Below, one piece after another: positions 1 to 64,000 of a stretch of DNA of 64,000 nt (the stretch's first letter is position 1; each line of letters begins with the position of its first letter). Where the stretch lies: positions 62,001-126,000 of the forward strand of contig SVNO01000001.1 of assembly GCA_015066845.1 (NCBI GenBank), given 5' to 3'. This DNA comes from Ruminococcus sp. (lineage in GTDB: Bacteria; Bacillota; Clostridia; Oscillospirales; Ruminococcaceae). Both the position numbers and the translations under genes were made by a program. Under the pieces are notes generated by a model. The model made no database searches and was not told where the DNA came from. It was given only the letters and a program-made list of their open reading frames with translations.

Positions 1-2323
1 TCCGGTCAAGATAGCGCAGCCATTCCCCGATGCTGCATTGTCCTCCCTGTGCGGCACTGCGGTATTCCTTGGCAAGGCGCACAAAGGTTTGTAGATTGTT
101 CCGGCGCACCTGTGCATCCTCATACAGGCTTTGGAGGGAGAGCAAATCAGTTTCGTCATAAATGCGCATGAGCAGTGCTTCCAGCGGCAATGCCTCCGCA
201 TCCGTGCGCATCCGTTCAAAAGATTCCGTGAAAACAAGACATTTCTGGTAGAGCGCGGCATGTTCCTCCGCTGCGGCAGCATCCTCGGCGCAGGCTTTCT
301 GAAATTCCGCAATCTGGAGATAAATGCGCTTGCTTTTGCCATAGAGCTTGAGGTCTGTTAAATCCTCCATGGTAAAGCCGAACATCGGGGAAACGAGTAC
401 GCCTGCCATGGAAAGGTCGGTCAGGGGGTTGTCGAGTACACGCAGGAGATTGTAAATTCTGCGGATTTCCGGTCTGGTGAAATACGCCGGCTGCTCCTCC
501 CCCACCGCAGGAATGCCGCGCGCTTCCAACGCACTGACAAAAGCGGAAGTGTCCTTGGTGCGCAGGAGAATGCAGAAATCCTTCGGGCGGCATGGTCTTA
601 CCACATTGTCGCGGCAATAAACGGGCGTTTCTGCGGCAAGCATATCGGCAATCTGCTGGGCAATGCATTCTGCCTGCGCGTCCACGGGTTGGTCTGTGTC
701 CTCGTTCTCCGTCAGGAGAATCGTGGTGGATGTATCGGGTTTTCCGCGGAACTGCTCCGCGCCGAAATAGAGAAATTCATTCTCGTCATAGGTCACTTCG
801 CCGCAGTCCTGTGCCATCAGCATATGGAACAGCGCGTTGACAAAATCAATCACACCCTTTGAGCTGCGGAAATTCTGGTTGAGGTAAATGCGCGCAATAT
901 CGCCTTTCTGACATTCTGCAAGCGGTGTGCTGTCGTGCAGTGCAGCCATGAAGTTGCGCGGATTTGCCTGTCGGAAGCTGTAAATGGATTGCTTGACATC
1001 GCCGACAAGAAACGCGTTTTCGCCGTAGCGCAGTCCTGCTTCCGTTGCTGTGCAGCCACGCGAGAGAAGCTTGAACAGACAGTCCTGCTTGTTGTTGCAG
1101 TCCTGATACTCGTCAACCATCACAAGGCTGTAGCGGTTCGAGAGCATCTCCCCAAGCTCCGTGCGTTCAATTCTCCCGTCCGCACTCATCCTGCCAAGCA
1201 GGGAAAGTGCCAGCCGTTCGCCGTCATCGAAGCTCAGGACATTGTGCTGCCGTTTTTCCTCGAAAAGCGTCTGCCGATAGTCCTGCGTCAGCTCCAGCAA
1301 AATTGGAATAATAGTGCTCTGCACGGTAATATCCCCTTGCAGGAAGTGCAGCGGTTTCAGAAAATGCTTGACTGCGGCTTTGTATTTCTTTTTGTAAATT
1401 TCACGGAACTGTTGGAACACAATCTTGCTGTCCGTATCCACATCCTTGCGGATGGCAGGAAATTTCGGGAAATCATAGGTATGCACCAACGGATTGTCAA
1501 GGATGCGCTCCATCTCCATTGTGCGCAGGAAATTGTAGTGGAAAAGGATATTTTCCCTGTCCTCGTTCAGCCGTTCGGTAAATTTATTGTTCCCTTTGCC
1601 AAGATAGGCGCGCTGTGCAAAGGGTGCAGCTTTGTCAATCAGCTCCAGTACCTGTGCAAGCTCGGTGCAGATGGAATGCCGGATGCGTGAGAAAACCGTT
1701 TCCATATCGCCGCATACTGCCATGGCGCGTTCCACCCAGTATTCTGGAAACGCGAGAGATTTCATATAATCCGCAACGGAGAGAATCACATGTTCAAGTT
1801 CCTCGTCAGAGCGTGTACAGAAAAAATCAAAAAGCTGCTCAATGGCATCACTGCGCGTTCTGCTCCAGCGGTCAAGGACGGATTGCAGCGCATTCTGTAC
1901 ATAAATGCTTTCCTGCGCAGGTTCAGCCACGCGGAACTGGGAGGATACGTCGCAAAGGTCTGCATTTTCCCGAATCAGATTGAAACAGAATGCGTTGATG
2001 GTTGAAATATTCGCATTTGCAAGCGCGGATTGCTGCTGGAGCAGCCAGCTGTACTGTTCTTCATCCACTTCACTGCCCAGTGCATTCATTGCATCGTTGA
2101 GTGCCGTGTACAATCGCTGCTTCATCTGTGCGGCAGCGTCATTGGTGAAAGTAACGACAATGATGTCCTCCGCCCTGATGCGTGTTTCTGCGTCCGTATT
2201 GGCAAGCAATTGGAGCAGACGTTCCACGAGTACAGCGGTTTTGCCGCTTCCGGCAGCCGCGGAAACGATCACGCTCCTGCCTCTGTCTGTAATTGCCTGT
2301 TCCTGCTGTGATGTCCACTTCAT
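1..2323 (-). CDS. addA: ATP-dependent helicase/nuclease AddA (C-terminus cut by window edge)
   Basis: Reverse-strand frame from ATG at 2323 open to position 1. Starts MKWTSQQEQAITDRGRSVIVSAAAGSGKTAVLVERLLQLL (UvrD-type Walker A), later VMVDEYQDCN. Overlaps the addB stop by 4 nt (ATGA). Confidence 0.95.
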   Translation of the reverse strand, partial: MKWTSQQEQAITDRGRSVIVSAAAGSGKTAVLVERLLQLLANTDAETRIRAEDIIVVTFTNDAAAQMKQRLYTALNDAMNALGSEVDEEQYSWLLQQQSALANANISTINAFCFNLIRENADLCDVSSQFRVAEPAQESIYVQNALQSVLDRWSRTRSDAIEQLFDFFCTRSDEELEHVILSVADYMKSLAFPEYWVERAMAVCGDMETVFSRIRHSICTELAQVLELIDKAAPFAQRAYLGKGNNKFTERLNEDRENILFHYNFLRTMEMERILDNPLVHTYDFPKFPAIRKDVDTDSKIVFQQFREIYKKKYKAAVKHFLKPLHFLQGDITVQSTIIPILLELTQDYRQTLFEEKRQHNVLSFDDGERLALSLLGRMSADGRIERTELGEMLSNRYSLVMVDEYQDCNNKQDCLFKLLSRGCTATEAGLRYGENAFLVGDVKQSIYSFRQANPRNFMAALHDSTPLAECQKGDIARIYLNQNFRSSKGVIDFVNALFHMLMAQDCGEVTYDENEFLYFGAEQFRGKPDTSTTILLTENEDTDQPVDAQAECIAQQIADMLAAETPVYCRDNVVRPCRPKDFCILLRTKDTSAFVSALEARGIPAVGEEQPAYFTRPEIRRIYNLLRVLDNPLTDLSMAGVLVSPMFGFTMEDLTDLKLYGKSKRIYLQIAEFQKACAEDAAAAEEHAALYQKCLVFTESFERMRTDAEALPLEALLMRIYDETDLLSLQSLYEDAQVRRNNLQTFVRLAKEYRSAAQGGQCSIGEWLRYLDR

Positions 2324-5300
2324 TCGCCCATCTCCTCCGTTTCTGTCGTTTCTTCCCCGAATACCTCCGCAATTGCCGCCTGCTTCTGTGCTTTATTCAT
2401 GCTTTCCGGCTTCTGGCATTCCCTGCCGCACAGGTCACTGCATCCGCAATAGCTGCACGGGAGATTCAGGTAGGGGTCGGGGGAAATGTCGCCGTTTTGC
2501 AGGGCATCTGCCATCTCGCAGATTTTGCGTTCCACATGCTCGCGCAGCTTGACCATCTGCTCGGCATCTACGCTGAACAGCTTGGAATTCTGCGCATCCA
2601 GTACGGGGGTATAGCCCTCCTGCACTTCCGGCTCCATCAGGGGGGCGGCAGCTTCAAGGAGCAGTCCTTTCATGTGGTAGTAATCGTTGAGTACGTCCTC
2701 CGGCGCGGTCTGCTCATCACGTTCCGAATAATGCTTCTGTTCTGGCTGACCGCTTGGCATATAGAGGACACCGCCGGACTGCGCAGAAGGATACAAGCCG
2801 CTTTGCTCAAGGGCAAAGAGGTAAATGAGCATCTGCATATCCAGTCCCCTTGCCAGCTTTTCGGGCGCAAAGGCGCGTTCGCCTGTTTTGTAATCCACCA
2901 CGCGCAGATAGCTTTCGTTTTCATTCATGGATACGTCAACACGGTCAATTTTTCCGATACAGCGTACTTTTCCATCGCGCAGCGTGTACGGCGGCACAGT
3001 GCCCTCGTGCGCTTCATCATGCACGACCACCTCAAAACCGACCGGTACAAAAGTACCGCTGCGCATTTCGTTCTGCATATGCTGAAGCACCTGCAAAAGT
3101 CCCATGCCGGACATACGGTAGTTGAACTGGAAGCGTCCGTCACGGCGCACGGCATCCGAAAAATTATCCGCAGAAAACTGCGCGGAAAGACCACGGATTT
3201 CGGCAAGCAGCTCGTCAGCAGTCAGTGCCGTAAAGGCTGCCATATCGTATTTACGGAGAATCTGCTCCAGACAATAATGCGCAAAATTGCCGGCATTGGC
3301 ATCGGAAAAACGGTTTTCTTCCGGCACATAGAGCCGCAGACAACGGCGCAGGAAATACCAGAACGGACATTTGTAGAAATCCTCGATGCCGGACGGCGAA
3401 AAGGTCAGGCGGCTGCCGAGCAGCCGTTTCATGCGGTCGGAGGACACATGATGGTCGGAAAGCCCCGTCAGCGTGGTGAGCTTCTGCATACGCGATGCGT
3501 ACAGCGGATGTTCCTCTAAAATTTGCCGGATGGCAGGAAGCGACGGGTCATCCGTCCGCAGTGCACGGACAAAGTGGAAATATGCCGATGCCGGAGTACG
3601 GACAAAATAGCTGATGGGGAGTGCATCGGCTGCAACGGTCAGTTCCGGTGCACCTGCAAACATCGCCTGAATCTGCCGGATAACCATGGACGGATGGACG
3701 CGCTCGCCGGCGGTGTTGATGGCAGGGCATGTCAGATAGAGCTGGTGTGCAGGCGCAGAAAAGAGCTTGTGAATGACAAGACGTTCATCGGAGTACAGCT
3801 CAAAAAACATACGGGAAATGACAATATCCTGCTTTTCCAGTTCTTCCAGCTCCTGCCGCGTGAACATACCACCGAGCTGAATATCGCCGGGGAATACACC
3901 TTCATTCACGCCCATGACAAAGACAATGGACGGACTGCTGAGTCTTGCAGTCTGCGCTTCAACAATTTGTACGCTGTCAAGCGTTTGGGGCGGTACGGCA
4001 AAGGTGGTATTGCTGATGAGCATTCCGAGCAGCTCTGCAAATTCGAAAAGCTCCATTTTCTGTCCGCCACAGGAGGACACAATGGTATCGAGAATGTCCA
4101 TGAGCATATTCCACACCGTTGTAAATTCACGACGGCGCAGTGTGTCAAGCCCATCAAGATAGGCTGCATTTTCCGCCTGTCTGTCATTGAGATGCACACA
4201 AAGTGCGGTGCAGATCGTCCGGACATCCTGTCCCACACATGCACTGCGCAATGCTGCAATGCGTTCCGTCACATCCAGCCTCGTCTGTTCAAGCACCTCG
4301 CCGCCGAACGGTTCTGCACGTTCCGTACAGCCCGACTGTGCATCCCAGAACGGTGTCAGCCAATCCTGCCCGTCAATGCCCCATGTGAAGCAGAAATGCT
4401 CCAGCATGGACACATCCACCGCAGAATAGCCGAAAAACGGATTCTTCATCAGGCGCAGCAGATCCTGCGTATCCAATGTTTCACGCGCAAGCACGGCAAG
4501 CAGTGAGAGAACATAGCGCATCAGCTCCGTGTACTGCACGGGGGATGGAAACGAAATATGGTAGGGCAGCTCGTACCGCTGCATGGCATGTTCCAGTACG
4601 GAACCGTAGGCACTCAGGGATTTGACTGCTACGGCAATGTCGCGGCAATGCAGAGAGCTGTCCTCGGAAAGCTGCTTGACGATGGTCGCACAGATGTATT
4701 CTGCCTCGGCGGTCGGGTCGGTCGTTTCGATGATGTGGACATGTCCGGCATAGTCAGCAGGTCTTGTCACAGGACGGAGAATCTGGCTGCTGACAGCGCA
4801 CAGGTCGGGGTGAAAGGTTCGCAGGAATTCCGTACAGCGTTCGGACTGCACCGGCAGCCGCTTTTCCTGTGCCATGCGCACAAGTGCACGATAGGTACGG
4901 TTTCCGCCCTCAAAAATGGGCGAAAGCTTTGCATCCGGCTCGTCCGTGCGGATGGCAGCTGTGATGGACTCTGCCTGTGAGAGCATCACATCAAGCATGG
5001 CGTACTGGTCGCCCGTGAAGCTGTCAAATTCATCAATATAGATGGATTTCCCCTTGAAATAGCCATGTACATCCGCGCGCAATGCTGCCTCGGACAGGTC
5101 GGTCAGACTGTCGTAGAGATTGTGTTCACGCAGGATCCGTTCGTATTCCAGCAAAATCACAGCAATATCAGCAGTCTTTTCACGCAGACGGTCAGGGAGG
5201 GCTGCGGCGGCATCGTGGAGCTTTTCGGAAGTGACGCCGGCTTTGCGAAGCTTGACAATGAGCGAGAGCATCCGGTCGATGAAATCCGCGGAATCACTGC

Positions 5301-5637
5301 GCCGCTGTAATGCCTGCAAATCACCGCGCGCGGCAACACTGCGCACAGCCTGATAGAGAAAAACAAGCTTTTCTTGGTCGCCTGCATAGGCGGCAGTACG
5401 CAGATTTTCGCCGCATTCCTTGAAAATGCTGCGTGATAATGTAGCAAAACTACAGGTTTGCAGACGGTTGAAGGCTTGTGCGCCCATGGCACGGTACAGC
5501 CGCTTTTCTTCCTCAAAGGAAAACTGCTCCGGAACAAGCACGAGGACGGTTCTGCCGGCAGCAATGTCCTGCACCATCCGTTCCATCAGTCGGGTGGATT
5601 TTCCTGTACCGCATCCGCCGAGAATACAATTGAGCAT
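2320..5637 (-). CDS. addB: ATP-dependent helicase/nuclease AddB
   Basis: MLNCILGGCGTGKSTRLMERM start with GGAAAGGAG upstream; C-terminal Cys cluster PCSYCGCSDLCGREC typical of the AddB Fe-S nuclease domain. Confidence 0.93.
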   Translation of the reverse strand: MLNCILGGCGTGKSTRLMERMVQDIAAGRTVLVLVPEQFSFEEEKRLYRAMGAQAFNRLQTCSFATLSRSIFKECGENLRTAAYAGDQEKLVFLYQAVRSVAARGDLQALQRRSDSADFIDRMLSLIVKLRKAGVTSEKLHDAAAALPDRLREKTADIAVILLEYERILREHNLYDSLTDLSEAALRADVHGYFKGKSIYIDEFDSFTGDQYAMLDVMLSQAESITAAIRTDEPDAKLSPIFEGGNRTYRALVRMAQEKRLPVQSERCTEFLRTFHPDLCAVSSQILRPVTRPADYAGHVHIIETTDPTAEAEYICATIVKQLSEDSSLHCRDIAVAVKSLSAYGSVLEHAMQRYELPYHISFPSPVQYTELMRYVLSLLAVLARETLDTQDLLRLMKNPFFGYSAVDVSMLEHFCFTWGIDGQDWLTPFWDAQSGCTERAEPFGGEVLEQTRLDVTERIAALRSACVGQDVRTICTALCVHLNDRQAENAAYLDGLDTLRRREFTTVWNMLMDILDTIVSSCGGQKMELFEFAELLGMLISNTTFAVPPQTLDSVQIVEAQTARLSSPSIVFVMGVNEGVFPGDIQLGGMFTRQELEELEKQDIVISRMFFELYSDERLVIHKLFSAPAHQLYLTCPAINTAGERVHPSMVIRQIQAMFAGAPELTVAADALPISYFVRTPASAYFHFVRALRTDDPSLPAIRQILEEHPLYASRMQKLTTLTGLSDHHVSSDRMKRLLGSRLTFSPSGIEDFYKCPFWYFLRRCLRLYVPEENRFSDANAGNFAHYCLEQILRKYDMAAFTALTADELLAEIRGLSAQFSADNFSDAVRRDGRFQFNYRMSGMGLLQVLQHMQNEMRSGTFVPVGFEVVVHDEAHEGTVPPYTLRDGKVRCIGKIDRVDVSMNENESYLRVVDYKTGERAFAPEKLARGLDMQMLIYLFALEQSGLYPSAQSGGVLYMPSGQPEQKHYSERDEQTAPEDVLNDYYHMKGLLLEAAAPLMEPEVQEGYTPVLDAQNSKLFSVDAEQMVKLREHVERKICEMADALQNGDISPDPYLNLPCSYCGCSDLCGRECQKPESMNKAQKQAAIAEVFGEETTETEEMGE

Positions 5638-5741
5638 GGTAGTAGTTCGACTCCTTTCCGTTTGCTGTCGCATTGCAATAAATGTTCCTTTCCATTATAC
5701 AACGAAATGCCGTTTTCGTCAACTATTTGCACAGAATATTC

Positions 5742-5771
5742 TTGACAGGACACCGGCTTCAATGGTATAAT
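5742..5771 (+). promoter_or_regulatory. Sigma-A type promoter for the 5802 gene
   Basis: TTGACA (5742-5747), 18 nt, TATAAT (5766-5771). Confidence 0.75.
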
Positions 5772-5801
5772 GTACAAAAAGCACGGAAAGGATGAATGGT
5801 C

Positions 5802-6824
5802 ATGCAACTGTTTACCATGGCTGCGGCATTGCTCGCAGGCGCAATTCTCCCCACTGGCACACATCTTCTCTACCACCACTATTCTGCCTACGATACACGG
5901 GATAGTCAGCTGTTCTGTTATCACGCATCCACGCAGGAGCAAGTGGAGCTTCAGGATGCCTCCTTTGTTCACGCAATGAACGGCGATTTTGGAAGTCACT
6001 GTTATGATATTACATTCATGGCGATCGACCCTTTGGCAGATGAGTGGGATATTTTCCGCTACAACACCATCAGCCGGAAGCTCGAAAACCTCACGGAGCG
6101 CAGCGGATTCCGGAACGAGGACCCGAAATTCTCCCCCGATGGCAATTCACTTGTATTCAAGCGCGGCTACTGGAGCCACGAGGCGAATGATTTTGTCTAT
6201 GACCTTGCCCTGATGGATCTGCGCACAAAGGACATTACCATGCTCACAAACGGTGGCGGTGAGGAGTCCATGCCCTGTTTCTCGCCCGATGGCAGGACGG
6301 TATATTATGCGCAGTCCGGAAATGGAGAAACGGCGATATGCAGTCTTTCTCTTGACACACTCGAAACACAATGCCTTTACACGGAATCCGGCGTTCATGC
6401 CTATTATCCGATGGCAGCCGAAAGCGGTCTGTATTTCTCCAAATGGCACTCCCCCACTCTGCGCAATGACTGCATTGTCCGGCTGACGGACGCTGTACCG
6501 GAGCTTTTGCCGTTCAACGATACGGCGTACAACTGCTCAGATGTATTCCCCTGTCCGGACGGCGGAATGCTGTTCAGCTCCTCCAGGGACGGCAGCTATG
6601 ACATGTATTACTTTGACGGTACGCAGGAATTCCCACTGACTTCCTGCAATTCCCAATTGCAGGAGCTTGGTGCGTCGTGCTTTACGGCGCAGGATACGCA
6701 GATCATTGTCAGGGAAACGCTTGATTTTCTCCTCTGCCGCGGGCAATCCGGCAAAAACATGGATGCCAATGGGGATGGCGTTGTCGATGGCTTCGACCTT
6801 GCCATGCTCAAACGAATGAAATAA
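5802..6824 (+). CDS. Secreted TolB-like beta-propeller protein ending in a single dockerin-type Ca-binding repeat
   Basis: TolB-type motifs (RNEDPKFSPDGNSLVFKRG, SMPCFSPDGRTVYYAQSGN); C-terminus MDANGDGVVDGFDLAMLKRMK resembles one dockerin half-repeat. Confidence 0.75.
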   Translation: MQLFTMAAALLAGAILPTGTHLLYHHYSAYDTRDSQLFCYHASTQEQVELQDASFVHAMNGDFGSHCYDITFMAIDPLADEWDIFRYNTISRKLENLTERSGFRNEDPKFSPDGNSLVFKRGYWSHEANDFVYDLALMDLRTKDITMLTNGGGEESMPCFSPDGRTVYYAQSGNGETAICSLSLDTLETQCLYTESGVHAYYPMAAESGLYFSKWHSPTLRNDCIVRLTDAVPELLPFNDTAYNCSDVFPCPDGGMLFSSSRDGSYDMYYFDGTQEFPLTSCNSQLQELGASCFTAQDTQIIVRETLDFLLCRGQSGKNMDANGDGVVDGFDLAMLKRMK

Positions 6825-6864
6825 GACAAATCGTTGATATTCTGCACAATTCACAAAAAATGAA

Positions 6865-6893
6865 TTGCATTATGGTGAAAAATATGCTATAAT
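6865..6893 (+). promoter_or_regulatory. Promoter for the Cache-GGDEF gene
   Basis: TTGCAT (6865-6870), 17 nt, TATAAT (6888-6893). Confidence 0.6.
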
Positions 6894-7015
6894 ATATGTA
6901 CAGCTTGTCAAAATATGGCGGAACGGCGTTCTGCATAGGAGAATTCAGAACCTTGCCGCGAAAAACCGGATCGTTTGCAGCTGAATCCAACGTTCTTTTT
7001 TGAGGGGGAGAGAAC

Positions 7016-8509
7016 ATGAAAATCAAAACAAACAACGACAGCAACCAAAAATTAGTACAGCTCCGACAATCCATGATTTTAGCATTTATCGCGCTAATAG
7101 GCTTTGTTATCGTTTTCTTCTCGGTGCTTGTAATGAACAAGACGGATGATGTACTTAAAAACAAGGTCAGCAATATGGCATCCGCACTGACAGTGCAGAT
7201 GAAAATGAACATCAATAGCTACCTTTCCAAGATGGAAACCACCTGCGCATTGGTTTTCGTTGCCGAGGAAGTTTACCAGTATGACGCAACCAATGCGGAT
7301 CTGGACGCTTACGAGGCATTATCTACGGAGAAAATCATTTCCGACAAGCTCTTTGACTTGTGCATCATGGAAAACTATGTCGATTTCGGCATTGTCTACC
7401 GCAATAATCATGTGGTCGGCAAGGTATCCAACGGTACAATTGAGCTGTTCGGTGAGCACCTGTTCACGGATTTGGAATCCATGATCAACCGCAGCCGTAC
7501 CCATGACGGCTGGGCAACCGGCTACAATGGAGATTTCAAGCGCATTTATTATGTCAAGCGGATTCACGAAAATGCTGTGCTTGTGACATCGTTCTATACC
7601 ACGGAGCTGGAGGAAGTCTTTGAGCATCCGGGCGGTATGGGTGATATGACCATCCGGCTGCTGGAAAAAAACGACATTGTAATCTATTCGTCCAAGGACG
7701 GCGAAACAGGCACGAAGCTTGACGAGGACATTGCAAGCCGAATCAGCGCACAGACCTCGGCAACCTCCATGGACAACCACTACATGATTAACGTCAACAG
7801 CTGCGGTGACGACTGGCGTGTAATCTGTTCAATTCCGACGCAGATCATTCTCAAGGAGAAAAAGGAGATCCAGCTGTTCATTGCCATTGTTGGACTGCTC
7901 ACGGCATTGAGTGCGGTCATCATCAGCGTGTGGATTTCCAACCGCATTTCTACACCCGTGCACGACATGGTCAACGTCCTCGATGAAAAGGCACATATCG
8001 ACCAGCTCACCGGCGTTCTGAACAAGCGGTCATTTGAGGAATCGGCGGACAAGGCGTTCCACCTCGACAATTCTCCGGAGCGTTACGCGCTGATTCTTAT
8101 TGATGTGGACAATTTCAAAGGTGTCAACGATACACTCGGTCATGCTTACGGCGACAAAGTGCTTGCCGGTGTGGGCAATATTCTCCAGACGGTATTCCGC
8201 GCCGATGATTTTCTCGGCAGACTCGGCGGCGATGAATTCTGTGTACTGCTCTATCTGCCGAAATCTGCCACGGAGCAGGAAATTACAGAATATACCAGTG
8301 AAAAATGCCGTCAGCTTTGCCAGTCGTTCCGCAACAATTACACGGGCGATGATGGAAAGTACAAAATTTCCGCAAGCGTCGGTGTTGCACTCTTTCCGCA
8401 TCATGGGCAGACCTTTACGGAATTGTACCAATGTGCAGACAAGGCATTGTATCAGTCCAAGCGCAAGGGTAAGGATACCTTTACCATTTTTACGGAGGAA
8501 TACAAATGA
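7016..8509 (+). CDS. Membrane diguanylate cyclase with extracellular Cache-like sensor domain
   Basis: N-terminal TM, ~240 aa extracellular region, second TM, HAMP-like linker, GGDEF domain with LGRLGGDEFCVLL. Confidence 0.93.
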   Translation: MKIKTNNDSNQKLVQLRQSMILAFIALIGFVIVFFSVLVMNKTDDVLKNKVSNMASALTVQMKMNINSYLSKMETTCALVFVAEEVYQYDATNADLDAYEALSTEKIISDKLFDLCIMENYVDFGIVYRNNHVVGKVSNGTIELFGEHLFTDLESMINRSRTHDGWATGYNGDFKRIYYVKRIHENAVLVTSFYTTELEEVFEHPGGMGDMTIRLLEKNDIVIYSSKDGETGTKLDEDIASRISAQTSATSMDNHYMINVNSCGDDWRVICSIPTQIILKEKKEIQLFIAIVGLLTALSAVIISVWISNRISTPVHDMVNVLDEKAHIDQLTGVLNKRSFEESADKAFHLDNSPERYALILIDVDNFKGVNDTLGHAYGDKVLAGVGNILQTVFRADDFLGRLGGDEFCVLLYLPKSATEQEITEYTSEKCRQLCQSFRNNYTGDDGKYKISASVGVALFPHHGQTFTELYQCADKALYQSKRKGKDTFTIFTEEYK

Positions 8510-9774
8510 ATCGCAGATTTCTTTTGATTGCAGCGTGTACCGCGCTCCTGTTGACTTCAGGTTGTTCGGAACGAACAGTCATTACCTCCCACGAGGAGCA
8601 GATCGAAATTTCCTTGTCGTGGTGGGGCAACGACCAGCGCAACGAATACACCATCGAAGCGGTCAAACTCTTTGAAAAGCACCATCCCAATATCAAGGTC
8701 AAATGCAATTATTCCGAGTGGTCGGGCTATCAGGCGCGCAGTGACGTGCAAATGGTTTCTGGCACGGAAGCGGATGTCATGCAGATCAACTATGCATGGA
8801 TCGAGCAGTATTCCCCCGATGGTACGGGGTTTTACGACATTCAGCAGCTTTCTGAACATGTGGACTTGTCCAATTTCACAAGGGAAGAGCTGGATTATGG
8901 AATGCAGAACGACAGCCTCAATGCCATCCCCATTGCACTGAATACGCAGAGCGTCTACATCAACAAAACCATCTATGATTCTTATGGGCTGGAAGTTCCC
9001 AAAACATGGGAGGATTATTTTGCCGCCGCGGAAGTCATGCGCGGAAAAGTCTATCCGCTTGCAATGACTTCCAAATCCTCGTGGTTCTTCATTACCGCCT
9101 ATGCCGAGCAGGTCAGCGGCAAGCAGTTCATGACGATGGAAGGCAATTTGAATTTCACAGCGGAAGAACTGCGCATTATGCTTGAATTCTACTGCCGGCT
9201 TGTGAATGAAAAGGTCATGCCGCAGGTGGAATATTTTGAACGACTCGCGCCGGAGGATGGTATTTATGCCGGTATTGTGGCATGGCTGAGCGATGGTTCA
9301 AGCTACTGCGACCGTGCGGTGAACAATGGCTATGAGTATATTGTGACGGATTATCCTGTCGATTCCTCCTCGCAGGTTGGTGATGGCTGGTATGCAAAGC
9401 CTGCAACCATGTACGCCATCAGCCGGAATACCGACCATCCGGAGGAAGCGGCAATGCTGCTCAATTACCTGCTCAATTCCTCGGAGATGGCAAATTTACA
9501 GCGCATTGAAAAGGGCATTCCACTGAGTGAAGCAGCGCAGAATTACCTGAATGAACATGAGCTGCTTGATGGGATGCAGTATGTGGCGTTTGAAAAAATG
9601 AATGAATATCGGGATAATCTCTCTGTCATCAGTCCCTATTTCGAGAATGAAGCACTCATTGCAGCATTCCGTGACGCGTCGAATGCTGTGCTCTACGGAA
9701 AGGCTGACGCGCAGACACAGGCAGAAATTCTCTACGAAACCTTTGATGATATTTTACGCGATGCCAAGGCATAG
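8506..9774 (+). CDS. Extracellular solute-binding lipoprotein, family 1
   Basis: Lipobox LLLTSGCSE; SBP1 pattern ISLSWWGNDQRNEYTIEAVKLFEKHHPNIKVKCNY. Start overlaps the GGDEF stop (ATGA). Confidence 0.92.
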   Translation: MNRRFLLIAACTALLLTSGCSERTVITSHEEQIEISLSWWGNDQRNEYTIEAVKLFEKHHPNIKVKCNYSEWSGYQARSDVQMVSGTEADVMQINYAWIEQYSPDGTGFYDIQQLSEHVDLSNFTREELDYGMQNDSLNAIPIALNTQSVYINKTIYDSYGLEVPKTWEDYFAAAEVMRGKVYPLAMTSKSSWFFITAYAEQVSGKQFMTMEGNLNFTAEELRIMLEFYCRLVNEKVMPQVEYFERLAPEDGIYAGIVAWLSDGSSYCDRAVNNGYEYIVTDYPVDSSSQVGDGWYAKPATMYAISRNTDHPEEAAMLLNYLLNSSEMANLQRIEKGIPLSEAAQNYLNEHELLDGMQYVAFEKMNEYRDNLSVISPYFENEALIAAFRDASNAVLYGKADAQTQAEILYETFDDILRDAKA

Positions 9775-9778
9775 AAAA

Positions 9779-9800
9779 CACCCCCGCGGCTGCGGGGGTG
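9779..9800 (-). terminator. Rho-independent terminator, minus direction
   Basis: CACCCCCGC/GCGGGGGTG hairpin; on the minus strand it is followed by TTTTC, while the plus side has no U-tract. Confidence 0.7.
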
Positions 9801-9819
9801 CAGAAGCACTGGATGTCCG

Positions 9820-9954
9820 TTAGTTGCTCTTGTTCTGAGAGCTGGAGTTGTTCTTATTCTGAGAATTCTGATTGCTCTTATTCTGAGAATTGGAACTGTT
9901 CTGAGAATTCTGGTTGTTCTTGTTCTGAGAATTCTGATTGTTCTGATTGCTCAT
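9820..9954 (-). CDS. 44-aa Asn/Gln/Ser/Lys-only microprotein
   Basis: ATG to TAA: MSNQNNQNSQNKNNQNSQNSSNSQNKSNQNSQNKNNSSSQNKSN. GGAG-type RBS ~10 nt upstream and a minus-strand terminator immediately downstream. Below the ORF-track length cutoff. Confidence 0.7.
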   Translation of the reverse strand: MSNQNNQNSQNKNNQNSQNSSNSQNKSNQNSQNKNNSSSQNKSN

Positions 9955-10097
9955 GCTTATCGCTCCTATCTCCGCACGATCCGGCATATCTTGCAGGAAT
10001 GTGCGGAATTCCGGACTGATATACCGTTAGCACAGTGGTCTTGTGCCTTCTTGGGTAGTATGTCCGGTATCGGAGCGATTATGCATTCAAATGCGCA

Positions 10098-10496
10098 TCA
10101 ACTCGTTTTTGTTGTTGTCTGCCTGCGCTGCACGGTTTCTTCGTCAATTCTCATCTGCTGTTCCACCTCGGCGAGCACCTCGTCGGGGTTTGTTGTTTCC
10201 GTGGTTTCTTCCGTTTCTGTGGTCATTGCAGGCACGGTTGTACCGGGATTAAGCGGTACAGTATTGCCGCGCAGATTCCAGATGGAAACACCGCAGAGAA
10301 CGCAGAGTGCAAGTGATGCGGCAATATATGCCGTATAGCGTCCGATGGTGCGGCGCGGCATTTGTGCGACCTCGAAAACCTCCTCGATCTCCTCATGACA
10401 GTCTTTCTGATACAATTCCTGTTTCATTCGCTCTACAAGCTCATCGGGAGCGTGTACGCTGTCGAATGCTTTTTTTATCTCGTCATGCATATTCAT
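10098..10496 (-). CDS. Putative membrane anti-sigma factor
   Basis: Short cytoplasmic N-terminus, single TM (YTAYIAASLALCVLCGVSIW), Thr-rich exterior; overlaps the ECF sigma gene by 4 nt. Confidence 0.7.
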   Translation of the reverse strand: MNMHDEIKKAFDSVHAPDELVERMKQELYQKDCHEEIEEVFEVAQMPRRTIGRYTAYIAASLALCVLCGVSIWNLRGNTVPLNPGTTVPAMTTETEETTETTNPDEVLAEVEQQMRIDEETVQRRQTTTKTS

Positions 10497-11068
10497 TCTT
10501 TACTACCTCCCAATTTCTTTTGCAGCTTCTTTCTTCCGCGTGACAATTGCTGTGCAACTGCGGCTTCGCTTTGTGATGTAATACGCGCAATTTCCCGAAT
10601 CTGGTAGTTTTCATAATAATGCAGGTAAATGGCGATCCGGTATTTCTCCGGCAGTGAAAGGACGGCTTCAAGGACTGCGGACGTTTTTTCCTTCATGTGT
10701 ACTGGTATCTGCGATAAATCCACATCCACCCTCCTGCGCCGCCATGTGCTTCGCACAAGGTTCTTGGATTCATTGAGCGTAACGCGTAAAAACCACGCTT
10801 TCTCATGCGTTTCCGATTCAAATTCAGGATGTGTCTTGAAGTATTTGAAAAAAACCTCCTGCATGACGTCCTCTGCATCCGCATAATTCCCGACAACTGC
10901 CAGCGATGCACGGTACACCATGTCCTTGTATCGGTCAATGGCTGCAAAGGTAACACCTGATACACTGATTCCCTGCTGCCTGCCGATTTCGACAGTCCTG
11001 CCGCGTTCTTCCGTCATTGTCAGCATTTGTTCATCCCACCTTTCCAAGTGCTTCTGCCTTATATACAC
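10493..11068 (-). CDS. RNA polymerase ECF-type sigma factor
   Basis: Sigma-70 region 2 (YADAEDVMQEVFFKYFKTHPEFESETHEKAWFLRVTLNESKNLVRS) and region 4. Exact start uncertain. Confidence 0.9.
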   Translation of the reverse strand: MYIRQKHLERWDEQMLTMTEERGRTVEIGRQQGISVSGVTFAAIDRYKDMVYRASLAVVGNYADAEDVMQEVFFKYFKTHPEFESETHEKAWFLRVTLNESKNLVRSTWRRRRVDVDLSQIPVHMKEKTSAVLEAVLSLPEKYRIAIYLHYYENYQIREIARITSQSEAAVAQQLSRGRKKLQKKLGGSKE

Positions 11069-11391
11069 ATCAGGACGGCAAATCCTGACAGTTCTTTCTG
11101 AACTTTGTATACATGCACAAATATCATCTTTTGTTTTGTCTATTCTGCTTAAATCCCAGCCAAACTACCGCCACCAAGGGCAATGTGCTTTCAATTATCT
11201 ATACAATTGAGAGGAGCAAAACCTGACATAAATTCTGAAAATTGTATGGATGCACAAAAAATAAACTGAAAACTGTACATATTGAATAGGTACTAAGAAT
11301 AGTATAGCACAGAAAATCGGATTTGTCAAAAGAATTTTACTTGCATTTTTGAGAAAAATATGCTACAATAAGCATATGGAGGTGATGAACC

Positions 11392-11892
11392 ATGCTGACA
11401 AAGCTTCTGAGCCGTGAAACTTGCGCGGACTGTCAGCTCTGCTGCGTGTTTGACCGTTATGACATCTGGGAAACGCCCGTCCTTTCGCCTGAAATTCGGG
11501 AAAAGGCTGCTGCACTGCTGCCGGATGCCGAATTCATCCGCAAAGGAGAGGAATCCTACCTGTTCCGCATCCGTGAACTTGACCATGAGGATTTATTCGC
11601 CTGTCCCCTGCTTGACCAGTCCACCGGCTGTATGCTTGGTGAGGAAAAGCCCTTTGACTGCCAGATTTGGCCGTTTCGCATTATGGAGCTTGACGGCAGA
11701 CAGGCAATCACCATCGCGCCCATCTGTCAGGCAATGACTGCGCTGTCCATCGGAACGCTGCTCGATTTTCTGCGTGAATCTCTTGCAGAAACTATTTTTT
11801 CCTATGCACAGCAGCATCCGGACGTGATTAAGCCCTATGATACCATGTATCCCATTTTACTTTGGAAAAACGAGCAAAATCAGGAAAACTAA
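11392..11892 (+). CDS. YkgJ-family cysteine cluster protein
   Basis: CADCQLCC...CPLLD...CML...FDCQIWPFR pattern. Confidence 0.75.
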   Translation: MLTKLLSRETCADCQLCCVFDRYDIWETPVLSPEIREKAAALLPDAEFIRKGEESYLFRIRELDHEDLFACPLLDQSTGCMLGEEKPFDCQIWPFRIMELDGRQAITIAPICQAMTALSIGTLLDFLRESLAETIFSYAQQHPDVIKPYDTMYPILLWKNEQNQEN

Positions 11893-11910
11893 CAAAAAGG
11901 AGAAACCACT

Positions 11911-13350
11911 ATGTCCAATACTTCCTATGTATCCCCGTTCTGTACCCGTTATGCGAGCAAGGAAATGCAGTATCTGTTTTCTGCCGACAAGAAATTCACC
12001 ACATGGCGCAAGCTCTGGGTCGCTCTTGCCCGTGCAGAGATGCAGCTTGGCTTGCCGGTAACGCAGGAACAGGTGGATGAACTGGAGGCGAATATCAATC
12101 ATATCGACTATGAAATGGCTGCACAGGAGGAAAAAATCGTCCGTCATGATGTCATGGCGCATGTACATACCTATGCCCATGCCTGCCCGAAGGCTGCGCC
12201 CATCATTCATCTGGGGGCAACGTCCTGTTATGTGGGCGACAATACGGATGTCATTATCATGCGTGACGCACTGGAGGTCATCAAGAGAAAGCTGGTTAAG
12301 GTGATTGCGCAGCTGGCGAAGTTTGCAGAGGATTACAAATCCCTCCCCTGCCTTGGCTATACACATTTGCAGCCGGCACAGCTGACGACCATCGGTAAGC
12401 GCGCTACCCTTTGGTGCAACGATTTTCTGATGGATCTGGAGGATTTGGAATTCCGCATTGCTTCTCTCAAGCTCCTCGGTTCCAAGGGTACAACCGGTAC
12501 ACAGGCTTCCTTTGTTGAGCTGTTCGAGGGCGATTCCGAAAAAATCAGAGCCATGGAGCAGATGATTGCACAGGAAATGGGCTTTGATGCGGTAGTTCCC
12601 GTTTCCGGTCAGACATATTCGAGAAAGATGGACTATCAGGTATGCGCTGTACTGGCAGGTATTGCGCAGTCTGCAAGTAAATTCTCCTACGACATTCGCC
12701 TGATGCAGAGCTTCAAGGAGATGGAAGAACCGTTTGAAAAGAGTCAGATCGGTTCGTCTGCGATGGCATACAAGCGCAACCCCATGCGCGATGAGAGAAT
12801 CACAGCACTGGCACGTTATGTGATGGTGGATGTGCTCAATCCGGCATTTACGGCAGGTACACAGTGGTTTGAAAGAACGCTGGACGATTCCGCAAACAAG
12901 AGAATTTCCGTAGCGGAGGCATTCCTCGGCACAGATGCGATTCTGAATGTTCTGCTGAACGTCACCGACCCTGAGAACGGACTGGTTGTCTATGACAAGA
13001 TCATCACACGCCGCGTCATGGCAGAGCTGCCGTTCATGGCAACGGAGAACATCATGATGGACGCTGTGAAGAAGGGCGGCAACCGTCAGGAACTGCACGA
13101 GAAAATCCGTCAATACTCCATGCAGGCAGGCGCGCGCGTCAAGCGCGAGGGACTGGACAACAATCTGTGCGAGCTGATTGTGGCAGACCCGATGTTCATG
13201 ATTACGCAGGAAGAAATGGACGCAATCATGAAGCCGGAAAACTTCATCGGCAGAGCACCGGAACAGGTGGATGAATTCATCGCAAACTGTGTGCAGCCGG
13301 CACTGGACAGAAACGGCGTTTCGGATGATAAGGCTGAAATTTCCGTATAA
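11911..13350 (+). CDS. purB: Adenylosuccinate lyase
   Basis: Fumarase/lyase signature GSSAMAYKRNPMRDERI; GATSCYVGDNTD. Confidence 0.96.
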   Translation: MSNTSYVSPFCTRYASKEMQYLFSADKKFTTWRKLWVALARAEMQLGLPVTQEQVDELEANINHIDYEMAAQEEKIVRHDVMAHVHTYAHACPKAAPIIHLGATSCYVGDNTDVIIMRDALEVIKRKLVKVIAQLAKFAEDYKSLPCLGYTHLQPAQLTTIGKRATLWCNDFLMDLEDLEFRIASLKLLGSKGTTGTQASFVELFEGDSEKIRAMEQMIAQEMGFDAVVPVSGQTYSRKMDYQVCAVLAGIAQSASKFSYDIRLMQSFKEMEEPFEKSQIGSSAMAYKRNPMRDERITALARYVMVDVLNPAFTAGTQWFERTLDDSANKRISVAEAFLGTDAILNVLLNVTDPENGLVVYDKIITRRVMAELPFMATENIMMDAVKKGGNRQELHEKIRQYSMQAGARVKREGLDNNLCELIVADPMFMITQEEMDAIMKPENFIGRAPEQVDEFIANCVQPALDRNGVSDDKAEISV

Positions 13351-13377
13351 GTGATGCGAAAACAGAATACATCCTGG

Positions 13378-13398
13378 TGCCCCCTGTTACAGGGGGCA
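13378..13398 (+). terminator. Terminator after purB
   Basis: TGCCCCCTG-TTA-CAGGGGGCA followed by TTTTGTGTTT. Confidence 0.8.
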
Positions 13399-13468
13399 TT
13401 TTGTGTTTGCAGAAAACATAGTCAGGTATGCAACAAGCCGCTGCTCTTCCGAACAGCGGCTTATATAA

Positions 13469-15586
13469 TTAGTTATTATTCTTCTTTGCAGCAATATCAG
13501 CCAGTGCTTCCTTGCGGGAGAGGTTGATTCTGCCCTGCTTGTCGATTTCTACAACCTTGACAACGACCTCGTCACCGATGGCAACGACATCCTCCACCTT
13601 TTCTACACGGTGGTTGTCCAGCTGAGAAATGTGTACCAGACCATCCTTGCCAGGTGCGATTTCTACAAATGCGCCGAAGTTCATCAGACGAACAACCTTG
13701 CCCTTGTAAATTGCGCCGACCTCAGGGTCATTTGCAATGGTTTCCACAATCTGAATTGCCTTCTTTGCGTTGTCCAGATTGATACCGCTGACGAATACAT
13801 TACCTTCCTCGTTGATGTCGATCTTTACATCGCACTCAGCGCAAATCTTCTGGATGACCTTGCCGCCCTGACCGATGACCTCGCGAATCTTGTCCACCGG
13901 TACCTTGGTCTGGAGCATCTTGGGTGCGTAGGTGTTAACGGTTTCTCTGGGAGCAGGAATTGCCTTGAGCATGATCTCATCGAGGATGTAGAGTCTGCCC
14001 TTTCTGGTCTTTTCAAATGCCTCTGCAATGATGGCAGGTGTCAGACCGTCAACCTTGATATCCACCTGAATGGCTGTGATACCCTTGTGTGTACCGCCTA
14101 CCTTAAAGTCCATGTCGCCGAAGAAATCCTCAAGTCCCTGAATGTCAACCATGGTCATGAAGTCGTCGCTGTCAGGCAGTGTAATCAGACCACAGGAAAT
14201 GCCGGCAACCGGTGCCTTGATCGGTACACCAGCGTCCATCAGAGCCAGTGTGGAGCCGCAGATGGAACCCTGAGAAGTAGAACCGTTGGAGGAGAGAACC
14301 TCGGAAACGGTACGGATCGCATAGGGGAATTCCTCAACGGACGGCAGAACCGGTACAAGTGCCTTTTCAGCCAGTGCGCCGTGACCGATTTCACGTCTGC
14401 CGGGGCCTCTGGAGGGCTTGGTTTCGCCTACAGAATAGGACGGGAAATTGTAGTGATGCATATAACGCTTGGAGCTTTCCTCATCCAGACCGTCAATCTT
14501 CTGGGAATCGCTGACAGGACCAAGTGTTGCAATGGTGAGCACCTGTGTCTGACCTCTTGTGAACAGACCGGAGCCGTGTACTCTCGGCAGCACGCCTGCT
14601 TCAGATGCCAGCGGACGAATTTCGTCAATACCTCTGCCATCCACGCGCTTGCCCTCATAAAGCCATGCACGGACGATCTTCTTCTGGAGCTTGTACATGC
14701 ACTCGTCAAGCTTTGCAATATCTTCCGGATACTTTTCATCGAGAGCTTCATGCATTTCATCCACGATGGGCTTCAGACGCTCGTCACGGATTGTCTTATC
14801 ATCAGTATCAAGCGCAAACTTTACCTTTTCGCCAACCAGTGCTTCTACCTCGTCGAACATTTCGTGCGGTACTTCCTGGGACTCGAAAGCAAACTTCGGC
14901 TTGCCGATTTCTGCCTGAATATCGCTGATGAAAGAAACCATCTTCTTGATTTCTTCATGACCTGTCATGATTGCATCGAGCATGGTCTTTTCGTCCACCT
15001 CGTTTGCACCTGCTTCAATCATAACAATCTTTTCAGCAGAGCCTGCAACTGTCAGGTTCAGGTCGGTAACTTCGCGCTGTTCCTGTGTGGGGTTGAGCAC
15101 GATTTCGCCATCTACCAGACCCACGTTAATGCCTGCAATCGGGCCATTCCACGGGATATCGGAAATAGAAATTGCAATGGATGTTGCAACCATGCCTGCA
15201 ATCTCAGGAGAGCAGTCAGGATCAACAGCCAGTACTGTCATAACAACGGAAACGTCATTGCGCATATCCTTGGGGAACAGAGGACGGATGGGTCTGTCCA
15301 CCATTCTGGAAGTCAGGATCGCCTTTTCAGAGGGCTTGCCTTCACGCTTTGTGAAAGAGCCGGGGATTCTGCCAACGGAGTAAAGTCTTTCCTCATAGTC
15401 CACGGACAGCGGGAAGAAGTCGATACCATCACGGGGCTTTGCGGATGCGGTGACATTTGCCATCACAACAGTTTCACCGTAGCGAACCCAGCAGGAACCA
15501 TTGGAGAGTCCGCAGGTCTTGCCTGTTTCTACAACCAGCGGTCTGCCGGCGTAGGTTGTTTCAAATGTTCTGAAATTCTCAAACAT
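13469..15586 (-). CDS. pnp: Polyribonucleotide nucleotidyltransferase
   Basis: MFENFRTFETTYAGRPLVVETGK start with AAGGAGG upstream; RNase PH domains plus KH (IREVIGQGGKVIQKI) and S1 (GAIYKGKVVRLMNFGAFVEI). Confidence 0.97.
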   Translation of the reverse strand: MFENFRTFETTYAGRPLVVETGKTCGLSNGSCWVRYGETVVMANVTASAKPRDGIDFFPLSVDYEERLYSVGRIPGSFTKREGKPSEKAILTSRMVDRPIRPLFPKDMRNDVSVVMTVLAVDPDCSPEIAGMVATSIAISISDIPWNGPIAGINVGLVDGEIVLNPTQEQREVTDLNLTVAGSAEKIVMIEAGANEVDEKTMLDAIMTGHEEIKKMVSFISDIQAEIGKPKFAFESQEVPHEMFDEVEALVGEKVKFALDTDDKTIRDERLKPIVDEMHEALDEKYPEDIAKLDECMYKLQKKIVRAWLYEGKRVDGRGIDEIRPLASEAGVLPRVHGSGLFTRGQTQVLTIATLGPVSDSQKIDGLDEESSKRYMHHYNFPSYSVGETKPSRGPGRREIGHGALAEKALVPVLPSVEEFPYAIRTVSEVLSSNGSTSQGSICGSTLALMDAGVPIKAPVAGISCGLITLPDSDDFMTMVDIQGLEDFFGDMDFKVGGTHKGITAIQVDIKVDGLTPAIIAEAFEKTRKGRLYILDEIMLKAIPAPRETVNTYAPKMLQTKVPVDKIREVIGQGGKVIQKICAECDVKIDINEEGNVFVSGINLDNAKKAIQIVETIANDPEVGAIYKGKVVRLMNFGAFVEIAPGKDGLVHISQLDNHRVEKVEDVVAIGDEVVVKVVEIDKQGRINLSRKEALADIAAKKNNN

Positions 15587-15711
15587 GTGATTTCCTCCTT
15601 TTTGTGTGCCAGACAGCGTTTTTAGCAAAAAACCCTGCCCCCGCACATGCGGAGGTACGGTCAGATGCTAATATACCGCTGCTGACGTTGTTGATGTTTT
15701 ACCTATAAGGA

Positions 15712-15740
15712 AAGGCAGAGGGGATACCCCACTGCCTTCC
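15712..15740 (-). terminator. rpsO-pnp intergenic hairpin (attenuator or RNase III-type processing site)
   Basis: GGAAGGCAGTGGGG-TAT-CCCCTCTGCCTTTCC on the minus strand with a weak U-tract; sits between rpsO and pnp. Confidence 0.5.
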
Positions 15741-15750
15741 TGTACCGTAA

Positions 15751-16017
15751 TTACTTACGGATACCCAGCTTTGCAATGATTGCACGGTATCTTTCGATGT
15801 CGTTCTTCTTCAGATAAGCCAGCAGGTTTCTTCTGCGGCCGATCATCTTCAGCATACCTCTTCTGGAGTGATGATCCTTCTTGTGCACCTTCAGGTGTTC
15901 AGTCAGGTCATTGATTCGACGAGTCAGGATTGCAATCTGTACCTCAGGAGAACCAGTATCGGTTTCATGAGTACGGTTGTTCTCGATGACAGCTGTCTTT
16001 TCTTCCTTACGCAGCAT
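15751..16017 (-). CDS. rpsO: 30S ribosomal protein S15
   Basis: [56 protein letters not shown]. Confidence 0.98.
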
Positions 16018-16202
16018 TTGTTTCACCTCTTTGATTTGTATTCTCCGCAACATAGAGTGGGGCAGGTAAAAATCCCGAATGCGGGCGTAACCCCCATTCC
16101 AAGTACACGGAACATTACTATTATATCACAAAACTTTCCGTTTGTAAAGGGTTTTTTCAAAATTTTTCTAAAAAATGAAAGTTTTTTTGCCAAGCACCTC
16201 GC

Positions 16203-17144
16203 TCAGGAGATGACTTTTCCCTTCCCCTTCTTCTGCTTGGGAGATTCCGTGGGCTTTTCCTTGCCGCCCTGATCTTCAAACACATTCTCACCAAGGCTTT
16301 CTGCATGGAGCATTTCGGGATTGACCTCGCCACGCTGTGCGTAGTAGGGATTGATGACATACTTCTGAATAATCGGATAGCAGTTGAACACGATGACAAA
16401 TCCCACGAATACAAGCGGCATGAACGGGAGTACAAATGCCATGATATAGGGGAAACAAATGGTCAGCACTGCAAATACGCCGATTACCGCAACGACAATG
16501 AACAGCGTGATGAGATTCTGTTTCAGGGCAATGCAGCTGAGCGCGAGGGAATTTTTAAGGATGTTTTTCATGCTCAGGTCAGTCGAAACAATCATCAGGT
16601 ACGCATAGAAGCTCATCATGAGCACTGCCAGTGCGATGCTGCAGCTTGCCACGAACAGGACATAGTACATGGTCGGTGACGCGTTGTTTTCCTTGGCGGC
16701 GTTAATCATCAGCGGATAAACGTAAATGCCGGCTGCAAGAGAAATGCCGACGAGCACGTCAAGCAAGCCCATGATACAGGACTGTTTGAAACAGCTGCGA
16801 AACGTCTTTTTGAAAGTGTCGAACAGGAACATCGGCTTTTCAAGCGTGAAATTACGCAGAATTTTGGTGCATCCTGCAAGGTACGGGCCAAGCAGAACGG
16901 CGGATACAAGCACAAGCAATCCGGCAATGCCGAACGCAAGGGCGGGATTTGTGCGGAGCAGGCAGTACAGCGCGACCAGTGCGCCAATCAGGGGCAGGCA
17001 GATGGTCATGAACAGCATGTTCAGCTCGATAAGTTTCCAGAATTTTCTGCCGAACAATTCCCAGAACCGGAAAAACGGCTTTTTCTTCGGTGCGTTTTTG
17101 GCAATGCCCACACCTGCATTTTCATAATTACCAAAGAGTCCCAT
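16203..17144 (-). CDS. YesL-like (DUF624-type) polytopic membrane protein
   Basis: FWKLIELNMLFMTICLPLIG plus repeated hydrophobic helices; MGLFG start inside the ORF. Confidence 0.55.
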   Translation of the reverse strand: MGLFGNYENAGVGIAKNAPKKKPFFRFWELFGRKFWKLIELNMLFMTICLPLIGALVALYCLLRTNPALAFGIAGLLVLVSAVLLGPYLAGCTKILRNFTLEKPMFLFDTFKKTFRSCFKQSCIMGLLDVLVGISLAAGIYVYPLMINAAKENNASPTMYYVLFVASCSIALAVLMMSFYAYLMIVSTDLSMKNILKNSLALSCIALKQNLITLFIVVAVIGVFAVLTICFPYIMAFVLPFMPLVFVGFVIVFNCYPIIQKYVINPYYAQRGEVNPEMLHAESLGENVFEDQGGKEKPTESPKQKKGKGKVIS

Positions 17145-17188
17145 ACAGTATTTCCTTTCTCTTTGTATTGTCCCCTCCCCATGCACGG

Positions 17189-17995
17189 TTATTTTGACAG
17201 CTCATAGGCACGTTTCGTGCAGGCTGTGCAGGCAGCATCCACGGTTTCCTCCAGCTTTCCGGCATAGAGCTGCTCCAGACCTGCAAGCGTTGTACCGCCG
17301 GGCGAAGATACCATGCGAATAAGCTCCTCGATGGAATAGCCGGAATCGGTCAGCATTTTTGCAGAACCTATCAGACTTTGCGCGAACAGCGGCAGTGCCG
17401 TTTCCTGTGCAATGCCCTCCTTAGCGGCATAATCCACAAATGCCTTGGCATAGAGGTAAATGAATGCAGGGCTTGAACCGTTAATGGCGATGATTTCTTT
17501 CATTTTCTGTTCGGGCACTTCAGAAACCATGCCGCAAGCCTCGAAAATACGGCGAATAACGATGAATTCTTCCGCAGTGGTCGGCTCGCATTTCGCCATG
17601 GCAACTGCACCCTCACCGAGCAGCAGGGGTGTATTGGGCATCACGAGAATGACCTTTGCTTCCGGAATGGTTTTGCTCCGGATGTACTCCGCAGTAATGC
17701 CGGCAGCAATGGACACAAGCACGGTATCCTTGGTGACGGATGGTGCAAGTTCCTCCAGAACGCTGTCAAACATCTGGGGCTTGATGGCAAGAAATACGAA
17801 TTTGCAGCAGTCAAGCACTTCCCTGCCAGACGCGCAGGAAGTCACACCGAAAGCTGCAAGGCGGCTGCATTTTTCCGCATCGGGGTCGTAGGCGTGGAGG
17901 GAGAGCTGTGTGCCGAATGGACTTTCTGCTGCACCCTTGAGAATGGCGTAGCCCATATTGCCTGCGCCAATGAATCCAACTGTGAATGTTGACAT
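17189..17995 (-). CDS. proC: Pyrroline-5-carboxylate reductase
   Basis: MSTFTVGFIGAGNMGYAILKG; VLVMPNTPLLLGEGA; SSPGGTTLAGLEQL. Confidence 0.95.
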   Translation of the reverse strand: MSTFTVGFIGAGNMGYAILKGAAESPFGTQLSLHAYDPDAEKCSRLAAFGVTSCASGREVLDCCKFVFLAIKPQMFDSVLEELAPSVTKDTVLVSIAAGITAEYIRSKTIPEAKVILVMPNTPLLLGEGAVAMAKCEPTTAEEFIVIRRIFEACGMVSEVPEQKMKEIIAINGSSPAFIYLYAKAFVDYAAKEGIAQETALPLFAQSLIGSAKMLTDSGYSIEELIRMVSSPGGTTLAGLEQLYAGKLEETVDAACTACTKRAYELSK

Positions 17996-18095
17996 GAATT
18001 GTCACCTTTCCTTTCAAAAAAGAATGCTTACTTTATTATACAACAAAATGCATAAAAAAGCAAGCATCATTTTAGAAAAGTTTACAAATTCCCGT

Positions 18096-18701
18096 TCAAC
18101 TCTGCACCGTCCGCGTCATGCCGACACGTTTGTATGCTGCCAGTGCCACGGGGAGTACGAGCATGAGCAGCGGAATGTCCGCGAACAGCTCCAGAACGTT
18201 TTTTGCCGTTCTTGCAATAATTGCTGTGCCGTAAGCTTCTGCCGGAATGAAACCGTAGTGCAGGTTCAGCGCGGTATTGAGCAGCAGATTGATAATCACC
18301 ACATCCAACAGTCTTGCAATCACTGCACGGATGAACAAAGCAGCTGTACTGTTCATTTTCTTCAGGAATGGCAGTTCTGCGCGGTGGTACAGGCAAATGC
18401 CGTAAATCAGCCCTTGCAGACCGGCAACGAGTACATATGCCGGAAAGAAACCGCCGTCCGGCTTTGCGATAAAGCCGACAATGTCACACGCCATGCCTGC
18501 GAACAGCCCGACTGTGGGACCGAACAGCATACCGATCACGGCAATGGCAAGGAATGCGAAATTGATTTTGAACAGCGCAAGATTGATGGAGAACATCTCC
18601 AGTATCATAGAAATGGCGATAAAAATGCCGGTGATCAGCACCGTGCGAATATTGCGGAACTCCTTGAAGGATAATCCGAACATAGAAAAAAAGCTCATCA
18701 T
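18096..18701 (-). CDS. folT: Folate ECF transporter S component
   Basis: Six-TM S-component pattern (FLAIAVIGMLFGPTVGLFAGMACDIVGFI) and the THF riboswitch upstream. Start taken as MMSFFSMFG near AAGGAGG. Confidence 0.8.
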   Translation of the reverse strand: MMSFFSMFGLSFKEFRNIRTVLITGIFIAISMILEMFSINLALFKINFAFLAIAVIGMLFGPTVGLFAGMACDIVGFIAKPDGGFFPAYVLVAGLQGLIYGICLYHRAELPFLKKMNSTAALFIRAVIARLLDVVIINLLLNTALNLHYGFIPAEAYGTAIIARTAKNVLELFADIPLLMLVLPVALAAYKRVGMTRTVQS

Positions 18702-18766
18702 ATAACCTCCTTTATGCGAGCCATGACAGCTTCGTGCATAATTCAAGGCTATGAGAGCTTCAAATT

Positions 18767-18876
18767 ACACATTCAGCGGGATGCGAGATCTGTACCGCAA
18801 GGCATTGCCTTTTCGTCCGACCGGCAACTCCCCGTCCGATCAGCACTTAACGCACAGACTTCTACTCTGTATGATC
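18767..18876 (-). promoter_or_regulatory. Tetrahydrofolate (THF-I) riboswitch upstream of folT
   Basis: Minus strand ACAGAGTAGAAGTCTGTGCGTTAAGTGCTGATCGGACGGGGAGTTGCCGGTCGGACGAAAAGGCAATGCC...CGCATCCCGCTG. Matches remembered conserved blocks GAGUAG, GCGUUAAGUG, GACGAAAAG and GCAUCC; P2/P3/P4 stems pair by hand. Confidence 0.85.
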
Positions 18877-18882
18877 ATCAGC

Positions 18883-18902
18883 CCCTCCGCCGAAGCGGAG
18901 GG
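18883..18902 (-). terminator. Stable UUCG-capped hairpin after pfkA
   Basis: CCCTCCGC-TTCG-GCGGAGGG on the minus strand; no U-tract, so terminator function is uncertain. Confidence 0.35.
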
Positions 18903-18919
18903 AACTGTTATTGTAATGC

Positions 18920-19882
18920 TTAATATGCAGTTTCCATCAGGATGTCGTATCTTTCGTTGTCGAACGGCTTCTGCATTGCCAGACCTTCATGCAGGTCGAT
19001 GTCATACACCTTGCCATCCTTGAAGCCAACGATTCTGTTGCCGATACCCTGTTCGAGCAGCTGTACTGCATGGTAGCCCAGCTCTGTTGCAGCGATACGG
19101 TCACGAACAGTCGGAGAACCACCGCGCTGCACATGTCCGAGAACAGTTGCTCTGGACTCAATGCCGGTCATTTCCTGAATGGTTCTTGCAATGTTCTCTA
19201 CATTGCCAACGCCCTCGGATACTACAATGATGAAATGGCTCTTGCCCTTGGAATCGCGTGTGCGAATCATCTTTGCAGCAATCTTGTCCAGATCATAGGG
19301 ACGCTCCAGTGTCAGTGCAGCTTCTGCGCCAACAGCGAGAGCAACATTGACAGCGATGAAGCCCGCACGTCTGCCCATTACCTCAACAACGGAGCAGCGA
19401 GCATGGGACTGTGTGGTATCACGCAGCTTGTCAATCATTTCCATAGCGGTATTCATTGCGGTATCATAGCCGATGGTATAATCCGTGCACTGGATGTCGT
19501 TGTCGATCGTGCCAGGGATACCGATGCAGGGGATGCCAACGGAGGACAGGTCGCCTGCGCCGCGGAAAGAACCGTCGCCGCCGATAACAACCAGACCTTC
19601 AATGCCAAGCTCCTGACATACTTCCTTACCCTTGAGAACACCTTCCATATTGCGGAATTCGGGGCATCTTGCGGTATACAGACATGTACCGCCTCTCTGG
19701 ATGATACCGGAAACGCTTCTTGCGGTCATTTCAAAATATTCACGCTCCAGCAGACCTACATAGCCCTTCTGGATACCGACAACTTCCATTCCCTTTGCAA
19801 GTGCTGCACGAGCTACAGCTCTGACAGCAGCGTTCATGCCCGGCGCGTCGCCGCCACTGGTTAAAACACCGATTTTTTTCAT
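18920..19882 (-). CDS. pfkA: ATP-dependent 6-phosphofructokinase
   Basis: MKKIGVLTSGGDAPGMNAAVRA; GGDGSFRGA; IPGTIDNDI. Confidence 0.97.
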   Translation of the reverse strand: MKKIGVLTSGGDAPGMNAAVRAVARAALAKGMEVVGIQKGYVGLLEREYFEMTARSVSGIIQRGGTCLYTARCPEFRNMEGVLKGKEVCQELGIEGLVVIGGDGSFRGAGDLSSVGIPCIGIPGTIDNDIQCTDYTIGYDTAMNTAMEMIDKLRDTTQSHARCSVVEVMGRRAGFIAVNVALAVGAEAALTLERPYDLDKIAAKMIRTRDSKGKSHFIIVVSEGVGNVENIARTIQEMTGIESRATVLGHVQRGGSPTVRDRIAATELGYHAVQLLEQGIGNRIVGFKDGKVYDIDLHEGLAMQKPFDNERYDILMETAY

Positions 19883-19928
19883 AGCTTACATTCTCCATTC
19901 TGCATATGCAAAAATATTTCTACATTCT

Positions 19929-19957
19929 ATTTTACAACATTTACAGCTTTATGTCAA
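19929..19957 (-). promoter_or_regulatory. Promoter for pfkA
   Basis: Minus strand TTGACA, 17 nt, TAAAAT. Confidence 0.7.
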
Positions 19958-20062
19958 GCCCTTTTTCCTTATCTAACGGAAAATATACGTTTTTTTTGCG
20001 CAATCACAATGAAAACAGAGTCAATATCCGTTTTTTTTGCACATTTGCACAACTTCTCCATG

Positions 20063-23000
20063 CTATACGCCCTGTCTGCCGTGGTGCACTGCCGGAATGC
20101 AGCCGATTGCATCACTGGAAAGGAACGCGGAAAGCTGTTCGAACGCATTCTGCGTGATGTTCATGCGCAGCCGTTGTTTGGGAAAGACATATTGCTTACG
20201 GTCGGTCAGATACAGTATGACATCCGTATCCCCCGGATATTCCGTGCAGACCTGTGCAACCTGCGTCAGACAGGACAGCGCATTGCTGTGCAGCTTCAGA
20301 CACAGCTGCATCTGGCGGAGCATCTGCGGAAAATCATCCTGTGCGCGGATGCTTTCTGCAAGCACGGAAACGGAATCATCCTTTTTGGAAATTCTGCCCT
20401 GTACATATAAAATAGTATCGGGCATGAGTCTTTGGACGGAAATGGCATAGAGCCGCGGAAAAACAACAATGTCAATCACGCCGCCCTCATCCTCGGCGGT
20501 AACGAAGCACATGTCTTCGCCGCCCTTGGTGCGGTGCTTTTTGACACTCTGCACCGTGCAGAGAAGCCGCACCTCCTGCTTGTCCTGCACATGGCTGCCC
20601 GTGTCGGCAATCAATCCACCAATGCTGTGGCAGTGGAGCAGGGAATGGAGATGCCGCATGGCATCCATGGGATGACCGGACAAGTACATGCCGGCAGCCT
20701 CCTTTTCCATCTGCAAGCGGACGTGCAAATCATAATCCGGCACAACGGGGATGGTCAGGTCGTCCGTTTCCGGTATCTGTCCCCCGAACAAACTCATCTG
20801 CCCCTCAATTACACGTTCGCCACCATTGACGGCATCCATCACACGTTCATAGGAAAGCATCATCTGACGGCGGTTGCAGTCAAGTCCATCCAGTGCACCA
20901 GCCTGTATCATCGGTTCAAGTGCGCGTTTGTTCATGCCATGCGCGGACATACGGCGGCAGAAATCCACAAAGCTTATAAATTGCCCGTTCTGTGTGCGTT
21001 CAAGCACCATTTTGTCAATCAGTCCCTTGCCAAGACCGCGGATGGCGAGGAGTCCGAACTGCATCCGGTTTCCCTCGCTGATAAAGCTCCATTCGCCGGT
21101 ATTGACATCGGGCGGGCAGAGCTGTACTCCGGCGTTCCGGCAGTCCTCAAGATAGCTGAGCAGCTTCTGGGAATCAGAAATGACGCTGGTCATCAGTGCC
21201 GCCATATAATCAGCGAAATAATGACATTTCAGGTACGCTGTCTGGTAGGTAATGCGCCCGTAGGCTGCGGCATGGGATTTGTTGAACGCATAGGATGCAA
21301 AGCTTTCCATCTGGTCGAAAATCTGCTCTGCCGTTTCCTTGGCAATACCGTTCTTTTCGCAGCCGTTGAGGAAAATCTCGCGTTCCTTTGCCATCTTTTC
21401 GTGATTCTTCTTCGACATCGCACGGCGCACAAGGTCAGCTCTGCCGTAGGAATAACCGCCGAGTTTGCGGCAGATTTCCATGACCTGCTCCTGATAGACG
21501 ATGCAGCCATAGGTGACATTGAGAATGTCCTCAAGCATCGGGTGCAGGTATTGCACATCCTCCGGATGATGGCGGTTGTGGGTATAGGTCGGAATCGCGT
21601 CCATCGGGCCGGGGCGGTACAGTGCAAGTACAGCGATAATATCCTCGATATTCTGCGGTTTCAGCCGCATGAGCACCTGTCGGATACCGTTGCTTTCCAG
21701 CTGGAATACACCGGAGGTGTCGCCGTTGGACAGCATCCGGTAGACAGCTTTGTCATCCAGAGGAATGTGGTCGATGGAAAAATCCGGTTCTCTCCTGCGC
21801 ACTGCCTCCACGCAGTCGCGGATGATGGTCAGATTGCGCAGTCCAAGGAAATCGACTTTCAGCAGTCCCAGCCGTTCCAGTTCATCCTTGGCATACTGCG
21901 TGACAAGGGTGTTCTCATTTTTTTGCAGCGGTACATAATCACTGACGGGCGATGCAGCGATAACCACACCGGCAGCATGGGTGCTGACGTGTCGGGGCAT
22001 TCCCTCCACGCGCGCGGCAAGGTCAAGCAGCCGGCGCACCTGCTCGTCCGTATCGTACAGGGCTTTCAGGTCGCGCGTCTGGGTAATTGCTTCGGAAATG
22101 GTCAGGCGGCTGTCGATGAGTTTTGCCGTTTTGTCTGCTACCGCATAGGGAATATTCATCACACGCGCGATATCGCGCACGGCTGCACGGGCTTTCAAGG
22201 TATCGAATGCAATGATTTCGGCAACATGGTCGGCACCGTATCGTGCAGTGACATAATCCTTGACCGTCTGCCTGCCCTCAATGCAGAAATCCACGTCAAA
22301 ATCCGGCATACTCACACGCTCAGGATTGAGAAAACGTTCAAACAGCAGTTTTCCGGCAATCGGGTCAATGCCCGTAATGCCGATGCAATAGGCGCACAGA
22401 CTGCCTGCGCCGGAGCCTCTGCCCGGCCCTACGGGAATATCGCGGCTTCTTGCATAACGAATGAAATCCCAGACGATCAGGAAATAATCCACAAAGCCCA
22501 TTTCTTCAATCACACGCAGCTCATAGGCAAGCCGCTGCCGTACATCCGCGGAGGGATTATTGCCGTAGCGCATGTACATGCCCTTGGTGCAGAGTGCGCG
22601 GAAATACGCGGCATTATCCGCCACGCCTTCCTTGACAAAATGCGGCAGTTTGCGTTCACCAAATGCGAATGTCACCTGACAGCGGTCGGCAATCCGGCGC
22701 GTGTTGGTGATGGCTTCCGGCAAATTCGGGAACAACGCTGCCATTTCCTGCGTGGATTTAAGGTAAAATTCATTGGTCGAAAAGCCCATGCCATTGGGTT
22801 CATCCATCGTTTTTCCGGTTTGGATGCACAGCAGAGCTTTCTGCATCACCGCGTCATTGCGCGTGAGATAATGCGCGTCATTGGTCGCGGCAAGGGGAAT
22901 ATTCAGCTCGCGCGAAAGGCGCAGCAATTGTGGGAGAACCTGCTGTTCTTCGGGAATGCTGTGGTTCTGGATTTCGAGGAAGAAATTTTCCTTTCCGAAA

Positions 23001-23503
23001 ATCTCCTGATACCGCAGCGCAGCTTCCTTTGCAGAATCATAACTGCCCTCCAGCAGGCGGCGCGGAATTTCGCCGGCAATACAGGCTGAAAGGCAGATGA
23101 GTCCTTTGTGGTATTTCCGGAGCAATTCCATATCCACACGCGGCTTTTTATAGAATCCTTCCGTATTGGCAAGGGATACAAGCTGAATGAGGTTCTGGTA
23201 GCCCTCGTTCGTTTCACACAGAAGCAGCAGATGATAACTTTTTCCATCCAGTGCAGGTTCTTTGTCAAATCTCGTGCGCTGTGCAACGTAGACTTCACAG
23301 CCGATAATCGGGCGGATTCCCTGTGCAGTGGCAGCGTCATAGAACAGGACTGCCGCATAGAGATTGCCATGGTCTGTGACGGCAACGGCAGTTTGTCCCT
23401 GTGCCTTGACCTGTGCGCAGAGCTGTTCCAGACGGCAGGCACCATCGAGCAGGCTGTATTCACTGTGCACATGCAGGTGCACAAAATCTTCATTCACCGG
23501 CAT
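20063..23503 (-). CDS. dnaE: DNA polymerase III subunit alpha
   Basis: PHP motif FVHLHVHSEYSLLDGACRLEQL; PMPDFDVDFC; OB-fold C-terminus. Start 23503 with GGGAGGGG upstream. Confidence 0.96.
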   Translation of the reverse strand: MPVNEDFVHLHVHSEYSLLDGACRLEQLCAQVKAQGQTAVAVTDHGNLYAAVLFYDAATAQGIRPIIGCEVYVAQRTRFDKEPALDGKSYHLLLLCETNEGYQNLIQLVSLANTEGFYKKPRVDMELLRKYHKGLICLSACIAGEIPRRLLEGSYDSAKEAALRYQEIFGKENFFLEIQNHSIPEEQQVLPQLLRLSRELNIPLAATNDAHYLTRNDAVMQKALLCIQTGKTMDEPNGMGFSTNEFYLKSTQEMAALFPNLPEAITNTRRIADRCQVTFAFGERKLPHFVKEGVADNAAYFRALCTKGMYMRYGNNPSADVRQRLAYELRVIEEMGFVDYFLIVWDFIRYARSRDIPVGPGRGSGAGSLCAYCIGITGIDPIAGKLLFERFLNPERVSMPDFDVDFCIEGRQTVKDYVTARYGADHVAEIIAFDTLKARAAVRDIARVMNIPYAVADKTAKLIDSRLTISEAITQTRDLKALYDTDEQVRRLLDLAARVEGMPRHVSTHAAGVVIAASPVSDYVPLQKNENTLVTQYAKDELERLGLLKVDFLGLRNLTIIRDCVEAVRRREPDFSIDHIPLDDKAVYRMLSNGDTSGVFQLESNGIRQVLMRLKPQNIEDIIAVLALYRPGPMDAIPTYTHNRHHPEDVQYLHPMLEDILNVTYGCIVYQEQVMEICRKLGGYSYGRADLVRRAMSKKNHEKMAKEREIFLNGCEKNGIAKETAEQIFDQMESFASYAFNKSHAAAYGRITYQTAYLKCHYFADYMAALMTSVISDSQKLLSYLEDCRNAGVQLCPPDVNTGEWSFISEGNRMQFGLLAIRGLGKGLIDKMVLERTQNGQFISFVDFCRRMSAHGMNKRALEPMIQAGALDGLDCNRRQMMLSYERVMDAVNGGERVIEGQMSLFGGQIPETDDLTIPVVPDYDLHVRLQMEKEAAGMYLSGHPMDAMRHLHSLLHCHSIGGLIADTGSHVQDKQEVRLLCTVQSVKKHRTKGGEDMCFVTAEDEGGVIDIVVFPRLYAISVQRLMPDTILYVQGRISKKDDSVSVLAESIRAQDDFPQMLRQMQLCLKLHSNALSCLTQVAQVCTEYPGDTDVILYLTDRKQYVFPKQRLRMNITQNAFEQLSAFLSSDAIGCIPAVHHGRQGV

Positions 23504-24410
23504 TGGCACTCCCCTCCCGATACTGGTCTGCAATTGCCGCAAGCTTGCGGAATCTATGGTTGACACCCGAACGGCTGATGGGCTTTTTCAGCATCTCGCC
23601 AAGTTCCTGCAAACTCAGATGCAGGTTGTCCATGCGCAGCTCGGCAAGCTCGCGAAGTTCGGGCGTGAGCTTACTCATACCGCCATGGAGGATGATCACT
23701 TTAATATCGTCACGCTGCTTTTCTGCGGCAGAAATCGTCTTGTCAATATTTGCCATGTCACAGTTGTTCAGCCGGTTGATATTGTTCTTGACTTCCTTGT
23801 CAATTTTAATATCAATCAGGTCAAGGGTGGATTTCTGTGCGCCCATAAATGTCAGTAAATCGGCAATTTCCTCGCTGACTTTCAGATACGCAGCATGGGC
23901 ATAACGGCGTTTTGTCGTACCCGGATGCACACCGACGCTCAGGAGGATATCGCATAAATCATTGCAAAGCTCCTGCGTGGGCACGGTGAATTCGAGGTGG
24001 TAGTCCTTGTGCGGATCCGTCATGCTGCCGCAGGTCAGGAACACGCCGCCAAGGAACATGCCAATGCTGTTGGTCGGTAGATTGCGCATATCAATGCGGC
24101 GCAGCTCGTGGATGTGAAACGTGGAACGGATTTTTGTCACTGCTTCCCTGCCGGTAATCCGGTAGATGCGCAGTACACTTCCGTCCTTGCGCGGCTTACA
24201 TTCCACTTGCAGGGGCACACGCGCACCGAAGATGGTTTTCATCAGGATGGGAAAGACGGAATCGAGAATTTCGCTTTCGCTTTTCAGGCAGATTTCGTCC
24301 TTGGTCAATGTGCGGCTGAACAGGAGCATGGCATACAGACATGCAAAACGTTTGTCGTGGTCGTTGATAGTGCCGCGGATGTTTTGGCGCACATTATCGG
24401 AAAATGACAT
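23490..24410 (-). CDS. whiA: DNA-binding protein WhiA
   Basis: MSFSDNVRQNIRGTIN; LAGIDLING-like core; C-terminal HTH ELGEMLKKPISRSGVNHRFRKL. Confidence 0.93.
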   Translation of the reverse strand: MSFSDNVRQNIRGTINDHDKRFACLYAMLLFSRTLTKDEICLKSESEILDSVFPILMKTIFGARVPLQVECKPRKDGSVLRIYRITGREAVTKIRSTFHIHELRRIDMRNLPTNSIGMFLGGVFLTCGSMTDPHKDYHLEFTVPTQELCNDLCDILLSVGVHPGTTKRRYAHAAYLKVSEEIADLLTFMGAQKSTLDLIDIKIDKEVKNNINRLNNCDMANIDKTISAAEKQRDDIKVIILHGGMSKLTPELRELAELRMDNLHLSLQELGEMLKKPISRSGVNHRFRKLAAIADQYREGSANAGE

Positions 24411-24424
24411 TTGCTTCACCTCCG

Positions 24425-25291
24425 TCAACCTCTGTCCTTGGCAATGTCACGGTGCATTTTGTGCACACGGTAGCCCTTTTCACGCAGCGCGTCACCAATC
24501 AGCTCTGCAAATGTGATGGAACGATGCTTGCCGCCCGTACAGCCGAATGCAATGACAAGCTGGCTCTTTCCCTCGGAAATATACAGGGGCAGTAAAAATT
24601 CCAGCATATCGAGGATTTTTGCATACAATTCCTGCGACTGCGGAAACTGCATGACATAATCGCGCACACAGCTTTCACAGCCCGTGTGAGTTTTCAGTTC
24701 GGGGATATAAAAAGGATTGGGCAGGCAGCGCACATCCAGTACAAGGTCGGACTCGGTGGACACGCCGTACTTGTAACCGAATGACATCACCTTGACGAGA
24801 ATCGAATCCGTTTTCTTTTCCAGAAACATGGTTTTGATTTCCTGCTTGAGCTGCGCTGCACTCAGATGGGAAGTTTCAAAATAGTAGTCGGCAAGGGGGC
24901 GCAGCTGTTGGAGCTGTTCACGCTCGTAGGCAATTGCCTCCTGCAATGAACCGCATTTCTCATCCAGCGGATGCTTGCGGCGTGTTTCCTTGTAGCGCGT
25001 CAGGAGCACATCATCGGAAGCCTCTGTGAAAATCACCTTGACCTCCAATCCCTGCTTATGCTTGAGATCGCGCCAGCAGTGGTAGATTTCCGTGAACATT
25101 TCGCCGGAACGGATGTCAACGGCAATGGCGACCTTGTTCAGATTGCCCTCGGAATGCTCGCAGATGTCCACAAAGGTGTTGATGAGCTGGGGCGGCAGGT
25201 TGTCGATACAGTAGTAGCCAATATCTTCCATGACCTGCATTACCATTGTTTTACCCGAACCGGACATGCCGGTAATGATGACTAACTGCAT
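24425..25291 (-). CDS. rapZ: RNase adapter protein RapZ
   Basis: MQLVIITGMSGSGKTMVMQVMEDIGYYCIDNLPPQLI; C-terminal IAFGCTGGKHRSI. Confidence 0.96.
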   Translation of the reverse strand: MQLVIITGMSGSGKTMVMQVMEDIGYYCIDNLPPQLINTFVDICEHSEGNLNKVAIAVDIRSGEMFTEIYHCWRDLKHKQGLEVKVIFTEASDDVLLTRYKETRRKHPLDEKCGSLQEAIAYEREQLQQLRPLADYYFETSHLSAAQLKQEIKTMFLEKKTDSILVKVMSFGYKYGVSTESDLVLDVRCLPNPFYIPELKTHTGCESCVRDYVMQFPQSQELYAKILDMLEFLLPLYISEGKSQLVIAFGCTGGKHRSITFAELIGDALREKGYRVHKMHRDIAKDRG

Positions 25292-25401
25292 ACTTGTCAT
25301 TCTCCTTTCTATCAGGAAGCTCCGCATTGCCGGAACAACGCGGAGCATTACGACGATACAGTGATGTACCGCCGGAAGTCTTTGTACGGTATTGCCTTAC
25401 A

Positions 25402-26304
25402 TCAGAAACCGAGCAGAATCGGCTCAAGTTCGAGAAGATAGCCTGTTCTGTCCTGTACAACGGTACGCACCTGCTCACATAGCTGCATGACCTGCGCACA
25501 GCTTGCACTACCCTTGTTGATGACAAAGCCGCAGTGTTTTTCGCTGACCTGCGCGTCACCCACAGCCAGTCCTTTCAGACCGCACTGGTCAATCAGCAGT
25601 GACGCATAGCTGCCAACCGGTCGTTTGAACGTGCTGCCGGCACTGGGGAATTCCAATGGCTGCTTGGTTTTACGCTGCACGGAAAGTTCCTCCATTCGCG
25701 CTGCAATCGCGTCCTTGTCCCCTGCTGTAAGTTCCAGCGTAACGCTGACGATCGTACCGCCGTTTTCTGCAAAAATACTGTGGCGATAGGAAAGCTCCAT
25801 TTCTTCAAGGGGCATGGTGCACAGCTGTCCGTCCGCGGAAATGTAGGTGCAGCTGACAACGACATCCTTCATTTCACCGCCGTACGCGCCTGCATTCATA
25901 TATAATGCGCCGCCGATTGTGCCGGGAATGCCGCTTAATTCTTCCATACCGGAAAGACCATGCTCAGCAGCAATTTTTGCTGCTGCACTGAGCGTGGCAC
26001 CTGCCTGACAGGTCATTGTCGTTCCGGAAACGGTGATTTCCGAAAAGGCATTGCCAAGGTGCAGAATGACACCGCGATAACCCTCATCGGATGCCAGAAT
26101 ATTGCTGCCTTTGCCGAGGACAAAATGGGGAATCTGCTCTGTACGGCAATGGTTCAGCAGTGCCAGCAAGCCCTGTGCATTGGTGATGTCCACCCAGTAA
26201 TCCGCTGTACCGCCGATGCGGAATGTGGTGTGCTGTGACAGCTTCACATCCGTTTCCAGACGACAGTCATGCGCTGCGCAGAGCTGCTGTAATTGTTCTC
26301 TCAT
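25402..26304 (-). CDS. murB: UDP-N-acetylenolpyruvoylglucosamine reductase
   Basis: LSQHTTFRIGGTADYW; GIPGTIGGALYMNAGAYGGE; PSAGSTFKRP. Confidence 0.97.
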   Translation of the reverse strand: MREQLQQLCAAHDCRLETDVKLSQHTTFRIGGTADYWVDITNAQGLLALLNHCRTEQIPHFVLGKGSNILASDEGYRGVILHLGNAFSEITVSGTTMTCQAGATLSAAAKIAAEHGLSGMEELSGIPGTIGGALYMNAGAYGGEMKDVVVSCTYISADGQLCTMPLEEMELSYRHSIFAENGGTIVSVTLELTAGDKDAIAARMEELSVQRKTKQPLEFPSAGSTFKRPVGSYASLLIDQCGLKGLAVGDAQVSEKHCGFVINKGSASCAQVMQLCEQVRTVVQDRTGYLLELEPILLGF

Positions 26305-26326
26305 AGTATTCCTCCATAGCGGTAAC

Positions 26327-27286
26327 TCAAAATTCGTCATAATTCTTGACGATTTCATTGGAATCCATATCCATTCCCAGACGGCTCATCAGCTCCTGCG
26401 TCGGATTATAGCCCATCTCTTTCTGACGGTTGTTCATTGCTGCAACCTCCAGAATAACGGCAAGGTTTCTGCCGGGCTTAACCGGAATGGTCAGGGAGGG
26501 CACTTTTACGCCAAGAATGGATACATACTGTGTGTCCATGCCCATACGGTCGTAGACCTTTTCAGAATTCCACTGCTCCATCTCCACTACAAGACTGATT
26601 TTCTCGGTCATCTTGACTGCACCCATACCGAACAGGCGGCGCGCATTGATAATGCCGATGCCGCGCAGCTCCATGAAGTGGCGGATGTTCTCCGGTGACT
26701 GACCGACCAGACTGATATTGGAAACTCTGCGGATTTCAACTGCATCATCGGCAATCAGACGATGACCGCGCTTGACAAGCTCAATGGCAGTTTCACTCTT
26801 ACCGACACCGCTTTCGCCGGTGATGAATACGCCCTCACCATAGATTTCGATGAGTACGCCATGACGTGTGATGCGCGGTGCAAGAGTACGGTTGAGGAAA
26901 GCAATCAGACCGGACATGAAGTGGGATGTATTTTCCTTGCAGCGCAGCAGGGGCATTCCGTACTGCTTGGCAAGGTCGATCATTTCCGGAAAATACGGCA
27001 GCTCACGGGTAATGACAAGTGCCGGAATTTTTCTGGAGAAAAGCTCATCAAGACGTGCCAAACGCGTCGGCGCATCAATGGTGGACAGATACGCATACTC
27101 CATCTTGCCGATGATCTGAATGCGCTCCGGATTGAAATACTCATAGAAACCCATCAGCTGCAAACCCGGACGATTGACATCATTTTCATCAATGAGAATA
27201 TGTGAGGGGTCAGAGGGCATGTAAATCACTTCAAGCTTGAATTCATGGATAATATCCTGAAGCGGTACTGTAAATTTTTCAGACAT
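26327..27286 (-). CDS. hprK: HPr kinase/phosphorylase
   Basis: GEGVFITGESGVGKSETAIELVKRGHRLIADDAVEI; RGIGIINARRLFG. Confidence 0.97.
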   Translation of the reverse strand: MSEKFTVPLQDIIHEFKLEVIYMPSDPSHILIDENDVNRPGLQLMGFYEYFNPERIQIIGKMEYAYLSTIDAPTRLARLDELFSRKIPALVITRELPYFPEMIDLAKQYGMPLLRCKENTSHFMSGLIAFLNRTLAPRITRHGVLIEIYGEGVFITGESGVGKSETAIELVKRGHRLIADDAVEIRRVSNISLVGQSPENIRHFMELRGIGIINARRLFGMGAVKMTEKISLVVEMEQWNSEKVYDRMGMDTQYVSILGVKVPSLTIPVKPGRNLAVILEVAAMNNRQKEMGYNPTQELMSRLGMDMDSNEIVKNYDEF

Positions 27287-27337
27287 GGAACTCACTCCTT
27301 TATAATATATACAATCGCCGCGAAAAAAGAACATACC

Positions 27338-28546
27338 TTAACCGACAGCGATTTCGGATGCTGTTGCTTCTGTAGATTCTGTGGTGTCAGTGCTTTCTGT
27401 TTCCTCCGCAGGTTCTGTGGACTCCACAACAGGTGCGGATGTATCCGGATAAATGAGATAGTACGGCTGCGATTCCGGCGGATTGTCGGGATAAACGAAA
27501 ATCGCAGGAATACCATGAAGTTTTGCCGAGATTGCGGATAACTCCACATTTTCACCTTCCGGCAGGGTAATCAAAGCAGCTTCCGGCATGATAGCAGCAC
27601 CGGATTTGAAAATATCCGCCTTTCCTGCAAGCAGCTTTTGTGCATCCACGGAAAGATAGAATGCCGTTGTAGGGGCAGTTTCCTGCATGGCGGTAAGCAG
27701 ATGCGCCAGTGCAGTGCCGCGATCCTGTGCGCTGGCACGGGGGTCAAGCATTGCAAGGTCAGTTTCGGAAAATTCAGGGAAATCCAGACTTTCACAGAGA
27801 ATATGTGCAAAGCCTGCGCCGGATATTTCCTCGGTAAGCTCGCACAGGTATGCTTTTGTCAGGGGGCTGAACGGGGAAAGCTGTGGTTTTCCGTCTGCAT
27901 TCACCCAGCGTTCGGAAGAACCGGCAAGATTGTAGGCAGATTCTTTGCAAAGCTGCGGATAAATGCTGTCGTCAAGAGTATCAATGACGGCACAGGGCAC
28001 ATAGCCGGCTTCGGTGATCATCCGGTGAATGTCCGCAAGGGGCATGGCTGCCATAACGGCACCGGATACAGAAGCTTCCTCAATCGTAGACGCATAGTAG
28101 AGATTGCCGCCCTTGGTTTTCAAGGGAACAAAAACGTGGCTGATGCCGTCAGGGAGGTTGTCCAGCGCGCGCTGCAATGCCTTAGCATCGGACAGAGCCG
28201 CGGAAGAAAACCGATATGCCTGCATCTGCACTTCTTCGGGCAGTTCCGGCTCAGCGGCAAGCGCGGTGGTTGCCGTGGTCTGAACCGGTTCGGATGGGGC
28301 GGGCGCGGTGGTTTCGGTCGGCAGAATCTGTTCCTCCTGCGGTTGCTCCGGAGGTGTCAAAAACCGCTGTTCTTCCAGAAAACGCATAATCGGGCCACCG
28401 ACACTGTAGCCGACGAACACGAGTACCCCAATGCCTGCAATGGTCATGACAACGGCACCGGAATTGCGGAAGAAACCTTTCACACGTTCAAAACGTGTTT
28501 TGTACCGATATATCTTTCGTCCTTTCGGTTTGAGTTTTTTATTCAA
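27338..28546 (-). CDS. Single-TM extracellular protein, possible glycoside-hydrolase-like TIM barrel
   Basis: Basic N-terminus, TM (AVVMTIAGIGVLVFVGYSV), Pro/Thr linker, ~280 aa domain (KTKGGNLYYASTIEEASVSGAV), acidic Thr/Glu-rich tail. Confidence 0.5.
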   Translation of the reverse strand: MNKKLKPKGRKIYRYKTRFERVKGFFRNSGAVVMTIAGIGVLVFVGYSVGGPIMRFLEEQRFLTPPEQPQEEQILPTETTAPAPSEPVQTTATTALAAEPELPEEVQMQAYRFSSAALSDAKALQRALDNLPDGISHVFVPLKTKGGNLYYASTIEEASVSGAVMAAMPLADIHRMITEAGYVPCAVIDTLDDSIYPQLCKESAYNLAGSSERWVNADGKPQLSPFSPLTKAYLCELTEEISGAGFAHILCESLDFPEFSETDLAMLDPRASAQDRGTALAHLLTAMQETAPTTAFYLSVDAQKLLAGKADIFKSGAAIMPEAALITLPEGENVELSAISAKLHGIPAIFVYPDNPPESQPYYLIYPDTSAPVVESTEPAEETESTDTTESTEATASEIAVG

Positions 28547-28593
28547 TTGTATAGCTCCTCTCTCAGAGGATTGCCGCGTGACGCATCGTCCGG

Positions 28594-29238
28594 TCAGGCA
28601 GCAATCGCGTGGACTGCCATAGAAATCAGTCCGATATATAACAGAACAGCCGGATATCCCCGAAATGCTGCCGGAACTTCCTGACTGTACAGACGATGAC
28701 GCACAGCAAGCAGCATGAGGGATGCCAGCAAAAAGCCAAATCCTGTCTGCAAGCCGAACAAAGCCGCACCGAGCACACCGAGCGGGTCGCTGAAGTACAG
28801 CTGGAATCCTAAAAATTCCGCAGAGCCATAGTCGCCGCGCAGGAACATATCCGGTGTAAAGTACAGGTACAGTGTTCCCATCACGGCGCAGTTAAATGCA
28901 GACAGATGGACGTATTTTCTTATTGAGGCTGATTTTTCGCCGCCAATCCAGTAGGAAATCAGCAAAACCAGAAGGTATACCACCGCAATCACGGCAGTAT
29001 ACACAAGCGGCTGGAACATACTCATGGGGAATGTCATCAGCTGTACAAGCATGGGGATGCACTGATAGAGCAGCATGGTCAGAACGCTGGAAAGTACTGC
29101 AAACAGCGTCATCATCAGGGACAAAATCGCCAGATGAGAACGGTTTTTGGATGCGGTCATAAGCGTACTTGTACCAAGTGCCTTGGTCAGAATCAGATTA
29201 TCTGCCAGCAAGGACAGGAATGATGAAAAAATCCACAT
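28594..29238 (-). CDS. RnfA/NqrE-like membrane protein lacking the first cluster cysteine
   Basis: [23 protein letters not shown] aligns with canonical [35 protein letters not shown] with YLPLITTNCAVLG; conserved RnfA-type C-terminus. Confidence 0.8.
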   Translation of the reverse strand: [214 protein letters not shown]

Positions 29239-29265
29239 AACGGGTACTCCTTGGGCGGTGTCGCC

Positions 29266-29841
29266 CTATTCTTTCGGGAAAATATTTCTGTGCAGCGCAC
29301 AAAGCACACCAAGCAGAATGAAACCTGCCCACGGCGCGGAAAAGCCCTGCAGCAGCAGCGGCATATCGACGGCTCTGCCGCAGATCGTACCGTATGCGAG
29401 AATTTCGCGCACAAGTCCGACCAGAATCGCGGTCAGACAGAAGCCGGCAATATGGAAAAACAATGCCGGAAGCATGACACGCCTGCGGAGCCGGAAAAAA
29501 TACAGCTCGGAATGCAGGACAATCATGGAATTCACTGCAAGCAGCGGAAAATAGATACCGATGCTGGCATAGTTGAGATAGGTGTAAAGCAGGCTGACCG
29601 GAGCGCAGACGAGCGCGCCTGTCAGTGCATAGAGTACAACTTTGACGGCAAATGGCAGCTTTTTCGGGTAAAAAGAGCTGATGAGCACCGTCAGCAGTGT
29701 GATACACGCAAACATCAGGGATAGAATCAATGCCTTCGGGAGCGTATTGCAGCAAACCACGATGGGGGCAATGACCATGCCCTCTGCGAGCACGGCATTT
29801 TTCCGCAATGCGCCATCAAGAACGGAGAATCGGGATTTCAT
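29266..29841 (-). CDS. RnfE/NqrD-like membrane protein lacking both cluster cysteines
   Basis: EGMVIAPIVVCCNTLPKAL aligns with VLGMCPTLAVTTS; FPLLAVNSMIVLHSE with IPLIVVNCIILARAE; LVREILAYGTICG with AVREILGNGTIFG. Start overlaps the upstream stop (ATGA). Confidence 0.8.
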   Translation of the reverse strand: MKSRFSVLDGALRKNAVLAEGMVIAPIVVCCNTLPKALILSLMFACITLLTVLISSFYPKKLPFAVKVVLYALTGALVCAPVSLLYTYLNYASIGIYFPLLAVNSMIVLHSELYFFRLRRRVMLPALFFHIAGFCLTAILVGLVREILAYGTICGRAVDMPLLLQGFSAPWAGFILLGVLCALHRNIFPKE

Positions 29842-30776
29842 GCCTGTTCCTCCGTTTCTGCAAGTGCTGCCTTGCGCTGTTCTTTGCGCTGAAGCAAAGC
29901 CTTTTCCGCTGCGGCAAGCAGATGCCACAGGGGGCTTGTCAGCAGCATGGCAATGACAACACCATATTCAAGTCTTGCATATTCGAGTAAGAACCATGTC
30001 ACAAGACCTGTGATTGCTCCGGCAAGGAGCAGGAAATAGCTGTTTTTGAGCTGTTCTGCCATATCGCCCATAAGGAATACCAGTGCAAACAGCAGCATAT
30101 TTCCGGAAAAGAGCAGTACAGCCGGAAAATGTCCAATCAGGGAGAATAGAGAAATGCTCAGTACAAAGCCGAAAAATGCCCAATAAGACAATTTGCGGCG
30201 AAGCAGCAGAATGAACAATCCGACCAGAAGCAGCAGAATGCAGCCAGCTCCCATGGGGGACGGGAACGCGCCCATGAAGAAGTCAAGCATGTCCAGACGG
30301 AGTGCGCCTTGTGCGAAAATATCCTGACTCAAGGACGCGGTGCGCTGCACCTGATTGCCGAACAATGCCAGCCGCTGTCCTGCTTGCGGAAAGAGGAGAA
30401 CTTCCTGTTTCCAGCAAATCAATGCGAACAGATAGCCGACTGCTGCCGGTGGGAACAGATAACTGCCGCGGCTGCCGAATGCGTGAATGCCGATTGCGAC
30501 CAGAAATACCGTACTGAGAATAACGATGGAATAGGGTATGGTCGCCGGAAAGAGCAATGCCATGACTACCGCCGAAGCTGCATTGCACAAATCTACAGTA
30601 TGGTAGGCTTTTTTCTGCAAGAACAGGCAGAAGAAATCCGTGAGAACCGCTGTGACTGCCGCAAGTCCGAGGACAGCGGCGGCGCGGATTCCGTAGTAGA
30701 ACACGCTCAGCAGACAGATGGTACAGAGTATCAGCCAGAATTCCGGACTCCGTGTGCGGTGTTCAAATTGCATCAT
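29838..30776 (-). CDS. RnfD/NqrB-like membrane protein
   Basis: Polytopic; FGSRGSYLFPPAAVGYLF corresponds to the canonical GGLGxNPFNPALVG region; Rnf-like order D-E-A. ATGA overlap with rpe. Confidence 0.78.
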   Translation of the reverse strand: MMQFEHRTRSPEFWLILCTICLLSVFYYGIRAAAVLGLAAVTAVLTDFFCLFLQKKAYHTVDLCNAASAVVMALLFPATIPYSIVILSTVFLVAIGIHAFGSRGSYLFPPAAVGYLFALICWKQEVLLFPQAGQRLALFGNQVQRTASLSQDIFAQGALRLDMLDFFMGAFPSPMGAGCILLLLVGLFILLLRRKLSYWAFFGFVLSISLFSLIGHFPAVLLFSGNMLLFALVFLMGDMAEQLKNSYFLLLAGAITGLVTWFLLEYARLEYGVVIAMLLTSPLWHLLAAAEKALLQRKEQRKAALAETEEQA

Positions 30777-31450
30777 ACGCAAGCCTGTTGTGCCTGTGCA
30801 GCAAAGGAACGCAAGCCATCCATCGTTGCCTGCACATCCTCCTGCTTGAACAGATAACTGCCCACAACAAGCACATCCGCACCTGCACCACTTGCAATGG
30901 GCGCAGTTTCGGCATTGATGCCGCCGTCAACCTGAAGCATGATCTCTCTGCCGCTGGCATTGATGGCATCACGCAGCGTTTCGACTTTTTTCGTCATATC
31001 GTGGATATAGCCCTGACCGCCGAAGCCCGGCTCAACCGTCATGACCAGCACAAGCTCCACCCTGTCCAGAAACGGGAGTACCGCTTCTGCCGGTGTTGCG
31101 GGCTTGACGGAAATGCCTGCCTTACAGCCTGCGGCATGGATCGCGTCAATGGTCGCGTCCGGATCGCTTTCACTTTCAAGATGGAACGTGATAAGCTCCG
31201 CGCCTGCCTTGGCAAATGCCTCCACATATTTCAGCGGGTCTGTAATCATCAGATGCACATCCTTGTACAGACTGGTGATGCCGGACAGGGCATTGAGAAC
31301 GGGAACGCCGAACGAAATATTATTGACAAACACGCCGTCCATGACATCAAAATGCAGCATATCTGCGCCGGCGGTTTCCAGTTTGTGTATCACATCCTCC
31401 AGATGCAGCAAATCCGCATTGAGGATGGAAGCAGAAATCTTTGTTTCCAA
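30773..31450 (-). CDS. rpe: Ribulose-phosphate 3-epimerase
   Basis: KISASILNADLLHLED; MLHFDVMDGVFVNNISFG; MTVEPGFGGQGYI. TTG start at 31450 favoured by GGAGGT spacing. Confidence 0.96.
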   Translation of the reverse strand: METKISASILNADLLHLEDVIHKLETAGADMLHFDVMDGVFVNNISFGVPVLNALSGITSLYKDVHLMITDPLKYVEAFAKAGAELITFHLESESDPDATIDAIHAAGCKAGISVKPATPAEAVLPFLDRVELVLVMTVEPGFGGQGYIHDMTKKVETLRDAINASGREIMLQVDGGINAETAPIASGAGADVLVVGSYLFKQEDVQATMDGLRSFAAQAQQACV

Positions 31451-31648
31451 ATTGCACCTCCATAAAATCAGCACGGAATGTTCCGTGACAACTTTCTTAT
31501 TCTATTATACCTGATTATGCGCGTTCCGTCAATAGCTGTGAACGGTTTTTTTCAAAAAAATCTTCCCTCAATCCATCCCGAAACTGTCACGCGCCGGACA
31601 TATTCCCCGAATTTCGCGCATACGATGCGGTAATCGGGAGGTGCTGCC

Positions 31649-33208
31649 ATGCAGAGAAATATCATGAAGGATACCATCCTGCTGACCGTCATTCAGATGG
31701 TACTCGATGGGCTTGGATTGTTGCTGAATGTGTTCATGACTGACGTGCTCGGTACGGAAGCCATTGGAATGCTGTCGCTGACAGCTTCGTTTTTCGCCCT
31801 TGCAGCGACTACGGCAAGCGGCAATGTCTTTCTCTGTGCAAGCCGCTTCCTTTCGGAGGAACTGGGGAAACCGCAGCGCGACCCCCTGCGCGTTCTGCGC
31901 TATTGTCTGGGCGTGAGTCTTGTGCTCAGCGGATTGACGGCGGCAGTTATCTGCCTGTTTGCGCCGTTTTTCAGTACAAAATTCCTGCATGACGAGGCAC
32001 TGACCTTTCCCATCCGCATGATGGCAGGTGCACTGCCGGTGTTGACGGTAACTGCCTGTATGCGCGGGTATTTCAATGCCTGCTGCTATGTGAAAATCTG
32101 CGCGGTATCGGACGCACTGGGATTCCTTGTGCGCTGTCTGCTGATGGCTCTGGTGGTCTGGTTCATCACGCCTGAAACAGGAACGGGACTGTGCAGTATG
32201 ACAGCACTGTGCACGGTGGGTGGTTCACTTGCCGCATTGGTGTACCTGCTCCTGAACTTTCGCAGCCGCCGTGCAATGCGTACGGGGAAGGTATCCATTT
32301 CCCTCCCCTGCTATCTGCGCCTTGCCGTGCCTGTGATGGCAGGCAGTGCCCTGACCTCTCTGCTCAGCTCAGCAAATGACGCGCTCGTTCCGATCACCTT
32401 ACAGCAGGCAGGCAATTCCACGGGGGACGCGCTGAGTCAGTTCGGCATTTTTGAGGCAATCATTATTCCCACGCTCTTTTTCCCCTCCACCATCCTCTGT
32501 TCCCTCTCCGGCATTCTCGTTACAGAAACGGCGCGTGAATCGGCTGCGTGCAACAAGCAGCGGATCGCACAGCTTTCAGAAAAGGTCATCCGGCAGACGC
32601 TTGTCTTTGCCGTATTTGTCACCGCGCTGCTTCTGCGTTTCGGGCATGGTCTGGGGATGATGCTCGGCGGTGGAGAAATCGGGGGCAGAATGATCGTACT
32701 GCTCGCGCCGGTCGTGCCGTTCATCTATCTGGAAATCGTGCTCGAAAGCCTGATAAAGGGCATGGGTGCGCAGGGCTTTTCCTCGCTCAATTATCTGGCA
32801 GAATACATCATCCGCATTTCTGCCGTGCTTGTCTGTATTCCCCTGTTCGGGTTCTACGGCATTGTCATTTCCTACTACGCAAGCAATGTCTGCGGCAATC
32901 TGGCAAGGCTTGTGATGGTACTGCGCAAAACGGAACTCAAACCCCAATGGGAACGGATTTTAGGCATTCCCGTTTTCTCCGCAGTCCTTGCTGTGCAAGT
33001 GCCTGACGCACTTTGTCTGCTGCTGCGAATCGAAGCAGATACAAACGCGCTGACGATGGGAGGGTATGCGCTGGTATGCGGTTTGCTCTATCTTTTGGTA
33101 CAGCGGATGCTTTTTTCTGGAAATGTGACTGGATTTGTTGACATTTCGCGGAAACTATGTTATAATGAATTGCAAGAAAAGACAGTTCGCGGCAAACACC
33201 TGTCTTAA
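31649..33208 (+). CDS. MOP-superfamily polysaccharide/lipid flippase (SpoVB/Wzx-like)
   Basis: Polytopic; SLTASFFALAATTASGNVFLCASRFLSEELGK; GYFNACCYVKICAVSDALGFLVR. The 3' end overlaps the preQ1 riboswitch. Confidence 0.8.
   Translation: MQRNIMKDTILLTVIQMVLDGLGLLLNVFMTDVLGTEAIGMLSLTASFFALAATTASGNVFLCASRFLSEELGKPQRDPLRVLRYCLGVSLVLSGLTAAVICLFAPFFSTKFLHDEALTFPIRMMAGALPVLTVTACMRGYFNACCYVKICAVSDALGFLVRCLLMALVVWFITPETGTGLCSMTALCTVGGSLAALVYLLLNFRSRRAMRTGKVSISLPCYLRLAVPVMAGSALTSLLSSANDALVPITLQQAGNSTGDALSQFGIFEAIIIPTLFFPSTILCSLSGILVTETARESAACNKQRIAQLSEKVIRQTLVFAVFVTALLLRFGHGLGMMLGGGEIGGRMIVLLAPVVPFIYLEIVLESLIKGMGAQGFSSLNYLAEYIIRISAVLVCIPLFGFYGIVISYYASNVCGNLARLVMVLRKTELKPQWERILGIPVFSAVLAVQVPDALCLLLRIEADTNALTMGGYALVCGLLYLLVQRMLFSGNVTGFVDISRKLCYNELQEKTVRGKHLS
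33138..33166 (+). promoter_or_regulatory. Promoter for the que operon, inside the flippase CDS
   Basis: TTGACA (33138-33143), 17 nt, TATAAT (33161-33166). Confidence 0.85.
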
Positions 33209-33218
33209 AACGGCAACG
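33180..33218 (+). promoter_or_regulatory. preQ1-I riboswitch aptamer
   Basis: AGACAG-TTCGCGGCAAACAC-CTGTCT-TAAAACGGCAACG: P1 stem, conserved UUC loop start, ACAC before P1', A-rich tail; sits directly upstream of queD. Confidence 0.87.
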
Positions 33219-33236
33219 TTTTAGAAGAAAACCGTG

Positions 33237-33274
33237 TGCTGTGTTCTGCATGTCAGAACGCAGCTTTTTTAGAG
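33237..33274 (+). terminator. Riboswitch expression-platform terminator
   Basis: GCTGTGTTCTG-catgt-CAGAACGCAGC then TTTTTT, between aptamer and queD. Confidence 0.85.
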
Positions 33275-33303
33275 CAATACCACACAAAACCGGAGGTAGA
33301 TTT

Positions 33304-33723
33304 ATGTACACGCTCACAACATCCGCCGCTTTTGACAGTGCGCATTTTCTGCATGGCTACGATGGAAAATGCGCCAATATCCATGGTCATCGCTGGACGC
33401 TGACCGTGACCATTGCCAGTGAAACCCTGCAGCATAGCGGTCAGCAGGACGGCATGGTGCTCGATTTCAGCGACCTTAAAAAGGCTGTACGCGCTCTTGC
33501 GGACGCTTGGGACCACGCGCTGATTTATCAGGAAAATTCCCTGAAAGCGGCAACCATCGCCGCACTGCATGACGAGCAGTTCCGGATAATTGCCGTACCA
33601 TTCCGCCCGACGGCAGAGCATATGGCAAAGTACTTTTTTGATACACTGAAAGCGCAGGGCTTGCCGGTCAGACAGGTGCTTGTCTATGAAACACCGGAAA
33701 ACTGCGCCGGCTATGAGGAGTGA
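33304..33723 (+). CDS. queD: 6-carboxytetrahydropterin synthase QueD
   Basis: FDSAHFLHGYDGKCANIHGHRWTL; PTAEHMAKYFFDTL; VYETPENCAGY. Confidence 0.95.
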   Translation: MYTLTTSAAFDSAHFLHGYDGKCANIHGHRWTLTVTIASETLQHSGQQDGMVLDFSDLKKAVRALADAWDHALIYQENSLKAATIAALHDEQFRIIAVPFRPTAEHMAKYFFDTLKAQGLPVRQVLVYETPENCAGYEE

Positions 33724-33726
33724 AAA

Positions 33727-34392
33727 ATGGCTGAATTCAAAGTTTGTGAACGTTTTGTCAGCATCAACGGCGAAGCGGCACATGCCGGAGAACTGGCAGT
33801 GTTCCTGCGCTTTTGCGGCTGTAATCTGCAATGCAGCTATTGCGATACTGCATGGGCGAATGCGGAAAATGCACCGTATACGGTGTATACCACACAGGAG
33901 CTTTGCGATTATGTGGCATCGACCGGTGTGAAAAATGTCACGCTCACGGGCGGTGAACCGCTTTTGCAGGAACACCTGCCGGAGCTGCTGGAGGCTCTCC
34001 ATGCGCTGGATGTCCGCACAGAAATTGAAACCAACGGCAGTATCCCCATTGCACCCTATGCACAGTCGGCTGCGCGTCCGGTGTTTACACTTGACTACAA
34101 ATGCCCGACAAGCGGCATGGAAGCGCAGATGTGCATGGACAATTACCATTATCTGCAAGCCCACGACAGCGTGAAATTCGTGGTCGGCTCGCAGGAGGAT
34201 TTGGAAAAGGCACGGGAAATCATTACAGCATATTCCCTTGCACAGCGCTGCCACGTTTTTCTCAGTCCCGTGTTCGGGAGCATTGAACCGAAGGACATTG
34301 TGGCATATATGCAGGAACACCGGATGAACGGCGTGAGGATGCAGCTGCAAATGCACAAATTCATCTGGCATCCAGAAGAAAGAGGGGTATAA
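33727..34392 (+). CDS. queE: 7-carboxy-7-deazaguanine synthase QueE
   Basis: Radical SAM CGCNLQCSYCDTAWA; LTGGEPLLQ; VKFVVGS. Confidence 0.96.
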   Translation: MAEFKVCERFVSINGEAAHAGELAVFLRFCGCNLQCSYCDTAWANAENAPYTVYTTQELCDYVASTGVKNVTLTGGEPLLQEHLPELLEALHALDVRTEIETNGSIPIAPYAQSAARPVFTLDYKCPTSGMEAQMCMDNYHYLQAHDSVKFVVGSQEDLEKAREIITAYSLAQRCHVFLSPVFGSIEPKDIVAYMQEHRMNGVRMQLQMHKFIWHPEERGV

Positions 34393-34393
34393 T

Positions 34394-34969
34394 ATGGCGA
34401 TAGACCAAGAAAAACTGCAATACCATATTCGCGGCATTCTTGAAGCCATCGGCGAAGATACACAGCGCGAGGGACTTTTGGAAACCCCCGAACGCACGGC
34501 GCGGATGTATGCGGAAATGCTGGAGGGATGCAATTATACGAATGCGGAAATTGCGGAAATGTTCGGGAAAACCTTTACACAGGCACAGGGGGCTGCGCAG
34601 GATCTGGTCGTCATGCGCGATATTGAAATTTTTAGTTTCTGCGAGCATCACATGGCTCTGATGTATGATATGAAAGTGACGATTGCCTATGTACCAAACG
34701 GCAAGGTCATAGGGCTGAGTAAGATGGCGAGGATTGCGGAAATGGCTGCCAAACGCCTGCAATTGCAGGAGAAAATCGGCAGCGACATTGCAGAGATCAT
34801 GCAGCTTGCAACGGGCTGTGAGGATGTGGCAGTATTCATTGAGGGCAAGCACAGCTGCATGACGGCAAGGGGCATCAAAAATACGCCTGCCATCACGCGC
34901 ACACAAACGCTCCGCGGCAGATTTTCCACGGATGCGGTGCTTTTGCAGAGAGTGGGGCTTGCACCTTGA
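34394..34969 (+). CDS. folE: GTP cyclohydrolase I
   Basis: EGLLETPERTARMYAEM; FCEHHMALMYDMKVTIAYVPNGKVIGLSKMARI. Confidence 0.97.
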   Translation: MAIDQEKLQYHIRGILEAIGEDTQREGLLETPERTARMYAEMLEGCNYTNAEIAEMFGKTFTQAQGAAQDLVVMRDIEIFSFCEHHMALMYDMKVTIAYVPNGKVIGLSKMARIAEMAAKRLQLQEKIGSDIAEIMQLATGCEDVAVFIEGKHSCMTARGIKNTPAITRTQTLRGRFSTDAVLLQRVGLAP

Positions 34970-35658
34970 CCGAACGATTCAGACTGCGGCACACGCCGCG
35001 GGAGTCCTATTTTGTGACAGGAACGCTTATGTGCACCGGCGGTTTTCTGGAGGCGTACACCTTTTTGCTCAAAGGCGGTGTATTTGCCAATGCACAGACG
35101 GGAAACCTCGCATTATTGGGCATTGCAGCAGCACAGGGCAACTGGATGCAGGTATTGCACTGCACCGTTCCGGTCATCGCCTACATCATCGGTATTCTGC
35201 TGACGCTGCACATGCAAAAGCATCTCAGGCAAGGACTGCGCTGGGAAACGCTGTTCGTTCTGCTGGAAATCCTCATTCTCACCGTGGTTGGATTTCTGCC
35301 GGCATCCGTTTCCTTTGCCGTATCCACAGTTGCTGTGTCCTTTGTCTGCGCCATGCAGTATAACACCTTTACCAAGGCGCACGGCATTCCGATGGCAACA
35401 ACATTCTGTACCAATAATCTACGGCAGGCGGTCATCTGGTTTTACAAGGCGAAGCATCACAATGCGCAGGCACGGCAGAAAGCGTGGTTTTTTGTGCGGC
35501 ATCTGCTTTGCTTTGTCGGCGGTGCACTGGTCGGGAGCATCCTGTGCAGCTGCATGGCAGAACGTGCCATCTGGGTAAATGCAGCGGCACTTATTCCGGC
35601 GGCGGTCATTATGATTTCTGCGGATTTGCGCAAGCATCCTCAGGCAACAAGGAGGTAA
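34966..35658 (+). CDS. YoaK/DUF1275-family membrane protein
   Basis: GGFLEAYTFLLKGGVFANAQTGNLALLGIA; six-TM layout; TTG start overlapping the folE stop. Confidence 0.85.
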   Translation: MTERFRLRHTPRESYFVTGTLMCTGGFLEAYTFLLKGGVFANAQTGNLALLGIAAAQGNWMQVLHCTVPVIAYIIGILLTLHMQKHLRQGLRWETLFVLLEILILTVVGFLPASVSFAVSTVAVSFVCAMQYNTFTKAHGIPMATTFCTNNLRQAVIWFYKAKHHNAQARQKAWFFVRHLLCFVGGALVGSILCSCMAERAIWVNAAALIPAAVIMISADLRKHPQATRR

Positions 35659-35662
35659 ATTG

Positions 35663-36352
35663 ATGAAAAAAGCATTGGTTCTCGCAAGCGGCGGCATTGA
35701 CAGCACGACCTGTCTTGCGCTTGCGGTAAAGGAATATGGCAGTGAAAATGTCGTGGCACTTTCCATGTTCTACGGACAGAAGCACGACAAGGAACTGAAA
35801 GCGGCAAGGGATGTGGCAGCATATTACGGTGTCGCATACAAGGAACTGGATCTATCTCTGATTTTCGCAGATTCCAAGTGTTCTCTCCTCTCCCATTCCG
35901 AGGAGGAAATTCCCACGGACAGCTACGCACAGCAGCTTGCACAGACGGACGGCAAGCCGGTTTCGACCTATGTACCGTTCCGCAACGGTCTGTTCCTTGC
36001 AAGTGCGGCAAGCATTGCATTGTCAAACGACTGCACGGAAATTTACTACGGCGCACATTCTGACGACGCGGCAGGTGCGGCATATCCCGATTGCAGTGAG
36101 GTATTCAACATGGCAATGTCCGCGGCAATTTTCGAGGGCAGCGGACAGGCACTGCGCGTTCACGCACCCTTTGTAAGCATGACAAAGGCGGATGTTGTGA
36201 AAACCGGACTGGAGCTGAATGCGCCCTACCATCTGACATGGAGCTGCTACGAGGGCAAGGAGAGTCCCTGCGGAAAATGCGGCACATGCATTGACCGTGC
36301 AAAGGCATTTGCAGAAAACGGAATGACAGATCCGGCACTGAAAGGAGAATAA
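35663..36352 (+). CDS. queC: 7-cyano-7-deazaguanine synthase QueC
   Basis: [51 protein letters not shown]. Confidence 0.97.
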
Positions 36353-36353
36353 C

Positions 36354-36848
36354 ATGAGCAGAAACAAGGAAGAAATGCAGGACATTACGCTGCTGGGGAA
36401 TCAGAACGTGAAGTATGCGCAGAACTATGCGCCGGAGGTACTGGAAACTTTTGACAACAAGCACCCCGACCGTGATTATTTTGTCAAATTCAACTGCCCC
36501 GAATTTACAAGCCTCTGCCCGATTACAGGACAGCCCGATTTTGCGACAATCTACATTTCCTATGTTCCCGATGTGAAAATGGTCGAGAGCAAGTCCCTGA
36601 AGCTGTATCTGTTCAGCTTCCGTAATCATGGCGATTTCCATGAGGATTGCGTGAACATCATCATGAACGACCTGATTGCATTGATGAACCCGAAATACAT
36701 TGAAGTATGGGGAAAATTCCTCCCCCGCGGCGGCATTTCCATTGATCCGTACTGCAATTACGGCAGAAAAGGCACAGTATGGGAGCAGGTGGCATTTGAC
36801 AGGCTTGCAAAGCATGATATGTACCCTGAAATGATCAATAATCGCTGA
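36354..36848 (+). CDS. queF: NADPH-dependent 7-cyano-7-deazaguanine reductase QueF
   Basis: [50 protein letters not shown]. Confidence 0.97.
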
Positions 36849-37219
36849 TGACAGAAAGGACAACAGAGATGGACAGAGAAAAACTGACTGCGGAAATGAG
36901 TGGCTACTCGATTTCCGAGCTGGAAATGATTTGTGAAACACAGGGAGAATACTACACGGATGAGGAAATGGATTTGATCACTGTCATTCTGGAGCAGAAG
37001 CGGCAGGAGGAGAAAACGGCTGAGAGCAAGGGGTTACTCCGTGAAACGATCTATTGTGTTATTGCGCTGCTTTTCAATGTTGTCGGGCTGATTCTCGGCA
37101 TTTATTTACTGCTTTCCCACGACCCGAACAAGAAGAAAATGGGCAAGCATGTGATGATTGCGGCGTTTATTTCTGTGTTATTGGGTGTATTTCTGCTTAT
37201 GGGCGGATTCAGATTTTAA
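36848..37219 (+). CDS. Small two-TM membrane protein co-oriented with queF
   Basis: MSGYSISELEMICETQGEYYTDEEMDLITVIL then two C-terminal TMs; alternative start at 36869. Confidence 0.65.
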   Translation: MTERTTEMDREKLTAEMSGYSISELEMICETQGEYYTDEEMDLITVILEQKRQEEKTAESKGLLRETIYCVIALLFNVVGLILGIYLLLSHDPNKKKMGKHVMIAAFISVLLGVFLLMGGFRF

Positions 37220-37222
37220 GAG

Positions 37223-37252
37223 AAAACGGAGAGCGATATGCTCTCCGTTTTA
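37223..37252. terminator. Bidirectional terminator between convergent genes
   Basis: AAAACGGAGAGC-gatat-GCTCTCCGTTTT. Confidence 0.85.
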
Positions 37253-37268
37253 TTTGTCGAAAAAGTCT

Positions 37269-38174
37269 TTATTTTGCCGGAATCTTCTCTTTCTGCGGCA
37301 GATAGAAATTATTGTACCAGAACATGCCCACCGCAGCCGCGATAATGATGATATACCCCAGAAAGCTCCATCCATCGGGGATTTCCGAGAAAAACAGAAA
37401 TCCGAGTGCCGTGGAGAAGATAATCTGCGAATAATCATAGACCGAAATTTCCTTTGCCGGCGCGTAGCAATATGCCGCCGTGATGGTGAATTGTCCGCCT
37501 GCTGCTGCCGCGCCTGCACCGATGAGAAAGAGAAGCTGCGTCCATGTCATCGGGTGGAAATTCAGCATCAGGAACGGGAGCGTGACAAGGCAGGAAAACC
37601 CGGAAAAGAATGCAACAATAAAGGTTTTGGACATGCCTTTCTGCCCTAAAATGCGCACCATGCAATAGGCAAAACCTGCGCAGATGCCCCCGAACAGTCC
37701 TGCGGCAGAACCGATGAAATCCGTGAAATCAAGCGTTGGCTTGATGATGAGCAGACTCCCCAGAAATGCCGTCAGCACGGCAATTCCCTGAAAAGGTCTG
37801 AGCCTTTCTTTGAGGAATATCCACGAAAACAAAATCGTGAAAAAGGGAGACATTTTATTGAGCATGGATGCGTCCGACAGCACAAGCTGATCGATAGCGT
37901 AGAAATTGCAGAGGATGCCGATTGTACCGAATACCGACCGGAGCAGCAGATAACCCATCCCCTCTTTTTGGAAACGGAAATTATTCCTGTCCTTGATGAG
38001 AAGTACAAGAGCGATGAGGAAGGCAATGAAATTGCGGAAAAAGCTTTTCTGGACGGACGGCAGATCCCCCGAAAGCTTGACAAATGCGTTCATAAACGCA
38101 AAGCAGAACGCGGATAAAATAATGAGAAGAATACCGCGTGTCAGGTTACTTTGACGGTTGTTGTTTGTCTGCAT
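37269..38174 (-). CDS. DMT/EamA-family transporter
   Basis: 10-TM EamA layout: GILLIILSAFCFAFMNAFVKLSG; SPFFTILFSWIFLKERL. Confidence 0.88.
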   Translation of the reverse strand: MQTNNNRQSNLTRGILLIILSAFCFAFMNAFVKLSGDLPSVQKSFFRNFIAFLIALVLLIKDRNNFRFQKEGMGYLLLRSVFGTIGILCNFYAIDQLVLSDASMLNKMSPFFTILFSWIFLKERLRPFQGIAVLTAFLGSLLIIKPTLDFTDFIGSAAGLFGGICAGFAYCMVRILGQKGMSKTFIVAFFSGFSCLVTLPFLMLNFHPMTWTQLLFLIGAGAAAAGGQFTITAAYCYAPAKEISVYDYSQIIFSTALGFLFFSEIPDGWSFLGYIIIIAAAVGMFWYNNFYLPQKEKIPAK

Positions 38175-38239
38175 GTGACCTCCTTGTTTTCTGTGCCTTG
38201 ACATTTTTCACGAAAAATGCTACAATAGGGTAACGACTC

Positions 38240-38797
38240 ATGAAAGGGGGCAGGTTTTTGAAAAATATCAGCTATCGCGTGGCACTCGGCGGCATAATCT
38301 CCGCATTCTGTCTGCTTGCCATGTTTCTGACAGGTGTATTTCCTGCACTCTCCTTTGTATTGCCCATGATGACGGGTATTCTCATGCTCATCATGGTCAA
38401 CGAGGTGAATGTGCCGTGGGCACTGCTCACCTACCTTGCAGTCGGGCTGCTGTCGCTGTTTGTGACCTATGATAAAGGATCGGCAATGGTTTTCATTCTG
38501 TTTTTCGGGCATTACCCGATTACCTACCGTTATCTGAACAAAATCCCCCTTAGAATTCTCCGGCTGCTTGTCAAGCTTGCAGTGTTCAACGGATGCATGA
38601 TCCTGTTTTATTATATCAACGTCTATCTGTTCGGCTTGCAGGATCTGCTCGAAGCCGCGCAGGATTTTGGAAAATACGGTACAATCATCCTGCTCGCGGC
38701 AATGAATCCGTTTTTCCTCATGTACGACTACTCGCTTGACGGACTGTGTGAATTGTACCGCCGTTCCCTTAAACCGAGGATTCTTGGAAAACGTTAA
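38240..38797 (+). CDS. Uncharacterised polytopic membrane protein
   Basis: RVALGGIISAFCLLAMFLTGVFPALSFVLPMMTGILMLIMV; FILFFGHYPITYRYLNKI. Confidence 0.65.
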   Translation: MKGGRFLKNISYRVALGGIISAFCLLAMFLTGVFPALSFVLPMMTGILMLIMVNEVNVPWALLTYLAVGLLSLFVTYDKGSAMVFILFFGHYPITYRYLNKIPLRILRLLVKLAVFNGCMILFYYINVYLFGLQDLLEAAQDFGKYGTIILLAAMNPFFLMYDYSLDGLCELYRRSLKPRILGKR

Positions 38798-38808
38798 CTA
38801 TTCATGCA

Positions 38809-38845
38809 AAATCACCGGAATACGAAGTTCCGGTGATTTATTTTC
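38809..38845. terminator. Bidirectional terminator (38240 gene / luxS)
   Basis: AAATCACCGGAA-tacgaag-TTCCGGTGATTT then ATTTT. Confidence 0.8.
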
Positions 38846-38853
38846 GGTATGGA

Positions 38854-39324
38854 TTATTCAGCCGGATAAACAAGCTGCTGCACTGTCCATCCCTTGAGCG
38901 CGCTGCACATATCCTTTGCAATTTCCCTTGCACCTGCAAGGTCATGCATTTTGTAATTGCCGCATTCAATGCGCTTGTTGCCGGGGATTTCGCCGTCAAA
39001 TTCCGCGATATAGGCAAAACAATCCTGCACCAGACGGATGGCAGTTTCAGGCGAAAGCGTATCGCGTACGAGGAAATAAAAACCCGTCAGACAGCCCATG
39101 GGGCCGACATAGACGATCTGGTCGCTGTACTGGGTGTTGCGCACATAGGTTGCGAACAGATGCTCAAAAGTATGCGCTGCCGGCGGTGTGAGGTAGTCGT
39201 TTTCCGCATTGTTCGGGAGCTTCATGCGGATGTCGTAGGTAATCACATCGCCATCAACACGGGAAGTGTACATGCCCTTTCCGAGGATGTCGTGATTTAT
39301 CGTAAAGCTTGCAATTTTTTTCAT
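38854..39324 (-). CDS. luxS: S-ribosylhomocysteine lyase
   Basis: HTFEHLFATYVRN zinc motif; VGPMGCLTGFYFLV; ECGNYKMHDL. Confidence 0.95.
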   Translation of the reverse strand: MKKIASFTINHDILGKGMYTSRVDGDVITYDIRMKLPNNAENDYLTPPAAHTFEHLFATYVRNTQYSDQIVYVGPMGCLTGFYFLVRDTLSPETAIRLVQDCFAYIAEFDGEIPGNKRIECGNYKMHDLAGAREIAKDMCSALKGWTVQQLVYPAE

Positions 39325-39415
39325 AGAATCAGTTCCTTTCAGATGTTGTACCTTTATTGTACACCGAAACGGGGAAAATGTCAAGGCATCATCCCCGAAA
39401 GGATGATGCCTGAAG

Positions 39416-40087
39416 TCATTCGTCATTTCTATGCATGTAGGAGTATACCGTCACAATCACTAATGTAAGCATCAGCACTGTAAAGAATACCAGAAACAGC
39501 CATTCTGAGGTGATGTTGGCAATCCGGAAAATCACGGATGAGAGAACCAGTACAAGACCTGCAATCACGAGCACCTTGCCGCCGAAACGGTGCGTCAGCT
39601 TCCAGCACTGTTCGTTTTTAAGCGTCCATGAAGTTTTGATGCCGAGCGTGGCATTCTGTGCAATGGTCGGGAAATAATTGCCCATCCCGATGAACAGGAG
39701 TCCCATGAGGAGGACAATCAGAAACTGAGGATGTACAGGAAATGCACATTCCGCACCGATGACCGCTTCACCCCGCATAGTGAACAGGGTAATCCAGTTC
39801 ATCGGGATGAAAAACGCCATCATAATGACCATCATAATTTGCAGCACCTTGCGGTTTGCATAGTCCTTTTTGCGCAGCTTCAATTCCAGCAGCATACCGA
39901 GCGAAACCAGAAGCGGCAAGAATGCAAGAAAGAGTGCTGTGTATTTCGAGCCGATGCTGTCCACCCGAAAATGCATGTCAAAATGCGTGGGAACAATATC
40001 AGGAAGTGTTGTGATGAAAATGATGGATGCAATCAGGTTGACGATACCTGCGATAATGCTGAAAACTGCGATTTTATTGTTCTTCAT
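39416..40087 (-). CDS. SdpI-family membrane protein (DUF1648 + SdpI)
   Basis: IVPTHFDMHFRVDSIGSKYTALF; MGNYFPTIAQNATLGIKTSWTLKNEQCWKLTHRFGGK. Confidence 0.88.
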   Translation of the reverse strand: MKNNKIAVFSIIAGIVNLIASIIFITTLPDIVPTHFDMHFRVDSIGSKYTALFLAFLPLLVSLGMLLELKLRKKDYANRKVLQIMMVIMMAFFIPMNWITLFTMRGEAVIGAECAFPVHPQFLIVLLMGLLFIGMGNYFPTIAQNATLGIKTSWTLKNEQCWKLTHRFGGKVLVIAGLVLVLSSVIFRIANITSEWLFLVFFTVLMLTLVIVTVYSYMHRNDE

Positions 40088-40355
40088 GATGCTCCTCCTG
40101 TGTGCCGAACATGCCCATCATGGATTTCAGAAATTCCTGAAAAACCGTGGTGTTCAGGCTGTAAATAATCTTCTGCGCCTGTCGCTGAGTGCGGACAAGC
40201 TCTGCCTCTTTTAAGATTTTCAGATGGTGCGACATGGTAGCACCTGAGAAATCGAAGTGCTCCCCGATTTCCCCTGCCGTCATGTCCTTCTTCTGCAAAA
40301 GCGTGAGGATTTCACGCCTTGTCGGGTCAGCCAGTGCACTCCACACATCGTTCAT
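40074..40355 (-). CDS. SdpR-like ArsR-family transcriptional regulator
   Basis: MNDVWSALADPTRREILTLLQKKDMTAGEIGEHFDFSGATMSHHLKILKEAELV. Confidence 0.9.
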   Translation of the reverse strand: MNDVWSALADPTRREILTLLQKKDMTAGEIGEHFDFSGATMSHHLKILKEAELVRTQRQAQKIIYSLNTTVFQEFLKSMMGMFGTQEEHHEEQ

Positions 40356-41184
40356 AAACAGCACCCCATTTCTTCCGCAGACGAATGATACCGCATACCG
40401 CAAAAGCTGCTGCAACGGTCACCATTACTTCTATAATGACAGTCGCCGCGTTTTTACTGATGACTTCGCCCAGATAGGGAGTGGAGAGTCCTTGAATCAC
40501 TACCATCGAATCAATCAGCGTATGGAAAAGGAAAGACAGCAGAACGCCGATAACAGGACGTTTTTTCATAACAAAATAGAAAACCAGCATACTCATGAAC
40601 AGATGCGCGATAATCGCCATTCCACGTTCCCAGATTCCGACAAGATACAGCAGCGGAGCGTCGTTGATAAGCGAATCTTTAAGTGCTTCAAACTGCGCTG
40701 GGTCAACGCCCGACTGTGCGGAGGTTTCTACAATAGCATCGAAAGAACCATTGTTGATCATCACCGCATAGAGGAGAAGGTTGAGGTATTGAAGCCCTGC
40801 TATGAGGATGGATTCAATACAGCCGTGTCCAAGACCTGCTGCCATTGCCCGATGCAAGGTAATCCCCTTTTTGTCGAGGATCTTTGCCGCACCGAATCTG
40901 CCGGAAACCTCAAAAAGACCTGCCGTTGCCGCAAGACTGAGTGCATAAACAAGATAGTGATTCGTCGCATATTCCATGAATCCGGCATTCATAGAAAGCA
41001 TATTCAGAATCGGAATACGGATAAGTATCTGGGGAATGAAAAATCCGAGTGCGCCGATGAGTGCCGGAAACCAGAGCTTTTCGGATTTATGCCGGATGCA
41101 GTACCAGATGATGATGCCTGCCGGAATCAGGGCAGTTGCTGCCATTGCAAGGCAGATACATACAATTGATGCGCTGTTTACCAT
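40327..41184 (-). CDS. YhfC-family putative intramembrane metalloprotease
   Basis: TAGLFEVSGRFGAAKIL; GLGHGCIESILIAGLQYLNLLLYAVMIN; polytopic. Confidence 0.82.
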   Translation of the reverse strand: MVNSASIVCICLAMAATALIPAGIIIWYCIRHKSEKLWFPALIGALGFFIPQILIRIPILNMLSMNAGFMEYATNHYLVYALSLAATAGLFEVSGRFGAAKILDKKGITLHRAMAAGLGHGCIESILIAGLQYLNLLLYAVMINNGSFDAIVETSAQSGVDPAQFEALKDSLINDAPLLYLVGIWERGMAIIAHLFMSMLVFYFVMKKRPVIGVLLSFLFHTLIDSMVVIQGLSTPYLGEVISKNAATVIIEVMVTVAAAFAVCGIIRLRKKWGAVYERCVECTG

Positions 41185-41218
41185 AATGATAACCTCCTGT
41201 TGTTCAGTGACGGTTGTT

Positions 41219-41238
41219 ATTTAGATTTCCGTCTAAAT
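41219..41238. promoter_or_regulatory. Palindromic operator 1
   Basis: ATTTAGA-TTTCCG-TCTAAAT. Confidence 0.8.
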
Positions 41239-41240
41239 AC

Positions 41241-41269
41241 AGTATAGCACAGTTGAGGAGGTTTGTCAA
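41241..41269 (-). promoter_or_regulatory. Promoter of the yhfC-sdpR-sdpI operon
   Basis: Minus strand TTGACA (41269-41264), 17 nt, TATACT (41246-41241). Confidence 0.85.
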
Positions 41270-41274
41270 GGGGT

Positions 41275-41294
41275 ATTTAGAAAAAAATCTAAAT
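41275..41294. promoter_or_regulatory. Palindromic operator 2
   Basis: ATTTAGA-AAAAAA-TCTAAAT. Confidence 0.8.
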
Positions 41295-41313
41295 AAGTTT
41301 TTGGGGCAAAAAA

Positions 41314-41336
41314 ATGCCCTGCATTACACAGGGCAT
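41314..41336 (-). terminator. Terminator after prs
   Basis: Minus strand ATGCCCTG-TGTAATG-CAGGGCAT then TTTTTT. Confidence 0.85.
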
Positions 41337-41348
41337 CGTAACATATTC

Positions 41349-42485
41349 TTAGTTATACTGCTCCAGCAGCTGCTGAATCTTCTCATGGGGGTCAATAACA
41401 GTGCTGATGGAAACGTCGTGGTTCAGGGATGCGATGAAGTATGCGATGTACTTGGATACGTCAACCTCATGGAACCACTCACGCTTGAGAAGCTCCGGAG
41501 AACGATAGGTCAGGTTTGTACCGAATACACCGCTGATGAAGCCGTCATGATATGCCTGATCGAACTTCTCCAGACCATTGGTAAAGATGGAATAGGTCGC
41601 ATATGCAAAAATTCTCTTTGCATTACGCTTCTTCAGCTCGTATGCAATATCCAGAACGGATTCGCCGGAAGAAATAATATCGTCAGCAATGAACACATCC
41701 TTACCCTCTACGGAGTTGCCGAGGTATTCGTGTGCCACAATCGGATTTCTGCCGTTGACGATTCTGGAATAGTCACGTCTTTTGTAGAACATACCCATGT
41801 CCACACCAAGTACGGATGCATAGTACATGTTGCGGTTAAGCGCACCTTCATCGGGGCTGACTACCATGAAATTCTCCTTGGTTGCATGGAAATTCTCAAT
41901 GGACTTGAACATGGTCTTGAGTACCTGATAGGACGGGATAACATTGTCAAAGCCCATCAGCGGAACAGCGTTGTGTACTCTCGGATCATGTGCGTCAAAT
42001 GTCACGATATTGGAAACACCCATCGCCTGCAGTTCCTGCAATGCCACTGCACAGTCGAGGGATTCACGATAGTTGCGGCGGTGCTGTCTGCCACCGTAGA
42101 GGCTGGGCATGATCACATTAACTCTGTATGCCTTGCCGCTAGCAGCCTGAATGATACGCTTGAGGTCCTGATAATGGTCATCGGGGGACATTGCGTTCTT
42201 CATGCCGAAATATTCATAGGTGCAGCTGTAATTGCCCACATCTGTGATGATGTACAGGTCCTTACCACGGATGGTGGACTTGATCAATCCCTTACCATCA
42301 CCGGATGCGAAACGGGGGCATTCGTTCTCTACGAGGAAATTCTCATAATCATAGCCGCCTTTGTTTGCCCACTCCACGAGATAGCCATTGATTTTGTCAC
42401 CCAGCTCTCTCGCGCTCTGCATGGCGATCAGACCGAGGGGGGCAACGTTGGTTTCAAGGTTGAACAGCACTTCATTCTTACTCAT
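41349..42485 (-). CDS. prs: Ribose-phosphate pyrophosphokinase (long form)
   Basis: FDAHDPRVHNA; VVSPDEGALNR; GKDVFIADDIISSGESVLDIA. Confidence 0.9.
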   Translation of the reverse strand: MSKNEVLFNLETNVAPLGLIAMQSARELGDKINGYLVEWANKGGYDYENFLVENECPRFASGDGKGLIKSTIRGKDLYIITDVGNYSCTYEYFGMKNAMSPDDHYQDLKRIIQAASGKAYRVNVIMPSLYGGRQHRRNYRESLDCAVALQELQAMGVSNIVTFDAHDPRVHNAVPLMGFDNVIPSYQVLKTMFKSIENFHATKENFMVVSPDEGALNRNMYYASVLGVDMGMFYKRRDYSRIVNGRNPIVAHEYLGNSVEGKDVFIADDIISSGESVLDIAYELKKRNAKRIFAYATYSIFTNGLEKFDQAYHDGFISGVFGTNLTYRSPELLKREWFHEVDVSKYIAYFIASLNHDVSISTVIDPHEKIQQLLEQYN

Positions 42486-42574
42486 ACTTTTCTTTGCTTC
42501 CGTTGTACCGCACGGAAGCACTCCTTCCTTGGATATTATTCAATCAGGGGAATTCTCCCTGATTCGTGGCATAA

Positions 42575-43105
42575 TTACTTACAGAACTTTTCGATATAGT
42601 GGTCGATATCCGCAGCGATAATCTGCTTTGCTACATCCACGTCCTCAATTTCGTCCACCGCTGTGGTCTTGTTTTCCAGCTCCTTGTACACCTTGAAGAA
42701 ATGAATCATTTCATCAAAAATGTGACGGGGCAGCTCATTGATGGAATGGTAGCAGTTGTAGTTGGGGTCCTCAAAGGGAATGGCGATGATTTTATCATCG
42801 TGCCTGCCGCTGTCAAGCATACGGATAACACCGATGGGATAGCAGCGCACGAGCGTCATCGGTGACAGCGTTTCTGAGCAGACGAGCAGGACATCAAGCG
42901 GGTCCTCATCATCGGCATAAGTACGCGGAATCAGACCGTAGTTTGCCGGATAGTGCGTGGATGTGTGGAGAATGCGGTCAAGCTTCATCAGACCGGTTTC
43001 CTTGTCCAACTCATACTTGATCTTGCTTCCCTTGGGGATCTCAATCACTGCAACAAAGTCCTCCGGATTGATTCGCTTGGGGCTGATGTTGTGCCAGATA
43101 TTCAT
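42575..43105 (-). CDS. ppa: Inorganic pyrophosphatase (family I)
   Basis: VIEIPKGSKIKYELDKETGLMKLDRIL; YADDEDPLDVLL. Confidence 0.95.
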   Translation of the reverse strand: MNIWHNISPKRINPEDFVAVIEIPKGSKIKYELDKETGLMKLDRILHTSTHYPANYGLIPRTYADDEDPLDVLLVCSETLSPMTLVRCYPIGVIRMLDSGRHDDKIIAIPFEDPNYNCYHSINELPRHIFDEMIHFFKVYKELENKTTAVDEIEDVDVAKQIIAADIDHYIEKFCK

Positions 43106-43539
43106 AGATAACACCTCTTGCTTTTTGGGAAAATGGCATACCCTTATATCATAAGTATACCTGTGTTTTTTCGTTTTGTCAATCACCCTTTGCAAATGCA
43201 TCTGAAGTTTGTCGGATTTTCTAAAATCGCTTTGCTTTTTAACAGGTTTTATAGACATTTCACGAACTGCATGGAAGAATTTCCAGTCCCCTTCCCCTGT
43301 TCTGAAACAGTTTGCAGCCGGATGCAGTTCGTTTCACCCCTTTGCCTTGCATTCCGTCAACTTGCCCAAAAATCAAGTCGTATAGTCTTGCAGAAAACCG
43401 AAATTTTTGTTCAACCTGACGAAAAGCATTTTTGCGGCAGGATGGAGGGATTCTTTCTGGCAAATTACCCTTGTTTTTCATTTGAATATATGATATAATA
43501 AGGGCATATCCGACAGATGATGTCCGGAAATGTACGTTA

Positions 43540-43630
43540 GGCAATACCGCACATATGTCAAGGAATTTTGAGGCAAGATGACGGCAAAGATGATGTACTG
43601 AGCCGCGGACGGTCTTTGTGCAGTATTGCC
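43540..43630. repeat. MITE-like repeat copy with terminal inverted repeats
   Basis: GGCAATACCGCACA at the left, TGTGCAGTATTGCC at the right (13/14 inverted match). Confidence 0.6.
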
Positions 43631-43653
43631 ATTATTGTAAGGAGGTATTTTAC

Positions 43654-44232
43654 ATGCTGGATATCCAGAGCACCCAGACGTATCAGGAGCGCATCCGCAG
43701 GACGCTCATTTCCGAGGAGGAAATCGCTGCTGCGGTGCAGAACGCAGGAAAAGAAATCAGTCTGCTTTATGACGGCACACCCATTTTGCTCGTCAGCATT
43801 CTCAAGGGCGCATTCGTTTTTATGGCTGACCTCATGCGTGCAGTGGATGTTCCCTGTGAAGTGGCATTCATGTGCGCCAAGAGCTATTATAGCGGCACAT
43901 TTTCCACAGGTACGGTTAAAATCACCATGGACCTCGAACAGGACATCAGCGGCTACCATGTTGTAATCGTCGAGGACATCATCGACACCGGACGGACGCT
44001 CTACGATGTGTACAACCTGCTCAAGGGCAGAAATCCCCGTTCCCTGCGTGTTGTCACACTCCTTGACAAGCCCTCCCGCCGTGACGCGCGTGTGGCACAG
44101 TCTGGCTTTAAGCCGGACATGAGCCTGTTCACGATTGATGACCTGTTCGTAGTCGGATATGGTCTTGACTGCGCAGAATACTACCGTAATCTTCCCTATA
44201 TCGCGGAATATTCGCCGAGTCAGGAGGGATAG
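43654..44232 (+). CDS. hpt: Hypoxanthine phosphoribosyltransferase
   Basis: ILVSILKGAFVFMADLMRA; VVIVEDIIDTGRTL. Start after AAGGAGG. Confidence 0.95.
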   Translation: MLDIQSTQTYQERIRRTLISEEEIAAAVQNAGKEISLLYDGTPILLVSILKGAFVFMADLMRAVDVPCEVAFMCAKSYYSGTFSTGTVKITMDLEQDISGYHVVIVEDIIDTGRTLYDVYNLLKGRNPRSLRVVTLLDKPSRRDARVAQSGFKPDMSLFTIDDLFVVGYGLDCAEYYRNLPYIAEYSPSQEG

Positions 44233-44234
44233 AC

Positions 44235-46238
<2,004 letters not shown>

Positions 46239-46263
46239 AGGGGATGCCTCCTTCATGCAGAGT

Positions 46264-47340
46264 TCAGGAATGCAGCAATTGCTGGAAATAACGTCTGTTG
46301 TACGCTACATTCGGATTGCTGGGCTTGATGCGCCCTGCCCTATCATTATATGCTTTCGCGATTGAACGGTTCCCCATGCGGTCATGGCAGACGCACAGCT
46401 GCATCAGCGGAATGAAGTCATGGCAATCCGGCTGTGAAAAGCCTGCATTTTCTGCCGGAAATTCCGTCCGCAATGCCGTTTCATACCAGAATGCTGCCTG
46501 TGTATAGTCCTTGCGCTGCATGAAAATCTGCCCGATGGCACAGCACACCTCTGCACGGGGTGCGGCAAGGGAAAAGCTCTCGCAAAGGCTGGATATCGCC
46601 TCCTGTTCCCTGCCCAGTGCCAGCAGACATTCCGCACGATGCTGACATGCAGTCAGACGGTCGGCAATCCATGCATCCTTGCAGCGGAAAAAATCCGCAT
46701 AGACTTCCAGTGCATCCGCATACCGTCCGTGATAGTAAAGCTCGCGCGCATAGTAGAATTTCTGCCGCGTGTCCAGTGCTTTCCCCTCCTCTTGCAGCCG
46801 TTCAAAAATGCGAAGATTCCGTGCAGGGTCATGCACATGAAGCTTACGATGCTCGATGGGCGCGTCATAATGGAGAATCTTTCCGGACGGTGCAATCACC
46901 TCATGCACTGCGCCCACCCATTGAAACGCCTTTTCACGGCGCAGCAGCCGTTCGCGCTCATAAGTAAAGACAGGTGCACCCTGTTCGTCAAAGGCAACAT
47001 GGTAGGGCAGCATTACCACATCCGTGTCCGGTGTGAGCGTGTCTTTCAGCTCCAATAGCCGTGCAAGGCTCTCCGGTGGAATCACATCATCCGCATCCAG
47101 CCAGAACTGATAGTCACAGCTTGCCTTGGAAAATGCAAAATTCCGCGCGGCAGAAAAATCATCCACCCACGCAAATGTATGGACATGCTCTGTAAACTGC
47201 GCAGCAATCTCTCTTGTATGGTCAGTTGAGCCGGTATCTGCAATGATGATTTCATCGGCAAACGCAGCTGCACTGCGCAGACAACGTTCCAATACCTCCT
47301 CCTCGTTTTTCACAATCATGCACAGGCTGACAGTCTGCAT
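46264..47340 (-). CDS. Family 2 glycosyltransferase with C-terminal TPR-like repeats (SunS-like)
   Basis: [51 protein letters not shown]-like helical C-terminus. Confidence 0.88.
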
Positions 47341-47470
47341 TCTCTCACTCCCCTTCCCTGTACTCTATGCACAGACGCGTCATTCGTGCCTGTACCTCTC
47401 CAAAATGTCAGGTTTCCAAAGGTAAATTTGTTGGTTTTGCATAAAAGCGGAATCGGTATGTCATTTCCCC

Positions 47471-47499
47471 TTGACACAATCTCTGTTTTCGTGTAAAAT
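47471..47499 (+). promoter_or_regulatory. Promoter for the NSS transporter
   Basis: TTGACA, 17 nt, TAAAAT. Confidence 0.75.
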
Positions 47500-47599
47500 T
47501 AAGGTATTCGTGCTGCGAATGATAAATTCAAATGCAGCAAACCGGCGCGGTTATTATTGCAGCAAACAGCACCGGTACGCTGCGGAAAGGTGTGTTTTC

Positions 47600-48961
47600 A
47601 TGAGTGAACAAACAAAAGTGACTGTCAGCAACGGTGGCTTCGGGTCGAAGCTTGGCTTCATCCTCGCTGCAGCTGGCTCGGCAGTCGGACTGGGAAATAT
47701 CTGGCGTTTCCCCTATCTTGCCGCACAGTATGGCGGTGGTATTTTCCTGCTGGTTTATCTGATTCTGACAGTTACCTTCGGCTTTTCGCTGATGGTTACG
47801 GAAATCGCAATCGGGCGCAAGACCGGAAAGAGCGTTATTGGCGCGTATTCTGAGGTCAACAAGCATTTTGCTCCCCTTGGATGGCTGGCGGCAGCCGTAC
47901 CCGTCATTATTCTCCCGTACTACTGCGTTATCGGCGGCTGGGTACTCAAGTACATGACTGCATTCCTCACCGGACAGGGCAAAACCGCTGCCGGCGATGG
48001 CTCATTCTTCTCGGAATTCATCGGACATGCTGCACAGCCGACGATTTTCTTCTTCATCTTTGTCATCCTGACAGCAATCGTAGTAATGCTCGGTGTCAAC
48101 AAGGGTATTGAGCGCATGAGCAAGATTATGATGCCTGTACTTTTCATCCTGATTATCGGTATTGGCATTTATACCCTGACGCTCCCCGGTGCGATCGATG
48201 GTCTGATTTACTACGTCAAGCCCGATTTCACCAAGTTCTCCATCAAAACCGTAATTGCAGCTATGGGACAGCTGTTCTACTCGATGTCCCTTGCAATGGG
48301 TATTATGATTACCTACGGCTCCTACATGAGAAAGGAAGACCATCTGGAAGGTTCTGTTCGTAATATCGAGATTTTCGACACAGCAGTTGCATTCCTCGCC
48401 GGTCTGATCATCGTTCCCTCCGTCTTTGTATTCTCCGGCGGTGACGCAAGCGCGCTGAAATCCGGCCCGTCCTTGATGTTCATTACCCTCCCGAACGTGT
48501 TCGATTCCATGATCGGCGGACAGATTGTCGGTGCAGCATTCTTCATTCTGGTTGCACTGGCTGCACTGACTTCCTCCATCTCCCTGATGGAAACGGTGGT
48601 TTCCATCATCGTTGAGAAGTTCCACATTAAGAGAATTCCGGCATGTCTGATCGTAATGGGTATTTCTCTGGCAATGGGTATGCTCTCCGTACTCGGCTAC
48701 AGTGATTGGAGTGAAGTGACTGTATTCGGCTATCAGTTCCTTGACTTCTTCGATTTTGTCAGCAACAATATTATGATGCCGATCGTTGCGCTTTTGACCT
48801 GCATCCTGATTGGCTTCGTAGCAAAGACAAAGTTTGTCGAGGACGAAGTGGAAGAAAACGGCGAATTCAAATCCAAGACGCTCTACCGCGTGATGGTCAG
48901 ATATGTCTGCCCGATTTGTATGCTGGTAATTCTGTTCTCCGCACTGTTTATGAAGCTCTAA
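47600..48961 (+). CDS. Sodium-dependent transporter, NSS family
   Basis: KLGFILAAAGSAVGLGNIWRFPYLAAQYGGGIFLLVYL; 11-12 TM. Confidence 0.95.
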   Translation: MSEQTKVTVSNGGFGSKLGFILAAAGSAVGLGNIWRFPYLAAQYGGGIFLLVYLILTVTFGFSLMVTEIAIGRKTGKSVIGAYSEVNKHFAPLGWLAAAVPVIILPYYCVIGGWVLKYMTAFLTGQGKTAAGDGSFFSEFIGHAAQPTIFFFIFVILTAIVVMLGVNKGIERMSKIMMPVLFILIIGIGIYTLTLPGAIDGLIYYVKPDFTKFSIKTVIAAMGQLFYSMSLAMGIMITYGSYMRKEDHLEGSVRNIEIFDTAVAFLAGLIIVPSVFVFSGGDASALKSGPSLMFITLPNVFDSMIGGQIVGAAFFILVALAALTSSISLMETVVSIIVEKFHIKRIPACLIVMGISLAMGMLSVLGYSDWSEVTVFGYQFLDFFDFVSNNIMMPIVALLTCILIGFVAKTKFVEDEVEENGEFKSKTLYRVMVRYVCPICMLVILFSALFMKL

Positions 48962-48976
48962 TTGACAAAACAAGAA

Positions 48977-49000
48977 AATCGCCCCGATTACGGGGCGATT
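48977..49000. terminator. Left copy of duplicated terminator palindrome
   Basis: AATCGCCCCGATTACGGGGCGATT; minus-strand U-tract retained. Confidence 0.8.
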
Positions 49001-49163
49001 CAGCTTGTCGAAAAAGTCTTTTTCTGGGGTTAGCACCCCTGTAACTGCCCCCACCCCAACCCCTCCCCCAACGGGGGAGGGGCTATTTTTCGGGGACTTC
49101 GTCCCCGAACCCCTTGTGCGGGGCTATCGCTCCGCATTTGATTTTAGGTTTTTCGAAAGACAG
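49001..49163. repeat. Hairpin-rich insert between duplicated terminator copies
   Basis: Serial hairpins GGGG-ttagca-CCCC, CCCCTCCCCC-aac-GGGGGAGGGG, CGGGGAC-ttc-GTCCCCG; G4 motif on minus strand. Confidence 0.55.
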
Positions 49164-49192
49164 AATCGCCCCGATTACGGGGCGATTTTTTA
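49164..49192. terminator. Right copy of duplicated terminator palindrome
   Basis: Identical 24-mer followed by TTTTT; plus-strand U-tract retained. Confidence 0.85.
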
Positions 49193-50326
49193 ATGCGGTC
49201 TTGCTTTTTTTACTTCGTAGAGCATTTTGTCAGCTTTTGCAATGAAATCCGGAATCGTTTTCATCTCTGCGGTATAAGCCGCGTAACCGATACTCAGATG
49301 CAGATCGTACTGCGCTCCGGCAGCTGCATTGTCCTCTGCAAGTACTTCGTTAATCTCCAGACACAACGTCCGGATTGTTTCTTCGCTTTCGACTTCGCAG
49401 ATAATGATGAACTCATCACCGCCATAGCGGCATACAAAGCAGTGATACCGTGAGCAGACCTTTTTAAGGGCTGTTGCCACGCGGATGAGTGCCTTGTCGC
49501 CTTCAACGTGTCCGTACACGTCATTGATTTTCTTGAAGTAATCCATGTCCATCATCAGCAGAAAGAGCTGCTTGCAGCTTGAGGGATTTTTCATCTTGCC
49601 GGACAAATACCGCAGCAGTTGGTTGCGGTTGTTCAGCTGCGTCAACGGGTCAATGGAAATCTTCTCATTCTGTAAATTGATGTAAACCTGTAGAAGTGCG
49701 AGCGTGATGCCCATACTCAGTACAGGAGAGCCGCCAAAGTTCATCTGCCAGATACCGCAGAACAGCGGGAAAACGCAGAACGAGGATATGGTCAGGTATT
49801 TGTTGCGGTTCGCATAATCATGCTTGTTCTGTGCGCGCAGGAACGCTTTACCGGATGTGGAAATAATGTAGCCAAACAGAATAACGGATTGCAGGATGTA
49901 CAATGGCCCATAGTGGAATTGTTTATCCGCGTCCACATAGAACATCAGCCCCGTCCATGGCGTCGTCAGCGTCAGGATATTGAACAGCGTGACTGGAATG
50001 ATAGCAAGAAGCTTGTATTTTCTGGATGTCGCAAACTTCGATTCCTGCATATACTCAGAATAAAGGAACCAGAGATAGGAAACGAATCCGGAAAGAATGT
50101 AGTACAGGATGTCTACCGCATATTTCACCGCAGGCACAACAGCTGGAATACTTTCGCAGATCACCCATAATGTATCCGAAACGCATAATGCCATCACACT
50201 GTACATCAATGCATTCAGTATTCGTTGAGAATTCTGATGATCTCTTGCGTTCTTCCCGCGCGTGAGCAGCGTCAAAATGATGCAGATGCAGAATATGTCC
50301 ATCTCAAGATAATAGATATGATTCAT
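49190..50326 (-). CDS. Membrane diguanylate cyclase (multi-TM N-terminus + GGDEF)
   Basis: Multi-TM sensor; ISIDPLTQLNNRNQLLRYLSGK; CRYGGDEFIIICEV. Confidence 0.93.
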   Translation of the reverse strand: MNHIYYLEMDIFCICIILTLLTRGKNARDHQNSQRILNALMYSVMALCVSDTLWVICESIPAVVPAVKYAVDILYYILSGFVSYLWFLYSEYMQESKFATSRKYKLLAIIPVTLFNILTLTTPWTGLMFYVDADKQFHYGPLYILQSVILFGYIISTSGKAFLRAQNKHDYANRNKYLTISSFCVFPLFCGIWQMNFGGSPVLSMGITLALLQVYINLQNEKISIDPLTQLNNRNQLLRYLSGKMKNPSSCKQLFLLMMDMDYFKKINDVYGHVEGDKALIRVATALKKVCSRYHCFVCRYGGDEFIIICEVESEETIRTLCLEINEVLAEDNAAAGAQYDLHLSIGYAAYTAEMKTIPDFIAKADKMLYEVKKARPH

Positions 50327-50552
50327 AAGTATGCCTTCTTCCGATAGCATCGCGGCACAGCCGGTACTATTCCGGTGATGCGCCGTTGTTTATGTTTGGT
50401 TCACACTTTTATTATAGCACAAAGTTTTGTAAATGTCTATTGTTTTCAAGCAAAAAAACCGACAACATTTTTCATTTCACAAAAAAGAAACAAATTATTC
50501 AAAGTATTGAAAAAGATGCCCAGCCGCCGCAGGGCGTTCCGGGCATCAATTC

Positions 50553-50855
50553 TCATCGGGATGTGTCGGTCGCCGAATCCTGTGCGGCTTCCGTGGTTTC
50601 GGTTCCGGTAATGTCGCTGACGACATCACGTCCCTCGTCAAGAACATCGCTTGCAAAGTCCTCCGCGCCGCTGACAACATCCGTAACCATATCCTGCGCG
50701 TCACTGAGCAGACCGCTGTCCTCCGTTGTCTGTGCTGCCTGCGATTCTGTATGCTGCACAGAATTGGTGTCCGCATCATTACGGTTTCTTCCACATGCGG
50801 TCATCATCACTGCACCAGCAATCAGTGCAGTCAGTACGATTGGCATTTGTTTCAT
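50553..50855 (-). CDS. Small acidic lipoprotein, unknown function
   Basis: MKQMPIVLTALIAGAVMMTACGRN lipobox; Asp/Glu/Thr-rich repetitive sequence. Confidence 0.65.
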   Translation of the reverse strand: MKQMPIVLTALIAGAVMMTACGRNRNDADTNSVQHTESQAAQTTEDSGLLSDAQDMVTDVVSGAEDFASDVLDEGRDVVSDITGTETTEAAQDSATDTSR

Positions 50856-51091
50856 GTGCTTGCCTCCTGTGATTGTCCGGCAAAGCCGGATGATAGGAAC
50901 ACCGCACAATTCCTGCACGGTATCGTCCTTAGTATGCACTCTTTTTGCGATTCTATCCTTTTTCAGATTTGTGCATATTCAATAAAATTCACTGTGAGCA
51001 AATGGCTGAAATCATGAATTTTTACAATTTGCTTGCAAATATGCTGAAAAAATGCTATAATAGCAAGTACAGATGGAAGGAGGAGATTTGA

Positions 51092-51688
51092 ATGAATGCA
51101 AAGGAAGAATTCATCACGCTGTTTCAGACACATATCCAACGAAAGGGTGCGCAGGCATTGCTGGAGTATCTGCAATCGGATGCCAGCGATTTTTTCACAG
51201 CCCCCTCAAGTACGCGCTATCATGGCTCGTATGAAGGTGGACTCGTGGAGCATTCCGTGAATGTGTACCACTGCCTGAAGGATTATCTGGCGCGTACGCG
51301 TACAAAAGAGCTGTACGGGATGGATTACAGCGAGGAAACAATTGCACTTGTGGCACTGCTGCATGACATCTGCAAGCTGAATTTCTACAAGGTGGATTAC
51401 CGCAACGCCAAAAATGACAAGGGCGTATGGGAGAAAGTACCCTACTATACCATTGACGATACACTTCCCTACGGTCACGGCGAAAAATCGGTATACATCA
51501 TTGCAAGCTACATGCGGCTGACGCGCGAGGAGGCATTTGCCATTCGCTATCACATGGGTTTTTCCGGCATTGAGGACAAAAATTCCATCGGTAAGGCATT
51601 TGAGATGTTTCCGCTTGCATTTGCGTTGAGTGTGGCGGATATGGAAGCAACCTACTATCTGGAAGGTACACCGGAAACAAAAAACTGA
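51092..51688 (+). CDS. HD-domain phosphohydrolase
   Basis: GGLVEHSVNVYHC; LVALLHDICKLNFYKVDY. Confidence 0.85.
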   Translation: MNAKEEFITLFQTHIQRKGAQALLEYLQSDASDFFTAPSSTRYHGSYEGGLVEHSVNVYHCLKDYLARTRTKELYGMDYSEETIALVALLHDICKLNFYKVDYRNAKNDKGVWEKVPYYTIDDTLPYGHGEKSVYIIASYMRLTREEAFAIRYHMGFSGIEDKNSIGKAFEMFPLAFALSVADMEATYYLEGTPETKN

Positions 51689-51728
51689 CATTACAACACA
51701 CAATACATCGAAACAAAGGAGAAACTTT

Positions 51729-53309
51729 ATGAACTGGTATGATAACGCGATCGTGTACCATATCTATCCGCTTGGCTTCTGTGGTGCACCAAAATTCAAT
51801 GAGGGCGGCGAACCGGTGCACCGGCTGGAAAAGGTGCTGGAATGGATTCCGCATCTGAAAGAAATGAATGTGGGCGCGGTTTACTTCGGGCCGGTATTTG
51901 AATCGGTCGAGCACGGCTACGACACCACGGACTATAAAATGATTGACCGCCGACTGGGTGACAATGCAATGTTCAAGCGCATTTGCGATGCATTGCATGA
52001 AAACGGCATCCGTGTCATTCTTGATGGCGTATTCAATCATGTTGGCAGAAAATTCTGGGCATTTACGGACATTCAGCAGAACGGACAGAATTCCCGTTAC
52101 TGCGGCTGGTTCCAGAACCTCAATTTCGGCGGACAAAGCCCCTGTGGTGATCCGTTCTGGTATGAGGGCTGGCACGGACATTACAATCTCGTCAAGCTTA
52201 ATCTCCAGAATCCCGAAGTCTGCGACCATATTCTGGACGCGGTGGGTTATTGGATGCGTGAATTTGACATTGACGGCATCCGTTTTGATGCGGCTGACTG
52301 CATTGATTTCAGCTTCTGGGGACGTATCCGTCATTTCTGCAAGAGCCGCAAGCCGGATTTCTGGCTGATGGGTGAAATCATCCATGGCGACTACAACCGT
52401 TGGGCGAATCCGGAAATGCTCGATTCTGTGACGAATTACGAATGCTACAAGGGCATCTGGTCGTCGCACAACGACAAGAATTATTTTGAAATTGACTATT
52501 CCATCAACCGTCAGTCCGGAAACGGCGGTATTTACAAGAATACCAACCTCTACACCTTTGTAGACAATCATGACGTAAACCGTCTGGCAAGCACTGTCAC
52601 TGACCAACGGGATCTCCCCCTCTGCTATACACTGATGTACACAATGCCCGGTATTCCTTCCATTTACTACGGCAGTGAATACGGTGTCAGAGGCATTCAC
52701 GAAAACAATTCGGATGACGGACTGCGCCCCTGTCTTGACCTTGGCGCGATGCAGAATGAAAACACGGAGCTGTACCGTCATCTTGTCAAGCTCGGCAGGA
52801 TTTACAAGGCATATCCGGCACTGCGCACGGGCGGCTACCGCACAGTGCAGATTCGCAACCGCCAGCTGGTATTTGCCAAGGAGCTGGATGGGCAGACGGT
52901 CTATGTGGCACTGAATCTGGATGACCAGCCGTTTGACGTGCAGTTCGGCACACCGTATGACGGACTTGTGGACGCAATCAGCGGCAATGCAGTGCATGTG
53001 GAATACGGCAATGCGCACCTGCACATTCTGCCGCATTCTTCGATGATTCTGGTGCATGACAATATTGTCAATGACGCGCCGGAGAAACAGCCTGCTGCAC
53101 CTGTCAAGCCCCGTGAAGTGCACGAGGGCGAGCGTTACCGCCATTTCAAGGGCGGTCTGTACACCGTCATTGCCATTGCTACGCACACGGAAACGATGGA
53201 GGAAATGGTCGTTTATAAGAGTGATGAAAACGGCTCTGTCTGGGTAAGACCGAAGTCCATGTTCCTTGATAAAAAGGGCGATGTGGATAGATTTGTAAAA
53301 CTGGATTAA
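51729..53309 (+). CDS. GH13 alpha-amylase-family hydrolase fused to C-terminal DUF1653 domain
   Basis: GH13 motifs DGVFNHVG, GIRFDAADC, TFVDNHDVNR; C-terminus EGERYRHFKGGLYTVIAIATHTETMEEMVVYKSDENGSVWVRPKSMFLD. Confidence 0.9.
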   Translation: MNWYDNAIVYHIYPLGFCGAPKFNEGGEPVHRLEKVLEWIPHLKEMNVGAVYFGPVFESVEHGYDTTDYKMIDRRLGDNAMFKRICDALHENGIRVILDGVFNHVGRKFWAFTDIQQNGQNSRYCGWFQNLNFGGQSPCGDPFWYEGWHGHYNLVKLNLQNPEVCDHILDAVGYWMREFDIDGIRFDAADCIDFSFWGRIRHFCKSRKPDFWLMGEIIHGDYNRWANPEMLDSVTNYECYKGIWSSHNDKNYFEIDYSINRQSGNGGIYKNTNLYTFVDNHDVNRLASTVTDQRDLPLCYTLMYTMPGIPSIYYGSEYGVRGIHENNSDDGLRPCLDLGAMQNENTELYRHLVKLGRIYKAYPALRTGGYRTVQIRNRQLVFAKELDGQTVYVALNLDDQPFDVQFGTPYDGLVDAISGNAVHVEYGNAHLHILPHSSMILVHDNIVNDAPEKQPAAPVKPREVHEGERYRHFKGGLYTVIAIATHTETMEEMVVYKSDENGSVWVRPKSMFLDKKGDVDRFVKLD

Positions 53310-53320
53310 ATCATAAAAAA

Positions 53321-53353
53321 GCCCCTTGCAATTCGTTTGCAAGGGGCAATTTT
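53321..53353. terminator. Terminator after GH13 gene
   Basis: GCCCCTTGCAA-ttcgt-TTGCAAGGGGC then AATTTTT. Confidence 0.9.
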
Positions 53354-53405
53354 TAGGGCGATTACGCACAAAGAACAGTGCATCTGCTTACAATTTGTTG
53401 GGGCA

Positions 53406-55775
53406 TTACATCTGCTCGCTCAGGTAGATCCCCACTCTGTTCTGTATCCGTTTTGCCGCGTCCTCCGCGGTGTAATCCCCTGCAAAAAACGACTCTGCTT
53501 CTTCCAATGCAATCGTAAGCACCGTGCTGCTGCATCCGGCTGCCGAGTCGCAGGAACGGATATATGCCTCCACCTGTTCACGCTCCTGTGCGTTCAGGGG
53601 ATAGACCTTTCTGCCGTCATCCTCATAGAATTCTATCTTTTTGCCGAATTCTTCCATCACCATGTGGCTGTCAAGTACTTTCTCGAATTCCGCTTCTGTT
53701 ATCGGATAGCCCTTGTAGGTGTTCTCATAGTATTGGAGCAGCTGTTCCACCACCTGCCATGCCTCCTGCGGATTTGCACAGGAATGGGAAATGCCCACTT
53801 CCTCGTGAAATTGCAGTCTGCCGCCCTTTCCATCCGTCGTGGGATAGCCGACATAGGTGAATTCCTCCTCCAATGAGTGATAACGCGTGTAGGAATAACT
53901 ACATGCCATCATATTTTTGGTGTGGCTCAGTTCTGCCTTGCACAGATAGTCCTCGTCATTGCGGTAGCGCTCGAATTCTTCACGATAGTATTTTTCCAGC
54001 TTTGCCATCGCATCCGGATCGGAGTAATCCTTCGGTGGTACGGGCACATCGTCCGGATACCGGTTGCAGAATTCCAGAATCTTGATAAATTCCGGAGAAT
54101 CAAAGCTGCATGTACCATGTGCTGCATCCACAAATCCCGAACCCTCCAGCAAAAGCTCCAGCATTTCCTCCTTGGAATGCCACTTGTACTGCGCCTCGCC
54201 TGCATCCTCGTACAGTGCAAGCATATCATCCACCGTCCAGTTTTCTTTGCTGCACAGCCGCGATTTCACCGCAAGCGACTTGACAGAAAACGCGATGGGA
54301 AGCGAATAGAGTGCGCCGCTGTCATTCTCCGCCGCCGTGAGAATATTCGGGAGCACCGTGGTTTTGCTGATTCCGCCGTCCTCTTGCATCAGGTCATAGA
54401 AATTCAGAAATGCACCGCGCTTTCCAAGCTGCATGAAGGCTTCGTGCTGTTCCGTCAACACGATAATGTCCGGCGCATCGCCGCTGATGATTGCAAATTT
54501 TAAGTTGTCCAGCGCATCATTCTTTGCATCCGGAATGCCGAACTCCGTGCCATCGGAATTCTTATAATCCACAAGCTCCAGTTCGATCACATCCTGCGAC
54601 TTGTTGAATTCGCGCTTGAATGCGGTGATCGTTTCATTACTGCCAAGAACCCCCATCGTCAGGGTAAGCGTTTTCTCCGGAATTTCTGATGCATACCTGC
54701 GCCGGATGATGGCAGAATTAGCCGTCATGTACTCGTGCCCCAGAAAGGCATTGTCCGGCAGTGCCGCCAACAGGTCGTACTGCGCACAATCCGAAGCCGT
54801 CCAGTCCACCAGAAATTCTGCTGTGCCATCCGGCAGAACGCCGTATATCCCATCCGTCAGGCTGAGAAAGAGAGCATATCCATCCCGTCCACTTACGGCG
54901 TATACGCCATTGTTGATCTTTTCGTCCACGCGGTAGAATACCTCGCCCGACGTTCCGGTTTCTTCGTCAAATCTGGAAAACTCTACAATTTCCTTTCCAT
55001 TCTCATTCCGATTGATGCGCAGCACAGGTTGTCCCTCGTTATCGTACAGGAAGGTGCATAAAAACACATCCTCGCGCCCTTCGCTCATTTCCGTTACCGT
55101 TCCATCCTCGGAAATCCGCAGTACTGTACCATTCTGCAAAAGCAGATCAATGCCCTGCGCACAGTGGTGCAGTCCCATACCTAACAGTGCACCATGCTGT
55201 TCATACTCCTCCAGCCCTGTAAGCGGCACAGCGCGTTGCAGCGTTCCGTCAAGACTGTTGACGCACAGAAGATAATCGCGCTCGTACTGCGCATGGTAGG
55301 CATCCCAATCGTAGTTCTCATCACCCTCCTGATATGGCTTCATATTGCTGTGGTTTTCCATGCTGACAACGCTGTACACCGCGTCCTCGCCAAGCCCGTA
55401 GATGGCACTGGAAAAGTAGTAACCGTCATATGCCGCCGGGTTGACAAGCTGTATCTGGGAGAGGAGTGCAAGGCTGTCTGTAAACTCCATATAGTATGCG
55501 TCTCTCTGTCCGAAGCCCAGACAGCTCATGCTGTCAGCAGTCTGCCGGAAATCGCGCACACTGTAGATTCCCTCCGGCATTGTGTAATTCTCCGTCCGCG
55601 CAAGATTCGTCAGCACATCCTGTACAGGTGTGGTTTCGCTCTCGTGCGGTTGTCCGGCAGTCTGTGTCTGCGTGGTCATTGTCGGGACGGATGACGTATT
55701 TTCAATGCTGTTCCCACAGCCGCACAGCAGCAGGGAGACTGCGGTCAGTGCGGCAAATATTCGCTGATATTTCAT
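53406..55775 (-). CDS. Large lipoprotein: propeller-like N-terminal region + family 1 solute-binding domain
   Basis: Lipobox AVSLLLCGCGN; SBP1-like second half (LTLTMGVLGSNETITAFKREFNKSQDVIELELVDYKN; ISGDAPDIIVL). Confidence 0.8.
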   Translation of the reverse strand: MKYQRIFAALTAVSLLLCGCGNSIENTSSVPTMTTQTQTAGQPHESETTPVQDVLTNLARTENYTMPEGIYSVRDFRQTADSMSCLGFGQRDAYYMEFTDSLALLSQIQLVNPAAYDGYYFSSAIYGLGEDAVYSVVSMENHSNMKPYQEGDENYDWDAYHAQYERDYLLCVNSLDGTLQRAVPLTGLEEYEQHGALLGMGLHHCAQGIDLLLQNGTVLRISEDGTVTEMSEGREDVFLCTFLYDNEGQPVLRINRNENGKEIVEFSRFDEETGTSGEVFYRVDEKINNGVYAVSGRDGYALFLSLTDGIYGVLPDGTAEFLVDWTASDCAQYDLLAALPDNAFLGHEYMTANSAIIRRRYASEIPEKTLTLTMGVLGSNETITAFKREFNKSQDVIELELVDYKNSDGTEFGIPDAKNDALDNLKFAIISGDAPDIIVLTEQHEAFMQLGKRGAFLNFYDLMQEDGGISKTTVLPNILTAAENDSGALYSLPIAFSVKSLAVKSRLCSKENWTVDDMLALYEDAGEAQYKWHSKEEMLELLLEGSGFVDAAHGTCSFDSPEFIKILEFCNRYPDDVPVPPKDYSDPDAMAKLEKYYREEFERYRNDEDYLCKAELSHTKNMMACSYSYTRYHSLEEEFTYVGYPTTDGKGGRLQFHEEVGISHSCANPQEAWQVVEQLLQYYENTYKGYPITEAEFEKVLDSHMVMEEFGKKIEFYEDDGRKVYPLNAQEREQVEAYIRSCDSAAGCSSTVLTIALEEAESFFAGDYTAEDAAKRIQNRVGIYLSEQM

Positions 55776-55786
55776 AGTTTTTCTCC

Positions 55787-56494
55787 TTATCGCAATGTAA
55801 TGCTCGGCAGCTTCGGGCTGTAGCTCGTCACCAGCCGCCATTCCTCCGGCGGCTCTGCAAATGCATAGCGCAGTGTGAACGTACAGGATGCACCGTCAGC
55901 AATCGCCACAGCATAGGGATAGCCGGATGATTTCTCCTGCCGGAGGATATCACAGGGCTGTACAGTATTCCAGCTGTTGTTTGTCATGCCGGTGGCAGAC
56001 ATCAGATTGTCCGTCAGTACGACCTTTGCTTCACCGGATGTGTTTTCAAGTGTGACTGTCACCTCATACAGCCCTTCTGCATCCTCTGCCTTGCCGGCAG
56101 ATTCCACCGTCAGCCAGATACCCTCCGAATCTGTCAGATGCATCACCGCGCAGCGTTCGCCGATTTTGTACACGGATGCCGTCCCAAGGGGACTGGTTGG
56201 TTCTGGCTGCATGGGCTGCACCGGCGCACTGCGTTCAAGGTACAGAAAACCGCCGAGCAGACCGCCCAGAACGAGAATGCAGGATGCCGCTGCCGCAACA
56301 TGCCGCGTCCACGAAATGCGCGGAGCTTCGGCAACTTGCAGGCATTCCGCTGCATCAATGGCAGTGTGCGATGCAATGCGCCGGAACAGTCGTTCATGTT
56401 CCTCCTGCGTCAGGGGCTGTACCTGCTGTGCAAGTACAATGGAAGTATCCTCGTCAAGCGTTTCCAGCAATTGTGCAATGTCCTTTTCCTGCAT
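55787..56494 (-). CDS. Putative anti-sigma factor with extracellular domain
   Basis: Cytoplasmic N-terminus, one TM (HVAAAASCILVLGGLLGGFLYL), ~150 aa exterior; TAATG coupling with the ECF sigma gene. Confidence 0.75.
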   Translation of the reverse strand: MQEKDIAQLLETLDEDTSIVLAQQVQPLTQEEHERLFRRIASHTAIDAAECLQVAEAPRISWTRHVAAAASCILVLGGLLGGFLYLERSAPVQPMQPEPTSPLGTASVYKIGERCAVMHLTDSEGIWLTVESAGKAEDAEGLYEVTVTLENTSGEAKVVLTDNLMSATGMTNNSWNTVQPCDILRQEKSSGYPYAVAIADGASCTFTLRYAFAEPPEEWRLVTSYSPKLPSITLR

Positions 56495-57048
56495 TATGCA
56501 TCCCTCCAATCTGCAAGTACAGTCCGCAGCCGTTTGAGTGCACGGCTGCACCGCACCTGCGCGGCATTTGGCGACAGCCCGACCATATGGGCAATCTCTT
56601 TCATGCGCCTGCCGTAGTAATATTTCTGAATGAGAATGGTAGCGTCCGGTTCACCAAGCTCTGCAATACTCTGCAAAAGCAACTTTTGCAGCTCTCTGTG
56701 TTCCATGTCCTCCTGCACATGGGACACGGACTGTTCCGGCGCGGTTTCAAGGGGTGTGGTGTATTGCTGGCGTTTGGTCAGAGTGCGGTAATAGTTGGCA
56801 GCACGGTTTCGTGCAGCCTGTCCGATATAGGCTTTGAGGTGTGTGCTGTCAAGTTCGGGGAGGTGGCTGATGACCTCGGTAAAGGTTTCCACCAGACAAT
56901 CCTCCACATCCTCCCGACTGCCGCAGCTGTGGAGAATGCGGAAAATGATGGCGTAGACGTAATTGGCATAGGCATCGTACAATGCCCTTTGTCCCTGCGC
57001 AGGGGACTGCGCAAACAAGGCGAGCAATTCACAATCCGTCACAGGCAT
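56494..57048 (-). CDS. ECF-type sigma factor
   Basis: GSREDVEDCLVETFTEVISHLPELDSTHLKAYIGQAARNRAANYYR; region 4 RRMKEIAHMVGLSPNAAQVRCSRALKRL. Confidence 0.9.
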   Translation of the reverse strand: MPVTDCELLALFAQSPAQGQRALYDAYANYVYAIIFRILHSCGSREDVEDCLVETFTEVISHLPELDSTHLKAYIGQAARNRAANYYRTLTKRQQYTTPLETAPEQSVSHVQEDMEHRELQKLLLQSIAELGEPDATILIQKYYYGRRMKEIAHMVGLSPNAAQVRCSRALKRLRTVLADWRDA

Positions 57049-57149
57049 TCTCCTTTCTTTTGAAAGCTTTCATTACATCAAGACAATGAAAAATGAAAAA
57101 TATTACAGGGTATGAGGAAAAAATTTGAAAACTGCAAAAATCAGGACAA

Positions 57150-57184
57150 CACCGCACAAAGGACAATGCGGTCTTTGTGCGGTG
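57150..57184. repeat. Palindromic short relative of the MITE-like family
   Basis: CACCGCACAAAG-GACAATGCGGT-CTTTGTGCGGTG. Confidence 0.6.
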
Positions 57185-57189
57185 ATTCC

Positions 57190-59886
57190 TTATATATTTT
57201 CATTTTTAAGCGCGTCGATCAAATTATCCTTTTTCAGCTTGCCCATGGCATACAGCATTGTGATGAATACCACGCCAAAAACGCTGAACACGGCAACACC
57301 CACAGCTCCCCACGGGAGGTGGAAATCAATCGCAAAGCCGGAATTGACAGCACGATGAATGAGGTAGGTGATGACGAATGACACGGGCAGTCCGGCAAGC
57401 AGGGATTTTGAGCCGTAGAGCAGGCATTCGTAGTTCATCATGCGGTTGATGTCCTTGCCGGTCATGCCGATGGAACGGAGCATGGCAAATTCACGGCGGC
57501 GCAGGGCAATGTTGGTAGAAATCGTGTTGAACACATTCGCTGCGGCAATCATGGAAATGAGGATGATAAAGCTATAGGCGAACACGCGGATGATGCTGAC
57601 AACATTGCGCTCAGCTTCGACAACTGCGGCATAATTGGAAATATAAGTACCCAGTGCATTGTCCAGAAGTACCTGCTTCAATGCTGCTTCGCAGGCAGTA
57701 TGGTCATCGGCTACCAGTACAAATGTACCGTCATCAACGCCCATGGTCTTATAATCTGCCGGAAGCACCAGCGTTTTGAAGCTTTCGGGATAGATAAAGG
57801 TCACGGATACACCATCCTCACTGAAATACGGAAATTCCTTGAGCAGATGTCCCGATGTAAGGGTATAATCCTTGCAGCAGTCCGCAGAGGGGATTTCTAC
57901 CAGTTTTCCGCTGCTTTTGTCAATGAAGAAACATATTTCCACGCCCTGTGCATTGACATCGGTGTTGGAAAACTTGCAATTCTCTACTGCCTTGTGGGTG
58001 CGCACCTTTACAGTTGCTTCACCATCTGCCAGTATATTCATCTTGACAAATTTTCCTGTTTGTGTGTCAAAGGTGGCGACAGGATTGACAGCCAGTGCAA
58101 GTGGATGCTCCGGATCATAATATTTCGCTTCGGAGAGTCCATTCTTTGCAAGCAGCTCCAGAAAAGTCGCATCATCGACAAATTCCGCAGCAATGATAGA
58201 ATTCATCCATCCTTCTTCGAGGTTGTCCTCCTGCGTGTACAGTTCCTTGCGCATTTCGTAGGCTTCAGGTGTTACGTCAGAAATGGGAATTTCTACATTG
58301 AACGCACGTCTTTTGACATAGGCAGCCTTTTCTACATGGTCAACGTCCGCAAGCATGGTGAGCATATTGTCAACGCCCACATTCGCAATTTCCTTTTCTG
58401 ACGGTTCATAGGCAATATCAAAGCCCATTGACATGAATGCACCCCTTCCTGCTTCAAGCAGGTAATCGGTAAAGGCAGAAACGGAGATGAACAGAACAAT
58501 GCTCATAAACAGACTAACAATGGTGGTGCGGTACTTCTTCTTGCTGCGCTTGTAATGCTTGTGTGCAAGCGTACCGGACAGACCAAAGAATTTTGTAACA
58601 AATTTCGGGGTGCGGATTTCCTTTTTCTCCGTCTGGATCTCTCGTGTCTGCCGGATGGCTTCCACAGCGGTCACTTTGGTGGCACGGCGGGAGGGAATCC
58701 ACGCGGAAATCATCACAGTGAGCAATGCCACTGCGCAGGCAATGAGGATGGATGCCGGAGATACGCTCAGGTGCATGGGGGAACGGGAGCCTGCCATCAT
58801 TATGAAGCGTTCACCGAGCAGGTGGAGTGTCACGCCGATACCGGCAATGCCGAGGAGGATGCCGATCGGAATGCCGATCAGACTTACGGCAAAGCCCTCG
58901 AAGAATACCATACGGCGCAGCTGCTTTTTGGTTGCACCGATGGAGGAGAGCAGCCCGAACTGTTTGGTGCGTTCGGAAACGGAAATGGCAAATGCATTGT
59001 AAATCAGGGATACAGAACCAAATACAATCAGTCCGATGATAATGGCAGTCAGTCCGTAGAGCGTGGTGTAGAAGCTGTCATATTTGGATGCGCCGGAGAA
59101 CATCAGCAAATCTCTGTTGAAATTCGCATTCAGGTGCATTGCTTCTGCAAAATCATATACCTCTTTCGGGTCGTTCATGCGGAAGTAGATGTCATATACT
59201 GCATCCTGCGGCAAGCCGCTGGCGGTGATGGTGATGGCAGTGTAACCGGGTGCATCATAGGGTTCAAATTCCGGACGCTCATAGAATCCTGCAACGGTGT
59301 AGGTCATTTCACGCGTATCCACGAGCTTTTCTTCTGTCACTACAGCATCGCCGCTATCGTCGTAGAGATAGTTCGGACGATGCTGCCAGAGGGTATTTCC
59401 ATCCAGAACGCGCTTGCCGACTGTAATCGTCAGCGTATCGCCTACGGCATAGCTGACACCACCGTTTTCACGAAGGTGGTCGGGCAGGAGAATTTCCTTG
59501 TGGTTTGCCGGCATTGCACCGGAAGTCAGGTAGACGGGCATATTGTCACAGAAATTGGAGCTGACGCTTGTCAGGTAAAGATAGGGCTTGAATTCGTTCT
59601 GGCTGCCGATTTCTGCATAGCCAACACGTCTGGCATAAAATGTCTGCTCTACTTCGGGGTTGGTACAGATGCGCTTGTATTGTTCCGCATTCTCTCCCTC
59701 AACTTCGCAGTGCCAGTTGCCGTACTCCTCAATGTTGCACTGCTTCATGTATTCCTGCAAGCTGGACACGGAAGTGATCACGGCGCAGATGAGTGCAGTG
59801 GACAGGACGATACCGATGATGGTAACGATGGTGCGTGTACGGTTTTTGCGCAGGGATGCAAGCGTTACTTTCTGGAAAATGTTCAT
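57190..59886 (-). CDS. ABC transporter permease (FtsX/MacB type, 898 aa)
   Basis: LASLRKNRTRTIVTIIGIVLSTALICAVITS; two FtsX-like domains (LLSSIGATKKQLRRMVFFEG; MLRSIGMTGKDINRMMNYE). Confidence 0.93.
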   Translation of the reverse strand: MNIFQKVTLASLRKNRTRTIVTIIGIVLSTALICAVITSVSSLQEYMKQCNIEEYGNWHCEVEGENAEQYKRICTNPEVEQTFYARRVGYAEIGSQNEFKPYLYLTSVSSNFCDNMPVYLTSGAMPANHKEILLPDHLRENGGVSYAVGDTLTITVGKRVLDGNTLWQHRPNYLYDDSGDAVVTEEKLVDTREMTYTVAGFYERPEFEPYDAPGYTAITITASGLPQDAVYDIYFRMNDPKEVYDFAEAMHLNANFNRDLLMFSGASKYDSFYTTLYGLTAIIIGLIVFGSVSLIYNAFAISVSERTKQFGLLSSIGATKKQLRRMVFFEGFAVSLIGIPIGILLGIAGIGVTLHLLGERFIMMAGSRSPMHLSVSPASILIACAVALLTVMISAWIPSRRATKVTAVEAIRQTREIQTEKKEIRTPKFVTKFFGLSGTLAHKHYKRSKKKYRTTIVSLFMSIVLFISVSAFTDYLLEAGRGAFMSMGFDIAYEPSEKEIANVGVDNMLTMLADVDHVEKAAYVKRRAFNVEIPISDVTPEAYEMRKELYTQEDNLEEGWMNSIIAAEFVDDATFLELLAKNGLSEAKYYDPEHPLALAVNPVATFDTQTGKFVKMNILADGEATVKVRTHKAVENCKFSNTDVNAQGVEICFFIDKSSGKLVEIPSADCCKDYTLTSGHLLKEFPYFSEDGVSVTFIYPESFKTLVLPADYKTMGVDDGTFVLVADDHTACEAALKQVLLDNALGTYISNYAAVVEAERNVVSIIRVFAYSFIILISMIAAANVFNTISTNIALRRREFAMLRSIGMTGKDINRMMNYECLLYGSKSLLAGLPVSFVITYLIHRAVNSGFAIDFHLPWGAVGVAVFSVFGVVFITMLYAMGKLKKDNLIDALKNENI

Positions 59887-60566
59887 CGGCGAATCACCTC
59901 ATCCCTTGTAATGCATCCATCCTCGATGGCGAGGATACGGTCTGCCTGTAATGCGATATTTTCATCATGTGTGATGATAATGAGCGTCTGGTTGTACTTC
60001 TGATTGGACAGGCGCAAAAGCTCGACGATTTCACGGCTGTTCTGGCTGTCGAGGTTGCCGGTGGGTTCATCGGCAAGCATTACAGCAGGTGCATTCATCA
60101 GTGCCCTGCCGATGGAAACGCGCTGCTGCTGACCGCCGGACAGCTGGTTCGGGAGGTGCTTTTCTCTCCCCTTGAGTCCGAGTGTTGCGGTCAATTCCTG
60201 CAAGCGTTCCTGATTCACCTGCTGCCCGTCCATGAGAATGGGGAGCGTCATGTTTTCAACGACATCGAGAATGGGGATGAGGTTGTAGAACTGGTAAATC
60301 AATCCGACCTGACGGCGGCGGAAAATCGCGAGCTGGTCATCATTCTGCTTGTATACATCGCAGCCATCAAGCAGAACGCTGCCGCTTGTGGGCTTATCCA
60401 CACCGCCGAGAATATGGAGCAGGGTGGATTTGCCAGAACCGGACGGGCCGATGATGGCAACAAATTCACCTTTATTCACGGAGAACGACACATCACGCAG
60501 CGCGTGAACGGCGTTCTCCCCTTTTCCGTAAGTCTTGCAGAGATGTTCAACTCTTAAAATTTCCAT
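59883..60566 (-). CDS. ABC transporter ATP-binding protein (MacB/LolD type)
   Basis: IGPSGSGKSTLLHILGGVDKPTSG; QLSGGQQQRVSIGRALMNAPAVMLADEPTGNLD. Confidence 0.96.
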   Translation of the reverse strand: MEILRVEHLCKTYGKGENAVHALRDVSFSVNKGEFVAIIGPSGSGKSTLLHILGGVDKPTSGSVLLDGCDVYKQNDDQLAIFRRRQVGLIYQFYNLIPILDVVENMTLPILMDGQQVNQERLQELTATLGLKGREKHLPNQLSGGQQQRVSIGRALMNAPAVMLADEPTGNLDSQNSREIVELLRLSNQKYNQTLIIITHDENIALQADRILAIEDGCITRDEVIRR

Positions 60567-60876
60567 AATCAATACTCCTTTGTTGTTATGATGCAAGACG
60601 GGAGTCGTCTTGTTTGATGTTATTTATATTATAACACGCAATAGTGACATGACGGTGACTTGAAAATGACAAAAACGTCACAAAGTCATTTTTTGATTTT
60701 GTAAAATCCCGTGACTTTTTCTGTGTTTGCCTGTATAATATAAGTGAAAGGAAGGTGCCGCACGGAATATGCAGAGCCGACAGGAAATTTTTTTCAAATT
60801 CCCCCTGCGAAAATACCCATCCTGCTGTGTCTAATAAGTGAAAAGCAAATTTGCAAATCCGAAGGGAGGGAATCAA

Positions 60877-61431
60877 ATGGGCAACGATGCGGATCGCTAC
60901 CGCCGTTTCCTGGATGGTGATGATGATGAACTGGTCGTAATCATTGAAACCTATTATCAGGGCTTATCACTTTACCTGAATAGTATTGTAAAAAACATCT
61001 GCGAAGCAGAAGAAATTATGCAGGAAACCTTTGTGAAGCTTGCAGTGAAAAAGCCGAAATTCAATGGAAAAAGCTCATTCAAGACGTGGCTGTATGCCAT
61101 CGCGCGCAATTGTGCGTTCAACCATATGCGTACACGTTCACGTTTTGCCGCGCAGCCAATGGATTCGGCATTCCAGCTTTCCGATGAAACGGACATTGAA
61201 CGGCAATATCTGCTTGAAGAACGGAAAATCCAGCTGCATCGGGCAATGCAGCAATTGAAACCGGACTATGCACAGGTGCTTTATTTGAAATACTTTGAGG
61301 ATTTTGACACGGAAGCCATTGCCGGGATTATGAAAAAATCGAAGCGTCAGGTCGGCGACCTGACATACAGAGCCAAACAGGCATTGAAACTTGAACTGGA
61401 AAGGATGGGTTTTGAATATGAAGACTGCTAA
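60877..61431 (+). CDS. ECF-type sigma factor
   Basis: CEAEEIMQETFVKLAVKKPKFNGKSSFKTWLYAIARNCAFNHMR; region 4 present. Confidence 0.92.
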   Translation: MGNDADRYRRFLDGDDDELVVIIETYYQGLSLYLNSIVKNICEAEEIMQETFVKLAVKKPKFNGKSSFKTWLYAIARNCAFNHMRTRSRFAAQPMDSAFQLSDETDIERQYLLEERKIQLHRAMQQLKPDYAQVLYLKYFEDFDTEAIAGIMKKSKRQVGDLTYRAKQALKLELERMGFEYEDC

Positions 61432-62659
61432 GGAAATTGCAAGAACAGCATTTGACGCACGGGACATGCACGAAGCAAACCGCAAAATCCGGCGCACACG
61501 CATCCGTAATATTTCCGCATTCTGCGGCGCAGTCTGCGCACTGTGCCTGACGATCGGGGGTATCTCGCATCTTGACTCGATGCACCGGAGTATTCCGAGT
61601 ACGCTGAACGATTCCAAGGCAATGCAGAAACAAACATTTGTGAAATGTCCGGAGGAAATGGAATCCGCTGTACCTGCCGGTGAAAAAGAAGACACTGCAC
61701 CGGAAACGGAACGGGCGGTTGCAGAAAACACTGAAATTCCGGAAATGACGGGAACCATTGAAGTCTGCACGCAGATTCATCTGCCCAATATTCCCTATGA
61801 GCCGGATACTGCACCGGAAGATGCAGTGCAGACAAATACGGTACCTGCGCTTCAGACGGAAATGGTGTGCAGTGTGGCAACGGAAGCGGTGCAGACAAAT
61901 ACGGTATCCGCTGTAAAGACTGAAGCACCATCAAGTACAACAACAGAAAATGAAGTGGCTATCATTCCGCAGTGGGATGAAAAGACAATGATGCAGCGTT
62001 TTAGCGAATGTCACTACAACGGTGCGCGCTATGCAGTAAGCGGAGCAAACTGTTTCGGTGCACAGCTCGGAGAACTGCTCGGTTCTGTTACGCTGACTGG
62101 GTATGACATTTACACCGACACCATCCATGAAGCAGATGCGCAGGTTTATGCCATCAACGGTATTGCGCAGGAATGCGCGGTAGCGGTACAGTTTCAGGGG
62201 TATACGGAGAGCATCATCTACACAGGGCACAGCTATTTTCCCGCAACGCTCGGACAGCTCATGGATGACCTGCATCTGACGGAAACGCTTTCGTTCCATA
62301 CACTCTATCCCAATCGCAGCATAACGGGCACGACAAACTATGACGTTTCCCTGCTCATGGAGATGCTTGAAAAGAATCGCAGCGCACCGCTTGTACAGGA
62401 TGATCACTTCCGCGATCACTTGTTCGGTGTAAGCACGAATATTGATATACTCGGTATCACCAATAAGAGCACGAGAATTACAAAGGACGGGTATCTGACA
62501 ATGAATCTTCTCGGTCCGGGCTACCTGTTCTATATTGGCGAGGACGCTGCGGCAGAGCTTGCAGATGCACTGGGCATTGCAGAAGTGCCGCTTTCCACGA
62601 ACGCACCAGCGAACACGGAGAATGTCACCACCAGTGCGGCAGAAACGATTGCAGAATAA
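61418..62659 (+). CDS. Putative anti-sigma factor with large extracellular sensor region
   Basis: Overlaps the sigma 3' end; single TM (NISAFCGAVCALCLTIGGIS), Thr/Glu-rich linker, ~230 aa exterior domain. Confidence 0.75.
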   Translation: MKTAKEIARTAFDARDMHEANRKIRRTRIRNISAFCGAVCALCLTIGGISHLDSMHRSIPSTLNDSKAMQKQTFVKCPEEMESAVPAGEKEDTAPETERAVAENTEIPEMTGTIEVCTQIHLPNIPYEPDTAPEDAVQTNTVPALQTEMVCSVATEAVQTNTVSAVKTEAPSSTTTENEVAIIPQWDEKTMMQRFSECHYNGARYAVSGANCFGAQLGELLGSVTLTGYDIYTDTIHEADAQVYAINGIAQECAVAVQFQGYTESIIYTGHSYFPATLGQLMDDLHLTETLSFHTLYPNRSITGTTNYDVSLLMEMLEKNRSAPLVQDDHFRDHLFGVSTNIDILGITNKSTRITKDGYLTMNLLGPGYLFYIGEDAAAELADALGIAEVPLSTNAPANTENVTTSAAETIAE

Positions 62660-62663
62660 CACA

Positions 62664-62700
62664 AAACCCGAAAGGCACATACTGCCTTTCGGGTTTCTTG
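62664..62700. terminator. Bidirectional terminator
   Basis: AAACCCGAAAGGCA-catac-TGCCTTTCGGGTTT then CTTG. Confidence 0.85.
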
Positions 62701-64000
62701 TTATTGATTGGTCTTGACCACCTTGATATTGTAGAGCGTGAGGTTGTAGTTATCCTGCTTGCCCATCTGGAACAGGAGCGTGGCAGTTTCCGTATCGGAG
62801 GCAGTGAATGTGGCTTCATAATGTGTTTTATCCGCCGCAGGTGCAATGCTGTCCTCCAGCAATGCCTTGCCGCCCTTGTCGGTTTGCACTACCAGTGGAA
62901 TGTCATCCGCTGCGGTGCATGTATAATCAAACTGTACACGATACTCGCCGCCGGCTTTCAGTCCGAGGTCGGGGATCCGTGCCTGAATGTCCGTTTCTGC
63001 CGCACCGCCCATCATGACGTTAATCCAGAACGACTTATCATAATCGTTGACATAGCCGTAGACATTCGCGCCGGAATCTGCGTTGGATTCGCAGGTATAG
63101 ACGGAATTTTCAGCGATATTCAGACCGAGCTGTGAAGATTCCATGCCCAATGCCTGACAAATCTTGTCAGCAAGCACATAGGCACTGTTCTGCTGCGTAA
63201 TTGCAGAGGGATGCCAGTCGGAGCCGATACCGTCCACCTGAATATTCTGGGTGACGGACAAATAACTCGTCACGCGCGTATCTCCCGTTTCTTCGCTGTA
63301 GTCCTTGACTGCCTGCTCAATCAGGTCATAAATTTCAGGGCCGCCCATTGTACCCATCGTACAGATGAGGTAGGCATCCGGATTGTAGCCGCGCAGCATT
63401 TTCAGAAAGTCCACATAACCTGCAATGAATTCCTGTCCGCGTGTTTCCGGCTCTTTGGCAACATAGTTGATGTCATTCGTGCCGAGGTTAATAACGACCA
63501 CGTCGTTTTTGCGCGCTTCAAAATCCCACGGCGTGTTGTATTCCCAGTGCTTGCTCGTCAACGCGTACACATCCGGTACAAGGGAATCGGTGTTCTTATC
63601 ACCGGAGGAATAACCGGAAATAATGCCGTGACCGCTGTAGCTGACTGCACTGCAATCCGCATTAAGCTGCTGTGCGGTGAGATAGGCATAGGATTTGCTG
63701 AAATTCTCCGTTGCCGTCATGAACGGGTCGGAGCTTGACTTGCCCTCTACGCCATACGCGCAGGTGATGGAATCGCCGATGAATTCAATCATCAGTTCTT
63801 TTTTTGCGACCGGCTGTACGGGAATGGATGCAGAGGATGTCACATCCACACTTTTCACGCCGATACCACCGTACATTGCCTCGGACAGGAGCATTACCTT
63901 GACCTTGGCAGTTTTCTGAGCCGTGCCCTCAAAGAGGGTGACGGTTTCGGATTCCGTTGTCATCAGGGAATCCACCAGCAGCGCATCATCCACATACACC
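62701..64000 (-). CDS. SGNH/GDSL esterase (CE2-like) with C-terminal CBM-like domain, N-terminus beyond window
   Basis: IEFIGDSITCAYGVEG; VVVINLGTNDIN; GSDWHPSAITQQ; jelly-roll-like C-terminus. Confidence 0.85.
   Translation of the reverse strand, partial: VYVDDALLVDSLMTTESETVTLFEGTAQKTAKVKVMLLSEAMYGGIGVKSVDVTSSASIPVQPVAKKELMIEFIGDSITCAYGVEGKSSSDPFMTATENFSKSYAYLTAQQLNADCSAVSYSGHGIISGYSSGDKNTDSLVPDVYALTSKHWEYNTPWDFEARKNDVVVINLGTNDINYVAKEPETRGQEFIAGYVDFLKMLRGYNPDAYLICTMGTMGGPEIYDLIEQAVKDYSEETGDTRVTSYLSVTQNIQVDGIGSDWHPSAITQQNSAYVLADKICQALGMESSQLGLNIAENSVYTCESNADSGANVYGYVNDYDKSFWINVMMGGAAETDIQARIPDLGLKAGGEYRVQFDYTCTAADDIPLVVQTDKGGKALLEDSIAPAADKTHYEATFTASDTETATLLFQMGKQDNYNLTLYNIKVVKTNQ

Follow-up and report, generated by a model that had tools for sequence, protein, structure and literature searches.

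A transporter-type solute-binding lipoprotein as a likely co-receptor of a dCache-like diguanylate cyclase in ruminococci

Why would a ruminococcus encode a solute-binding protein (SBP) directly behind a membrane-bound diguanylate cyclase, and what could such a protein do away from a transporter? The question is raised by two genes in a 64,000-nucleotide stretch of Ruminococcus sp. DNA, hereafter the window. The upstream gene (7016–8509, forward strand; ATG at 7016, TGA at 8507–8509) encodes a 497-residue protein with the order sensor, transmembrane (TM) segment and GGDEF domain, which we call class A. The downstream gene (8506–9774, forward strand; ATG at 8506) encodes a 422-residue solute-binding lipoprotein of the TogB/YesO type, an orphan with respect to transporters, which matches SBP_bac_1 with E = 2.9e-22 and carries the lipobox LTSGC (residues 16–20, 8551–8565), whose Cys20 is invariant in relatives. 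Direct reading of the sequence places the Shine-Dalgarno motif of the SBP gene, GGAGGA, within the cyclase gene (8494–8499) and also confirms that, as the first-pass annotation had it, the SBP start overlaps the cyclase stop in a four-nucleotide ATGA (8506–8509). From this overlap we infer that the two genes are translationally coupled; in most relatives too the sensor and SBP genes overlap or nearly abut.

Reading along the cyclase, all of it on the forward strand, we place a first TM helix at about residues 20–41 (7073–7138), inside a continuous helix spanning residues 7–82 of the AlphaFold2 (AF2) model, then a dCache-like extracellular sensor domain at about residues 42–278 (7139–7849), and a second TM helix at about residues 287–308 (7874–7939), where the model has a helix from 275 to 327. 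Both TM assignments come from reading the sequence, as do an RxxD inhibitory-site (I-site) motif, RADD, at residues 395–398 (8198–8209), which is without a conserved counterpart in most relatives, and an intact GGDEF active-site motif at residues 404–408 (8225–8239). The GGDEF domain matches the Pfam profile PF00990 with E = 4.2e-42, and the Pfam search found no EAL domain in the protein. Given the intact motif, the protein is predicted to be a diguanylate cyclase that synthesizes c-di-GMP.

The nature of the sensor domain is less immediate. Pfam gives no significant Cache match, dCache_1 (PF02743) included, in the window protein itself; among its sensor relatives dCache_1 is the commonest match, in 9 of 24, with weak scores (best E = 0.0074). 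Between TM1 and TM2 the AF2 model (pLDDT 84) has a long helix that carries two PAS/Cache-like modules, and the GGDEF domain follows. Among the matches listed by Foldseek for the full receptor most are to the GGDEF half and give no independent confirmation of a Cache fold, and comparison of the ectodomain with PDB sequences returned no useful match. Since the Pfam matches are weak and confined to relatives, while the model has the two modules, we take the domain to be probably, rather than provenly, of the Cache type.

The surroundings of the pair have features of their own. The product of the gene 5′ of it (5796–6824, forward strand) is a beta-propeller of TolB/PD40-like type that carries half of a dockerin-like module at its C-terminus (DANGDGVVDGFDLAMLKRMK; Dockerin_1 E = 1.6e-4, just below the cut-off); it may be exposed at the surface or associated with a cellulosome. 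Downstream of the SBP gene an open reading frame of some 44 codons on the reverse strand (about 9820–9955), consisting almost wholly of S, N, Q and K and beginning MSNQNNQNSQNKNNQNSQN, separates it from an ECF-type sigma factor and a small membrane protein resembling an anti-sigma factor (10098–11068, reverse strand). Farther away on the reverse strand lie a tetrahydrofolate (THF) riboswitch aptamer (18772–18871; Rfam RF01831, 89.9 bits) and a second GGDEF protein (49190–50350), which has 386 residues, a multi-TM N-terminus and an intact GGDEF motif.

Is the pairing of the two genes more than an accident of this genome? The first-pass annotation had let its proposal stand or fall with the conservation of the pair, and on comparison the pair does prove to be conserved. 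SBP homologues more than 50% identical occur in most of 37 genomes of the genus, and elsewhere in the order we see generic SBPs only. In the flanks that we retrieved, a sensor homologue lies directly 5′ of every SBP homologue except at a locus cut by a contig end (L036) and at L055. When GTDB genomes, mostly Ruminococcus-type MAGs, were chosen by the SBP alone, the sensor was directly upstream at 77 of 78 testable loci (73 with a GGDEF domain, 4 without), two further loci cut at their 5′ end standing outside the 78; about 65 of the 77 junctions overlap, with start codons picked by a simple rule. Among 398 genomes of the family, all 54 that bear the sensor also have an SBP of the receptor-linked clade described below; these linkage and co-occurrence counts are not phylogenetically independent. 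One more genome, G737 (L250), has a near SBP, and there the contig end falls inside the cyclase gene; the nine genomes of the genus that have no sensor also have no SBP of this family. The arrangement extends to distant sensor homologues (E from 1e-28 to 1e-65), which still have an SBP homologue directly downstream, and the pairwise distances of sensors and SBPs are correlated (r = 0.73, a value reached in 0 of 2000 permutations). The flanking genes, on the other hand, vary: no neighbour is common to more than 6 of 35 loci, leaving out of the count the pair itself and shadow frames of its two genes. Since the flanks change while the pair stays, the pair travels as a unit. Sensor and SBP thus form a real conserved two-gene cassette, beyond chance.

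The cassette comes in more than one form. Eleven genomes carry a paralogous cassette, class B, with the same sensor and SBP and no GGDEF domain: the sensor protein stops about 15–35 residues past TM2, and the SBP gene starts at or near the stop of the sensor gene. Class B sensors form one clade (support 100/100), and so do class B SBPs, with the lone SBP of genome G013 falling inside. The ratio dN/dS is 0.09–0.19 for the sensors and 0.09–0.13 for the SBPs, values by which the genes are under purifying selection and hence functional. An assembly or frameshift artefact, which we considered, is ruled out by the eleven genomes, the single clade and the low dN/dS. Ten of the eleven also carry a GGDEF-bearing class A sensor and the eleventh genome is 77% complete, suggesting that class B depends on a GGDEF-bearing copy.

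There are also genomes where the partners have parted. In the flanks examined, no SBP accompanies the class A gene of G007, G018 or G021, and the only close SBP of each genome is that of the B cassette; in G013, and probably in G794, sensor-GGDEF and SBP are both kept and unlinked. In about five genomes, then, counting G794, the cyclase has lost its adjoining SBP while an SBP persists elsewhere, and the sensor tree indicates that this loss probably happened at least twice. One apparent new pairing, an SBP gene behind a soluble GGDEF-EAL gene (L101), was rejected as such: a class A sensor is encoded at another place in that genome, its short flank showing no SBP, and the locus is probably one half of a split pair.

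How essential is the cyclase to the cassette? The GGDEF motif is intact in the window copy and in 67 of 73 scanned class A proteins, and it is degenerate (GENSF, GENEF, KKDEF, SGDRI) in a divergent clade of pairs and in a few class A copies, including those of the cultured Ruminococcus flavefaciens strains YL228 and MA2007, which by our search have the degenerate copy only. The rule that copies with dead output always coexist with a live one, which we entertained, is therefore broken by these two strains, though it holds for class B in ten of the eleven genomes. Since some linked cassettes have a degenerate GGDEF motif, c-di-GMP output is not universal for the cassette, and since relatives keep SBP and sensor with a degenerate GGDEF domain or none, there must be more to the cassette than the gating of a cyclase. 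One may go further and suppose that SBP and sensor make up a general receptor module with protein-protein contact as its output, the GGDEF domain being dispensable or vestigial and c-di-GMP synthesis not primary. The constraint on the class B genes and the degenerate motifs would fit such a module. However, the predominance of intact motifs, in the window as in class A at large, and the presence of a GGDEF-bearing copy beside class B in nearly every genome that has it speak against it, and we consider it rather unlikely. A role for class B that keeps the cyclase in the picture is that it acts in trans on class A, both supplying SBP and forming mixed sensor dimers that would be unable to assemble a GGDEF dimer, thereby tuning c-di-GMP output to plant-wall sugar. 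This we regard as possible, if on balance doubtful. If true, a diguanylate cyclase would have in class B a natural "silent subunit" dedicated to it, within a receptor network with interchangeable parts.

Could the SBP nevertheless belong to a transporter? The source genome (2.21 Mb in 106 contigs, 93% complete) has eleven matches to the permease profile BPD_transp_1, all of them on contigs other than the 131-kb contig that holds the window; nor did a homology search find permease homologues in the window, so that the lack of an ABC permease nearby, noted in the first reading of this DNA, extends to the whole contig. Across 133 receptor loci (mean length 11 kb) we find a single permease homologue, 8.2 kb away. 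The window SBP is without a cognate permease at its locus and so lacks what would mark it as part of an importer. In the rest of the genome, SBP genes adjoin the multi-permease systems on contigs C101, C52, C62 and C91; C104 has one amino-acid-type permease only, and the 3.2-kb contig C21 has a permease pair cut by the contig end, its SBP not visible. On C62, one CUT1-type permease pair is accompanied by seven tandem SBP-like lipoproteins of about 755–795 residues (L081:10707–20000 and L082:2–6943), an unusual expansion of large SBPs. As for the c-di-GMP network, the genome encodes about ten GGDEF and five EAL domains and gives no PilZ match; a search for c-di-GMP-I riboswitches was uninformative, its control being silent.

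The ancestry of the SBP tells where it came from. By full-length sequence and fold similarity it is of the TogB/YesO type: the nearest solved structures by profile are those of TogB (2uvg–2uvj; E = 2e-78 to 2uvh), and the top natural Foldseek matches of its model (pLDDT 92) are 2uvh, 4ry1 and YesO, with TM scores of about 0.71–0.88. Taken together, these searches lead to TogB, which binds oligogalacturonide, Pectobacterium ECA2210, and YesO, which binds rhamnogalacturonan. A tree of 67 SBPs unites the receptor-linked proteins in one clade (100/100), whose sister group consists mostly of permease-linked SBPs accompanied by a PF07470 (GH88-family) gene. A further SBP group sits in operons that include genes for KduI, a KduD-like SDR, a PfkB kinase, a KDPG-type aldolase, GH28 and GH88-family enzymes, a gene content that together indicates use of pectin and unsaturated uronates. 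Distant SBP relatives also occur at two loci that have no permease and where the adjoining gene encodes another kind of membrane protein, its GGDEF motif degenerate (L233:1528–4073, EKDEF; L238:5072–7770, NRDVF); these may represent a second recruitment, or an early branch, of the SBP-GGDEF pair.

What might the receptor SBPs bind? In YesO, W20, R25, W52 and K284 contact the unsaturated uronate (PMC7596534), and motif spacing places W40, R45, W72 and K298 of the window SBP as their equivalents; likewise S262 and Y267 are equivalent to the TogB ligand-contact residues S271 and Y276 (PMC8839585). Most of these positions are conserved across receptor SBPs. Two basic residues of TogB are not: R143 and K275, invariant in 15 of 15 transporter SBPs, are replaced by E/Q and N/S in 35 of 35 class A and B receptor SBPs. 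Our best guess from these residues is therefore a plant-wall oligosaccharide with a uronate end, and because R143 and K275 have been lost it is possible that the specificity of the receptor SBPs has changed relative to their transporter relatives. For the sugar-type ligand suggested earlier this means partial backing: pectic oligosaccharides as ligands of the nearest homologues and the retained uronate contacts favour it, whereas the lost basic residues do not.

With this ancestry in hand we can return to the transporter. It might be argued that an ABC importer encoded elsewhere is still supplied by the SBP, the operon merely co-regulating uptake with c-di-GMP signalling. TogB, which also works in pectin-oligosaccharide chemotaxis (PMC9314435), and MBP are dual-function SBPs of just this kind, and the truncated permease pair on C21 could in principle want a partner. 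Yet each remaining multi-permease system of the genome is adjoined by an SBP of its own, the receptor-linked clade is separate from the permease-linked one, the receptor loci are practically devoid of permeases, and the SBP tracks the sensor in every genome of the family that has one; an importer role is thus unlikely. Least likely of all, and in our view very unlikely, is that the operon is shared for expression only, the SBP being an unrelated lipoprotein such as a scavenger or adhesin and the sensor binding its own ligand in the dCache-like pocket, since the pair stays joined through duplication, relocation and GGDEF loss, and genomes where the genes are split keep both members. In favour of that reading, the ectodomain has a cluster of invariant polar and aromatic residues resembling a ligand site. 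The sensor domain does have strongly conserved residues of its own (R176, Y178, K181, D164, W166) and could itself bind a ligand, which also tells against the co-receptor reading given below.

We therefore propose, as the likely reading and one with strong comparative support, that the SBP is a transporter-type protein recruited as a dedicated extracellular co-receptor of the dCache-like diguanylate cyclase. Being an orphan of its transporter and nearly always inherited with the sensor, it is probably the "antenna" of the latter. The observed basis is an operon-like two-gene cassette, a lipoprotein signal, family-wide co-inheritance, a single SBP clade split from the SBPs of transporters and an intact GGDEF motif in the window protein; docking and gating are how we would connect them. 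On this proposal an SBP of the TogB/YesO kind would have parted from its ABC transporter and settled permanently into an operon of two genes, its partner there being a two-TM dCache-like sensor. Loaded with its ligand, putatively an oligosaccharide of the plant wall that probably ends in a uronate, it would dock on the sensor domain, and the signal would cross TM2 to the GGDEF dimer and raise or lower c-di-GMP synthesis. In relatives the SBP-sensor unit has gained a second copy stripped of its GGDEF domain, class B, which probably serves to share SBP and receptor complexes, or to tune them, in trans with the copy that bears the cyclase.

How does such a co-receptor compare with known systems? 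Closest in principle is NspS-MbaA of Vibrio cholerae and Sinorhizobium meliloti, where an SBP is encoded with, and controls, a membrane c-di-GMP enzyme and has no transport role, as we propose here; in ScrB-ScrC of V. parahaemolyticus, likewise Gram-negative, an SBP, again without a part in transport, is encoded with and controls a membrane GGDEF-EAL enzyme. The defining arrangement of the NspS-MbaA type, an SBP gene conserved beside that of a membrane c-di-GMP enzyme, is present in ruminococci. The window protein does not, however, have its GGDEF-EAL architecture: NspS-MbaA combines a Gram-negative GGDEF-EAL protein with a polyamine-binding NspS, whereas here we have GGDEF only and a Gram-positive lipoprotein. 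Compared with both systems, the ruminococcal pair differs in its TogB/YesO-type SBP_bac_1 protein and its GGDEF-less paralogous cassettes. Clostridial SBPs are also known as co-receptors of membrane sensors, in CuaD-CuaS-CuaR of Ruminiclostridium cellulolyticum, a cellulolytic relative among the clostridia, where the lipoprotein Family 1 SBP CuaD binds the ectodomain of the sensor CuaS (PMC10384115), and in XylFII-LytS of Clostridium, but there the output is a histidine kinase and response regulator rather than GGDEF. Nor does an SBP need a receptor with an output domain in order to act, as GlnH and GlnX show (PMC9769921). In the actinobacterial GlnH-GlnX-PknG system, as in class B, a lipoprotein SBP is paired with a TM receptor lacking its own output; GlnX, though, consists of four-helix bundles in tandem and has its kinase as a separate protein, whereas class B is a truncated paralogue of a cyclase sensor. 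The solved relatives TogB (Yersinia/Dickeya) and YesO (Bacillus), nearest by sequence and fold, serve ABC importers, in contrast to the receptor SBPs with their altered R143 and K275 positions. Distant sensor matches outside the family include kinases of the YesM type followed by a type-1 binding protein that has no SBP_bac_1 match; we take them as analogous.

The general principle of SBP-stimulated c-di-GMP enzymes is already known (PMC9602780). We found no description of a ruminococcal SBP-cyclase pair in the open-access literature, in itself weak evidence, and as far as our searches show, the novelty lies in the ruminococcal setting, in the pectin-type SBP and in paralogues that lack an output. 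The known examples of such enzymes are few and Gram-negative, and little is known of the sensory inputs to c-di-GMP in gut and rumen Firmicutes. The cassette illustrates how a transporter SBP may become a signalling part, and its GGDEF-less or degenerate paralogues, together with the cyclases without a neighbouring SBP, amount to a natural experiment on the coupling of SBP, sensor and output. The pair would provide a concrete, testable link between the breakdown products of plant walls and c-di-GMP in fibre-degrading ruminococci.
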